A DNA stretch of 64,000 bases, taken from the NCBI GenBank assembly GCA_027604705.1, contig JADHYV010000019.1:1-64000 (forward strand). The letters are read 5' to 3'. Position numbers and translations under genes: made by a program. Under the pieces are notes generated by a model. The model had not been told where the DNA came from. It saw only the letters and a list, made by a program, of their open reading frames with translations, and made no database searches. Below, in pieces: positions 1 to 64,000 of this stretch. Source of the DNA: Allomyces arbusculus (Eukaryota > Blastocladiomycota > Blastocladiomycetes > Blastocladiales > Blastocladiaceae). Each line of letters starts with the position of its first letter. Position 1 is the first letter of the stretch.

Positions 1-350
1 AACCTAAAAAACCTAAAAAACCTAAAACCTAAACCTAACCTAAAAAACCTAAAACCTAAACCTAAAAACCTAAAAACCTAAAAACCTAAAAAAACCTAAA
101 AACCTAAAAAAACCTAACCTAAAAACCAAAAAAACCTAACCTAAAAAAACCTAAAACCTAAAAAAACCTAAAACCTAAAACCTAACCTAAAAACCTAAAA
201 ACCTAAAAACCTAAAAAACCTAAAAAAACCTAAAAAACCTAAAAAACCTAAAAAACCTAAAACCTAACCTAAAACCTAAAAACCTAAACCTAAAAAAACC
301 TAAAAAACCTAAACCTAAAAATAAACTAAAAAAACCTAAAAAACCTAAAC
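1..350. repeat. Telomeric repeat array, variable-T type (C-rich strand)
   Basis: The first 350 bases are almost only CCT followed by a run of A. The run varies from two A (CCTAA) to seven (CCTAAAAAAA), so the G-strand reads T(2-7)AGG. C-rich sequence at the 5' left edge is the orientation expected of a left chromosome end. The inner edge degenerates (for example ataaactaaaa near 320-330, and aaccaaaaaaacc near 125), as expected where old repeats are no longer renewed. The unit is not TTAGGG and has only two G. I cannot tell whether the array is complete or cut by assembly. Confidence 0.9.
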
Positions 351-356
351 AGCCTG

Positions 357-880
357 GTCACGCTAAACCAAGGAGGTTGGGGGGGCCGTGCAAAGTCATC
401 TGAGGGGCCATTGCTTGGCATTGGCGTGGTTTTGTCTGGGACATCCTATAACTGCACGTCATTTGGGGGGTCATCGACCAACATTTGCTATACGAACTTC
501 ATCATTCCCACTCAGATGCATTCGAACATCATTGTCGAGGGGCGGTCCCTGCCATTGTCTTGCAGAGTCACGCTGTTGCACGCAGTTGATGGCCGTGTGC
601 AAGACATTTGTCGCCGTGCAGCATGACCGCGAGATTTACAGCATGACCTCGGCAAGTCATTTGTGGCGTAAGCATCCCCAAGCGTTTGCAAACTTACGGC
701 CCAGTCACGCTAAACCAAGGAGGTTTGGGGGGCCGTGCGAAGTCATCCAATGGGCCATTGCGTGGTTTTGTCTGGGACATGCTATAACTGCACGTCATTT
801 GGGGGGTCGTCGACCAACATTTGCCACCAAACTTCATGGTTCCCACTCAGATGCATTCGAACATCATCGTCAAGGGGCGG
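357..880. repeat. Degenerate direct tandem duplication, period about 347 bp
   Basis: The segment 357-545 returns at 704-880 with roughly 85-90 percent identity by eye. Both copies contain gtcacgctaaaccaaggagg, then gtggttttgtctgggacat, then ataactgcacgtcatttggg, and end at aggggcgg. An indel of about 12 bp separates them, so the offset is 347 at the left edge and 335 at the right. The G-rich runs (ggttggggggg) recur in both. This looks like a remnant of a subtelomeric satellite rather than two genes. Confidence 0.85.
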
Positions 881-1196
881 TTTGCGCCAAAACTTCATGG
901 CCCTTCCAGGAAACGTTCATTAGCGTTAATTTACCACTTTGCATAAAGCCGGGTCCCTCCCTGTTGCTGTTCGGGGTGGCCAATCGACACTTGCTATTGA
1001 TATCAATCAGGGTAACGAACGTGGCTGGCGACACCCGTGGGAATTATCGATAACCCCCGGGTAGATTACGATTAGGTTATGGTGGAGTGTTACCCCAAAC
1101 GGCAACCACCTGCGGGGGCACCTGGCAACTGTCTTCACCCGGGGTAAGCAATTGGACCCCCAAGTGACCCCATACCCTAACTGTCCCCCTGCTATC

Positions 1197-1221
1197 TGAC
1201 GCATACCGACGGTATGCGTCA
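1197..1221. repeat. 25-bp perfect palindrome with 12-bp arms
   Basis: TGACGCATACCG, one central A, then CGGTATGCGTCA. The arms are exact reverse complements. It lies 300-340 bp downstream of the myosin stop codon, in a stretch with several GC-rich tracts. It could fold as a hairpin in RNA or bind a dimeric protein; nothing in the sequence decides between these. Confidence 0.8.
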
Positions 1222-1531
1222 CTTTGCAAGGTGCAACGCAGTTTTCTGGCTTTTAGGCTGCAACTGTTGCAGGGCAATCAAAGCATGACGCATCATGATC
1301 ATTGTATTTTGACTAAAATTTCAGAGTTCATGAAGTCACATCTCTCACAGCAGCATCGGTTGAGCGAGGGCTGTGGTGCCAGAACTTACATTGCTGCTCT
1401 CAATTCTCACAATCGAACACAAACCAGAACGACGACATTTGGCAATGATATTTAGCACCTTGCAGCAACAGTCACCCCACTCGAGTCCATCAGCTAGTCT
1501 GCTCCAGCCAACCAATAATCAGAAAGCCAGA

Positions 1532-4500
1532 CTACACAGCACGGGCCTTGAGCCGCTTTGACTCGGATTCGAGCCGGTTGCCACGCTCAATCGAGTCTTG
1601 CAGCTCCCGCTCAAGCCGCCGCTTGGCCAATTGCAGGTTGGCCTCGTTGGCCTCCATCTCGTCAAGCTGCTGCTTGAGCTTCTTGCACTTGGCCTCGAGC
1701 TTTTCTGTCTCCTCGTCGGCACGCTGCTTGATGCGGTCACGCTCTGTGAGCTGCGCCTGCGCGTCCTTGAGCGATCGCTCGACGCGGCGGAGATTACGGT
1801 TCGCCTCCTCGCGATCGCGCATCTCCTTGTCGAGCGCGGCAGCAAGTTCGTCGACGCGCGCTTGCGAGCGCGCTGTGGCTTTGGCACCTACATCGCCCAA
1901 CGCAGCGGCCTCGAGCTCCATGACGCGCAGCGTCATTTCCTTGACCTGCTTTTCCAGGGCCAGACGCGCGCGATCAGCGTCTGACGCCAAGTCGCGGTGC
2001 CGCGCGACCTCGGCCTGTGCCTGCTGCAACGCCAGCTCCGACTTGGACAGCTTGTCCTGCGCCAGCTGCGCGCGCTCGTCGGACTCCTCGGCCGTCAGAC
2101 GCAGGTGCAAGGCCTCCTGCTCCAAGGACGCGAGCGCGTTCTGAGCCGTCGACTTGGCCTTGGCGCACTCGACATACTGCTCCGAGAGCTCCTCGATCCG
2201 GGCATCGAGTGTCTTCTTGGTCTTTTCCAAGACCGCACGCTGCGCGTCCACCTCGAGCAACTGCGCGCGCACTTCGCGAATCTGGGCAATGTGCTTGGTG
2301 ATCTGATTCTGGTAGTCGTCGTTGGCCGACAAGGCCTCAGCGTACTGGCGCGAAATGTCGGCGGCCTTGGCCTCGAGCCGCTCCTTTTCCTTGAACAGCG
2401 ACAGCTTGGCGCGCTGCTCCTCCTCGACCTGCGTCGACAGCTGCACGTTGTCGGCCTCGAGCGTGTTGAGGTCCTCCTTGAGCCGCGCAGCGTTGCGCCG
2501 CTCCATGTCGAGCTCGCTCGCCAAGTCCTTGATCTGCGCCTGGTACTTGCGCTTGAACTGCTCGAGCTGCCCTTCGCGCTCGTCCATTTCACGCTTGTGC
2601 CGGTCGCGCTCCTCTTCAATCTCGTGCGCGAGCTTGCGGCGCGTCATTTGCGCGTCGGCGAGATCGGCCGCGTCCTCTTCCGCGCGCTCCGAGAGCTCGG
2701 CCAGTTGCGTCTCGACCGACCGCAGCTTGTCCTCGGCCTGTTTTTTGTCCTTGCTTAGCTCGGCCAAGCTCTCGTCGAGCTCCTTGAGCTGCAGCTTAAG
2801 ACTGCCCTCGCTCTTTTCGGCCTTGAGCCGCGCCATTTCGCTGGCCTCGAGCCGACCAATGGCCGTGTCGGCGCGGTTCTTGAACAACGCCGACGACTCG
2901 GTGAGCTCAGCCGACTTGGCCACTTCAATCTCGAGCTTGGTCTGCAGGTCCTTGTTCTCCTGCGCGAGCTTGCGGCGCTGAGCAGCCTCCTCGTTGCGTG
3001 CCGTGATTTCTTGCTCGAGCCGCTCCTTGAGCTGTTCAATCTCCGACTGCTGCATGCGCTTTTGCTTTTCGAGCGCCTCCATGTCGCGTTGCTTGTGCTC
3101 GAGCTCCTGCTGCCCGAGACGCTGCGACGCCAGCAGAGCGCGGCGCGACTCTTCGAGCTTTTCAATCTTCTCCTCGAGCTCGCTCGTGACCTTACCGCGA
3201 ATTGCCTCAACATCAGAGAGACCTTCGCGCCGCTGCGCCTCGAGGTGCTGGCGCAGCTCCTGCTCCTGCTCGAGCTCCTCGCGCAAACGAACCAAGTCCT
3301 TCTCGAGCTTCTTCTTGGCCTCGAGCAGTTGCACCTTGGACCCGCCCTCGCCGCCCTCGAGCTCGTTCGTAAGCTCCTCGATGCGCTTCTCCGCCTTTTT
3401 GCGCTCGCGGTCCGAGGCCTCGAGCGCCTGCTCGAGCCGTTCTATTTCGGCCTGCAGCGTGCTCGACTTCTTTTCGTGGCGCTGGGCCATTTCCTCGAAG
3501 TTGCGGCGCGCGCGCTCCTCGGCCTCGAGCTGCTGTTGCACCTCGCGCAACTGTTGTTCGGCCTTCTTCTTGAGCTTTTCCAAATCGGTCTTAGATTTGG
3601 CCGACGAGTCCTCCTTGGACGACAGCTCCTTGATCTTCTCCTCGAGCTTGACCTTGACCTTTTGCAGCTCGTTGCGTGCGGCCTGCTCGTCGTCGAGCTG
3701 CATGCCGAGCGAATTGATTTCGCGCTGGTAGAGCTTGCGCGTCTCCTCAAACACGGCCTCCTTGTTGACGAGCTCCTGCTCCGACTTGGCGCGGTACTCC
3801 GTGAACTGCTCGTCGGTGCGCCGCCGCTGTTCCTCGGCCTTTTTGCGCGCGGCTTCTTCCTCCTCGAGCTGCTGCGTCAGTTCGGCCAGCTGCGCCTCGA
3901 GCTTCTTCTTGGACCGCTCGAGCTCATGCACGTTCTTACCGCCGTCACCAATCTCGTTGATCAGCGTCTTGAGTTCCGACTCGAGGTCGTTCTTGCTGCG
4001 CTGCAGTGAGAGGAATGCCTGCTGCTTATCCTCGACCTGCATCTGCATCGTGTCGAGGTTGCCCTGCAGCGTGCGGCACTTGGACTCGGCCAGTTCGCGC
4101 GCGCGGCGCTCGGCATCGACGACCGTGTTGAGCGCGGCCAAGTCGGACTCGGTCTGCTTTTGCAGCTTCTCGGCCTGGCGCGCGACAGCGTGCTCACGCT
4201 CGAGTTCCATGCGCAAGTCCTCGACCTCGGTCGTCAGCCGCACCTTGGCCTTTTCCAAGTTGGTCACGACTTGCTCTTGCGCCGCCAGCTTGGCACGCAA
4301 ATCGGCAACCTCGCGCTCGAGCTTCTTGCGGCTCTCTTCGAGCTCGGCACCGCGCTCTGTCGCGTCCTTGGCGTACTTGTCCTTGAGCGCCTCGAGCTCC
4401 TGCTGCTTGGCCAACAGCCGGCGCTGCACATCTTCGACTTGAATCTCTTGCGCGTCAAACTTGGACTGCCAATCGGCCACCTCGGCCTGCAACTTCTTGC

Positions 4501-7500
4501 GCTGCGCCTCGGCCGACGTTCTCTTGCGCACCTCGTCCTCGAGCTCCTCGCGCACGCCCTCGAGCTGCTTGAGCAGTTGCCCGCGCTCCTTGTCGATGCG
4601 ATCGGCCTTGGACTCGCTCTCGTCGATGCGCGTCGCCGTCGCCGCCACTTGCTTTTCGAGACCCTCCTTGGCCACCCGAAGCTCGGCAATCCGGTCCTCG
4701 AGCTCGACGGTCTTGGCCCGCGTCGCAGACAAGTCGGCATCGAGCTGACGCTTGACCTTGTCAATTTTGTTACGCGCCTCGAGCGACTCGTCGAGGTCGT
4801 TTTGCAAATCGACCGTCTTCTTTTCGAGTGACTGCTTTTGCTTGGCCAGCGCGTCGCGCTCGGCCATGTAGCCGTCCGACTCGCGGCGCAGCGCATCCAT
4901 GGACGCAGCGTGCTTGCGCTTGGCCTCCTCGAGCTCTTGCTGGACGGCCTGCAGCTGCGCGCGCAGGTCCGACAATTCCGTCTCGCGCAATCGCCGCAGG
5001 TCCGACTGTTTGGTCTCCTGGTCGTTCTTGTCCTCGACGACATGCCGCAGGTCCTCAAACTCGGTCTCGAGCTTGCGCCGCGCCTTTTCGCTGCGCTCCT
5101 TGTCGGATCGCTCCTGCTCGACTTGGCCCTCGAGCGCCGCGACCTTGGCCACGAGCTCGCGCCGCAGCCGGTCGAGCTGCTCAGCCTGCGCGGCCTCGGA
5201 CCGCACACTGGCCGTGAGCGTCTCAATCTCCGACTCGCGCTTCTTGACAGCGGCCTCGAGCTCGGACTTGGTGCGCTGCGCCTCGCCGAGCGACGTGCGC
5301 AAATTGGCCAGCTCCGACTCGAGTGTGTTCTTCTTGGACGTAAGCGCCTGCAAGTCGAGTTCCTGCTTGGTCGACCGCTCGTCCAGGTCCTGCACAGTGC
5401 TCTCGAGCTTCTTCTTTTGCTTGAGCAACTCGGCCTCGCGCTCCGACCCGGTCGACACTTGCCGCTCAAAGTCGGCGACCGTCTGCGCCAAACTCTTGCG
5501 CTCGGCCTCGACCTTGGCCATGGCCGCCGTCGACGCGGCCAGCTCGGTCTCGAGCTGCTTCATGCGCGCGTCCTTGATGACACGCTCCTTTTCGAGATGC
5601 GCAAGAACTTGCTTCTCCTCGGCCAGCTGCTCCGACGCCTCCTTGACTTTCGCCTCGAGCTGCAACTTCTGCACCGTCATGTCCTCGTGCGACTTTTCGA
5701 GCTCCGAGTACTCCTTGTTGAAAACATCGAGCTCGTCCTGCAACGCGGCGAGACGCTGCTGCGCGCGGGCGAGAATTTCTGCCTGGTCGGCATTCGTGCG
5801 CAGCGTCGACTGGTACAAGTCCTCGGTCTGGCGCTTTTCAGCTTCGAGCGCGGCGCGCGCGGCCTCGAGCCGGTCGCGCTCGGCCTGCTGGTGCGCAATC
5901 TGGTCCTTGAGTTCGCCGAGCGCCTCGTCCTTGCGACGCAGTTCGTCATCAACGCGGCCCACCTGCAACAACGGCTTGACCTTAGCGTAGAGCTTCCACC
6001 ACGGCCACTCGCGCAGCTGCACGTAAATGCGCGCATTGCGCTGCACAATGCGGATCGCCTTGACCTGGTCGAGCCGCTTGCGGTGCATTTTGCGTGCCAA
6101 GAACCCACGGCACTGCGCCTGGAAGCCCGTCAAAATCTTGGACAGCTTGGCGTCGCGAATCTCCTCGAGCTCGGCGAGCACGCCGGCACGGAAAAACACT
6201 TTCGACGACCCGATCCGGTACTGATTCTGGTCCATGGCCAAGTGTTCGAGAATCGTCTGCGTCGCCTTGCGCCCGTCCATGAACCCGCGCGGGATCAGGC
6301 CCGGGCAAATGATCTCGTACCGCTGCCGGAATTCGGCAAAGACGAGCCGGTTCGGGAACCCGGCACGGCAAATGCGAATACCTTCGAGCACGCCGTTGCA
6401 CCGCAGTTGGTCGAGCACGAGGGGAACGTGCAGCTTTCCGGGCCGCTTCTCCTCGTTCGGAATAATGCACCGCACGAAATGCGGCGTCGTGTCGTAGAGC
6501 GTCGCCATGAGCGAGACGAGCTGCTCCTTGTGCTTTTGCGCGACCGTGCGGAACGCGCCCTTCTTGACCATCATGGCCTTGCCCGCGACGGCGCCGGCGC
6601 CGTTGGTTGCCAAACCCGTGCCGGACTCGCCGTCGCCAAGGTAGTCGGCAAAGAGACTGGCGAGGTACTTGTCGGACGAGTTGGCAATCAACCGCGTCAC
6701 GTTCTCGTTGAGCGGGTCCTTGTTCTTGTCGAGCCAGCCCGACGTCTTGTACTCGACCTTGCCCGCGTAATGGTGGATGATGAACCCTTCCTGGAACCGC
6801 GGCGTCTCGTACTTGGCCGACTTGCCCTTCCAGAGCGTGTGTAGCTTGTCGGTGAACGTCTTGTCAGTGGCCTTGGGCATGACGCACTCTTCGTCGAGGC
6901 ATGACAGGATGCCGATCGGGTTGGCTTTCTCAATCAAGTCGATGGTCGGCTGCAAGTCGAGCCCGAAATCGATAAACTTCCACTCGATGCCCTCCTTGCG
7001 GTACTCTTCCTGCTCGAGAATGAACATGTGGTGGTTGAAGAACTGCTGCAGCCGCTCGTTCGTGTAGTTGATGCACAGCTGCTCAAACGAGTTGACGTCG
7101 AAGATCTCGAACCCGGCAATATCGAGCACGCCAATGAATTTGGACCGCGCCGCCGTCGGCTGGTCGAGCGCGGCATTGATACGGTCGACCAATCTACCAA
7201 ACATGCGCTCGTAGAGCGACCGCGCCAACGCCTCGAGCGAGTTGGCGACCTGGTCGGGACTGCGCGCCTGCGTGACCCAGTCGCGGCCGGCCTTGATGCG
7301 CGGCTTGAGCAGACCCTTGGTGAAGTCCGGCACGGGCACGCCGAGCACATGGCACACCTTCTCAACGGGCAGCGGGTCCGTGAGCTGCGCCTGGTTCTCG
7401 CGGTCCCCCGTGGTCGTGATGTTTCCGAGCAAGAGCACGGCGGCGACGGCACGGAATAAGTCGACCTGCTCGTCCTTGGAAAAGCCCATGATTGACATGG

Positions 7501-8697
7501 CCTCCTGCAGCTGCGCGAAATCGGCCACGTCGTCGACGCCCTCAATATTCTTGTTGGAGCTCTTGATGAAATTGTAGTCGTTGAGCCCAGCATCGAGCAG
7601 TAACTGCTTCTTCAAGTCGGGCGATGCGCCCTTGACGAGCTGGTAGAAAATGTGGTAGCTGCGCTCCTTAGCCGTCTGGTGAGTGACGCGTGATTTTTCG
7701 AGCAGGTACCGCTCAATGTTGGCGCCGGCAATCTGGCCCGAAGCGCTGAACTCGATGCGCACAAACTTGCCAAACCGCGACGAGTTGTTATTGCGAATCG
7801 TCTGCGCGTTACCAAACGACTCGAGGATTGGGTTGGCCTGCAGGATTTGCTGCTCGAGCGTGCCCATGGCCTGGTTGGCCGACTTTTCCCCGGCAATGTA
7901 CGCCAGGTACTGGATCACCTTTTTCGTGTTCTCGGTCTTGCCGGCGCCCGACTCGCCACTATGTTTTTTGGGAGGACAAGATGCGTCGAGGTGAGTTTTT
8001 TTACCGTGGAGTATGGTGGAGAAGGAGAATACAAAATGACGCGTACGTGATCAAAATCGACTGGCTCTCGCGATCCTGGAGCAGGGCGCGGTAGGCTGCG
8101 TCGGTGACCGCGTAGACGTGCGGCGGCATTTCGGCGCGCTTCTTTTGCTGGTACGACAAGATGACGTTTTCCGAGTAGATGGGCAGCCGGTGGTAGGGGT
8201 TGACGGCGACGAGGAAGAGGCCCGAGTAGGTGTAGATCAAGTTCGAAAAATAGCGTTCGCGCAAGTTGTGCACGACTGAGGCCTCGTTGAGGTAGGCGAG
8301 GTCGGCCATGTCCTCGGCCTTGTCGAACTTGGGCGGGTTCATCTTTTGCGTGTCGTTGATGTTGACGACGCATTCCTATTGATTGTTGATTCACGTTAGT
8401 TGTGCGACCCGGAAGGAGGACGCGTAAAATAGGGGCTGAAGAAAGAACCTTGTCGTCGCGAATCTGCACTGTGACCTGGTCAGTGCCCGCGGCGGGTTCC
8501 TGAACAACCCAGGCGGCCTTGTAGCCGTCGGTCGCGTGCGGGACCCACAGCCACTTCTTTTCGTTGAAGGCAGCGGCCGCGATCGCGTCGTTGGCCATGG
8601 TGCGACGCTGCAGCGCAAGCAGATCAGCAGACGGCGCGGTACCGGCGGCCTGGGCCGCGGCGGGCGCGGCGCCATTGACGGGAGCACCGGGAGCCAT
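1532..8697 (-). CDS. Conventional (class II) myosin heavy chain
   Basis: Actin-based motor of contractile filaments, expected in cytokinesis and cortical tension. Three exons (8697-8449, 8375-8047, 7958-1532; introns of 73 and 88 nt) close in phase to give 2,334 residues. An N-terminal SH3-like segment (KKWLWVPH, about residue 46) precedes the motor. The P-loop GESGAGKT is at 194-201, directly after the second intron, which splits the Thr codon before it. Switch [10 protein letters not shown] is near 249 and switch [10 protein letters not shown] near 472. An SH1-type helix containing [10 protein letters not shown] follows. Two IQ-like segments (for example [12 protein letters not shown]) at about 800-855 form the light-chain neck. 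From about 860 to the end is one uninterrupted heptad coiled coil of about 1,475 residues, with no obvious non-helical tailpiece. That rod is longer than typical animal myosin II rods (about 1,100). The start has ATG in good context and a Pro/Ala-rich leader. The stop lies only 1.2 kb from telomeric repeat. Confidence 0.97.
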
Positions 8698-9551
8698 GCT
8701 GGAGCGGCCGTGTGCGGGGACAGACAGTAAGGGAGCGGGTGGTGGTGATCGAAGACGACGGCGAGATTCGACGTGTCAAGAACGGTGGTACGGGCTTGGT
8801 ACGAGGGCAGGCGTGATCACGGTGGTGGGATGCGGGAAACCCTGCCGATCCAGCGGCGCGAGCGAGCAGGTAGCCGAGCGACCGACCGACCGACCGACCG
8901 AGAGGGAACGAACGGGTCGAGGGTGACGAGATGGTGCCGAACGGCCAAAACCAGATGGTGGAGATGGGGTGGATGAGATGGGTGGAGCGCGTGCGCTGGG
9001 GAGAAGAGCGGGCGCGCCGACGTCGTTGCGACCGGACACGACACAGGGTCGGGAGAGGGGGCGCGTCCACGGCGAGCGGTGTGGTGTGGTGGGAGGACGA
9101 GCCGGAGCGACGATCGCGGCGAGCACGGCGGTTCGCGTGCACCAAGTTGCGCGTGCTGGCGGGGGGCGGTGCGCCTTGTTGCCCTTGAGCGCGACGCGGG
9201 GGCGCGGCCGGGGCCGGTCGACATGCGTTGGCTGATCAGCGGCACGTCGGGTGCGACTTGCGCACAAGCGCAAAGCGCGTCTCCCTGCCACAACGATCGC
9301 GCTGGTCGACTGCATCCACCGCAGCCCGCCAAATCTCGCGCGAACCCGTGCACCCTTGCAACACTCCTCCACCGCAGCGTCGCCGCTGGCGGCTCAACGA
9401 CGCCGCGACCGTGACCCGGTCGACGACAACGGCGAGCACGACCACGACGGCCCCGACGGCCACCACTCCCCGCACACGCTGCGAAACGATCGCGTCGACC
9501 CCGTCATCCGCCCAGAGGCCCTGGCCGACCGCGCTACGCTATCACACCGCC
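8698..9551. promoter_or_regulatory. Divergent intergenic region, myosin II / disordered protein gene
   Basis: About 850 bp separate the two start codons, so the region probably carries both promoters and 5' leaders. It is very GC-rich. It contains a short (GACC)n tetranucleotide run at about 8878-8900. Frames are open on both strands because of base composition; none resembles a protein I know. I cannot identify a specific operator or TATA box. Confidence 0.5.
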
Positions 9552-11087
9552 ATGTCGGCCCGCAGGTCGGCCATCGTGGCCACGCCCACGCCCGCGGCAC
9601 CGGCACTCGCGACGCCGACCCGCTCTGAGTCATCCTCGACGAGCAACGGCAGCGCCCTGCGCCGGTCGCGCCGATTCACCACATCGCACACGGTCGAGAC
9701 CGATGGTCGCCACGATGATCCGGTCGCCGACAATGACAGCAGCGACAGCGAGAGCGGCAGCAGTCCCGACCGCACCCCGACCGTGCCCATGATTCGCCGC
9801 CGTAACGCCACGCCCCCGATGCCGCACTTATCTTCTTCGCGCCGGTCGGTGACGATGCCGGCGGCACCGCACACGCCGCACACGCCGCGTACGCCCTCGC
9901 CCTCCACCAGCGGCGTCGTGACAACATCAGCAACTGCGCGGAAGACACCGGGTTTCACCACGCTGAGCACCGTCGCGGCCACGCCCGCACGCGCCACCTC
10001 GGTTCCACGGGCGACCCCCGCACCCATCCCTCCGGAGATGCCTGCACCGACCGCTTCACCAGCGGCAACGCCTAGAACCGCATCGACCAAGCGCAAACTG
10101 TTCCACGCGAGCCGGCTCTCGCGGTCCAACAGCATGGCCTCTCTGGCAACACCCTCGCCCGACCCGACCACCTTTGCACGTTCCTCGTCCCCACTGGCGC
10201 CACACCTGATCCCGCTCGATCCTACAGCCCTCGACCAGTCGGACCAGAACGATTACCGCGCCATGCTCAACGCTCTTGTCGCGCGCGCGTGCCGCCGTTC
10301 ACTGTCCAAGTCCCGCTTCTTGCGAGCATGTGCTGTCCTGCGGCCGATCCTTGACCGTGATGCGGTGCTTCAGGTCGCACGCGTGGATCTCGACGACTTG
10401 CCGGTTCCAGTTAACGCAACCCCACTCGCGGGCAATCCGCAGACCGGGATGGATGTCGAGGACGGCGCGGACAGTTCCGGATCCGACACTGATGCGGAGG
10501 CCGAGGACCGGCGGCTCGTCGCGCAACTCACGGCCATCACCGCGTTCCCAAAACGGCACACGGCGCCGCCACTGAACCGGCTGGCCACGCCACGGTCGGA
10601 CTCGCTGTGGCCGTCGCACCGGAGCGGAACCGGTGCACCCCCACCACCGCCGGACGCGGGGGCGGCGGGCACGACCCCGACGCAGCCGTTTGATCCGCTG
10701 GCCAACCTCTCGCATCTCGAATTGGCCGCGCCGGACCGCAACCTGCTCATGCGGCGGTGGCAGCGGCACCGGCGGCCCGCTACTATGGCGACCAAGGCTG
10801 AGACTGCGGGTCAAAAGAAAACGGCGGTCATTGACGTATCGGACTCGGACTCGGACAACGACGAACGCGCAGCGTCACGACAGCCACCACCGCCCAAGGC
10901 AACACCGCCAACGCCCGATGCCCTGGACCGGATTTTGCTGGAAGTGTCGGCCACATCGCACGCGACGTCGACCACGTCGGTTGGGATGGCGAGTAAGCAT
11001 ATGGTCGGGGCTGGTGGGCGCGCGGTGAAGAAGCGCAAGCTGCGCACGACCAAGCCGGTGGGGTATGCCGAGGCCGGGCATGCGTGA
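9552..11087 (+). CDS. Ser/Pro/Thr-rich disordered protein, unknown family
   Basis: Single-exon reading frame of 511 residues from ATG 9552 (G at -3). The frame stays open upstream to another ATG at 9228, but that extension looks like leader sequence. The first 330 residues are dominated by S, P, T, A and R, with runs such as TPHTPRTPSPSTS that resemble proline-directed kinase sites, so I infer an intrinsically disordered, probably phosphorylated protein. A more ordered stretch near residues 215-275 (NDYRAMLNALVARACRRS) may be helical. Near residue 420, VIDVSDSDSDND is a hydrophobic core followed by acidic serines, the usual look of a SUMO-interacting motif. The C-terminus ends in a basic patch (KKRKLR), a likely nuclear localisation signal. 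I do not recognise the family; a nuclear role is inference. Confidence 0.6.
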   Translation: MSARRSAIVATPTPAAPALATPTRSESSSTSNGSALRRSRRFTTSHTVETDGRHDDPVADNDSSDSESGSSPDRTPTVPMIRRRNATPPMPHLSSSRRSVTMPAAPHTPHTPRTPSPSTSGVVTTSATARKTPGFTTLSTVAATPARATSVPRATPAPIPPEMPAPTASPAATPRTASTKRKLFHASRLSRSNSMASLATPSPDPTTFARSSSPLAPHLIPLDPTALDQSDQNDYRAMLNALVARACRRSLSKSRFLRACAVLRPILDRDAVLQVARVDLDDLPVPVNATPLAGNPQTGMDVEDGADSSGSDTDAEAEDRRLVAQLTAITAFPKRHTAPPLNRLATPRSDSLWPSHRSGTGAPPPPPDAGAAGTTPTQPFDPLANLSHLELAAPDRNLLMRRWQRHRRPATMATKAETAGQKKTAVIDVSDSDSDNDERAASRQPPPPKATPPTPDALDRILLEVSATSHATSTTSVGMASKHMVGAGGRAVKKRKLRTTKPVGYAEAGHA

Positions 11088-11426
11088 TGATGTTGACGAT
11101 GGATGGATGGGACGAGTGTGGAGGCATGTATTTATTTTGAAGCGGGGATCGAGACGGGAGGGATAAGAAGAAGAAGAAGGAGAAGAAGAAGAAGAAGAAG
11201 AAGACGGTTGATTTTTGAGTCTGGACTCGTTCAGGCCTCACCATCACCTCCACCACCTGGTGCGCCCGTCCGTGCCGCTGGCGCAGCGACACCGAGCGTC
11301 GCGTATGCGCGCTCCACGACGGTATCACCTTGGCGTTGCGATTGCGCGTGCCCGGCTCGCGCGCGATCAGTGGTCGTATCGGCTAGCAAGAGGCACAAGG
11401 TGAGTCGACGGCCAGACGGACAGGTT
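11088..11426. other. Convergent intergenic region with an AAG microsatellite
   Basis: The gap lies between the ends of two convergent genes. At about 11164-11204 there is an imperfect AAG/GAA trinucleotide run of some 13 units, with one AAGG interruption. On the minus strand this is a long pyrimidine tract. No gene is seen. The run could act in 3' end formation of either transcript, but that is conjecture. Confidence 0.65.
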
Positions 11427-11828
11427 TCACCGCAATAACATAGTACCCAATCCCTGCGCGGCCTCGACGACTTGCCCAGCGGCCGCGGAGGCAGCGTGCA
11501 CGTCCTGGTCGATCTGCGCCAGGATCCTGCGGTACTGCTTGACGTGGTCGTCTTGCCGCGCACGCAGGTCGGCGATCAGGGCGGCGCGCGCGCGCTCGAG
11601 CCGCGTGCGGTGCGACGTGTACGTCTGAGTCGCGTGTTGGCGGTGCTGGTCGGCGTCGGTCACGGCGCGCTTCAGCGATTCGGCGAGCGCCGTGATGGGG
11701 GCCGTGTGCGCGGCGTGCATTGCCGCGGCCGCGTCGCGGCGCCAGGCATCGGCGGTCGCGGCCGCGGCGGCAGTGGCGGCAGAACCAGGGCTGCCGCGCG
11801 GGGCGGCGCGCGGGTCCGAGGACAGCAT
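11427..11828 (-). CDS. Small helical protein, unknown
   Basis: A 133-residue frame begins at ATG 11828 (G at -3) and ends at 11427. After an Ala-rich start it is mostly amphipathic helix: heptad-like spacing from about residue 35 (ALAESLKRAVTDADQHRQ) through ERARAALIADLRARQDDH to AQIDQDVHAASAAAGQVV near the C-terminus. Size and helicity fit a small coiled-coil adaptor subunit, for example of a BLOC-like or tethering complex, but no diagnostic motif identifies one. The frame remains open further upstream and overlaps the first exon of the divergent gene at 12186; I reject that extension because it loses the helical character. It shares a 357-bp divergent promoter region with that neighbour. 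Confidence 0.5.
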   Translation of the reverse strand: MLSSDPRAAPRGSPGSAATAAAAATADAWRRDAAAAMHAAHTAPITALAESLKRAVTDADQHRQHATQTYTSHRTRLERARAALIADLRARQDDHVKQYRRILAQIDQDVHAASAAAGQVVEAAQGLGTMLLR

Positions 11829-12185
11829 GGCGTCGTCGTGTCGGTTTGCCGCGGGCCTCAGCTGAGAGCGTGCCGCCGTCGTCGCGCCGGCGCCGGTGTG
11901 CGCGGGCCGCGCTCGAGGGCAGCGCGACGCGATCACGTGTTGAGTCGCGCGCCGGTGCGACGTTCGGGTGGGCCGCTGACACGTTTGTTTCGTCGGCCAA
12001 CGCGGCCATCTGCTCGCTGCTCCGCCACCAGCACGTCGTCGTCGAGCTGCGGCACGACAGCTCCGCGCACGAGGCCTTCGACAGCAACCGCCCGCACTCC
12101 CCGCACTGCACGTGCCGACCACCGCTCCCCGCGCCGCTCGCTCCTTGGACTCCGATCGGCCCTGTACTGCCTGTTGACCGCGACC
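11829..12185. promoter_or_regulatory. Divergent intergenic region
   Basis: The 357 bp between two head-to-head start codons presumably holds both promoters. It is GC-rich with frames open by composition only. I see no recognisable regulatory element. Confidence 0.4.
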
Positions 12186-14487
12186 ATGGACCCCCCACGC
12201 CCCGTCGCGCACTGGACCACGCGCATCGCCGCGCTCGAGGACGAGCTGAGCGCCCTGCGCGCCGCCGCTGCCAAGGAGTCGGGCCCGATCCCGCTGCGCG
12301 CGCCGCCCACGCCGGCTGCTGCCACAGGCGATGCGACCTTTTTGCTCGCGCTGCTCGAGCGTGAAGTACGCCATGCCCGCGTTTTTCACGCCCTGCGGTC
12401 ACCATCCCTTCGACTGCCAGCTCATCGTCGATCGGTTCACCACTAGATGCGCCGCAACGACGACCTCGAGCGCAAACTCGACGACGCGCGCGCCGCCAAG
12501 ATCGACCTGCTCATTGAAAACGGCCACCTGCGCACGCGCCTCCAGGTCGCCGAGTCGATGCTCGCCGCCGCTCGTGGTCGCACCGACCGCGACGATGTAC
12601 GTGCGCTCCTTGACCATCCGCAGCGACTTGCCTGTCGTCGCGCAAACCTGACTTGGTTCGATCACCTTCTTTCGCTTCAAACAGACGGCCGATCGGTCGA
12701 CCGCAATGCCGCCCTCGCGCCGCTCCTCGTCTGCACCGGGCGGCGACAAGAAATCCAGCTCGTCGCGCCGTATCAGTTCCAGCACCGAAGACCGGCTGCG
12801 CTTTTTGAACCTGCTCGATAGCGACACCCTCCCACTGCGTGGCGACAGCAGTTCCCCCGGGTCCGACGCCGAGTCCGACTCGGACATGAACGACGCCTCG
12901 TCCTCGCGCACGCCCTCGCGCCGGTCGATTGGCACCGGTGGCGGCGCATTGGACGATCCCGACACCCCGCCGCACCGTCGCGTGCGGTCGCTGAGCCGCG
13001 ACTCGGTCGTCAGTGATCTGTCGTCGGCCGAACTGCGGCTTATCAAGGACCGCGACCGCCGTCTCTCGACGCGGAACGCCGACTATACGCCGTCCCCAGC
13101 TGCGTCGCCCGCGACCACGGCCTCGTCCGCCGCGCCGCCCATGGACTTGTCGGGCCAGGAACTTCGCATGCTCGTGAAGCGCCATTCGCGCGATGATATT
13201 CTCAACATTGCCTCGCCCATGGCGGCGTCGCCCATCTCAGGTAACGGTAGTGGATCGGCGAGTGTCACATTTGGCATTGGGACGCCGGGTGGCGGCGCGC
13301 CCCCGAGCGACTTGTCGGCGTCGGAGCGCAAGATTTTGACCAAGCGCGGGTCCCGCGAACATGTCGCCATGGTCGCAGACTCGATGCCCGTGGTCGCGCG
13401 CCGCTTGTCGTCGAGTCGCCGTGGGTCGCAGGACTTGTTGCCGACGGTGGGCAATGGCGCCGCTGGTCATGCTGCGCGCAGTGGCGACAGCCTGATCAGC
13501 GACTTGTCCACGGCCGAACTGCGCCTGTTGCCCGGCGTTGCCGACTCGACGGCCGTTTCGTCGTCCCCGCACGACGCGATCACCAGCGACGACGGCGACG
13601 ACGAAAACACCAACCACGTGGAAAACGACCCGCTCGAGGCCGGGTACCGCCGTGTGCACATGAGCAAGGAAAACCTCGTCTCCGACCTGTCGAACTCGGA
13701 AAAGAAGTTACTCGTCAAGCCCAACCACGGCGCAGGCAGTGGTGCGGCCAGCCCGCTGGCGCCCGTCGCCGCTGGTGGTGTCGTACCCGGGGACGTGGTG
13801 CTCGACTCGAGCACGCGGCTTTTGTTCCACGACCCGCTCGCGTCGATTCACGCATACAACGCCGTCATGCCCGCCGACCCGATCCAAGTCCCGCACCACA
13901 GCCATCACCGGATGTCCGCGTCCCCTGGCCCGAGCGGCGGGGCCAGCACGGCGAGTCCGCTCGGCACGCGCACAGGCAGTTCGAGTAACCTGGCGGCCTC
14001 TGGCTCGCCCGCCGGCAGTACGCACGAGCGCAAAGTCGTAATTCTTGCGCGTGATTCCGAGGCCGGGTCGCGCGAGTCGCTGGCGTCGGTTGGGCGGCAT
14101 GTCGCGTTTGCGACGGCCGACGAGGAGCATGTCGTGGCGGCTGCGGACTCAGACGACGAGCATGCGGTGCCGCGGAAGGTGGTCGCCTTTGCCGCGGGTG
14201 CCACAGCGGGGTCGTCGGGGTTGGGCCGCGCGAGTGAGGACAGTGATAGCGGTGCGGATGAGGACGGGGAAGGGAGAGAAGAGGACCGGCCGCGTTCGCG
14301 CGTCGTGTCGTTTGGTGATTTAGTCGAGGCCAGTAGTAACGGTGCGGGGGCCGCGTCGGATGCGGGGGCAAGGACGACACCGCCCGTGACACTGTCGAAC
14401 CGGACCCTGGACAGTATTCCGGACGAGGGCACAGCGAGCGAGACGGCCTCGGCGGGGGCGGATGCGGCGGGGCTTGCGACGGCGTAG
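12186..14487 (+). CDS. Coiled-coil protein with five DLS-x2-E repeats, unknown
   Basis: Three exons (12186-12365, 12447-12596, 12685-14487; introns of 81 and 88 nt) close in phase to give 710 residues. The two small exons join into one N-terminal coiled coil (TRIAALEDELSALRAAAAKE, then DDLERKLDDARAAKIDLLIE), which supports the splicing. Five copies of a short motif then recur at about residues 218, 262, 318, 380 and 440: SDLSSAELRLIKDRDRR, MDLSGQELRMLVKRHSRDD, SDLSASERKILTKRGSRE, SDLSTAELRLLPG and SDLSNSEKKLLVKPN. The shared core is DLSxxExxxL followed by K/R. The linkers are Ser/Ala/Pro-rich. The tail has three related segments: HVAFATADEEH, KVVAFAAGAT and RVVSFGDLVEA. I know no family with this layout. 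A scaffold presenting repeated short ligands is the most natural reading, and it is inference. Confidence 0.8.
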
Positions 14488-14981
14488 CACGCGCAAGAAG
14501 TTGAAAATTGGAAGAGCCGTGTTTCGGGTGGCAAGGAAAGGAGGTGGGATTTGGATGGGAAGTCGCGTGGACTCGGTTTCTTTTGGTCATCGCTGATCAT
14601 TGAACAAGCCGCTGGTTCGTTTTGGTCGCTTCAGGCCGGTGAGCGAGCAGGCAGGCGGTAGTATGGAGGGCCCTATGTCGGCTGCCAGGTCTCTCTGCAC
14701 GGCGCTCGCCAGAGTGTTGGCGCTGCACTCGTTGTCGGTGGCCGGTGACGCTTTGGGAATTGGGCTTGGTTCTCTTGCGAGAGGGCGAGACGCGCGTGTG
14801 GCGCAGGCCGAGCGCACGCGCAAGTCAGGGTGGGTTTGACTCGAACAATCGACCGTCACCGATCGAAAGCAGAAGCTGCAGCACCCCGGTCCCCGACCGC
14901 GGCGGCGTCCTGGCCGTTCCCGGCGAGTACCAGCACCCCGTTGCCATCCATTTGCAGAAGGCGCCCTTGCACAGTGCCGCC
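14488..14981. promoter_or_regulatory. Intergenic region upstream of the CHL1 helicase gene
   Basis: About 490 bp separate the stop of the upstream gene from the chosen ATG. An in-frame ATG at 14745 would lengthen the helicase by 79 residues of unremarkable sequence, so part of this gap could be coding. Otherwise nothing is seen. Confidence 0.4.
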
Positions 14982-17900
14982 ATGATCCCGCGGCAGACAT
15001 CCGGATGGCCGGCCCCTGCATCTGCAACCGTCAACTCGCATGCCCCCGCCTTGCCGCAAGTCACGTCGAGCGCCTTACCTGCACCACCTGTTCGAAAAAA
15101 CCTCAATGTGCTGGTTGTGAGCGAGGTGGAGAACCATGATGAACCCGATACGGCAACAGACGGCTTGGCAGAACCCGCGCTGGATGCACATTCGCGCGTC
15201 CCGTACCCGTTCGGCTTCCCTTTCCCGCCCTACGCCATTCAAGTCGACTTGATGCGCGCCATGACCGCGGCACTCGATGAAGGTGCCATTGCGCTGCTCG
15301 AGAGCCCGACCGGCACGGTGCGTGATTCGTCGCGACCATTGTCGATGTTGTGCTCGCTCGTTTGGCGACTTGTCTGTCGCTCACCAAGACCCGCTCGAAC
15401 ATAGGGCAAGTCGCTATCGCTCATTTGCAGCTCGCTCTCCTGGCTAGCCGATAACTGGGACAACCCGGCCCTTTTTCTGCCGCCGCCGCCACCTGCACCG
15501 GACGGCGAAGAGGAACTGAGCCCAACAGTCCCGGCCTGGGTTCGCATCCAGGCACGCCAGCTCAAGGCTGATCAAGCGCTCTCTGCCCTTCAAGAATTTC
15601 GCCTTGCTGTGCGCACACGCATCGACGCTGCTCGTCAACGCGCCGCTTCCCTGCCCGATAGGCAGCGTCCGAGCAAGCGTGCTCGATCTTTCGCAGCCGC
15701 GTCTATCGCCCCCCTTCCCGACGTGGGTGACAAGGACGATGACGACGACTTGATCCTCGACGACCATTTCTTTGACGAGGACGACCCGGGCGCTCCAAGC
15801 GTCGGCCCTTCACGGCGACTTGGCGGTGCCGATGACGAGCTCTTGCCCTTGCCCACCGACGTGCGCGACGTACAAATCGTTTACGCCTCGCGCACGCACT
15901 CGCAAATCAACCAATTTGTGCGTGAACTGGCCAAGACGCAGTACGCACGCCGGTTCACATCGATCTCGCTCGCTGGGCGAAAGCATCTCTGCATCAACCC
16001 GGCCGTGCTCGACAAGGCGCAGGGCCACGCAGGCACAGTCAACGATCTGTGCCTCGACCTGCAAAAGAGCGCGACCGCGCGCTGCCCGTACCTGCCCGCC
16101 GACGATGCAGGTCTTATGCCGTTTCACGATCACGCGCTCGCGCAAGTGCACGATATCGAAGATCTCGGTGCGCTCGGCACACGACTCGGGATTTGCCCGT
16201 ACTATGGCGCACGCCGCGCCGTCGCGTCGGCTAACCTCGTCGCGATCCCATACGCGTCGCTCGTGCACGCACCGACGCGCGATGCTCTCGGCGTGTCGGT
16301 CGCCAACAACGTGGTCATTATTGACGAAGCGCACAATTTGATTGACGTGATCAACGCGGCCATGAGCGTGACCGTCAGCGGCGCGCACGTTGAGCGCACG
16401 TTCAACCAGCTCACGCGGTACACGCAAAAGTACCGCACGCGGCTCAGTGCGCGCAACGTCGTGCACATCAAGCATTTACTTGCTTTGCTCGCGGCCACGC
16501 ACAAGTTCATGAAGGCCACGACGGCTGCGCGCATGCTGCCCGTGAACCAGCTCTTGTTTGCCCTCGAACTAGATCATGTCAATCCGCACAGTCTCGCCAA
16601 GTACCTCGCGGCTAGCCAGCTCGCGCGGAAATTGCATGGTTTTGTCAACAAGTACGAGGACGCGGCACTGGCTGGTGGTGGGGTCGGTGCCAAGCACGTT
16701 TCGCCGCTGTCCGTGTTTGAAAGCTTCTTGATGAAACTCGCGGCTCCCGACGCTGACGGCCGCGTGCTCTTCACGCCCGCGTCGCCTGAGACCAAGGTCC
16801 CGCAGCTGCAGTACCTGTCGCTCAACCCGGCGGTGCACTTCGAGGACATTGTGCGCGACACACGCGCGCTGGTTCTGGCCAGTGGCACGCTCGCGCCGAT
16901 TACCGACTTGACCGAGTACCTGTTACCGAATCCGTTCGGCAAGGAGATTGTGCATTTCGCGTGCGGGCATATTGTGCCGGACAAGAACTTGGCCGCGATG
17001 GTCGTGCCGGCGACAGCGACGCGGCGTGAGATGAAGTTGACCATGTCGAGTTGGAGCGATCCGGCCATGGTACTACCGCTGCCTCTTTGCTATATTTGTC
17101 TTCTCCTGTTCATTACGATTGCTGTGTCGGTATCCAACTGACTGGTGCTCGTGCTTTTAGCTGGACGGCGTCGCCCAGGTCGTGTTGAACCTGGCCACAG
17201 TGGTTCCGCGCGGTATGGTCGTATTTGTCCCGTCATTTGGTGTGCTCGAACAGCTCCTCGGCCATATGCGCAACGGCGACCTCCTCACGCGTCTTGTGCG
17301 CCGAAAAAGGGTCCATTTTCTTTTGATCCGCCATGCGCGTTTCGCGTCCCGCCACTCATCCGCGCCTTCTTTGCCGGCAGGTCTTTCAAGAACCGCGGGA
17401 AGCGCAAGAGCTCGAGAAGACGCTGCGGGAGTACGCGCAGCATATTGACTCGACCGCGGCCGAGGTCCGCGCATTTTCGTTTTGTCGGTTATGTTTCGAC
17501 GGGTTGGTATGAACCAGATCCACACTCACATCTCTCTCCACCATTTTTATTATCTAGAACGGTGGAGCCGTACTGTTTTCGGTCGTCAACGGCAAAATGT
17601 CCGAGGGCATCAACTTTTCCGACGACTTGGCGCGGTTCGTTTCTCAGGTTCTGCATGAGTCTCGATATTGCAACAATATCACCCTCGCCTCTTCCCCTCG
17701 CTCCGTAGTTGCGTCGTCATGCTTGGCCTGCCCTTTCCCAACAAGGCCTCGCTCGAACTCCAAGAAAAGCTGGCTTTTATCGAATCGTCGCGCAGCCGTG
17801 CCGCCGCCAACGACTTCTACATTAACCTGTGCATGCGCGCCGTGAACCAGTCAATCGGCCGCGCGATTCGCCACGCCAACGACTATGCCGCGATTGTGCT

Positions 17901-18054
17901 CTGCGATGTTCGGTACTACCAGCCGGAAATTCGCGCCAAGTTGCCAGGCTGGATCGCCGAGCGTATGGACCCGCCACCGCCCGCAGCAGGTTCCGTGCCG
18001 TTTGGGATAGTCGTGGGGCGGCTGGCGCGCTTCTTTCGCGAGCATCGCGTGTGA
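14982..18054 (+). CDS. CHL1: CHL1/DDX11 Fe-S DNA helicase
   Basis: XPD-family 5'-3' DNA helicase acting in sister-chromatid cohesion and replication-fork maintenance in the nucleus. Six exons (14982-15317, 15405-17069, 17161-17310, 17381-17506, 17558-17634, 17709-18054) close in phase to 899 residues, close to yeast Chl1 (861) and human DDX11 (970). Visible motifs in order: Q-motif-like FPFPPYAIQ; Walker A SPTGTGKS, with the first intron exactly between GT and GKS; motif Ia YASRTHSQI; four cysteines suited to a 4Fe-4S cluster (RKHLCINP, NDLCLDLQ, RCPYL, GICPYY); DEAH box VVIIDEAHN; and ASGTLAP. The C-terminal helicase core has KMSEGINFSDDLAR, then MLGLPFPN and NQSIGRAIRH. The exon-4 end (SFCRLCFDGL) is the least certain junction; it was chosen because GTATGA gives phase 0. 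The two genes meet tail to tail, with 102 bp to the next. Confidence 0.93.
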
Positions 18055-18156
18055 AATGCATCCAGTGGTCAGGTGCGCGAGTCAAACGAAGCGGAGTGAA
18101 AATGGACAAACGGTTTTCATTGAAAAGTATTCAATATGCATTGATCAAGAAGGCAA

Positions 18157-21100
18157 TTAAACGTGACGACTCGCCTGCTCGGGCGTGATGGTCCCTATCC
18201 CGGCCATCAACGACGTGGTCCCCAAGACCGACTCGAAAATCAACTGGTCGAGCAAGTCATCCACGGCCACGTCCACCTTGTCCCGGCGCCACGACTCGTA
18301 GTTGCCAACGTGCTCTGAGCCGGTCAGCTCATTTCCGACAGCGATGTGCTCAGCCGGGGTACCGTTTGTGTCGCGAAGCACAGTGATCGGTGGAGAGTTT
18401 GCCGGAACGACCGATACAGTGGACGTCTGTTGCGGTTGCTGCTGCTGCTGCTGCGCGCGCGCCTCGGCCGCCTCGATCCGTAAGTCGTCCGTCAGCATCC
18501 CCACCACATCCAGTTCCGCGTGATCCACGGCAAACTGTACGTTCTTGGCCACCACGGCGACGATCTCATTGTACAACCAATGCGCAGGCACAGCCGCGTT
18601 CCACGCACTGGGGCCAAGCCGCTGGAATAGGTGGTTGCGCGCCTCGTCCGCGGCAGCTGCGAGAAGCGCGTTCCAGGCCGCGTGGCGATAGACCGGGTGC
18701 GGTGCCGCGACGAGCGGTGTCGTGCGATGGACTGTGTCGTGATAGTGTACGAGCAGGAACCGCAGGTAGTTGCGCGCGTAGTCGACGTCCATATGTGGCG
18801 CGACCGCGACGGCGGCCGCCGCAGTCGGAGATTTAGTGGGCGGTTTGGCCTGGAGCGACGGGTGAAGCGAGGCCATTTCCGACGCGACTTCGTGGAGAAG
18901 CGTGTCCAGCAGCTGTTCGGTCGCCGCTGCCGCGAGGAGATTGTTTTGGGCAATTTGGTCCGGCGTGAGCGGTGGGTACCCGGTGTTCGCGACTGGCGAG
19001 GCCGTCTCGACTGGCACAGTCGTATCCTTGACACGTTCGTGAATTGGGACTGCCTCAGGATTCGGAACCGCGGCCAATTGCTCGGAGCGATCAGGGACCG
19101 ACGCCAGAATCGGCAGAGGCGAAATCGGTGGGCTGATGGCCTCCTCGTCGACCGACTCTTGCGAGAAATCTTCAAATGACGACGCGACATACGACATGTC
19201 TCCGGCCTCGGACATGATGGAGCCCGAGTGATCGTGCGACCCGCTTGGAGCCGTCTCGTGCGACCCACTTTGGACCGACGACCTGCTCGCCGTCGCCGCA
19301 TCCGAGGCGTCATCAACCAGCGATTGCTGTGACGAATCCATGGACGGGGACGTTGGGTCCTCGCCGAGCCGCGATCGCTGCGGCGAACGCATCGACGACG
19401 ACATCACCCCCTCCTCATCGTGCTCAGGCACGGCCTGAATCTCATGCAGTGTCGGCATCACTGATGACATATCCATGATCGACGATGCGTCGCCAGCACC
19501 ATGTGCACCGTCAGGTCGAGCACCGAGCACGACATGGCTCTGGTCGCCGTCCTGATCCTCACCGAGGTCGCGGAACGCAGCGAGACCCGTATCGTCGTGG
19601 CCCGGTTCGTCGTGGTCAAACTCTATCGAGTACGTGACCGACACCGAGTCGGAAGTCGCGTCGTCGAGATGATCTGCAAGGACGCCCTGGGTCACGGTCG
19701 TGACTGAATCGCGCGGGGCCACCAAGGAGGTCGAGTCGGCGGCGGTAATACTGGGCTCGGCCGGCAGTGACCGCGTTGGAGCATCGACCGACTCCAATCG
19801 CGCCGGCAAAGAAGCCGACTCAGGTGGCGCCCCGATAGCAGAGCCGAGGTCGTCGCGGCCATGGGGCATGCATTGCGCAGCAGGTTCAGCTGATGCCGAG
19901 TGGTCGGTTGAGCGGCTTGAATTGCTGCCGTCCAGTGACTCGGCAATCGACGTTTCGAGGCCCGTGGCCTCGGTCAATTGCGAATGTCCCGAGACCGACT
20001 TTCTTGCCGAGGAGTGCGGCATGGCGTCCGACGAGCGAGACGCCGTGGAGAGCGCGTCAGAATGATCTGATACAATGGTCTGCGAGGCAGGGCCAGACGA
20101 TGCCGTGGTTGCAACGCTTGCGTCCGTTGGCGGCGAGTGTTGGGCTGCGGCAAGCAATGGATCAAGGGTTGGGGCTGGCACGGGACCAGTACCCACTGCC
20201 GACAGCGAGATCGACGAGATTGCCGACCGGTCAACATCCGAGATAATCGGTACCCTGGACTCCTGCGCCGGCAGAGACAGGTCGGCAGCCGATATTTCCC
20301 GATCGGTCGCGACGGAGACTGATGGCTGCTCGGCAGCGCCATCTTCCACAGAGGAGGCGGTTGCGTCAGAAGCTAGCCGCGAGCTCGCTTGGTCGCCGTC
20401 GAAGACCGACGAGATAGAATCCGAGGCGTCATCATTGGCCACGGACGTGCCATGCGATAGAACTGCGTCGGCGATTGAGAGCAAGGAAGCGGCCACGCTC
20501 TTTGGTAAGCCAATGCTGCTTGCAAGCTCAACGCCAGGGTCGGCCGAGTGCGACTCGGAATCCGAAACGTCGCTAATCGAGGACGAGGAAGCGGCCGTGC
20601 TCTTTGGCAAACCGATGCTGCTCGCCAGCTCGGCGTCGGGACCAGTAGACCGCGAGTCGGAAACCGTAACGTCATTTTCGGTTGCGTCATCGTTGTTAGA
20701 CGGGGCACTCTGGTCAGACATGGCTTCGTGCACGCTACTCAGAGAGCGCTGGGACGACACGAGGCCGATCGAGACAGTTGTCGCGACCGAGGGTGGCGTT
20801 GCGACTGACGTTGCGGCATCGTCGTGAATGTTGGGCGCGCTGGTGTTGGGCGCGCTGGGAGCGTCATCGTGGATCGAGCTGGAGCGAGAGTGCGCGTACA
20901 CCTCCGTCGCCCCCTGGTTCTCCGCAGTCGGCAAATGGCCGGCGGACCGAGCAGACGATGTCGCGCCTGGTTCATCGCCATTACTGGATGTGGCTGTAGC
21001 GCGATCGGGAATGGGGACGGACAACGTCGCAGTCGTCGTGGTTGCCAGAACAGACGCAGCAGAATCGTCGAGACGAAGACCTGCGTCCTCGTCGACGGCC

Positions 21101-24100
21101 GGATCGGAGACCGTGGAATGGGAGCGCGACGAGGTCAGGCGACTCGGCGAAGTGGTGGAGGAGTGTGATGCGGGACTGCTGCACGACTGGGGTCCGTCAA
21201 GGCTTGAGCTGGGTTCTTCAGCGATTGTTTCCCGCGACTGATCTTGGACCGACGCTATGACCGAGCTTTCAGCAACAGAAGATGCGAACGATGTGCCATC
21301 GTGCCCATCATCTTGCAGCACAGCAACCGACGCGGCGGGCTCGGTCCGCGCCCTGGACGACAATGATGGCGTGCTCGTCTGTGATTTCGAAGAATGGGAC
21401 GGCGCCGGCGAGATGCGCGAGACAATCGACGTGTCAGCGGCAGACTTGTGGCCGCTCTCGGGGCCGTGTGTGGATGGCAAATGCGATCCGGGATCACCGC
21501 TCGACGGCACAACCGACGGCGGGATTGAGGAAGCGGTCACCAAATGCTGCTCCACCGCAATCGAGTCCTGGTCGAAGTCTCTCTCGAGAACAGAGCCGCC
21601 TGATGCAGAACGCTCCGATTCAGCCACAGAGTCGGCCTCCGACTTCACGACCGACACGTCGCCATGGCTTCCAGTCGCCCGGTTTCCAGAGAGCACCGAG
21701 TCTTCGACGCCACTGACACTCGCAACAGCCAGACTCTCATCCACCTCAGTTTCCATGTTGCGACCGGTCATGCGCGACAGCACCGCGCTTCCCTCGGTCA
21801 CGACGCTCGCCTCAATCAGGGGCGCTGATGTTGCGACCGAGCTTACCGAATCAGTTCCCGAGCCGGCATCCGCCGTCGCGACAGACTCAACCACAGCTTG
21901 ACTCGACTGAGATGGGACAGAACTCGCGACAAGCGATGCCGCCAAGCTCGACGGGTACGACTCGTCAATTTCCTCGACGTCTTGCACCTGGACCGCCAAA
22001 ACCCGTCGCGCATCGACCCCGCCGACGGCCGCGTCCAGAGCGGCGCCAAGCACAGCCACGTCGCGCAATCCACGTTCGTCGTGGTCAATCTCGGCATCCT
22101 CGGCAACGACCGACACGACAACGCTCGAGACAATTGATTCGGGCACTGCGTCAGACCTGTCGCAATGAATGTCGCCGTCGCTAATGGCCGAAACCGACAA
22201 ACTCGAGATGCTCGAGTCGGACGGGTTGCGCAGAGCCTCGAGCAGGCTCTTGGTCGGGGCAAATGGCTCGGACATGACTGACATGGGCTCGAAGTAAAGT
22301 GGTGCGCGAGCCGCGTTCGGCCCCACCTCGTGGTGGTGGTCGGGTTTGCGCGGCGACAGAGTCAATGACATGGTGAGGTCAATGGAGTCAATGCCGCTCA
22401 TGAGCGGGCGGTGGTCGGCGTCGTTTAGAGCGACGCGCACGGAATCTTCGCCTTGCACGTCGTGAGCACTGCCGGTCAGCGAGTGAGAAGATGGCGAATA
22501 GGGTGCCGCGCCGCCAGCATCTCCAGCGTCATCGCTGGGCAAGCACGGGTGCGCATCGTATACAGAACTGGCCGCTTCGTCAAGAACCGGGGCAAGTGAC
22601 TTGAAGGGTTGGGCAAGACGCGTGCCCTCGTCGACCGGCTCCACGACCGAATGCTGACGCACGTCTTGATCCGTCTCCAATGACGGCGTCAGCACGTCGT
22701 CGTCGCGCACATTGCGCTCGACCGGCGGTGACGAACCGTTCGAGAGCGAGTGACCCGAGGTCGACGGCACCCGGTCGCGCCAATCGTAGAGGACATGATC
22801 GAGCTCGGGGTCGCAATGCATTTCGGGAGCCGGATCGACCGCGACAGGCTCTGGAAGCGTAACGGCCGCATTAAGTGTCGCGACCGGCAACCGTGCATGG
22901 TCACGAACCGGGCCCACAGAGTTGAACGCCGCAGCACCAAGGGCAGAAAACGAAAGCGGCACGAACGGTCTCGCTGGCAACGCCGGGACCCAATCTATGC
23001 GTGGCGACGCGGCGGCCCGCGGAGATGGATGCATGGCCGCCGCCACGGCCGCATGCTGCAGAGCCTCGACCTTCGCCTCGAGCTCGCGAATGCGCTGCGC
23101 CAGCTGCCCATTGACAAGTTCCTTGATCAGGTCCTGGTTGGCCTGGAACTGCGTCGCGAGAAACTCCTTGAGCGAGTCCGTCGGGTTGGCCTGCACGGTT
23201 GCTGGTGCGAGCGCGGGCGGGCCAGCAGATGAAACAACCGACGGTGTCGGCGAGGCAGCGGCAGCAGCGGCAGCAAGCGGCATGGGATCCGTCTGGACGC
23301 TCATGTCACGGCGCGGTGCAGGAAGCGGGTCCGTTTGGTTGGCCGCTTCGTGGCACGTGGCCACGGGCAGGGCCAGCGGCGCCGCAGCTGGGCTGATCGG
23401 GGTGGCAGCGGGGACAGATACCGGTGATGAAGCTTGGTTGGCCGCGGCCGCGACGGGCGTGAATGTGTCGAGAAGCGAGTCTGAAAATGGCGGCAAGACA
23501 GGCGCCGTGCGGCCGAGAATGGGCGACGTGGCCGCGACGACCATGGCCGCAAGATGCGCCGAGTCCTCCGAGTAGTTCAGCGCCAACGCAACCGGCGGTG
23601 GAGGGCTTGAGCGAGGGCCGTTGTGTTCCAAAGTCGCGGCAGAGGGACGGCCCATCGATGCCCATGACGGTGTGAAGGGGTGGCCGGAATGCGTGCGAAA
23701 ATCGTCGCTCGACGGTGCGGATCGGTTGCTGGCCGTGTGCGGCGACGCAGTGCTCGGCAAGATATCGTTGGCGGTCGGCTGTGGGACGTGACCAGACACC
23801 GCCGAATGCGCCGGAGTCCGACCCGGAATTTTCCCACCCAGTGCGGCAACGTGACGGAATTGCTCAATCGACACGAGCAGCGCGTCGGCCAGGTGCAATG
23901 ACTCGGCATAGTGGAGCGACTGCTGCATTCCATTCGTCAGGGCACCCGGCGCGTAGACGGGCTGCGTCGGCGACGGTGCGCGTTCGAGCTGCGATCTGGT
24001 GTCGGCTCCGACCGACACGTCGCAGGGCGGTAAAACGGTTGCGCGAACAGGCTGCGCCATATCAAATGATCCCGCATCGGACACCAATGCACTCGTGGAG

Positions 24101-26309
24101 ATCGAATCGCGGTCCTCGGACGAGCGCGGTGGCTCGCCAAACGAGCTCGAGAGATGCTCCAATGGCCGCGGCGTGACCGACGATGACCGGTCGACAGCCA
24201 TGAGCTCCTCCTCCGAGTGGTCCTGGATGACGCGGTGGCTGAGGTCGCGCATGAAGCTGGTCTCGCGGTCGCCGTGGACGCGCTCTGGTGCGCGCCGTGG
24301 CGACTGGTGGTGTGCAATCGGCGACAGGCCACGTGGTGGCAACGCACCAGCACCATTACCGAGAAAGGCGGTGTCATCGAGCACAACCATCGAGTGTTTG
24401 ATGGCATGCGGCTGCGCGGTAGGACGAGGCGATGGCGAGCGCGAGCAGAACATGGACGGGTCGTCAGCGGCATCATACGTGGTGCGCGGCCCGGCATGGG
24501 TAGAGGCCTCCGCGCGACGCGCAGTGCGCTCGAACACGGCCAGCGGGTGATAAAGGTCGAGGGGACGTGTTGAGGTGGGTCGTGACGAAAACACAGCCGA
24601 TGGGCTCTCGTGCCCTTGCTGTGCCGGTGGCAGCTTTCCTACTTGACGGTGCCCGAGTTGTGGTGCGGCGCGGTGCGAGTGACGGGCACTGGGCGAGGTA
24701 TTTTGCACCGAACCGATTATACTCGCACGCGGCGTTGATTCCAGCGACTCGCGAGAGTCGGTCAAGTCCTCGTCGGTCCCAGATGTCTGCACCGGCTCGA
24801 TGTGCAGCGACGACGAGCTTGGGTCCGACACGACAGCGGGAGCCGACGGGTGCGACGGCGGCAGCCCAAACGACAGGCTAGACGCCTCGGGCGAGCTGGT
24901 TGCGAGAACGCGAAGCGTCGAGTCGCTCTGAAGCGTTTCGCAGTGCACGACCATGTCCTCTTCCAAGATTGCCTGCAGGTCCCGCTCCAGGTCCTCGAGC
25001 GGCGACGGCGAGACGACTGCCCGCCTTCGTCGTGACGGCGCGTCGGCAACCATGTCATGCTCTTGGTGCTCGGCAATGGCGCCGAGATTTGGGACGAATC
25101 GAGTCGACGGCGGCGCGAGCGGAGGGGCCGGTCGGTCAACACGTGGTGCCGGAACGACTCTTGCGTGGATGGGTTGATGAATGGAATGAGCGGCGGCCGG
25201 TTGCACTGGATCGGCAAACACGGGCCTATTCGGCGGCCTGGAATCGGCGGTGGGTGCGGCAAACGCGCTTGGCCCAACGACGGCGCTGGGACTGGCAGCG
25301 AGAACAGGCACTGAACCAATAATGGGTGGAGAAGGCTCGGTCTGCAACGGCATGGGACCTTGGATCGGCACAGCTCCGTCCGCCGTGGTGGGAACGGGTA
25401 CCGGGGTCGCCGCACTTGGACCAGGTGCATGCGTGTCGTCCACAGCGCCGCCTGCCGAGTCGAGCCGCATCGCCACCACGGCTGAAGCCGCATCAAGCTG
25501 CTGCTCAGCTTCCAAGACCCGCTGTCGCCGGCGAAACTCCTCGAGTGCCCTCATCTGCTCGGCGCGCTTGCGCTCGGCCTCGTCGTGCAGCTGCTGGGCG
25601 CGTTCGCGTTCACGGCGCTCGCGCTCGCGCCGCTTCAAGATATACTGGAGAATTTCCGTGCGGTTGGCGGTCGGCGGCGTGGCCGTGGGCGGAGGCGACG
25701 GTACACGATGCAGCGGCTTGTCGAGGTCCTTGATCGTGTCGTGCACGCTGAACTGCCTAGCCTGGAGCCGCCGCTTCTTCATGAACGCTTGCACCTCGGC
25801 CACGTCGTACGGCTTGGGTTTCGGTTTGGCCGGCGCGCGCATGTGGTCGTCGTCGTCGACGTCGTTGACGCTGCGCATGCCGGGACGTCTACCAGCCGTC
25901 TTGGCGCGCGGAGCGAATCCGGTACGTTGCGAGACGTCGGGGCCCGGTCGAATCGTTGGTTTAGGGATGGCGAGCGGCGGCGGGATTCCCGACGCGATTT
26001 CGTCGGCGGGCAACGTCAATTGCGCCGTCTTGCGCACCTTGACGCGAGCCAGCGGCAGCGGCCGGTCGCGACTCGCGGCCGGTTTCCCAGGCTTGGGAGC
26101 GGCCACCAGATCTGCATCAAAGAATATCACGATGAGCCGTGAATTTGTGTGATGCGTGTGAGGAATTTTTGCCGTCAATGGGATGGACACGCACGAGAAT
26201 GGTTTGGGCCGTCATAATCGAGCGGCTCGAGCGCCCAATGCAGCGTGGATTGAATCCGCTTGCGCGGTCGCGGCGGCGACTCGACGGGCCATGATTGAGA
26301 CGAGGCCAT
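18157..26309 (-). CDS. Giant Ser-rich protein, possibly CEP350-like centrosomal
   Basis: Two exons (26309-26195 and 26111-18157; intron of 83 nt) join in phase to 2,689 residues. The N-terminus is basic. At about residue 140, KPYDVAEVQAFMKKRR followed by a charged helix (RERERRERERAQQLHDEAER) resembles the Tyr-Asp then FM/YM-basic helix seen in CEP350-type proteins. That comparison is from memory and weak. Most of the rest is Ser/Ala/Asp/Val/Thr-rich and predicted disordered. A short coiled coil (IKELVNGQLAQRIRELEAKV) sits near residue 1,030. The last 300 residues are ordered and helical (YARNYLRFLLVHYHDTVH, then HAELDVVGMLTDDLRIEAAE). The end (VDDLLDQLIFESVL) again recalls the leucine-rich C-terminal helices of CEP350. 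A 34-residue unit is tandemly duplicated inside. An alternative is a lineage-specific scaffold. Start: the ATG at 26309 opens a short exon whose donor GTGCGTG and phase match the long exon. Confidence 0.75.
20486..20689. repeat. Intragenic 102-bp tandem duplication
   Basis: Two adjacent 102-bp units begin at 20486 and 20588. Both encode, on the minus strand, a Ser/Asp segment followed by ELASSIGLPKS and an Ala/Ser stretch. The period is an exact multiple of three, so the frame is kept. The divergence is mostly synonymous or conservative by eye. Confidence 0.85.
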
Positions 26310-27091
26310 GGCGACTTCTTGGGAACAGCGCTGCTGAGCAATTGGTGCTGGCAACGAGGTAGAGGTCAGCACGCGGAACGAACGAGTCGGCAGCGAGCGA
26401 GCTGAAGCTACCTGAGCCAGCTCGTGAGCGTCGCTAGTCGTTGCCGGGCGTGGTCGGACAAGTATCTGTTCCGTGTTAGGGTCTCGACAAGGCAGATTGG
26501 TAGCGGCAATGGGTGCCAGGTCGCGGCACGCCTTGAATTGGTGGATTCAGGGATTGATGGCAGTGCCTCGGGCCGCAAATGAACTTCCAAGAAGGTCGGT
26601 CGGTCGGTTGAGCGGTTGGTGTTGCTGTCGGCCAAGCAAGCCGTGATCGATCGCAGTGCTGCCGCAAGGGAAGGGAAGAGAGAGGAGGAGACGACAGGCG
26701 AGACGTGCAACAGCGCAGCGTGCGGTGGAGTGCGGTGGGAACGGCGTGGCGCGACCACGTCACACTCTCAAAGTAGGCCCCACCGCACGAATGTCTTGCT
26801 CTTCCTCATGTTGCCTCTGTTCGACACGCCTGCCCACACAAGTTCGCGGCCACAACCGCACCAAGCCGCGCCGGTCGCCGGTCGCACGATATGCGCTGGT
26901 TTGCTCCGGTCGTGGTCCTGCCGACGTTGGTCGCGCGCTCGGATGCCGGCATCAGAAGATGCTTGATGTAGCTGGCCCCAATCAATAACCTTTCAACAGC
27001 CGACCACATTCCAAAACACGCCCAGCCGCTGCCGGCTGCTATTGCAAACGAAAAAATAAATACAAACTGCCTTCTCCACCCGTCCAATCGG
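26310..27091. other. Intergenic region between the giant protein gene and SPT4
   Basis: About 780 bp lie between the start codon of the giant gene and the stop of SPT4, both on the minus strand. The region should include the promoter of the former and the 3' end of the latter. It contains short tetranucleotide runs (ggtcggtcggtcggtt near 26594-26610) and an A-rich patch near 27045-27065. No gene is seen. Confidence 0.5.
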
Positions 27092-27782
27092 TCACAAGTC
27101 GCCCGCGGTGCCGTCTCGTGGACGGTACCGAATGCCGCGCTGCTCCAATGTCGCCTCAATATCCTCGGGGATGCGTCCCGAGACGCGAATCGCGTAGAGG
27201 CCGGGCACGTAGGGGTCTGTGGTGGCGGTCGTGTCAGCAATCGAATGAGAACGGGCGTGGTTCGATCACGCGCAAACAAGAGAGAGATGCGTACCAACAC
27301 GCTGCCATTTTGCGACCCATGACCGCTCCGGTTTCAGCATGGCAATGGCTCTACACGAGACCCCGGTCAGAATGAACATGAAGCGGAGGTGGGCAAGCGT
27401 CCCGTCTAGCAGCAGCAACGCTACCCTTCAAATGTCGACGAGGTGCACTCGGCGACGCGGCTCGGGTGCCGGCGCAGGTCCAGGATTTCCTCGCAGTTAT
27501 CGCATCCGTCCTGCTTAAACTGGCTCAATGTCTGCAAAATGCAACCGGTTGGACGAGCCAGGGCGGGACGGCACCACCCCCACCGCGGCGCAATGGTCAG
27601 AAACGGGCTCAACGACAGGCGGAGCGGCTCAAAGACGCTGCTCGAGACTTGCAAACAAGCGAGTGCGAGCGAGTGTTGCTGGAAAGGGCCATCGGGTTGC
27701 TCGTTACCTTGATCAGCGAGCACAGCTTGCAGGCACGAAGGTCGCGCTTGTTCTTGGGCAGCTGCGACGTGGACTGCTGCAT
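27092..27782 (-). CDS. SPT4: Transcription elongation factor Spt4
   Basis: Zinc-ribbon subunit of the Spt4-Spt5 (DSIF) complex that travels with RNA polymerase II. Four small exons (27782-27708, 27531-27425, 27350-27295, 27216-27092; introns of 176, 74 and 78 nt) join in phase to 120 residues, against 117 in human SUPT4H1. The zinc-binding cysteines are CKLC in [11 protein letters not shown] and CDNC in QDGCDNCEE. The conserved core continues as [14 protein letters not shown], then SWVAKWQRV, then [18 protein letters not shown], all in the family order. The ATG at 27782 begins 16 residues before the zinc ribbon; another ATG at 27887 would add a Ser-rich leader not expected in the family. The first intron (176 nt) is about twice the usual length for this window. 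A 392-bp divergent region separates it from the IBTK-like gene. Confidence 0.95.
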
Positions 27783-28174
27783 GTTGCGGCAAGTTGGCCG
27801 GGCACTCGACGCAGAGGATTTGGACGACGTCGAGGCGCCGCGAGAGAGTGCCGAACTGCAGACCGAGGAATCAAACGCGGCGGGCAAAAAGAAATGGACG
27901 GCGCGATTCGAGGAGCACGTGCCAATGCCTCACTCGGTCGACACGGCGCGGCGCTTGCTTGCTGCTGAACGATCGCCTTGTTCACCATCTCCGCCCTGCC
28001 TGAAGGCCGACCGACCCTGCCGCCGACGAACTCGCGCTGGATTGATGACTGTTGATGCCCGGTGCCCTTGAACGTGGACAACGCTCTACCCCAAGCGTTC
28101 AGCTCGCTGCAAACCTCTTCTCTTGCCTGAGCGCGCTCGCCGCTGCGCTGCACCTGCAGCGCAAACAAGTTCTC
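27783..28174. promoter_or_regulatory. Divergent SPT4 / IBTK-like promoter region
   Basis: The gap between head-to-head start codons is 392 bp. Both genes have alternative in-frame ATGs within it (27887 on the minus strand, 28052 on the plus strand), so the true spacer could be as short as about 165 bp. No element is recognised. Confidence 0.4.
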
Positions 28175-31100
28175 ATGACGCCAATGACTTCCACGCGCAC
28201 CAACGGCCACGCACAGCACGGCCTGGCTGGGCCATCAGCTTCTGCACCGACCGCGGCGCCGCCAAGCACTCATGGTTCGGGTGCATCCACGAATGGCGCC
28301 GCTCTCGATACGCTCTTCACGTCGCCGCTCTTCGAACTTCATGTCCCGTTCAAAGCCCTCGTCGAAGCCGTACTTCGCAACGATGCCGACGCTGTTCATT
28401 CCGTACTGCGCCGTCACGCGCCTGATACCACGTCCATGGTCGGGGCCAGCAGTCTTGTCGTCGCGTCGGCACGAAAAGGAGGTGGCGGTGGTAAAAAGGG
28501 CAAGCAGGCCGGTTCTGGTAGCAATATCAACGGCAGCAACTCGCAACCTCTGTCGGCGACGGGCGCAGTCGCAACGCTCGACCCGAACGTGCGGTTGCGC
28601 GGCATCGGCGTCACCGCAGCGGGCACGACCGTGCTTCACCTCGCGTGCACGCTCAACAAGTTTGCTGCCGCACGCGCGCTCATTGATCACTTGTCCGTTG
28701 ACGTGAACGCGCAGGACGAGGAAAGCGGGTGGACGCCGCTCCACCGGTGGGTGTCTTTTCAGGAGCGTATGTCAGACTGCCAAATTCAAGTTGCTCTGAC
28801 TGCGCGTCGTGTCCAACTTGCAGGGCGCTCTACCACGGCAACATCGGCATCGCCATGCTCTTGCTCGGCCGCGACGATATCGACCCGTCGATACCCGACC
28901 GAGAAGGGCTTACGCCGTTTGATCTCTTTGCCAAGACGATCCCTGAGCTGCCTCTTGACCCGGTCGCCGACGAGCTCTTGACGTTTGGCAGCAACGTCAA
29001 TTTTGTCCTGGGCCACAGCAATGGCGACGACCGGTATGATGGTCTTCATTTCTCGCCGTCGCAAGGTCCTTGTCGCTAACAACGCCGCGGAACTTGTGTG
29101 ACAGAGAACACCCGCGCCGTGTCTCTTTCCGTGACGAAGACTCGCCCAATTTCGCATACACGCCCAAGCACATGTTCCCGCTGATCAAGGACTTTGCCAT
29201 GGCCAAGATGCACGTACTACTGCTCACGACGCAGGGCCTCTACACGTGGGGTTATGGCAGCTGCGGCCGGCTCGGCGTCAAGAGCGGCGGCAAAGTCATC
29301 TTGACCCCGCGCCGCATCTCCTTCTGGCCGGCCGAACGAACGGTGATCGCCGTCGCAGCCGGCCGTGACCATTCCGTCGTGGCGCTCGACGACGGCACCG
29401 TCTACATTTGGGGCTCCAACGAATTTGGCCAATGCGGTCTGTCCATGGACGACGCCGACATTGCACAACTGCAGCGACTCGTACACGACGGTGCCGCGGC
29501 CACGCACGCCGGTGGACCCGGCGCTGGCGGGGGTGGCGGCGGTGGGGGGAAGACGCGTGGTATGCATTCGAGCGACGGCGAAACCTACCTCGTCGCACCC
29601 CGCCTGTTGCAAGTCGGCGGACTCAAGCGCGAAGTCGTCACGGGCGTGGCCGCGTCCAAGATTCATACCGTCGCGTATAACCGCACGACGCTCATCACGT
29701 TTGGCCTCAACCAAGGGCAGCTCGGGCACTCGCGCGACAGTGTCGTTGTACAGCCGCGTAAAGTCGCGTGCTTGCCGTCCGATGATGGCATTGTCACGGT
29801 GCAGTGCACGGAACGGTTCACGGCCGTCTTGCTCGAGTCGGGCACCGTCTGGCTTCTGCGCCAGTACTCGGCGCGGAAACTCGGGTTCCCTGTGCCGGAA
29901 CCGGCCGTGCTCTCGAGTTTCGCGCAGGCGGGCGGGTGGAAAGTGACCCCCGTGACTAAGCCCCCGACGATCCGGCACATTGCGTGTAACGACAGCAAGG
30001 GCGTCGCGTATGGTGCGGCGATCAGCGACACGGGCGACGTATATACGTGGAACGTGCACGCCACGTCCGGGGCCACGGGTCAGTCGATGCTGGCGGCGCC
30101 GCGGTGCGTGTGGAAGGCGCACAGCAGGGCTGACGAGGCGTTTGATGTGGTGGTTGGACTCGATGGGACCTTGCTGCTCGTCACGGAGCGCGGCAGCTTG
30201 CACGCTTCGTCGCCGTGTCCCGTCACCGTGGCCGACGAGGCCCCGCCGGCGCCGAAATGGTCAACGCTGACGCTGGATCGCGTCCGGCGCGTATACTGCA
30301 ACGGCCAGGGCGGGTTTGCCGCGCTTAAGAGCAACCTCCGGCTCGAGCTGACCCCGTCTTCGTTGTCAGCATCGTCGCGAGCACGACGAGACAGCTCATT
30401 TTTGGCTGACCGCGCGGTGGGTCAGTCCAGTGCCCACGATCAAGTTGTGCTCCGTGGTTCCTCGGGCGACGTTCCCATCGACGCCGGCTACGCGCTCCGT
30501 CATCCATGGTTCCAAGCGAGTCTCAACACGGATTGGCACAGCAATAATGGCGTCTTGCACCTCGATCAGTTTGACGAACGGTACCTGGCCGCTGTGGCCA
30601 ACTGGATGCGCGACCGGCAGTCGATTGAGCTCCCGTTTGCCGACTTGCTGCAGCTGCTCGTGATTGCCGACTACCTCTTACTCGACGACCTCAAGGACGA
30701 CGTGTCGAAAATCGTGACCAAGTGCCTCAACAATAAGAACGTGCGCGAGGTGCTGCAATTGGCCGAGATGCACCACGCGCCCGACTTGCTCAAGGCGGCT
30801 GCCGACTACTTGCTCGCGAATGCGTCGTACCTGTTGCGCAAGCACGCCGACGCGGCGATGCACGACTGGGTCGTGGATGTAGAGACGCTCGTCAAGGGCC
30901 AGCAGGAGAAGCAGGCGCCGACGACGCGGCAGCACCCTCTGGCGCTCAAGCGATTGCTCAGCTTCCAGCACTACCTGCCGGTGCCCGACGCGAAGCGGAT
31001 CACCACCAAGACCGCTGCCGCTGCCAACCATCTCGCGGCGCTCGAGCCGTCGATTGAGTCGGACCAGCCGGTAACGACGACGGTCGACCGCAAGAAGCGC

Positions 31101-32063
31101 AACCGCAAGGAATCGCTTGCGTTTGCGGGCCCGGCGCTTTCTCCAGCACCGGCCGCTGTGCTCGTGGCGGACCTGGCTCCAGCTGCCGGTACCGACGCGA
31201 TTGCCCCCTCGGCGTCACCGTCGCCGCCCCCGCACCAAGGCCCAGCCGACGTGGCGACTGTCGTCAAGCCAGCGGTACCGTTCTCGCCCGCTGCACCCGC
31301 CGTTCCCAAACTCTCGCTGGTCGAGATCCAGAAGCAAGAAGAGGCGAGGAAGCGTGCCGCGGCCCAGCAACGCACCGCGTCGGCAGCACCGTCGAGCGCC
31401 GCACTTTCTGACGCCCTCGCATCGGTGCCGCCGATCAAGAAGCAGAGCCAACGCGAGCGCAAGCGCGCGCAAAAGGAGGTCGAGGCGGTATCGGCCCCGG
31501 CGGCGACGTCGTTGGCGACGAGCACGCCGACCAATGCCTGGGGTAAATCCGCCGTGGCGCGCCCGGCAACCGCGCCGCGCTCGAATGCGGCCGGGATCGC
31601 GCCAGGACCGAGCTCCACTTCACCTTGCGCGGCGGCACCAAACAACGGTCCCGCAACCCGCGCGGCGACCGTGATTCCGACGCGTGCCGCGGCCTCGACC
31701 ATGACCAGTCCCAGCGTGTCCGCTTTCCCCGCACTGAACGCTGACAGGCCACGGACCCGCACCACCTCGGCTTCATCAATCCCCGCGACCGACAGCGGCA
31801 CGCCGAGCCCGAACCAACGGTCGTGGTTCCTCGCCATCCAGAACGAGCAGCTGCAAGCCAAGAACCTGACGTCGCGGCTCAAGAAGAAACCGCTTGCGCA
31901 GATCCAGATTGAGGAAGCGGCCATGGCACACTTGCTCGCGCAGTACCGCGCCGCAAGCGATTTTGCGAGCGGCGAGTGGTTCGAAATTCAGACAGTAGTC
32001 GCGGCAACTGCGGCACCTGCGGCACCAGCGGGTGTGGTCGCGGGGCCGTTCGAGTTTTTCTGA
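28175..32063 (+). CDS. IBTK-like ankyrin/RCC1/BTB protein
   Basis: Likely substrate adaptor for a cullin-3 ubiquitin ligase, like human IBTK. Three exons (28175-28746, 28824-29033, 29105-32063; introns of 77 and 71 nt) close in phase to 1,246 residues; human IBTK has 1,353. Order of parts: N-terminal ankyrin repeats from about 60 to 280 (TVLHLACTLNKFAAARALID, then WTPLHRALYHGNIGIAMLL). RCC1 blades follow from about 285 to 660 (LYTWGYGSCGRLG, VYIWGSNEFGQCGL, LITFGLNQGQLGHS). A BTB/POZ domain lies at about 700-830 (LPFADLLQLLVIADYLLLDD). The tail is disordered, Ala/Pro-rich and basic. It ends with the helix QLQAKNLTSRLKKKPLAQIQ and IEEAAMAHLLAQY, matching the IBTK C-terminus in character. Only one BTB is clear; IBTK has two. 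The start is uncertain by 41 codons (28052). Confidence 0.9.
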
Positions 32064-32569
32064 TTGTTTCGTGGCGGTATTTTGTGTTTGCGACTGGGCT
32101 CGGCTCAACTGTTGCCGAATTGCTCCAGTAGAGGTCTGGCTAGAGGAATGGAAATCCATGAGTGAACCAGTTCTCTTGTCGTTGCTGCCAACGATTTGCG
32201 AGCATGACACGTTCACGCGACTCACAATGTTCGTGTAATCCGGCTTGCACTGCTGATCTCGGGCTCAATTTCGTCAGGGCACCGGGCCTGAGTTGGCAAA
32301 ACTCGTCGATTCCATCTTCTCTATCTTCGCCACCCGCTGATGAGCTGGGTTCTTGAATATGTCTGGTTGTGCCGAATGCGAGTGAATACGTGGCTCACAG
32401 AGTGCTATTGAACGAACTCTTGGCGATCAACCGAAAATCTCCAAAGGCGTGAATACATTTCCATCTAGATTAGACAATAAAACAAGCCCAACACTCGAAC
32501 ATAAAGACGCTCCGCTCGACCCGCAAGCGGTACGGCAAGCCCGTGCTCGGCCCCCCGCGGCTTTCCTCA
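32064..32569. other. Intergenic region between convergent genes
   Basis: About 500 bp lie between two facing stop codons. It is AT-richer than the genes around it. The stretch near 32450-32490 (tttccatctagattagacaataaaac) on the minus side could serve polyadenylation of the membrane-protein gene. No gene is seen. Confidence 0.5.
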
Positions 32570-34243
32570 CTACTCCGGACCGTAACGAATCACCGGGTGG
32601 TTGAGCGACGGCCCGCGCCTGGGCGGCGGCTGCTCGCTGCTGATCGACGACGCCGACTGCGGGCCCCACGCGGGTGACTCGCTCCCAGTCATCTGGTTCG
32701 ACAACCCATACGTTGCGCGTGCCGGTGGCGGCGACCCAATCACCACGTTCGGATCAAACTCCGGCGGCTGCGACATCATAAACGTCTCCGGCTGCGGCAC
32801 GTAATGAGCATTTGGGATCGGCACGGGCGGTGGTGGTGGTGGTGGTGGTGGTGGTGGTGGTGGTGGTGGAGACGGCGTGCCCAACCGACTGTACGAATCA
32901 AAGATCTGGTACCGCGTCTCGAGCGACTCGATCTCGACACTGGCGAGTTTGGCGGATGGTGGAGCGGGCGCGGCGCCGCCGCCGGTGGCTGCGGGTGCGA
33001 GGTAAACCGAATATGCGGCGCCGCCTGGATGCGATGCGGAATGCGGTTCGTAGTTGACGGACGGTGGGGTTGGTTTGCTCCATACGGGCTGCGACCGCGA
33101 CCTGGTAGCGGATGCAGTCGCATTGGCCTTGGCGCTCGAGGGGAACATGTGTGATCCGTAGTTGCGCGATCCGGCGGAGAGCGACTCGAGCAAATTCTTG
33201 GTTTGCGAGATGGAGAATTGGAAGAAAACAATCGTGTCGACGACGGGCGTCAATCTGGAGAACGAATTCATGGAGCAATAGTCAGTGGAGTGTCACGCAT
33301 CCGAAAAATGAGAAACATGTGCAAACGTACTTGCTGAGCGAAAATGCCGAAAAAGACATGGCCGAAATCGTCGGCGCGACGATCGAGAGGACGTGGCAGG
33401 TAATATAGAGGCCCGTGAGCAGGACCGGCGCAATGTAGGGCACGGCAATCTTGAGCTTGGCAACCCACGGCAAATGCGCTTCCTCAAGCCGTGCCTTGGC
33501 GACGCTGCGGACCACGACCGTGTAGAAGAGCAAGTCCGTGATGATCGACGCAATGGCGGCCATCGACAGCGTGACGAGCCCAATCACCTTGTCGCGTGCG
33601 CGCGCTGCGACCAAAGACGCGGGGATATTGGTGCCCCACACATATCCTGCCTCTTCAGCGCGGACGACAGATGTGCTGATGAGGTTGGCCGTCATGACGA
33701 AGACAATGGTTGCCGACGCAGCGAGGTAGACGAGCCGCGTCCGAGAATGTGGCCATGGCGAGACAATCTTGACCCGGAAGAATCGGCACAGCAAAATGAT
33801 GGTGTAACCTTCATGACAGGGAGCGCCGAGTCAGAGATCTGGTCGCAATCAATCGAGAGCTCACCAATACACTTTCGCAGTTACAATGTACCGGTGCGAA
33901 GGAGCACGTCCGAAGTAATGGAGATATACGAAGGATATGGCCAAATTGTTTCGCCCGTGAGCCGGGCCAGCACGTAGGCCATTTCAAAGAGCGGGACTGG
34001 GAGCAAGAGCACGGTGCCAACGAGCGACATGTGCCAAAACCGCGACCGATTCTGGTACCAGGCCGGAACGAGGACCGTTGTCGTTGTCCAGAGCAAAAAC
34101 AGGAACCCGATGCCTTGGAGAACGAGACTGGTCAAGAACAGCTGGTCACGCAACGTCGCAAAGTTGGCCTTCCACACGACGCCGCCACCGGTGGCGCGGT
34201 GGGAGGCATCGCTGGCCACCGTGACGAGATCGCGAGCGGGCAT
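32570..34243 (-). CDS. Seven-helix membrane protein with polyproline tail
   Basis: Three exons (34243-33892, 33808-33331, 33254-32570; introns of 83 and 76 nt) close in phase to 504 residues. I count seven hydrophobic segments: LFLTSLVLQGIGFLFLLW; MSLVGTVLLLPVPLFEMAYV; one around SDVLLRTGYTIILLCRFF; LVYLAASATIVFVMTANLI; VIGLVTLSMAAIASIITDLL; IAVPYIAPVLLTGLYITCHV; and PVVDTIVFFQFSISQT. The first intron falls inside helix 3 and the second between helices 6 and 7. After the last helix comes a soluble tail of about 200 residues, including 15 consecutive prolines near its centre and a Tyr/Pro-rich end. The topology suits a G-protein-coupled or related receptor with a long cytoplasmic tail that could bind SH3, WW or EVH1 proteins, but no family signature is visible. 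Function unknown. Confidence 0.8.
32826..32870. repeat. In-frame GGT/CCA microsatellite encoding polyproline
   Basis: About fourteen perfect GGT units on the plus strand read as CCA codons on the minus strand. They give the 15-proline run of the membrane protein's tail. The use of one codon throughout indicates recent repeat expansion rather than selected proline codons. Confidence 0.9.
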
Positions 34244-35347
34244 GGTGCCTTGAAAAACAGTTGGATTGTCGCCGTAACTTGTCAGTCAATGGAGAGTGCC
34301 TTGACCGCAATGGCGGAGACAGGCGCGGTCGGTCAGGGAGGCACTCTGCAGCGGCGGGACGGACCGCGCGGGAGAGGATTGAGGGCGCGCTGCAGGCGCC
34401 AGGAGAGGCGAACGGGTAGAATGACGAGTGGAGAGCGAGCGTGGCGACAAGATCTCTCGGCAGCTGCCGGTCGGGACCGTGTTTTCGACTCGTCGGTCCA
34501 TAACAGCCGGGGAAGAAGGGCGCCATGGGTGTTCGGCAGCAAAAAGACCTCACCGGATAAGGGATCTCCACTCGTTCCGGCTCATGATCCTTTCCACTGT
34601 TGCAACGGAAGTGATCCGAAGTGTGTCCGCACGCACCAGCCCATCGGTTGTCGCTGGTGAAACACTCTGCAACATGAAACACGCCCTTGTGCGCACATGT
34701 GTCCCCGTAACTATCGTTTCGTCATCAATATTCCTGTCGTGGGCAAAACGAAGAGCGCAGGAGGATGTTTGCGCGCGATGAGCGTTTTCCATCCTTGGTT
34801 CTGCTCTTTGCAGATTGCTCGGCCGCCAGCAGCGTGAGCGTGCACATGCAGGCTTGCTGCTGGCGGCCGGGTGGGGCAAGTGTAGTGCAGAGAGGCGCGG
34901 CTCCGCGCGCAAGGAGCGTGGGGCGGGTGTGAGTCATTCGAGGCTTGGCGGTGCATGTAGCCGTATCAGATGAGGTGCGAGAGCTCGAGCGATGGCTGTG
35001 GCAGGCACTGCTACCGCACCCACCGCACGTCACCGCACCGCACGACGGGACGGAGTTGCAGGCCCGAAGGAGTCCAGAGCAGCCGTCGACGGCGGTGACG
35101 GCGGCAGCAGGTGGATCCGCGACGACAGCCTGCCGCATTTTCTCTCACGAGGCCCGGCTTACTCTGCGGTAGGCGTACGCACGCGTCCTGGTTGAGCGCG
35201 TCGATGCTCCGCCATTCCTGCCGCAAGTTCCTCTGCATGTTCCTGCAACCGCAACGCCGACGCTGCACCCAACTTGGCCACGTTTGACGACTCGGCGCCC
35301 ACCACCCGACAATTCTGCGCGGTGCTTCAGCTCGTCGGCCTGCCACG
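34244..35347. promoter_or_regulatory. Divergent intergenic region, membrane protein / MUS81
   Basis: This 1.1-kb region lies between head-to-head start codons, the longest divergent spacer in the window. Frames are short and mutually overlapping with no protein-like sequence. It should hold both promoters. No repeat or known element was found. Confidence 0.45.
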
Positions 35348-38300
35348 ATGCCGCCTCTGCCGAATGTGCCCGGCAACTGCGTCAATCGCCACTTGGCCTT
35401 GATTATCAAGGTAAATTCGGCCGTTTTGCTCCATCAAATGAGAGCCAGACAAAGCCAACATCATCACACTCTGACTTCGACGACTTCATTCAACGCGTTG
35501 ATGCAGGACTTGCTCAAGAAACAGCAGGACACCAACCCGGAGTCGAAACTTGTCTTTGTCTATCGCAAGGTGTCTGTCTTCCGGATTTCATCGCTGTTGC
35601 TTAATAAATGCATGGTGACTGATCCATTATTTTCCGGCTGCCCCGCTGACCAGGCCCTCTCCGGCATCGTCAACCACAACGAGTATCTCGAAAACGGCCA
35701 TGAGGCTAAGAAGCGCGTCAAGGGCATTGGCGCCATGATTGCCAACGTCCTCGATAAGGAGCTGGCCAAGCGTCGCGTTAATGGCGAGGACGATCACCCT
35801 CTCCTGGCTGGTGTGGCCGCCGGTGCAGCGGCTCAACCTACCGGTGCTTCTCCACCAGTCGCCGCAGCAGGGCAACGTCGGTCTGGGAGCGGCGGCGGAG
35901 GCGGCGGCGGCTGCGGCGGCCGGATTAAGGCTACGAAAGCCGGTCGAATGCTGCCTGTTCAGACTTCGGTGACTGCGGTTGCGGTCCCGCCAACCATGCC
36001 GGCCATGCTCGCGCCTGCTTCACCCGACGTGCAACCTGCCGTCAGGCCCGCCAGCACCAGTCTGTTTTCTTGATTCCAGCACTCGCTTTGGTTCCCGTCG
36101 ACTGAATATGCTCTTGCATGCTTTATTTAGCTCAGAAACGAAAGCGCACCGCTTCCCCGTCCTTACCCGACGCGATCGCTCTGAGCGACGACGACGACGT
36201 TGCAGGCGCAAACGATTACTGGGATCTTGACGCGGCTCCACCCGTTCCACAAGCACCCCGTCCTACCGTGCTTGCCGCTGTGCCTGCTGCCGCCGCCCCT
36301 CTCCGCCCTGCCGCTCCGCCACCTAGCAAGCGCCGCGCAACCGATTACGTCCCGCGGTTCCGAACGTCCAACTACGCGGTCCTGCTCACGCTGCTCGAGT
36401 ACCTCTACAGCAACCCACAGCAGACAATGGTGCCGTGGCCCAACCTCGTCGATCGCGGCGCCAAATACTGTCCCGACGCATTGCGCACGTCGGGCCGCTC
36501 CAATTTGAAGACGCTCGTCGATCGCGGTCTCGTCGAGTGCTCGGCCGCGACCAAATGCTATTTTCTGACCGACGAGGGCATTGAGCTGGCCGAGCGGCTC
36601 TACCAGAGCGCGGTGGGGCAAGAGACGCATCTGTTTGTGAAACCACCGGAGGTCACGGTTGCTCGCGGCCTACCCGCGCGACCACCGCCTGCGGCAGCTG
36701 CAGCTGCAGCCAATTTCGGCGCGGCACGACCGGACATGTCCGCGTGGGCTCCACGCCCTCCGTCTCCGCCATTCCACGAATTTGGCCTTGGGGGTCATTA
36801 CTCTCCACCACTTGCGCCGGCTCCACCTCACCGCTCTCTGTCGCCGTTCGACGACTTCGGTTTCGCCGTTGATCACTCTCCACCGCGTGCTCCGGCTCCG
36901 GTACCACCTCGCCGCTCCTCGTCGCCGCTCGCTGAGTTCGGACTTCAGTCCGACTCATCTCCGCTGCGCGCTCCAGCACCACCGTCTCGGCCCATCTCGC
37001 CCTCAATTTTCGCCAGCACTTCACCTCCACAGCGCGGGCCGTTTTTCCTGGCTGATCCCGAGTCACCGCCGTCGCTAGACGTGCAAGGTGTCCCGCGATG
37101 GGGCTCTGAAAGCCCCATCGATTACGACGCGTGGGAGTGCGAGCAGGACGCGCCGCTCGACCTCGATATACCGCCGCCGGCCATGTCGACGTATCGCCCG
37201 CCCAGCCGGGCAGACGCGGCGCCGCCGCCACCGATACCTGCGCCTCGACCTAACACCTACGACGTGGTGGTGCTCGACGACTCGGACAACGAGGACCTGC
37301 CGCTGCCCCCGCCACCCCCCGTGGCTGTGCCATCGGCTCACCCGATACTCGCCCGCGCGTCGACGGGGTCTTCGGTGGGCTCAATCAATCGCTCCAGGGC
37401 CACGCCGAGCCCCGCCCCGGCCCCACTGCCGCCGCCGAACACTTGGAATTGCCACGCCGCGTCGCAACCTCTTTCCGCGGGCTCGCAACCCGACCTCGCG
37501 CCACCCACATCGCAACCGAGCCCATTCACCTCGACCGCCGCTCGCCCTGCACTCGCGCGTAGCGTGTCCACTGATACGGGCCTTCTCCGTGCCGCCGCGC
37601 GCACAACGGCCCCACGGCCTGCAGCCCCACCCCCGACCTGGACCCCACTGCGCGTGTGCGTCCTTCCCGCGGACCAGTACGACATTCTGCTCGTGCTCGA
37701 CATTCGCGAGAAATTGGCGCGCACGTTTGGCGACCGCGACACGTACCGGCGCGACTGCGAGACATTCCGGCTCGAGCTGACCAAGGCCGGGATCAACGTG
37801 GCGACGGCGCAGCTGCCCGTCGGGGACATGCTGTGGATCGCGCGCGCGCGGCCCGCCGCGGGGGCGGTGGTCGGTGGGTACGCCGGCGCGGGCGTCTACC
37901 AGAACCACCCGGACATTGTGCTCGACTATGTCGTGGAGCGCAAGCGGATCGACGATTTTGTCTCTTCGATCAAGGACGAGCGGTGGAAAGAGCAAAAGTG
38001 GCGATTGGCGCAGTCGGGCGTGCCCAATTTGCTCTACATTGTCGAGGAATCGAACAAGCACATGAGTGCGGTGACCGGCATGGAGGGGGCAGTGCAGACG
38101 GCCAAGATGCAGACGGTGCTCTGGTCGCACTTTAACCTGAAAATCACTAAATCGTCTGCCGAGACGGTGCAGTGGCTCGCGCAGATGACCCGCACCATGG
38201 AGCGCATTTGGCTCGGGCATCCTGTCTACTATTTGTTGCCACAGGACGTGCCGAGTCGCGAACAGTGGCTCGCCTACAAGAATTACGGCGTCGTCGATTC

Positions 38301-38783
38301 GCGTGCGCAGACGTTGACGAGCATGGGCCGCGCCGAGTATGAGCGCATCCGACACATGCAAGGCAGTGCCGACCGGTGCCGCACGGCCGTACACTTGTCG
38401 CTGCCTACGTTCTCCACGTTCTCGGACAAGACGCAGAATGTGGTCCTGTGCGACTTGTTTACGCAGCTGCTCACGACAGTGCGGCAAATGTCGCACGAAA
38501 AGGCACGGTTCATCACCAAGCATTTCCCGACGCCCAAAAGGTACGAACATGCACGGCGACGCGTTGCCCGATCACGTGCATGGCTGACTCCTTAGTGTGC
38601 GCCGCGCCTAGTCTCTACATGGCGCTTCGCAACACGCCCGAAGCCGAGCGGCCCGTGTTCCTGCAGCGATTTGCCGAGCGCATCGAGCGCGAGTCGGGCG
38701 TGCCGCTGCACCGCAAGAAGCCGGGCGAGGCACTGAGCAAGACGGTCGCCAACGTGTTCATGTCGCACCAAAAGGACATGTAG
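35348..38783 (+). CDS. MUS81: Crossover-junction endonuclease MUS81
   Basis: Catalytic subunit of the Mus81-Eme1 structure-selective nuclease that cuts stalled forks and recombination intermediates. Five exons begin at 35348, 35507, 35654, 36136 and 38612. The third intron's donor is uncertain (36029 or 36041, both phase 0); with 36029 the product is 1,025 residues. Order: N-terminal helix-hairpin-helix (ESKLVFVYRKAL, then AKKRVKGIGAMIANVLDKEL) at about 25-80. A winged helix follows at about 245-330 (NYAVLLTLLEYLYSNPQQ, then TSGRSNLKTLVDRGLVEC). A very long disordered linker comes next. The ERCC4-type nuclease has LLVLDIRE, GDMLW, the catalytic VERKRIDDFVSSI and WKEQKWRLAQSG. C-terminal tandem HhH follows (FLQRFAERIERESG and beyond). 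Human MUS81 is 551 residues; nearly all the extra length is a Pro/Ser linker of about 380 residues. It includes three tandem copies of a roughly 27-residue unit. SDDDD near residue 180 is an acidic CK2-like patch. Confidence 0.94.
36757..37010. repeat. Triplicated FG/SPP unit in the MUS81 linker
   Basis: Three imperfect tandem units of 26-28 codons read: FHEFGLGGHYSPPLAPAPP; FDDFGFAVDHSPPRAPAPV; LAEFGLQSDSSPLRAPAPP. Each is preceded by an SP dipeptide and followed by an R-rich turn. The FG positions and the APAP block are the most conserved. Confidence 0.85.
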
Positions 38784-40946
38784 CGGTCGGTCGGGTCGGG
38801 ATGCGCGCTGGGTAGAATGTTGTTCGTGTCGTTTGGCCGAAACAATCAATACACATCGCGCCGAGCCAGGTCGCGGGTTTGGTGCTCATATACCTCATTC
38901 ACTTTGGGACGAGAACGCGCCCTACGCATCTTGTTTTTTGCAGAGCTCGATCGGATCGACCGACGGCAAGTGATCGGTGAAAGGGCCGCTCGTTCAACTC
39001 ACGCCCACATGGTTGATGGTACGACTCTGACTCTCTCCGTCGTTCCTCGATCTCTTTCCTCCTGTGCTCTCACGCCCGTTCACCTCGTGCTCTCGCGTCC
39101 TGCCGCTCCGTCCTCCGAGCTTGACATCCCTCGACGCTCGACAATCGCTCTGCTCGTCAAGCACAGCTCGTCGCTCGCCATGGATCAGCTTTTCCGCAAC
39201 ATTCGTTTGGGCGCCCGCCGCGTTGACACCTCGGTCTCGGCTTCGCGCTCGGCCACCGCAGCCCGATGCTCCAGCGCAATGGCGCAACGGCGCTGCCATC
39301 CACTCGTCGGCCGCGCCGCAGGCGCGCATCACGACCCAGTCCGTCGTCCAGCATGACGGCTACTACATCTCCCGCGTAGACATTCACGTGTGAACGCCGC
39401 ACCGCCGCAGATGCACTGGACGACGCTGCGCCCGCAATACGCGTCCGCCCTTCTATACGGTTCGTTGCGGTTCCTAGTTTCCCGCCGACGTGACGGCCAC
39501 GCGTGCCAGAACGGGGCAATGATTGACCTCTCCAGTCGACAAAGGCCAGAGCCCAGGCCTTCGCTCTCGAAATTGCTGCTGGGGTGGAAGAGATCAACAA
39601 GGTCCGTAGTTCGCTGAACCCCATGGCACGGAACCGGTTGTACTGCGCGCTCAGTGCGTTGGCTGAGCTTTTCTGTCGCCGTGGTGCGGTGCGGATCGTG
39701 TTGAAGAGGACCGGTGCTGAGCTTGACCGTTTCCTCACCTTTTGTAGTACTTGAAGCCGGCCAACGACAACCGGGAGCAGAAATCGCCGCACTGACCGCG
39801 CAAGTCGGAGCCGGTGCGAGATCGATGGTCGAACAGCTTCAAGTGAAAAAATGGCGGCTGCCGCCCGTTTTTGCCGTGCATGTGTTTGGAAATTTGCCAA
39901 GCATTTGATGAATGCTCAGCAGACAAATGGCGATTGCTGTGTGAAGGAAATGTCAAATTACTTGTTCCAACGCATGCCAAGCACTAAGGTCAAGCCATAA
40001 GGAAGGCACCATTTTGTGACATTGAATTCCAGCAATCTCTTGGGCGGAATTCAAAACCGTGAACGCACTCATACTACTCAGCCTTTTTTTCTTTGGCCGG
40101 TTGCGTGAATGAGCTGAAAGGAAGCGCTGCTGCGTGAGCGCTGGATGCAAGTGGGCAGTATCGCCGTCTGTTGATGTGGCAACTATCCAAGCGCTCTCGT
40201 TTCTCGTCAAGCTAGAACTCATGGAGCGCAGGCACGCACGGGCGCCCGGGCGTGGCGGGGGTCGCTCGCGAAAGCAACTGTTTTGGTAGACATGATCGCG
40301 TGGCCTTTCAATTTGGCGGCGCTGCCACTTGGCGATCGGTGGTGAATTGGTGTGCGAGGTATCACTGTTTGCCTTCTTTTAACGCCAGGGCCTGCGACAG
40401 CTAGTTTGGAGCGACATGACGCCAAAAAATAGCATATGACCTATTAGTCGTCCTGGCCCCCCAGTTAGTTATTCGTTGTTAATTCACAGCGAGGGGTGAT
40501 ACTGTCCGATGTCACCACCAATCGATGCATGACCATGGATTGTTAATCACGATGTGCTTTGTGATCAGCATTTATTCCTCCCGCGCAGACAGGAAGTCTT
40601 GCACAATGCTTTCCTCTTGAAAGAGATGTGGTGCTGATACTTGAGGCTCTGGCAGCGCTTTGAGCTCTCAGACGATTGAGGAGCGTGGCGACGAAAGCAC
40701 TTTCCTTGTGGGGGGCCAAACATGTACTTTCCACGACGTTGACTTCCTTCTCCACCCGTCCGCAACTTGGTCCTTTGGTCAGAATGATTCGGCTCGAGTG
40801 CATCTCGACATGATTGGTTCAAGTTGAATCATTGCGAACGTGAAACCACACCTAACTCTGACCAGAACCACTCTACGTTGCATTTTGCCCCATGTGCTCT
40901 GACACCTCACCACACTCAACTCGTGCCAGAAGCACTCTACGTGTAT
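38784..40946. other. Long gene-poor interval
   Basis: This 2.2-kb region between two convergent genes is the largest gap in the window. 38784-39180 and 39900-40860 show no protein-like frame, and the second part is markedly AT-richer than the surrounding DNA. The middle holds a possible gene relic (39180-39760), and the right edge a tandem duplication (40862-40971). Confidence 0.6.
39180..39760 (+). pseudogene. Possible relic of a nuclear gene for a mitochondrial protein
   Basis: An ATG at 39180 opens MDQLFRNIRLGARRVDTS, a basic amphipathic start like a mitochondrial presequence. The frame then loses sense, and protein-like sequence continues in another frame (AAIHSSAAPQARITTQSV, then QHDGYYISRVDIHV, to about 39393). 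After about 160 bp there is a third protein-like piece in yet another frame: KARAQAFALEIAAGVEEI, then RSSLNPMARNRLYCALSA, near 39543-39665. The pieces are collinear, but no GT-AG introns join them in phase, so I infer at least two frame changes in a decayed host gene. The family is not recognised. Against this, GC-rich DNA gives spurious frames easily. Confidence 0.35.
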
Positions 40947-40971
40947 TTACTCCATGTGCTCCGACACCTCA
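40862..40971. repeat. Tandem duplication at the 3' end of the BBOF1-like gene
   Basis: The block ccagaaccactctacgttg and on to atgtgctctgacacctca (40862-40909) recurs at 40926-40971 with a few substitutions and a 1-2 bp indel; the period is about 64 bp. The right copy contains the last codons and stop of the minus-strand gene (VSEHME). The left copy is an out-of-gene duplicate of the same segment, still reading VSEHM. Confidence 0.8.
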
Positions 40972-43521
40972 ATTTCTGGGAGTACTGGTGGGTCTGGTGG
41001 AGGATTGAAAAACGAAGAAGTAGTCACACAAGTCTCGGGCTCCACAATTATCGGCACCACCAACGGCGGAGTGCTCGCGGGCGGTTCGTGCCCAACGACC
41101 GCCGAGGAAACCGCACCGTCGTCCTTTGCGTCAGCGGCTTCGGCCTCGTCGCTTGCGGGTCCTTTCTCGAGCAGATGCGGCGACGGCGGTGGGACTGACA
41201 CCGGCTCAACGGTCCCAAGACCATACAGGCCAGGATGGCTCGCAAACGCAACGGAATCCACACTCTTCCGCCCACCCATATTCATGATCCCACCCGTATC
41301 CATGATCGACTCGTCGTGGAACCCGTCGCTATCGGCCGTCCGTTGCCGCACCCGACCCCTACTCCTGCTGCGACTTGCGCGGCGCGCACGCCTCCGCACA
41401 TCTGCCAGCAACGATGCGCGACTCGAAGGCGTCTCTGTCGACGCGCGCGACTCGGCCGACTTCTCGTCCTGTAGCAGCCCATTCATACGCGCAAACAGGA
41501 CACGCAACACGCGCTCGCGGTCCTCCCACGACAAGCTCGCCACATCAATCACCGGCGTTGGCCCCGCATCGACCGGCTCGTCGCGCGTACGGTTGCAACG
41601 GTGCCGGCTGAGCGACCGGGTCGACGACGACGCGACCGACCCCGTGGGGCTCGCATTGCGCGGCTGGCGGGCTTGCTGCACGGCAGCGTCGAGGGAGACG
41701 GGCGGGACTGCAACCATGCCGCCGTGCACGCCCGAATGGTGCGAGCGTAGGTGCTGCGAGTACTCTTGCACGCGCCGCTTCCGTTCCTGTTTTTGCGCGC
41801 GCGCGATTTCTTGCCGCACGTGGTCGAGCGCGTCCATGAAAAAGGTCTCGACGTCAGTGCGTTGCTCGAGAATGTGGTTGGCGAGTTTCTAGCAGTCGCA
41901 ACGTGGGGAGCGGGAGTGAGAAGGAGCGGGAACATCGCAAGCCATTTGAAAAACGTAAACCTTGATGTACCGCATTTCCTGCGTCTTGCGGTCGAGGTTG
42001 AGCTTGAGCTGCGCAGCGAGCCGCTTCACCTCGTCGAGTTCCTCGCGCGCCGTCGACCGCAAAATCGCGCGTTCCACTTCAAACTCGCGAACGACATGGC
42101 TTAGCGTCTGCTCGAGCGTGACGACTTTGCCCTCGAGGTCCTTGATCACCTGGTTCTGATTCTTGGCGGCAACGATCTTGTCGCGCACAATGACGTCGTT
42201 CATGTCCTTTTCCTGGGCCAAGTGCGCATTCTGCGCCACCAGCTTGGCGTTGGCGCGCGTCAAATCCTCGGTCGCGGCCATGTGCGCCTTGAGCGCTTCC
42301 GCGAGTCGCACGTTCTCGCGGCACATGTCCTTGGTGGTTTCGTCGAGCGTGGCGAGCGCCTCGCGGTGCGCCTTGGCGGCCAGGTCGGCAATCTTGCGGT
42401 GCGTTTCTTTTTGCAACCGGACCTTTTCCTCAAAAAACTTGCGTTCCATCCGCACCATGGATTCCTTGAACCGGCGCTCCATTTCGGCCATTTGCGTCTT
42501 TTGCGACTCAACTTCCTTCATGAGCTCGGCGCGCTTGCGCTAAGAAACGTCAGGGTGGAGAAGTGAGCCAGAATGTCGTTGGGTCGAAGGGCGGAGTCGC
42601 GAGCAGGGACAGAATCGGCTGTACCTTGAAGTCCTTGACGGCAGCGACTTCCTGCTCCATGATTTTGATAACGGCCTCCTTCTCCGTGATGATGCTGTTA
42701 AGGTCTACGTAATGTGTTGACAATTGGCGCGGTGAGTCCAAGCAATCGCACGCCGAGCGCGGACAGGGCAGAGAAACATACCCTCGGTGCGGCGCGCATA
42801 CGAGGCGTGAATGTCCTTGGCCTGCTGCTCCGACGCGAGCCGGTGCTGGTCGAGCGCGGTGCGCAGCGCAATGATTTCGCGGTCCTTTTTCTCGACTTCG
42901 TCGCGCAACGCGCCCATGACCTCAATCTGGTGTATGAGTCGCGTTGTGTACATGGTCAGCAACGCAACGATGCGAGGAGCGACACTGGCGGAGGCAACAC
43001 GACACGGACCGCGTCCTTTTCCTGCTCCTGGCACTGGCTCTGCAAGTCCGAGTTGACTTGGATCCTGTAAACCGGCAAGACACGAATCGCGGCTCAGATG
43101 ACAATCGCGTCGACGAGAATCTCGGCAAACTGTAAGCGTACAGGTTGCCGAGCCGCTCCTTGTACATGGCGAGAGCCTTGGACGTGGTCTCGAGCGTCAC
43201 CTCGAGCGCGCGCTCGCCGGCTGATGCGGGCGTTGTGGCAAGGGCATTGCGCGACCCGAGGACCGGGTTGGTAGTACTCGCGCCGGCAGCGCCGGACGTA
43301 TGCGATGCGCGGGGTGCGGGCGAGCCGACCGACCGGCGGCGTGATCCGGCAGCGGCAGCGGCACCGCGTGCAGAACGCGACGAGGCATCGGCTGACGGCG
43401 GCGTTGACGAGAGCTGTGCCGTCTTGGTCGTACTGGCAGCTGCGGGGCCCGACGCAGGACTGGATGCACGCGCTCGGGCGACGGGCGGTTTGGCCGGCTT
43501 GGTGGCCGCGCGGGTGGCCAT
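40947..43521 (-). CDS. BBOF1/CFAP157-like coiled-coil basal-body protein
   Basis: Six exons (43521-43142, 43064-43010, 42926-42782, 42704-42625, 42539-41961, 41888-40947; introns of 77, 83, 77, 85 and 72 nt) join in phase to 726 residues. After a disordered Ala/Ser/Arg-rich N-terminus (about 1-95), residues 100-430 are continuous coiled coil: VTLETTSKALAMYKERLGNL, then MGALRDEVEKKDREIIALR, then LNSIITEKEAVIKIMEQEV, then ESQKTQMAEMERRFKESM. Two features recall the DUF4515 family of BBOF1 and CFAP157 (ciliary basal-body orientation and flagellar axoneme proteins): the short helix after the basic RKRAELMKEVE, and the block ILEQRTDVETFFMDALDHV. I am working from memory, so the family is tentative. 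If right, it implies a flagellated life stage. The C-terminal 290 residues are disordered with an RSxSRG-type basic patch and an acidic end. Confidence 0.8.
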
Positions 43522-43902
43522 GGCGCGCGCGGTGCCGGTAGACGAGGTGCGGGTGCTTGTGGACGGGTTGCGGATGCGACTAGTTCGTGCAAGCTGTGCG
43601 TGGACGCGGCTCGGCGACTTGAGCGTGCACGGGGGCACTGGAGGCAGGAGCGACCGCCGCGAAGAGGCGTGCGACGCCTGACTCTGCGCGATCACGACGG
43701 CCACGCGAACCCCACGTGCCAGTTGCGAGATGAGCTGCGAGGCGATCGCTCCTCCAACGTCGCCAGCACGCAAGTTCGGCGCAACGAGGTCGGCGACAGC
43801 GAGGACGACGGCGACGGCGCCGCAAAGCCCAAAAGAAAACGAGGTCGGAGCGCCCACTTACTGCACCGTTTTCTGTCGACTCCACCGTGCCGTGTTCCCG
43901 CC
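43522..43902. promoter_or_regulatory. Divergent intergenic region
   Basis: The 381 bp between two head-to-head starts presumably carry both promoters. The minus-strand frame stays open through it to 43857, giving a hydrophobic Ala/Val-rich stretch that could be mistaken for a signal peptide. I judge it non-coding because the downstream ATG at 43521 starts a cleaner basic N-terminus. Confidence 0.4.
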
Positions 43903-46900
43903 ATGGCCGCCGCACTGCCAAGAGGCCGTCGCACCGCGCTCGGAGTCGCGCCGCCACCAGCTGCCGGGCCCGGCGCCTCTTCGGCGCCCGCCAGCACCGC
44001 ACCAGTACCACCGATGCACGCCCCCGCGCGCCCGCAACTGCACGCGCCGGTCCCACCTGCGCCGCGCACGCGCGCGCCGTCCACGTCGCCGTCCAAGCGC
44101 GGCAGCGCCGCGTCCAAGCAGCCACCACACGCATCTTCGTCCTCGTCAGCGACCCAGCGCGCGCGCCGCGCATCGTCGATTGCGCCAACCTACTCGCTCG
44201 GCACGCCCGCTTGGGACGCGCCGCCCTCGGTGCTCGACCAGACGGGCAGTGGGTCCCCAAGGCGCGAATCGCGCATGCTCGGCGCAACGCGCGGCGGCGG
44301 TGGAAGCGGCTCCTCGGTCAATAGCGGCACCAGTAATGCCCGACCCGGCGGTCTACGCCGGATGGCCCTCGGTGTGCGCGAGCTCGGCCACGTGCGCGAC
44401 CTGGGCGCGCACGTCCAGGCGCACGCCGTGTATTTGCGCAAGGAGACGAGCTTACGCCGTGTGCGCGAAGTGCAGCGGCTCAAGGCGCGCATGGACCGCG
44501 CCGACGACGAGGAGCGCATGGACCATTTCCATGCCGAGGCGCTCGCGGCCGTCATCAACCAAGGGCTGCGGTCGGCCATGGTCAAGGCGCGCGTGCTCGC
44601 CAAGATTGGCCACGAGCAAGAGCTGTCTCAGCTGATCCAACAGCACCGCGACGAGTTTTTGCAGGCCGTCTGGGCACGCCGATTGGCCACCAAGCGCGAA
44701 CTTCGTCACTTGTTCCACCAGGGGCCCGCAATCATGCTGCGGCTCGGCGATTTGATTTCCGTCACGGCATCGGACTTGCTGCTCGCCGTGGATCGCGCCA
44801 GGTCGGTCTCCCTTGTGCGCGACGGGATCGCGTGGGGTTTGCTCTCGCAAGACGACGTGCCCGGCGTGCTCTCGCGCCGCGTCTTTCTGCGCGCCCCACC
44901 CCCGACCTGCCCAATCCAAGTCTCGACCAGCCGGCTCGCCATGGTACTCGCCGACCCGTCATCCGAGCCAGCGTCCAGAGGACCGTCGTCGCCCGAACCG
45001 TCATCCGACGCTCATTCTCCACCGCAATCTCCGACGCAATCCACTGCGCGTCCACCCGGGTGGGCCACCGTCTTTGCGACCCGCGGGTTCACGCGCGGTC
45101 TCCTCGGCTCCCGCCCCGTTCTCCTCAACCTTCTCCACTCGGCACTACGCACCGCGCAAGCCGCACGCGCCGCCGGTGACACGACCACCTCCTTTCTGCA
45201 CGTCATGGCGCGCGCGCTCGACCTATTACACCCGGGCCATCACGTTCTCGCCGACGCAATCGCCTACCCGCTCTACGCGCAGGGCGTGCTCAAGCACGCA
45301 CTCACGGCCCTCGGGTACGATGCGTGTCTTGCCGCCCCACCCAACCCGGGCCTTGCTTCCCCCGCGTCGCACTACGTCGACGACTCGATCATGGGCGGCC
45401 CCGGACCCTCGGTCGCTGTGAGCAGTGCGCAAACGGCCATGAAAGTGTTGTCGCAAATGGCTGACGCGGTCGAGCGCCAGTGCCGCGTGTATTTCGAGTT
45501 TTCGGTCCCGGAAGGGGCCACGGCAACAGCGTGGCGCGTCGGGGTTGCTGTCGCGCCCGCGACGGGTGCGGGGCCCATTACGGGAACGGCGATGGGCGAG
45601 TCGAGTCCGCTCTACCCCGGATCAGACGACCTGTCGTTGGGCTTGTCGTACGACGGCAATGTCTACTTCATGGGACTGCCGGAGCGATACGTCGATGCGG
45701 GCGTGTTGGGCGGTGCCAAGAGCGCGCCGAACGAGGTGATTGGCGGGATGCTCGTGACGCGCACGTTTGGTCTGGTCGTCGATCTCGTGGCAGGATCGCT
45801 CTCCTTGGTGCGCGAGGACCGCGTTTACCCGCCCGCGTTTGGAAATGGGGCGATGCACTTCTCGGAAGTGCAGCGCGAGCAGCAGGCGGCGATGCTACTG
45901 AACTGCGTCTTGGTGCCCGTCTTTTCCATGTATTCGCGTACGAATGTCTCCTTCGGTTTTGATCATCCTCTCCATATCTTCGCACTCTCTCACACTTTCT
46001 CTTCAAACTAGACCAAGCATCGGGTGCGTCGCCCGAAATGCGCGTCAACTTTGGCCTGCACCCTTTCATGAACTCAGTTTCGGCCACATCCTTGAACGAG
46101 CTCATGGTGCAGCCGGTCCTCACGGCCACGACCTCGCTCGGCCCAAACTACATGAACTCGAGCACGCTCGTCGACCCGCCCGCGAGCGCCCCGTTCCAAA
46201 CCGCACCCGACGTCGGTCTTCTCTCCCTCTCCACGGGCTCGGCCATGGGATCCACGCTCAGCACCGACTCGAGCAGTACCGCCCCACTCCTTCGCCCCGG
46301 CGCGCCCGCGGGCGCTTCCGCCCTCTCTCCTCCCGCACCCCCCGTCCCAACCGCACTACCAAACGGCACGACCTCGATCCAAGATGAAGAAGAACGTGTG
46401 CACTTGGCCCTCGAGAAAACGCAGTCGCGGTCCTTGGCGACGGGCGACGACGATCGGTCGTGGTCGCAGTTCCCACCGTCCGTCTATCGGCGCAGTTTGG
46501 CCGCGACCAAGATCCAGCGCGCGTGGCGCGTGTTCCGCGGGCGCCGCTGGCGCCGCGAGCTTTTGTCGGCGCAGCATCGCGCGGCGGTTCTGATTCAGCG
46601 GATGGCGAGGCGCAAGCTGCGCCGTGTGCGCGCGGCCAAGCATCATGCCGCGCTCGTGATTCAGCGCAATTGGCGGGTGAGAATGTACATGTCGGTGTGC
46701 CTGATGCGTACGTTGATTTTGTTCTGGGTCTGGTTCTCAATGGGAATCGGTGCCGCGGTGGGTTGGTACGGACTGACGCACTTGCCCCACCGCACTCCTT
46801 CATTCCCAGGGCTCAAGTACCGGCAACCCGTCGCCGTCCTCCACCACGCGGCACGCACAATTCAGACCAAGTTCCGGGACTGGGCGCGGTTCCGCAACTC

Positions 46901-47496
46901 GCCCTTTGCCTCGCGCTTCCGCAAGAAACTCGAACAAATCGACCACGCCGCACGGATCATTGCGCGGTGGTGGCGCCCGCTCTATGCGCGGCTGCTTGAG
47001 ACCAAGGCGCAGCACGCGCAGATCCAGGCGGCGACCACGATTCAGCGCGTCTGGCGCGGCGCGTGTCTCCGTGCGGTGTTGCGGCCGGATATTCGCACGC
47101 GGTTAGCCGGATTGGGTGCGGCGATGGTACGGCACCGGCACGGACTGATGATGGTCCACGCGGCGTTGGTGTTGCAGGCTGCGTGGCGTGCGCGGAGGAT
47201 GCGGCGGGTGCGCGCGGAAAAGTTGCGCACGCGGCATGCGGCGGCGACGAGGATCCAGGCGTTGTGGAAGGGGTATTGGGTGCGGTCGCGTACGTGTTTT
47301 GGTGCCGCGTGTTCGCGGGTTCGAGCAACGAGGGTTACTCACGGCGTGCGGGTGGGCCGACGTAGATGCGCACTTGCGGTTCGACTATGGCCAGTCGGTC
47401 TTTCTTACGGCGGTGTGCAAGAATCTACGCGCAGCGCACTTTATCATCAAGATGTACCGCCCGTGTGGGATCGTGTGCCCGAAACGCGAGCGGTGA
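43903..47496 (+). CDS. SPRY-domain protein with multiple IQ motifs
   Basis: Four exons (43903-45937, 46012-46676, 46818-47289, 47366-47496) close in phase to 1,100 residues. The N-terminal 150 residues are disordered. A helical region follows (SLRRVREVQRLKARMDRA, then ALAAVINQGLRSAMVKARVL), and next a helical middle around LHVMARALDLLHPGHHVLAD. A SPRY-like beta domain lies near 530-690 (RVYFEFSVPEGATATAWRVG, LSLGLSYDGNVYFMG, VYPPAFGNGAMHF). It ends across the first intron at EMRVNFGLHPF, the usual SPRY close. Six or so IQ motifs follow from about 840 (AATKIQRAWRVFRGRR, AAVLIQRMARRKLRR, ALVIQRNWR, AARTIQTKFRDWARF, AATTIQRVWRGACLRA, AATRIQALWKGYWVRS). They should bind calmodulin-like light chains. 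The second intron (141 nt) uses an unusual CAAG acceptor. The 3' end is uncertain, with protein-like sequence continuing in other frames to about 47602. Function unknown; a calmodulin-regulated scaffold is plausible. Confidence 0.8.
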
Positions 47497-47678
47497 TGAA
47501 GCGGTACTGGAGACTGGCCTGGGTCTGGGTAGACGTGATTTGTGGAATCGAATTGAAGCATGGTTTTTGCACCACAACGTCCCGACCGCCTTTGCAAAAA
47601 TGAGAATCACATTTAGGCCCCGTATTCAGAGTCGTCCCCCACCTCCCCGACCCCAAAGTCAACGTGAGTTCCCCACAA

Positions 47679-48929
47679 TCACGACGGCCTGGATCGCTTC
47701 AGCGCGAGCAGAACAATGACGGCGACAATCGCGAGCACGAGCAAGTAGATGAGCATCTTCTTGCGCGCTGACGCCTGGTGCTTGACGGCCTTGTCGAGCT
47801 CTTCGTTGCCGCTCTCGACGTTGGTCGCGGCCTGCTGCATGTTGTAGTCGATGCGGTCCTGGTCACCAGGCGCCAAACGGCGTCCGTCCGTCAATCCATG
47901 CTCACCCGCAACTGATGCATCCGCGTACGTACCAGCAAACTGCCCTGCTCAATCACCATATTCTGCATGTCGCGGAAGAGTTCGGCAATCTCACCAATCG
48001 TACGCGCAATCTCTTCGATATCCTTGTCGCGCTGCGCAATCAAGTCGTTTTGCTGGTTCACCGTGACGAGCTGCTGGTCGGTGAACATGGTCACGGCCGT
48101 CCCGCCGCCGCCGTCAGGACTCTCGGCGTCGTCACGGTCGTCGTGGTCCGCGTCGGGTATGCCAAACATGGTCGGGGCCGACTTGACGCTGCGCGCCTGC
48201 AAACCTAATTAACGTGCAAATCCAACGTCAGCCATATTTCGCCGGCACGCGACCGATTCAGCGAGCAGGCGTGCGTACGCTTCATATAGTTCCCCTGCGC
48301 TTTCCGAAACTCGCTCGACAGCGCCGCAAGCCGCGCAGCCAGTTGCGCCGTCACATTCGCGTGCACTTTGGCCTCTTGCGGAGTGGTCTTGGGCCCACCT
48401 CGGGTGCGCTCAAACTGCTTGATCTTGGCGCCGGCCTGCTTGAGCAGGTCCGTGACGAGCGTGGTCGTGTGGTCGATTCCGACATCCACGTGGTCGTCGG
48501 CCGCATCGGCGAATCCGGGGAGCAGGTGTTGCTTGTGCAGTGCCGTGAGGTGCGTGACTGGGTAGAACGGCACGGCACGGATCAGTGCACGCTCGCTGAC
48601 GTTGGACGAGGAAGCGAAATGACCGTACGTTCGTGGCCGATCCGCACAAACATGCCCTCGATCGCCTCGACTGCATCGACCCACGCGGGCGGCAGCGCTG
48701 CGGTAGCTGTCACGGACACGGCAACGTGCTTGCCGTCGCGCCCTCCACCGCCGCCGCCATTGCCGCCGCTGTCGAGAAGACCGAGTTTTTCGACGTCGGC
48801 GCCGTCACCGCGCCGTGGGCTGCCATGGTCGGGTGCGCCGGGCACGCCATTGGCGGCTTGCGTGCGGCGCAGCGCGAGTGCTGACTGCCGGCATTGCACG
48901 AAGAGCGCGGTGCGCGAGCGTGACGCCAT
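47679..48929 (-). CDS. TLG2: Syntaxin-16/Tlg2-type Qa-SNARE
   Basis: SNARE of the trans-Golgi network and early endosome. Four exons (48929-48629, 48557-48279, 48204-47933, 47858-47679; introns of 71, 74 and 74 nt) join in phase to 343 residues; human STX16 has 325. The N-terminus has the syntaxin-16 style (RSRTALFVQCRQSALALRR), and the family landmark PPAWVDAVEAIEGM falls near residue 78. The Habc bundle ends with LAALSSEFRKAQGNYMKRL. The SNARE motif runs from about 235 (IAQRDKDIEEIARTIGEIAE) through the zero-layer glutamine in VIEQGSLLDRIDYN, which the third intron cuts after SLL. A single C-terminal anchor (MLIYLLVLAIVAVIVLLAL) ends four to six residues before the stop, as expected of a tail-anchored protein. 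The Ala/Gly-rich insert before the SNARE motif and the Gly-rich run near residue 55 are local additions. Confidence 0.95.
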
Positions 48930-49629
48930 GAGGAGGTCGTGGTGCTGCTGGAGATGGTGGGTCGGGTCGGGCGAGCAGAATCGGCGGTCGCGTCGGGTGG
49001 TGGTGGTTGAGGTGTGGTGCCGTCGCCGTTGGGGGGAATGCCGAGAACAGGGCTGTGCGGCTCGAATGCTGCAAGTTGGGCCGAGTGATGAGCAGTGAGG
49101 ATCAGTTGGGCGTCGTCGTGCCGCTGCCAATCTACGACGGTGCCGTGTCCTGTTGCGACCAAGGCCGCCCTTGGATTCGACATGATTTGACGTTTGAGTG
49201 CTGCTGTCTCGCACGTTGGCTCGGACGCGTCTCACGCGGCCACGACTGCCAGCGGCGTGCAGGTTGCTATGATCGACTGATGCTCCCGCGCAGCGTCGCC
49301 GGCGAACACGCGATTGATCGCGGACGACAAGGTAACGGCAGCCTGCAGCGCTAGGAGGCCAGTTTGGCTCGCCAAGCTCAACTCCTGGCTCGACATCGTC
49401 GCGGTTTGCGCTTATCGAGTAAACTGCGCTAACTCGAGCGACAACACATGCGCCCTCGTTGGCATGTCGACCGTTTGCGATTGTTGGCTGTGCCGAGAGG
49501 GCAAATGCATTGGCCAGGTTCGCAGATAACTCACGCGTCGCGTCTCAGCGTTATCGGCTATCAACGTGCATACCATGCCCACGGACCTGCGAAAAGGATA
49601 CAAAACAGCGCAGAATTACTGCAAATATT
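48930..49629. other. Intergenic region between TLG2 and the MoxR ATPase gene
   Basis: This 700 bp carries the TLG2 promoter and the 3' end of the MoxR gene, both on the minus strand. Frames upstream of TLG2 are open by GC content and unlike protein. The part near 49560-49625 is AT-rich, fitting a 3' untranslated region. Nothing else is seen. Confidence 0.45.
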
Positions 49630-51514
49630 TCAAAGTGTCTCCAACAATTGCGACTCCATCAACTGCTGCACCGTCTCGAACTGCTTACGGAAACTTGGAA
49701 TCACGATCTCCGAGTGACGGTTGAACACTGCCTCCTTCTTGAACTCCAGTTGCCTGGTCGTGGTGACCCTTTCGATGTCATCGAGAATGCGACGGAAATT
49801 TATCTTGACAAACGGGTCAGTCTTGGCCTTTTCCGACAGCGTTTCAAACTGCTCCGTATGCTCCGCGCTGATGCGGTTCCACTCGGCAGTAAGGGCACGC
49901 TTGGTCTCGTCATAAACCTGCAAGATCTTCGACAGTCGGTGGTGTTCTTGCTCCAATTGCTCGCGCATCCGACGCTTCTTTTCGGCCTCTTCAGCGCGCT
50001 CCTTGGCCTCGATTTGAGCGCGGAAATGAGCATGAATTCCGTCAAGAGCACGCTGAGCCTCGGGCTGGTCGGCAAGACGCCTGTTTTCGGCTGCCTCGCG
50101 CGCGGCCCGCTCGGCGCGGTTCTTTTCCCACTTCTCCACCTCGATCTTGACGCGGTAGTCGACCCGCAGCCGCGCGAGGAGACCGGCGTGGTTCAGCGCC
50201 ACGGCCAGCTCAATCGCACGCATCTCGTCGACGGAAGGGTCGACGCGCGAGTCGTAGGTGGGCACCTCGAGCGCCTCGTTGCCCAGGCCGGCCCGAATCA
50301 TGTGCGGGAGCAGGTGCGACATGAGCACGACCTTGACCGCGTCGGGCACAAACAGGTGATCGCGAATCGCGGCATAGGCAAACGCCGCGCCGTGCTTCTT
50401 GACGAGTTCCGGCAGCGCAACCGTAATCGCAGCGACAATGTGCGTGGAAGCGGTCATGCGCTGGTCGTTGGTGCGCCACGCCATGTAGACGAGCGGGTAC
50501 AGGTCAAAGATGCACGGCGTCTTGGGGCGGCCGTGCAGGTAGGCCATGATGCGCACCATGTCCGAGAACATGACGATACCGCGGTTCCTGATCACGCCGC
50601 CGCAATAGACTTCCTGCGTGCGCGTCATTGTGCGTCTTGGGCATGGTCATGATCACACCCGCGAGGTCGAGCCTGTTCACGTAGTCGACGAGGGCAAAGA
50701 GCAGCGTCTGCACGTCAGTGGGCAGCGGCTCGGCCAAGTGCTGGTCGGCGGCTTCGAGCGACGCAAAAACGTCGTTGAGCAGGTCGAGCTTGGTCGTCGA
50801 GTCGGGCTTGGCGGTGGCAGCAGCGGCCGCGGTCTTTGCGGCGTTGGCAACAGCAGCTGTACGACGGCAGAGAATCGCCTGGTGCGGCCGCGTCTTGCGC
50901 AGCGCCGGCTTGGTGAGCTCACGACGCATCTTCTTGTCGCGCCCGTCCACGAGCACGCGCAGCGGAAACCGGTTGAGCAGCGATGACTGTGCCGGGTCGA
51001 AAAACACTTCGTTCGACGCGCCCACGGTGAAATGCAGCGGCACCGACTGTGAGACGGGTCCATTGACAAAGATGCGCTCGTTCAGGATACTGAGCAGAAT
51101 CGAGAGCACGTTGCGGCTCGCCTTGAAGACTTCGTCGAGAAAGACCAGTTCGGCCGTCGGCAGCATGCCGTTCGTGTTGACGGAAATTTGCGACTTGGTC
51201 TTGAGCAAATTCAAGTCGACGGGACCCACGAGTGTCTCGGGCGAAATTGAGGCGTGTAGCACGTTCTTGTAGCTGCTGACCTTGACGCGGTTGAACAGGT
51301 CCGTCACGACCTTCGACTTGGTCGTCCCCGGCGGGCCGAGCACGAGCACGTTCTGGCCCGTCAGCAGGCCGAGCATCAGCACGCGGATGCATTCGTCACG
51401 ATCAAAAAGTCCCTTGTTGAGGTTATCGATCACGTTCTTGGCCATGGTGTGAACGGGCGGCGGCGACGGCATCGGCGAGTCGCCATTGGGCGTGGATGCA
51501 GTCGTCGTTGACAC
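49630..51514 (-). CDS. RavA-like MoxR-family AAA+ ATPase
   Basis: MoxR AAA+ proteins are chaperone-like ATPases best known in bacteria and archaea, where RavA-type members act with a VWA-domain partner. Two exons (51514-50681 and 50613-49630; one 67-nt intron) join in phase to 605 residues. Walker A is LGPPGTTKSK near residue 59. The MoxR substrate loop is ISPETLVGPVDLNLLK. Walker B is ELVFLDEVFKAS, followed by LLSILNERIFVNG and the sensor-1 region FTVGASNEVF. The arginine-containing LLNRFPLRVLVDG completes the core. A lid-like part continues in the second exon (MVRIMAYLHGRP, then FDLYPLVYMAWRTND). The C-terminal third is a long charged coiled coil (IEAKERAEEAEKKRRMREQL) not usual in RavA. 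The intron is the least secure junction: donor GTGAAC was chosen for phase and size, because a strict continuation would need a frame change. No VWA partner lies in this window. Confidence 0.85.
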
Positions 51515-52464
51515 GACTAGTCAGGCGGCCTGGCCGCCAGTCGCTGGTGTGCTCGTGCACCCGGTTCCTTGTGCCGGAGCTGGGCAGGAATGCGGCGCGG
51601 TAGTGGTGGAGTAACGGCGCGTGGAAGCGACCGTTCGTCTTCTCCTGGCTTAGCTGGGTTGAGGCTGTTCTATCTCTTACATGATGTCACCTTGCTTCAC
51701 ACCCGCCGTTCAGACACAATAATCACACGCATCGCTCGCACATCGCTTGTTTCGCCCGCTCGCACAAATGACAAGGTGGAGAAGTTGGCACACACTCTGA
51801 GTGCAGGTGCATTAATTGAAGATTGTTTGGCCAAAAAGCCTGTGATCCAAAAGAGACCTGTCATGATTCACTCCAATCCAGTCATCTTGATGAATCATAT
51901 TCGGTGTCAATGGGAACAAATCATTGTTGCCGCTTACTTCAGGGATCAAGGACCTGCCAGGCCTGCCGCTCGCTCCATAATTGACTGGCTGGATGTCCAT
52001 TGAGAGAGTCCACTCGTTTCTTGCGCAAAATGGAGTACAATCACCAGGTTTTCAATGAACATATGCACAGGATCAGATCAGCTGATGAGCAAGCAAGCGT
52101 CTGCGTGATCCTCATTCATGCGTCGTGTCTGGGGCAGAAGCAATGGCTGGCGAGGTGACTTGTCGTGTGTGCATGCTTGCAGATGGCCCTGGATATGTAT
52201 TGCACTACTGGCCATGCTTGCACTTCAAGAGGTGGCTATGACAGAAAAGTTGGTATGCTTGTCACAGAAAAAAGTGTGGATCAGGCCGCAGGTTGTGCTC
52301 GCAGCATGTGGTCTGCCATCTTCTACCAAGCAATGCAGTGCAGTTTGTTTGAACCACAAGTGATCATTGGAGCCACCTCACCTCGACATATCAGCAACGG
52401 CCAACCGAAATTACCAACTGTTACACACACTTGGACCAACCACCACCACGCGCATTCCGTCACC
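51515..52464. other. Divergent intergenic region, MoxR ATPase / DNA methyltransferase
   Basis: The 950 bp lie between head-to-head start codons. The middle (about 51700-52360) is clearly AT-richer than the coding DNA. Short frames exist (for example 52118-52363) but show no protein-like character. It should contain both promoters; no repeat was found. Confidence 0.5.
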
Positions 52465-54979
52465 ATGCCGCCGACCTTGACACGCAATGTATGGGCGCTG
52501 TTGCCAGCCCGTCTGCGCGCATACGAGCACCTCAAGCTGATTCCCAAGGACCGCGACACACACTATGGAAACTTGCTATTTGCGCCGCCCGCCGCGGACG
52601 CCATGGCCGTGGATGTCCCCGCCAACTCAGAAAATTACTGGGTTGGCGCCAAGGTCATGTCGGTCACAGAGATTGGCCTTGGCGATATCGTTGAGGTGTG
52701 GTTTGGGGATAAGACCGAATGGCGCAAGACTGAGCGTAAAACCGGCTACATTGTCGTGTCGCGCATTGATGTGGAACAGCAGAAGGTGTATGGGTGTTGG
52801 CTGTGGCGGTGGCAGGATGCGATAATGGGCGAAAACAAGTCGGTTGACTTGCAGGATCTGGCCACGTGTGCTGCCACTGGCATGCTCTTCTGTGTGTCCA
52901 ATTCGGGCATGTGTGATTGCGACAAGGCGTGGGGACCCGAGTTTATTATGCGCCGCCTTGTGTCGGTCAAGCATGGTGTGGAGTAATCGACTTGATGGAT
53001 GTAGTTGGTGGGCATGGGCTCACACTGGCACGAATCTCCTGTAGGGCCACAAATCGCGCACCACGACCACCAAGCGCAGCGGTTCTCGCTGAACCCGACG
53101 CGTGAGTTCAAGGGGTGCACGGACCGCGCTAAGTCGCCGAACGAGCTGCCAAAAGAGCTGGCATTGGGCAAGGTGCTTGTCATGGCCGATGGGACGATAG
53201 TGAAAAAGGGCACGCTTCTCTACGCCTACAAACCGGATGACGAGGTATTTCCCCAGTTTCAGCTCTTTTTGCTGGGAAATGATGGCACCGTTGCTATTTT
53301 CTGATCAATTTTTGCTTGGCCATGTATGTCACATTCCTATTGAGATTGACCGCATGACCACGCCCGAAGCCAACCCTGACGCGTTTTATGTCGTGTCCGA
53401 AATCGGCCAAGGCCTCGTCAAGCTGCGGCCCATGCGCAGTGGCAGCGGGAACAACATGGGTATGCCTCCTGAGTTGCCGATTGGGGTGTTTTACACGATG
53501 CCATTCAAGAAGTTCTACGTGCGTGAGGACACGGCGTGCCCGTATGCCGACATCGAGTCGTGTGTGGTACGTGCATTTCTGTCACACCGAATCGCCTCCA
53601 CCACCGAGTTTGACTTCATTTCGCCGTTTCTTGTGTGTACCTTAGTTTGATGCCGATATTCTACTACCCAACCAGCACCGCACCGTGCGTGTGCTTGATG
53701 CCTATGCTGGCAACGCCCAAATAGGGCTGGGCGTTGCGCTGGGCATTGGCAGCAGCACGACAACCGATTTTGTTGAGACCGACCCGGACGCCCTCGAGAC
53801 GCTCCTCTTGAACAAGCCATGGTCGTCAAAAGTGTTTGGCGCAACGGTGTCAGCGTTCCTGGCCAAGGTGCGTGCTCTTTTCTCGTCAATGATGCTTCTC
53901 CATTCACTCACATACTCGCTCACCCACCCACTCACCAGAAAGCGACGCCACACGCGTACGATGTGATCGTGGGTGGTCCGCCGTGCCAGCCGTACAGCAC
54001 GGCGAACCAGCGGCGGCTCGAAAACAAGGAAAGAATGCTCGAGCTTTTTGTGTTCGTGTCGCTCGTCGACGTGATCCGGCCCGCCTACGTCGTGCTCGAA
54101 AACGTGCCCAAGCTGAGCGCCGAGCCCGAGTTTGCAGCCGTCGTCCTGCTCTTCATGGCAATGGGGTACTCGGTCCAGTTCAGGGTCATGTCGGCTGCGC
54201 ACTATGGCATCCCACAGCTGCGGCAGCGGCTGATCCTGATTGCGAGTCGTGGTAGAATCTGGCTAGTGTTTCGTGCGTGCTGCCATGGCTCCACTGACCC
54301 CAATATTTGAATAGGTCCAATTGCGCCGCAGTTCCCAGAACCGACACACTGCCCGCCCCCTTCTGCGCAAGTCTTGTCGCTGCACCAGCGCATGCATGCG
54401 TCGCATGTCAACGTTGCGCTCGCGCTTGACGCGACCTATGCGCCGCGCACAACGCCGACCTCGGGTGCCGCCGTCTTCAATCGCCCGATCCCGCTCGACA
54501 CGCAGAACACAGCCGGCAAGGAATTGACGCCTGCGCAGGCCGTGGTCGTTGCGCACATCCCACCAGGATCATCACTCACGCGTGTGTGGGCGAACCTGCC
54601 CAACGACGTGAGAGAGGATGCGAAGAACGCGGACATGGTGCCAATGAATGCTGGGCGGCCGCGGCTTGACGACATCGGCGCGCCGGTCGTGTTTGGCCGC
54701 ATAAACGCAACCGCGTTTGTGCCGACGGTTTTGGCGACGTACGGGCCGCGCGCCAAGTCTGGCACGGTCCTGCACCCGACGGAGAACCGGATCGCGACGG
54801 TACGCGAGGTCGCGCGAGCGCAGGGATATGCAGACGGCTTCCGCTTGGCCGGGTCGGTCACGGCGCAGTACAAGCAGGTCGGGAACGCGTTCCCGCTGCC
54901 CGTGGCGTACCTGATTGGGCGCGCGATTCGCGAGGCGATGGAGGTGTGGGAGGAAATGGAGGTTGGGCAGGTGGGGTAG
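52465..54979 (+). CDS. C5 cytosine DNA methyltransferase with BAH-like N-terminus
   Basis: Transfers a methyl group from S-adenosylmethionine to C5 of cytosine in DNA. Six exons (52465-52975, 53045-53244, 53345-53566, 53646-53867, 53939-54251, 54315-54979) close in phase to 710 residues. Catalytic motif IV GGPPCQPYSTANQ is near 390. Motif VI is VVLENVPKLS and motif VIII is GIPQLRQRLILIAS. The target-recognition region follows, then motif IX-like TVREVARAQGY and motif X QYKQVGNAFPLPVAYLI near the C-terminus. Motif I is odd: VLDAYAGNAQIGLGVALG in place of the common FxGxGG. The next acidic residue (DFVETDPDALETLLLN) is normal. The N-terminal 310 residues hold two beta-rich segments resembling BAH modules (ENYWVGAKVMSVTEIGLGDI, then KVYGCWLWRW; and ELALGKVLVMADGTIVKKG), as in DNMT1-like and fungal Dim-2-like enzymes. 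There is no CXXC finger or RFTS segment. A maintenance or silencing role is inference. Confidence 0.92.
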
Positions 54980-55133
54980 ATTGGGAGCGCGAGCGAGTTG
55001 GGAGCGGGGAGTGTGGTCAGTTGGGAGACGGGGGAGCGCGGTTGGGGAGTATCGAGTTCGAAAAAAGTGAATTTGGAAGCGGACGTGGGACAGAGGGGCA
55101 CATCATGGTGGAGAGCAACAATGAAGACCGTGT

Positions 55134-55991
55134 CTATTGATCTGCTGGTACACTCGTCTTGTCGGCCTCGCCATTCGCGTGCAACTCCTGCATCCTCGCC
55201 TGCAACCGCTTGAGCACGCGGTCGTATTTCGCGATGCTCGCGTCCTGCGCGGCAAGCTGGTCCCGCAGCGACTCCAGGTAGGCCTCGTCCGACAAGGCGC
55301 GCACGGGCAACCACGTCGTGTGCACAAGCACGTCGTGCACTTGCGCCGATACGCTCTCCCACAACCCCGGCGCCCTCGGCTCCGGTACGTCGGGAGCACG
55401 CACGCCCTCGTCGGTCACGACGAGCCCCTGCTGTTTCGCGCGCCAGAGGAGCGCGTCCTGCCGCGCGTGTCGACCCCACGTCACAACGAGTTGCCCGGTC
55501 CCAGCGAGCAAGCCGGCGATGAGCGAAGCCGGGATCGCGGTGCGCGGGCCATGCACGAGCGTTGTTGTCACGGCGCCGGTCGCGAGCCCCGCGGCGGTCG
55601 ACGCGAGCAGGTGGTGCCGATTGAGGACGACGGGTTTGCGCGGTTGGTTGGCGTCAAGGGTCGCGAAGTGCGCGGCGATTTCCTTTCGTGCAGCTATGAT
55701 ACGATCAGGATCAGCGGTTCGCGCAGGGATGGGTTCCGTTCGCGTTGGTGCAGTCGAGTACCAACCGAAAAACGCAAAGCTCACGGCGCCCCACATGAAG
55801 CACATGTTGGCGGCGGTGGGCGCGACGGGCAGACGGCGTGCCGATCCGACCGCAGCGCCCACGACGGCGCCGACGAGGCCCGTGCGCGCCGAGTTCTTGA
55901 CGACATCGGTGTAGGTGTTGGATGCGGCGGTTGTGGCGAGTTGGCGCTGCTGCGACATGGACGGTGGCGGGTCGGAATTGCTGCTGGACAT
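55134..55991 (-). CDS. Small multi-pass membrane protein, unknown
   Basis: Single-exon frame of 285 residues from ATG 55991 (MSSSNSDPPPSMSQQRQ); the frame is open further upstream but that part looks like leader. Three or four hydrophobic segments are visible: ARTGLVGAVVGAAVGSARR with alternating glycines; AANMCFMWGAVSFAFFGWY; LLASTAAGLATGAVTTTLVH; and IPASLIAGLLAGTGQLVVTW. Glycine-spaced helices of this kind are common in mitochondrial inner-membrane proteins of the Tim17/Tim23 style, but no family signature is present. The C-terminal 80 residues are soluble and end in a coiled coil (SLRDQLAAQDASIAKYDRVL, then KRLQARMQELHANG). Function unknown. The DNA methyltransferase gene converges on it with 154 bp between stops, and the NAC alpha gene starts 336 bp away on the other side. 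Confidence 0.75.
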   Translation of the reverse strand: MSSSNSDPPPSMSQQRQLATTAASNTYTDVVKNSARTGLVGAVVGAAVGSARRLPVAPTAANMCFMWGAVSFAFFGWYSTAPTRTEPIPARTADPDRIIAARKEIAAHFATLDANQPRKPVVLNRHHLLASTAAGLATGAVTTTLVHGPRTAIPASLIAGLLAGTGQLVVTWGRHARQDALLWRAKQQGLVVTDEGVRAPDVPEPRAPGLWESVSAQVHDVLVHTTWLPVRALSDEAYLESLRDQLAAQDASIAKYDRVLKRLQARMQELHANGEADKTSVPADQ

Positions 55992-56327
55992 GGGGTTGCT
56001 GATGCTGTTGCTGCTGTTGGTCGCGCTGGATTGTTGGCAGATTGGTGGTCGTTGGACGGTCGGAGCTGCCGTTGTCGCTGTGGTTGTTGGCCGGCGTTCG
56101 TGATCAGCGCCCGGGCAGCAAGCAGTACAGCTCTCGCGTGACGTGGACGCGCGTGCCACTTCGCGCCGCGACGGACGTGGCAGGTCGGTCACGCGCCCAC
56201 ACGCGATTCGCCTTGCTGGCGCCGAGCTGCTTCGGTCGCGCGTGTCGAGCGCGCCCGTTTGTGATCTGATTTCGCTCACACCCCGCACGCTCGCCGTCGT
56301 CGATCCACCGCCACACCCCCCGCCACC
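55992..56327. promoter_or_regulatory. Divergent region, membrane protein / NAC alpha
   Basis: The 336 bp lie between head-to-head starts. It contains a short imperfect CAG/CTG cluster (ttgctgatgctgttgctgctgttgg near 55995-56020). The sequence just before the NAC alpha ATG is a C-rich pyrimidine tract (ccaccgccacaccccccgccacc), typical of a leader in a highly translated gene. Confidence 0.45.
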
Positions 56328-57169
56328 ATGCCCAAGAACAAGCAGCAGCAGCCCGCCGCCGCCGCGCCGCCCGCCGATGCGACCGTCGAGGACGTGCCCG
56401 AGACCGAGACGCGCGTGACCGAGGCCATTGGCGAGACGACGCACATTGACGAGGCCACCATCAAGCGCGCAACCGAGCTCGTGCGCGAGCAGGCACGCGC
56501 GCTTGATAAGACGCGCGGCGAGCGCAAGGCGCGCAAGGTCTTCGAGGGGCTCGGCCTCGTGCCAGTCGACGGCATCACGCGCGTCGTGTTCAAGCGCCCG
56601 CGCAACGTACGTTTGGCTTGCGTTGGGGTCAAGGATCGGCACGAGTGCGCGCGGAGCAGGAGACGGTGAGATCCCGACGCGTCGCGCTCAGTGACCGACC
56701 GACCGAATCGAGCCGACCGACGAGTCCCGAGTCTGATCCACGTCCTGATCCACCCTCTGAAACGATCTCATAGGAGCTCATCATCATTGCCGAGCCCGAG
56801 GTCTACAAGTCGGCCAACGCCGACGTCTACATCGTGCACGGCGTCGCGACCATGGGCAACGGCAACCTCTCGCCGCAGGCCATGATGGCCGAGCGCATGG
56901 CGCGCCAGCAGCACGCGCAGATGCTGCGTCAGGCCGCTGCGGGCGGGCATGCCGGCCACGTGCACGACGAAAACTGCAACCACGGCCATGCGCACGATGA
57001 GGAGGCGCCCGAGGCCGTTCCGGAGTCTGCCGCAGACGAGACCGAGTTTGACGCGGGCGATATCGAGCTCGTCATGAACCAGGGCAACGTGTCGCGGGAA
57101 AAGGCGATTGAGGCGCTGCGCAAGAACAAGGGGGACGCTGTCAACGCCCTGACCGAGCTGACCATTTAG
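56328..57169 (+). CDS. Nascent polypeptide-associated complex subunit alpha
   Basis: Ribosome-bound chaperone subunit that pairs with NAC beta at the exit tunnel. Two exons (56328-56606 and 56774-57169; intron of 167 nt) join in phase to 224 residues. After an acidic Ala/Pro N-terminus, the NAC domain begins at about 60 with the basic ribosome-contact patch GERKARKVFEGLG. It continues PVDGITRVVFKRPRN, then across the intron ELIIIAEPEVYKS and ADVYIVHGVATM. The UBA domain closes the protein (DIELVMNQGNVSREKAIEAL, then KNKGDAVNALTELTI). Between the two lies an unusual His-rich insert, GGHAGHVHDENCNHGHAHDE, at about residues 155-175, which could bind a divalent metal. Otherwise length and order match the family. 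The ATG has an optimal gccaccATG context, as expected of an abundant protein. Confidence 0.96.
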
Positions 57170-57428
57170 ATGGGGGTTGATTGCTTCGAGCGTGTTGTGT
57201 CGTTGCCATTTTTTCTTGTGCCAGAACACAGAGTGCCTTGTTGTGGTCAATTAGCTGTCGTCTTGCCCTCTTTGCTGACCACTTTGACAGAAAGCAACGA
57301 AAGCAGGGGCAAAACACAATCTCTGTATGGATCCGAGGCTCGGGTAAGCATTCCTTGGCCATCCTCATCATCCTCCAACATCCCCACCACATGACGTCGC
57401 ACCGCAACGCGACCGGCACCGTGTTCCC

Positions 57429-59544
57429 TCACAGCTCGAGGTCCAGCTTCGGCCCGGCCGCCCACAGATCCTTGATCGACACCTTAGCATCAGTCGCGTC
57501 ATCCCCCGCCCCCACGGCCGCCGACGTCCCCGCCAAAATCGCGGCCATATCCACGTTCCCTGCCGCGGCCGCCGCAGTCCTAAAACTGACCACTTCCTGG
57601 CGCGCGCCATACCGACCGAAATTCTGCCGCGTATTCGCCTCGGCCGCACGCACGGCGCGCGCGGGTCGCAGATCATGGTTCTGCGAATCGGCTAGCGCCT
57701 GAATCGACTCGAGCTGGTCGTTCAGTCGCGCGACTTCGTCGTGGTTGCCCGCCGAAAGTGCAACGGTACGTTGCCGCAAGAGGTCGGCTTTCTCGAGCGC
57801 CAGGTTCCGTGGCGCCGCTGCGAGCTCGCGCTTTTGCTTGATCATGTCGCCAATCTCCTTGTCGGAGAAGACGTGCGCCGAGGCCTTGGCGAGGGCCGCG
57901 GCCTTGTCGGCAGCGAAATCCTGGGTCGGCAGGTCGACGCCTTCATGCTCGCACGTGATTTTCCACCGGTTGAATTCGGCCTGAGAGGGGGGGGGGGGGG
58001 GGGGGTAGCAGAAAGTGGTCAGTTGCGATGGGTGAGGAGGAGACTGGGCCCTGCCCTCCCGTGCGTGTAGGTACCTCGGTGAAGGGCGAGTTCGAGACGA
58101 CGTCCCCGAGGAACTGGGACTCGGCCTTGCCGTGCTTGAGGATAAAGGCCTTGTTGGTCTTGACACGCTGGATCAAGTAGACGCGCTTGTACGTGACAAT
58201 CTCTAGAGAGATTCGGGCACCAATTTCGGTGAGCAACGTGGGTGAGAAGGAGTCTTCCATCAAGTGGGTTCCGACGGACCCTTGATCTGCGCGACACGAT
58301 ACTGCGGCTGGCCCTGTTTGTTGTTACCGACGCGCAGCCGCACAAAGATATCTGATCCATGGCGCCAGGGTTAACATCGTGCTCGACGTAAGTCGCATGC
58401 CACCAAGACAAACGCACCGGTCGCCAAATCCTCAAAGAACGAGGCATAGCACCATTTTTCAATCTCGTCGCGCGTGAGCTGAATCCGGCGAAGGTCGCTA
58501 TACGTGACGCTCGCGGGCACGTGCCGCCGCTTGGCCGCTGGTGGCGATGGCGGTGAGAGGTCGCGGCGGTGGCGGTCCGAAGTCGTGGGTCGACGCGACG
58601 ACTGTGACGTGGACGAGGGACGTCGGTACCGGTCGTCGTTGTCGTCGCGGTACTCGTCGTCGTCATAGTCGGAACTGGCGGCGACGCGACCACGATGGCC
58701 ACGGTCGCTGCGGTCGCGGTACTCGCCGTCCGAGTCGTCGTCGTCGGAGAGGGCGCGGCGCGAGCGTGATTTCTGACAGTGGTATAGGTGGATAAGTTGG
58801 ACGTGGAATTCGACAGCGAAGGTAGAGAGGAAGGGGGAAAGCGCGAACCTCCGACTTGCGCTTCTCTTCGCGCTTGTCCTTGAGTGCCTCGAGCTTGCGC
58901 TTGGTCTCGAGCTTGGCCTTGTCGGTGCGGCGCGTGTTTTCTGACGACAGCCGCTGCGACTCACGCAGTTTTTCCTGCAGCAGCCGCTTTTCCTTGAGCC
59001 GGTCAAGCTAATGTAGAGTGTGGTCAGCTCCATTTCTCGCTTGCGCGAGCTCGTGCTACGTGAAAGAACGCACCTGGTCCTCGCGTTCCGCGAGAATCTT
59101 TTCGCGCTCGAGTTCCGGCAAAGCATCGAGTCGACGGCGGTCCTCATCGTCCCCCATGCGGTCAGCCGCCCACTGGTCAATCGTGGCCTCGTCGTAACGG
59201 CCTGCGGCGCCCGACCAGGTCGAGTCGCGGTAGCCATCCGAGTCACTGCCGCGAGCGCGGTCGTCGTCGTCGCTCCTGGTGATATTGCTGGTCAGCGCAT
59301 GCGTGCAGAACCTCCATCCGGCCAGTGAACTTGATGCTTACCCGGCCGGTGCGCGCGCGCGCTTGCGCTTTCTCGAGCGGGCATTGGTATCGGGTGACGC
59401 GGGCAGCGGTGAAGACGAGGAAGAGAGTGGTTCAGCGCCCATAATGTTGCCGTCGGTGCCAACAGCAGCGGTGGGCCCGCCGCCGACCAGCGCAAGAATC
59501 TCGTCGTTGAGCGCGGGGTCGTCGTCAGAGTACTGGTAGGCCAT
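57429..59544 (-). CDS. RTF1: Paf1-complex subunit Rtf1
   Basis: Elongation factor linking RNA polymerase II to histone H2B ubiquitination. Seven exons (59544-59342, 59275-59074, 59007-58849, 58772-58418, 58351-58280, 58202-58075, 57980-57429) join in phase to 556 residues, near yeast Rtf1 (558). The acidic N-terminus (YQYSDDDPALNDEILALV) is followed by a basic patch. The histone-modification region comes next (ATIDQWAADRMGDDEDRRR, then LDALPELEREKILAERED). A helix RLKEKRLLQEKLRESQRLSS and an SR/DY-rich stretch follow. The Plus3 domain spans three exons: LRRIQLTRDEIEKWCYASFF, DIFVRLRVGNNKQG, YRVAQIKEIVTYKRVYLIQ, then LKHGKAESQFLGDVVSN. It is the Spt5-binding module. A C-terminal helix follows (DMIKQKRELAAAPRNLALEK). 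The last intron contains an approximately 21-G run on the plus strand, a pure C tract before the acceptor. Confidence 0.95.
57984..58005. repeat. Homopolymer G tract in an RTF1 intron
   Basis: About 21 consecutive G on the plus strand are C in the transcript. They form the polypyrimidine tract immediately before the last RTF1 acceptor (CTCTCAG). The exact length may be unreliable because sequencing of such runs is error-prone. Confidence 0.9.
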
Positions 59545-59829
59545 GTTGAGCGTGCGAGCTGGTTGCGGGGAGTGCGGCCGCGGGGGAGCGCGTTGTGAGG
59601 AAGGATTGCTCGAGCGAAAATGAGGAGAGCAACGAGACAACGCCGTTTGTTGGCACGTTTCCGAAGGGAAGGACGTGGTGTGGCCTGCCACTGACGTGGA
59701 TCTCAATGGGCCAGCAGACTGTCGCGCCGCCGCCGACTCGGTCGTCGACGTCGACGTGAATATCGACGATCGGGAAATATTGCCTGCCACGGGCGGCAGT
59801 GCTCTGCAACCGCCCGCACACTTGCCGCC

Positions 59830-62800
59830 ATGGACAGCGCACCCCGCCGCCCGGACGCGTCACGCCCGCGCAAGCGCACGTCCACCGCCGACGATGCCTG
59901 GGCCAGCTCCACGCCGGCAACGGCAGCCTCACGCACCAATGCTGCCGCACCGGCCAATGGCGCTCGTGCGTCGCGATCGGCCTCTCCCGCACCATCCTCT
60001 CGCCCGTCCTCGGCCGCGAGCCTACCCATGCCGCAGGGCAAGCGCGCGCGCACCGAGCCACCGTCGAAGCCCAAGACTCCCGTCGTGATTGACATCATGT
60101 CGAGCGACGACGAGGTCGATGCGGAGCCGAACAGTACGACAACTGCGGCGCCAAAGGCATCGCTCTCGGCTGCTGAGGTGGCTACTGCCGAGCTTGCCGC
60201 AGGGACCGTCAACGTTAACGGCTCCAATCCTTCGCGCACCGCGAGTGCACGTTGTGCGTCGGCGCTCGCCACGAGTTTGGCACTGCAAGCTGGCGACGAC
60301 CAGGTGCTGCTTGCCCTCTTCACAACCTTGGCCGACTCGACCCTGTCCTCCTCCACCCACCACCGCGCGCAATGGCACCATGTCGCCGGTCAGTACTTGG
60401 GCCATGCGAATCCGCGTGTGCGTGAAGCTGCGTGTACCGCTCTCTTGTGTCTGCACGAGGCGCGCGGCACAACCAATACCTTGGACGCGGCGCTCTACTC
60501 GCACGTTGCCACGTCGGTGATCGTCGACAAGGATGCGCTCGTGCGCAAAGCCGCGATCCCCCTCCTGCGGTATTTTTCCATACCCATCGACCATCTATGA
60601 CCACCACATATCCCGGCACAGTCACTCTGGACGAGAAGTCGGAGCGACACAACAACGACACCATTAACAAAATCCGCTGAGCTGCCATTGTGCCCGCACC
60701 AACGTAGAGCGTTTGCGCAAACCTACCCAAGCGAACCGAGCCCGCTCGACCCGCCGTCGCGCTCCACGGGACTAGCAAACAAGCCGAATACGTTGGTTGC
60801 CGACGCGTTTTGCCGGGTTTGCGACCGTGTCATCAACGACACGTCGGTAGACATTCGCCGCGCGGTATGCTCTGACCAGTCTAGTTTTTTGCTCAGTATC
60901 GTTGATCGCACGACTCAATGTCTGCACGGCTCATCTCTACAGGCGGCACTCGAACTCGGCGAGTTCCCGCTCGTGCCCAAGGACCTGCTTCTGCAGACGC
61001 TCTCAAAAAAGGCCCTTGCGCGAAACGACGGAAGCAATGCGCAAGACAGCCAGCTCGCCGACTCGTGGCAGCGGTACGCGGGCGCGTTTGTACATGCGAC
61101 CGAGGACGAGTTTCAGGAAGTGCGACATGCCGCCCTTGGTACGTCTACGTTCGCTTCGCTGCGTGCTTTGTGTTTTGTTGTGCTCTTCCCTCGCTTGCGC
61201 TCACTCTTACCGCCCACCTTCCCTGCGCCAGACGCAATCGCCAAACTCGGCGCGCAGCACCGTGAATTCGCCGCCGAGGCCGTCGACTTTCTCGTCGACA
61301 TGTCGAACGACGAAGTGCAGGACATTCGCAACCGCGCCATCGACGTCTTGACGACCATAAGCTCGACGGCGCCGATTAAGCTCTCGCGCACCGACATCGA
61401 AGATTTCAGCGACTTGTTCCACGACCCGACTCCCGTGATCCGGCACCGGCTCTACCAGTTTTTGGGGACCGTACGGTACGACTCGTGCGAGGCGCTCAAG
61501 GTCGTGATTGGGAAGCTGCGGCAGAACTTGAACGATGTGCCGGGGGACATCCAAGAGCTGATGCGCACGTTCAAGGATGTCGCGGTTGTGAATGGCGACC
61601 TCGTAGGTACGCTTGCCCGGGTTTCGTCCATCGTTGCAGGCCGTCCATTTGCTGACTTGACTTCGGCTTGCAGCACAAGACGCGCACATGATCCTCAAGC
61701 TCGACCCGCGCTTTCTTCGCAAGGAGTTCCGCGTCGACGAAGTGCAACGTGCGTCTCCGCCCCACCCATAGCCTCCTCCCGCTCGTTTTCAGCACCTCAT
61801 CACGCTGTTCCGTTTGTCTCCCGGTAGAGGTGGCCCCCCTCGTCCTCGTCTACAACGCCGCGCGCACCCGGCCGATGCTCTTGCGCACCCTGCCCAAGTT
61901 CATGCTGCGCATGACGGCTTTTCTCGACCGTGCCTACCCGGGGTGCTTTGCTCCCGTCCATGGCCGCCCGGCACGTGCCGACGCGTCGAACCAGGTCGTG
62001 ATGGGTGCATTGACCAAGTTTCTGAACTCGGTGACGGAACAGACGGCGTTGGCCAAATTAGTCGAGGCGAACGCGCTCGGGTTCGTCTTTTGTGACGATC
62101 GCACCCATCGATCATGACCAGTACTGACCATTCATCTTTGTTTTGCGCAGATCCGAACCCAACCCGCCGCCGCACGTCGCTTTCCTGCACGACCTGCTGC
62201 ACCTGCACCTTGACGCGGCCACGGCGTCCGCTGGGGACCTCTGGCCAGTCACGCAGATCCGCGACCGCGCGGCACGCGTTGCGACGCTGTACACGGCGGC
62301 CAACTCGGCTGGGACCGCCATCGACATCGCTGCCGCCCTCACCCCCCTCCGCGCCCTTGTTTCCACCGCCACGAGCAGCACGGCCATCTCGACCCCACTC
62401 GACCTGCGCCGCGCCGCCGTCGCCGCCACCCGCGCCTTCCAACTTCCCGACATTACGCACGTCACCAAATCCGCCGTGCATATCGCCGTGATTCACCCTG
62501 TGCGGGCCGTGGCCGCGCACGATGCGGTCCGTGCCGCGCCGCTGCTCCCGCTCGAAATCGTGCTGGAACTCGCCGTGAACGTGCCGAGCAAGGCCAACGC
62601 GGTCGTTGTCCGCACACGGTTCCCGGATCGGAGCGACGAGTACGTGCCCGCGGCGCCGCGAGAGGGAAGTGGGGACGTGCCGTGGCGGACGGCGGTGCGG
62701 GTCGCGCCGCGCGCGTGGCGTGATCCAGGATGTGTGAGACTCGCGGCCGGGTGGTTGGTGCAGGAAGAGGGCGTGGAGGAGCGGTTTGTGGTGGGGTCGG

Positions 62801-62835
62801 AAGAGGTGGAAGTGTGGGTCGCGTTCACGGCGTAG
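59830..62835 (+). CDS. INTS4: Integrator complex subunit 4
   Basis: HEAT-repeat scaffold that, with INTS9 and INTS11, forms the cleavage module of the Integrator complex acting on RNA polymerase II transcripts. Seven exons (59830-60569, 60708-60864, 60943-61138, 61232-61606, 61674-61748, 61828-62080, 62151-62835) close in phase to 826 residues; human INTS4 has 963. The first 120 residues are disordered with KRARTEPPSKPKTP and an acidic VIDIMSSDDE segment. HEAT repeats then run from about 170 to 480 (NPRVREAACTALLCLHEARG, DALVRKAAIPLLR, DEVQDIRNRAIDVLTTISST). The family signature MILKLDPRFLRKEFRVDEVQ, then LVLVYNAARTRPMLLRTLP, follows. The beta-rich C-terminal domain has PLEIVLELAVNVPSKANAVV and ends EERFVVGSEEVEVWVAF. 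It shares a 285-bp divergent promoter with RTF1. Confidence 0.92.
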
Positions 62836-63464
62836 GGAGGGAGACGGGGCGCGACGAGGTGGGTGGAGTGGGACAGGGCGGGACGAGAAATTTGATATGG
62901 ACGGAGAGTGGCTCGATAGGGCCGGGCAAGGCGTCTTGTGGAATGAAAGGCGCTTGTTTTGTGCTGATTTGGCAGAGTGGGAGCGAGGACGTGTTCCAAC
63001 GTTTTCGCTCGACTTGATGGCGAGCATGATGGGGAATTACACCTGAACATGTCAGAGATGCCATGATGAATAACGTGACCAAAACTGAACTTGTTTTGTT
63101 GTCTGTCCAGTCTTTTGCCATGCACACCTCGCTGCTCACCCTCATCGTCTCCCCAGCCGCGCACTTGCCAACCTTCTCGCGCTCGTTCGCTCATTGTCGT
63201 CCATCGTCCAGTCCATTCCAATGCCGCGTCGGTCTCGCACTTGTAGTTGCGCTGCTCCAGTGCCGTTGTTACCGACTCCTTCGCAGCGCACAGCACGACT
63301 GACTGGCTGGCCGCATTGCAAGAATGACCATTCTTGCATTGTGGCCATCTGGGAAAGGTTTCTCGCCTTTTGTGGACGATCTGTAAATTTGGCGACCAAA
63401 CCAAAATGCGCGGAGCGGCAGCTAAATTCATGATACAAAATGCCCAAACCCGATCAATCGATCA
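62836..63464. other. Intergenic region between INTS4 and MMS19
   Basis: About 630 bp lie between facing stop codons. It has no protein-like frame. It contains a strong inverted repeat at 63317-63338 and an AT-rich stretch (about 63050-63110, and 63370-63440) that should include both 3' ends. Confidence 0.55.
63317..63338. repeat. Inverted repeat with 10-bp perfect arms
   Basis: TGCAAGAATG, a 2-bp spacer AC, then CATTCTTGCA. Symmetry extends outward with mismatches (ggccgca on the left, tgtggcc on the right), giving arms of about 19 bp. A hairpin in either transcript's 3' end is possible. Confidence 0.75.
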
Positions 63465-64000
63465 CTACTTGCCCACCATATACCACTTGGCGCGGCAATT
63501 CACAGCCTCGCGGCGCACCATGCGCTTTGGATCGTCGAGGGCCTGCCCGAGCCCTTTGAGGACCGCGCCCTTGACCGGGTGCAGCGCCGCGTACTTGAGC
63601 GCCGCCAATTCGCCGAGACACTGCAGCGCAGCGATGCGTACATGCTACCGGTACACGTCAGTTCCCCAGCTCTCGGTCAAAGCACAACCATGAGCATGGC
63701 GTACCATCGACTTGGCGCCCGCGGGCGTACTGAGCCGCATCAGGTGCGGCAACAATGATGTCAAGTGGTCCGTGACGACCTGCGGCGCGTCGTGCACAAT
63801 CATCGTGAACGTGGCCAGCGCTGTGCGCACGAGCTCGTCGTCTTGTGCGGCGCCTGGCGCCAGGGAATGCAGGAGCAGCGGGACGAGGTCCTTGATGGAG
63901 CTGAGCAGTACTTGCTGCGGCACGTTTTGCAAGAGGCATCCGAGCGCGAGCAGCGACACGTCCTTGTCTGTTGGTGGAAAAAAAAACGTGCGTGAGCGTG
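63465..64000 (-). CDS. MMS19: MMS19, C-terminal part (5' end outside the window)
   Basis: HEAT-repeat adaptor of the cytosolic iron-sulfur assembly machinery that delivers Fe-S clusters to DNA enzymes such as XPD-family helicases. The last two exons are visible: 63967-63705 and 63644-63465, separated by a 60-nt intron and in phase (GAKSM then HVRIAALQCLGEL). Recognisable family text includes SLLALGCLLQNVPQQVLLSS, then KDLVPLLLHSL, then TFTMIVHDAPQVVTDHLTSL, and the final HEAT RIAALQCLGELAALKYA. The typical end is KGLGQALDDPKRMVRREAVN, then CRAKWYMVGK and stop. An intron acceptor (CCAACAG) precedes 63967, so the gene continues to the right of the window and I cannot give its length. Confidence 0.88.

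Follow-up and report, generated by a model that had tools for sequence, protein, structure and literature searches.

Telomeres of Allomyces arbusculus are built from a repeat in which the number of Ts varies from unit to unit

One contig of Allomyces arbusculus opens with a tandem repeat in which AGG is preceded by a changing number of Ts. The question that this array raises is whether it is a telomere and, if so, how a telomere of unfixed unit length is made. The window analysed here is the whole 64-kb stretch that starts with the array. Position 1 of the window is base 1 of contig C19, and thus the array is terminal. Counted on the C strand as CCTA(n), it includes 5 units of n = 2, 5 of n = 3, 7 of n = 4, 10 of n = 5, 9 of n = 6, and 6 of n = 7 (Table 1), and its mean n (4.78) is the largest among the 21 ends described below. 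When both strands of the window were searched, no second run of two or more CCTA(n) units was found. In addition, the autocorrelation of unit length along the array had no sustained peak (lag 5, −0.44). A higher-order repeat of 79-89 bp proposed by Tandem Repeats Finder was rejected, since the unit order shared between ends is no greater than in shuffles. The long open frame nearest to the telomere, about 1.2 kb away, encodes a myosin heavy chain (Myosin_head, E = 1.4e-236; Myosin_tail_1, E = 1e-94), and a myosin with both domains agrees with an amorphean source.

Table 1. Positions of the features discussed in the text (window coordinates unless a contig is named).
Feature	Position	Strand	Remarks
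Terminal telomeric array	1..349	G strand T(2-7)AGG minus; C strand CCTA(2-7) plus	42 units
Variant unit CCAAAAAAA	126..134	+	Interrupts the array; A of AGG missing on the G strand
Degenerate proximal stretch TAAACTAAAAAAA	322..334	+	Interrupts the array
Telomere-subtelomere junction	347..350	+	Last unit n = 3, then CA; without GG microhomology
Subtelomeric DNA, two tandem copies about 340 bp apart	349..881	+	Self match; pairs 349-423/696-770, 417-488/753-824, 495-546/830-881
Myosin heavy chain open frame	1535-8050	−	
TERT, RNA-binding domain	C8:21372-21893		
Candidate telobox Myb protein	C4:823201		
Internal template-like site L035	G000:C16:393890-393899	−	
Internal template-like site L036	C48:119112-119121	−	
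U6-like promoter L063	G000:C12:294926-294960	+	CCACAACCAAG; TATATG 24 nt after CCACAACC

To estimate how widely the repeat occurs, the genome (25,903,786 bases in 197 contigs) was searched with array patterns of two lengths. The 24-base pattern matched 23 places, none of them farther than about 0.4 kb from where a contig ends, and its reversed control matched none. The 12-base pattern matched 115 places (6 for the control), and the 100 listed places were likewise all close to contig ends (about 0.5 kb or less). Among the matches listed, at least 21 contig ends, including that of the window, carry an array. All 20 further ends that we fetched were as heterogeneous as the first (21/21 with the window), and the orientation was the same at all 21, the G strand of a short G-rich tandem repeat running out to the end. 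The arrays were read as assembly consensus sequence, 188-502 bp each. Contig C29 (284,793 bp) bears arrays at its two ends and probably represents an entire chromosome. The first-pass annotation of this DNA had called the array a telomeric repeat with a varying T tract and had proposed looking for a homogeneous repeat at other ends; the call holds for C19 and for the 20 other ends, and no homogeneous end appeared among them. The heterogeneous telomere is real and genome-wide.

The pooled arrays gave 902 units that are followed by CC (other token rules give 883, or 930 plus 21 junction units): 186 of n = 2, 133 of n = 3, 207 of n = 4, 227 of n = 5, 97 of n = 6, 44 of n = 7, 6 of n = 8, and 2 of n = 9. 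The commonest unit, n = 5, makes up only 227/902 (25.2%), so that no unit dominates as one does in a homogeneous TTAGG- or TTTAGGG-like telomere. A unit of n = 1 between two other units was absent from the 21 arrays; a single CCTA followed by G occurs at the L015 junction. Under the 930-unit rule, n = 3 (135) is rarer than both n = 2 (205, P = 1.7e-4) and n = 4 (210, P = 6e-5), and this dip means that the distribution of unit lengths is not unimodal. The dip points to two steps that add up to n. Judged by eye, the counts do not follow a strict scheme in which even increments are added to 2 or 3, because the ratios differ (2:3 is 205:135, 4:5 is 210:230, and 6:7 is 98:44). The distribution of n did not differ significantly among the 21 ends (P = 0.085).

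The first-pass annotation also held that AGG is invariant. This is nearly so: the 21 arrays comprise 1,022 tokens, a few run-in subtelomeric ones among them, and 953 of these are CCT, with C alone in 12 cases and T alone in 11. However, strict invariance fails, since 24 tokens are CT (one G) and 2 are CCCT (three Gs).

The order of the units is informative about their origin. The longest unit string common to any two of the 21 ends was 7, and 20 shuffles gave 6-9. In having irregular units whose order is not common between ends, the arrays resemble the heterogeneous telomeres of yeast and Paramecium. Because the order common to ends is no greater than in shuffles, the arrays appear to have been synthesised independently, each unit by unit, and we infer that they were not spread by copying between ends. 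Along the arrays, the order is close to random but not wholly memoryless: unit-length autocorrelation at lags 2-6 was not distinguishable from that in shuffles, whereas that at lag 1 was weakly positive over the 21 ends, at 0.127 against 0.031 (SD 0.032), a value as extreme as this being reached by a fraction of 0.002 among 1,000 shuffles, and the unit-to-unit transition table gave P = 0.018. The absence of an order common to ends and the nearly memoryless series agree with the first reading that the variation arises at synthesis.

Recombination or array expansion, as in telomerase-independent maintenance, might instead have scrambled older repeats. The proximal halves of the arrays are indeed more degenerate, with 9.5% of 516 tokens other than CCT (a figure that counts run-in subtelomeric tokens too) versus 2.7% of 485 in the distal halves of the 21 ends. 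But the distribution of n is the same in distal and proximal halves (no significant difference, P = 0.56), the 21 ends examined share no more order than shuffles do, and a TERT gene is present. We consider this explanation highly improbable.

The junctions between telomere and subtelomere have a first unit of their own kind. The junction unit was picked by a mechanical rule as the canonical unit nearest to the subtelomere; the rule needs n ≥ 2, so that a shorter first unit would be passed over, as happened at L015. The junction unit had n ≤ 3 in 16 of the 21 ends, against a background fraction of 0.366 (P = 3e-4), and units 2-8 from the junction did not differ from background. In addition, the subtelomere started with CC at 10/21 junctions (0.095 of 7,923 control positions; P = 7.5e-6) and with CCT at 5/21 (control, 0.018; P = 3.4e-5). 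A CC or CCT start means that the capped end had (A)GG, as expected if (A)GG ends prime telomerase. When the junctions were split in this way, a division chosen after the data had been looked at, the junction unit ranged from n = 2 to n = 7 at the 10 CC junctions and was n = 2 or 3 at all 11 ends without GG microhomology (1.6e-5 if drawn from background). At some junctions the CC may simply belong to another, decayed unit. Where subtelomeres are related, the caps sit at differing points, L011 inside that of L009, L023 inside those of L024 and L026, and L017 inside that of L028, which we read as telomerase healing of broken ends. L023, L024, L025, and L026 form a subtelomeric repeat family with 81-96% identity in pieces, again with the telomere capping at different points.

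Could the variation be an artefact of sequencing or assembly in A homopolymers? Homopolymers are prone to sequencing error, and the evidence here is consensus sequence. Nevertheless, miscounts of one or two bases would not be expected to give a range of 2-9 with no n = 1 between units, a shortage of n = 3, and, across 21 ends, a first unit set apart by its position. Thus, we hold an artefact to be very unlikely.

On balance, we think that these ends are made by a telomerase that does not fix the number of Ts, probably because the T tract re-aligns in varying ways on the template of the enzyme. Every cycle would copy AGG faithfully, and the growing end would then re-pair its T tract (or the terminal GG plus Ts) with the A tract of the RNA template, where several registers would be possible. 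The number n would be the Ts remaining from the last cycle plus those added after re-alignment, and the floor of n = 2 would reflect two Ts that are always templated. Non-telomeric primers would start at a default template position with 2-3 As left to copy. The registers, and with them the shape of the template, are inferred.

The first-pass annotation had favoured slippage of telomerase on an A-rich template. In its pure form, the primer would be aligned by GG on CCU-A(4-5)-CC, and TERT would slip along the A tract. Part of that reading stands, since variation is found in the T tract and scarcely at all in the G tract, and it arises as the repeats are synthesised; the highest counts at n = 4 and 5 and the enrichment of GG at junctions suit it as well. 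However, stuttering on one long A tract of a single template length should give a unimodal n, yet n = 3 dips. Furthermore, the first unit should match the rest, yet it is short in 16/21 ends, although it could also come out short if the primer were set within the A tract. Short junction units together with the dip therefore favour re-alignment over slippage on one long A tract, and pure slippage is in our opinion unlikely.

Two or more telomerase RNA genes with A tracts of different lengths, used at random, could also produce a bimodal distribution of n. Yet six or more lengths would need several such genes, or slippage too, and no telomerase RNA was found in pattern and promoter searches of the genome; we regard this explanation as quite improbable. 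The register model itself is without template support from these searches. The patterns AACCTAAAAK and AACCTAAAAMK matched 18 places, 6 of them telomeric, and none of the 12 internal AACCTAAAA sites was convincing. The reversed control patterns matched 40 and 51 places, so that the template motif is not enriched.

Several of the internal sites were set aside, by eye, for their surroundings. Those on C13 and C18 lie in apparent coding frames, that on C73 lies in an apparent 5′ leader, and that on C16 (L035) overlaps the apparent stop codon of an opposite-strand gene. Over 180 nt around AACCTAAAAT, L035 folds better than shuffles (z = −3.1); a strong hairpin immediately precedes the site, and it alone stood out among six folded candidates (z = −3.1, −2.2, and −1.1). 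Given the upstream hairpin, our dismissal of this site may be wrong. The best internal site, on C48 (L036), has TATAAA 88 nt upstream. It is flanked by a PX/Vps5 gene and by a convergent open frame to which Pfam assigns no family, and these two are, as judged by eye, about 0.7 kb apart. Its folding z was +0.52, while three other windows gave −0.11 to +1.19; the two Rfam matches at the site are far under their gathering scores, and neither is a telomerase RNA. TATA-plus-CCTAAA patterns were rarer in the genome than their controls (5 versus 35 and 3 versus 23). That the C48 site is the telomerase RNA template seems doubtful to us.

Promoters of small nuclear RNAs offered another route to the telomerase RNA. 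Matches to U6 and U2, together with one to U1 that falls below its gathering score, show the genome to be eukaryotic. Both U6 copies (among L039, L040, and L050) have CCACAACCAAA about 60 bases upstream, before TATATA, and the U1 match has CCACAACCCCA; these are likely to be the proximal sequence element of snRNA promoters in this genome. For U2 (L041-L044), TATAAAA is found at −38/−39 in three of the four copies. A search with CACAACC-N(23-28)-TATA returned 15 places (control, 25), of which three are the two U6 genes, and no convincing CCUAA template was found near the 12 others. Meanwhile, CCUAAACC on C15 (L064) was rejected: it would predict n = 3, which is the dip, and it sits in possible coding frames. 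One U6-like promoter (L063; Table 1) lies about 0.3 kb from a tRNA-Ser gene and may drive an unknown Pol III RNA.

The protein side of telomerase was recovered. A TERT gene, as expected of telomerase-maintained telomeres, is present on C8, where three Telomerase_RBD stretches score above the curated cut-off; each crosses one stop, which we take to be intronic. Telomerase_RBD lies above the cut-off in two separate open frames, and RVT_1 is found in two further frames, below its cut-off. TERT chains are the PDB matches of two frames, with weak E-values (0.13 and 0.004), and a third frame had no TERT match in PDB. In NCBIfam, the TERT frames gave only weak matches to group II-type reverse transcriptases.

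The first-pass annotation had suggested looking for a Myb/TRF-like protein that binds the repeat. Ten Myb matches were found in the genome, and the weakest, on C4 (22.4 bits against a Pfam cut-off of 24.4 in one search and 26.4 bits in another), is the relevant one. This protein aligns through QMKLKDKARNVR, a motif that we take to be the telobox, to PDB 8x6d (Protein TBF1, E = 3e-11) and 6k5u (trf1, presumably that of fission yeast, E = 7e-7), and these alignments place a telobox third helix in its Myb domain. Its PDB table also contains pentatricopeptide-repeat chains, matched via repeated weak stretches. Like Tbf1 and Trf1, the protein has a telobox; Pfam gave no match to a TRFH domain in its open frame or in the upstream frame (exons unjoined). 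A protein of Tbf1/Trf1 type is thus a candidate for the binder. We put forward tentatively that the T tract is not templated as one piece and is built in two steps, with a fixed 2-3 Ts copied before AGG and a random number from re-pairing of the previous T tract with the template, and that an end-binding protein recognizes the irregularly spaced AGG cores alone.

Heterogeneous telomeres are found in Paramecium and Dictyostelium as well as in yeast, and their variation is mostly in the G tract or in the choice between G and T. The units are irregular in all of them; here, in contrast, two Gs are nearly fixed and T varies. The Saccharomyces telomere is given as T(G)2-3(TG)1-6 (PMC10100673), and stalling, stuttering, and misincorporation are proposed mechanisms for the heterogeneous telomeres of budding and fission yeast (PMC8211666). 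The TTAGG type (Bombyx type) and TTTTAGG of the alga Klebsormidium are each named as one unit (PMC9498494); both have a T tract, A, and two Gs as here, but in A. arbusculus TTAGG and TTTTAGG are only two of eight units. In Chlamydomonas reinhardtii, 89.7% of 709 repeats are the canonical TTTTAGGG, with TTTAGGG at 5.2% and TTTTTAGGG at 1.8% (PMC6549138); rare T-tract variants thus occur there too, around a canonical unit that A. arbusculus does not have. Mantamonas has TTAGGG ends (PMC10492846). Among the titles and abstracts within reach of our search, which most subscription papers were beyond, we found none that describes such T-variable telomeres. The ends of A. arbusculus belong to the known heterogeneous telomeres, with the variation located in T.

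In telomerases with a fixed repeat, the repeat length is set by a template boundary and by a short alignment region. A nearly exact G tract beside a varying T tract separates these two controls, and the genome of A. arbusculus offers about 900 natural readouts of a telomerase with a varying T tract. Telomere finders that rely on a single k-mer can miss T-variable ends, and TelFinder by its own account cannot identify variable repeats (PMC10100673). Furthermore, the arrays raise the question of how a telobox protein holds a lattice that lacks fixed spacing.
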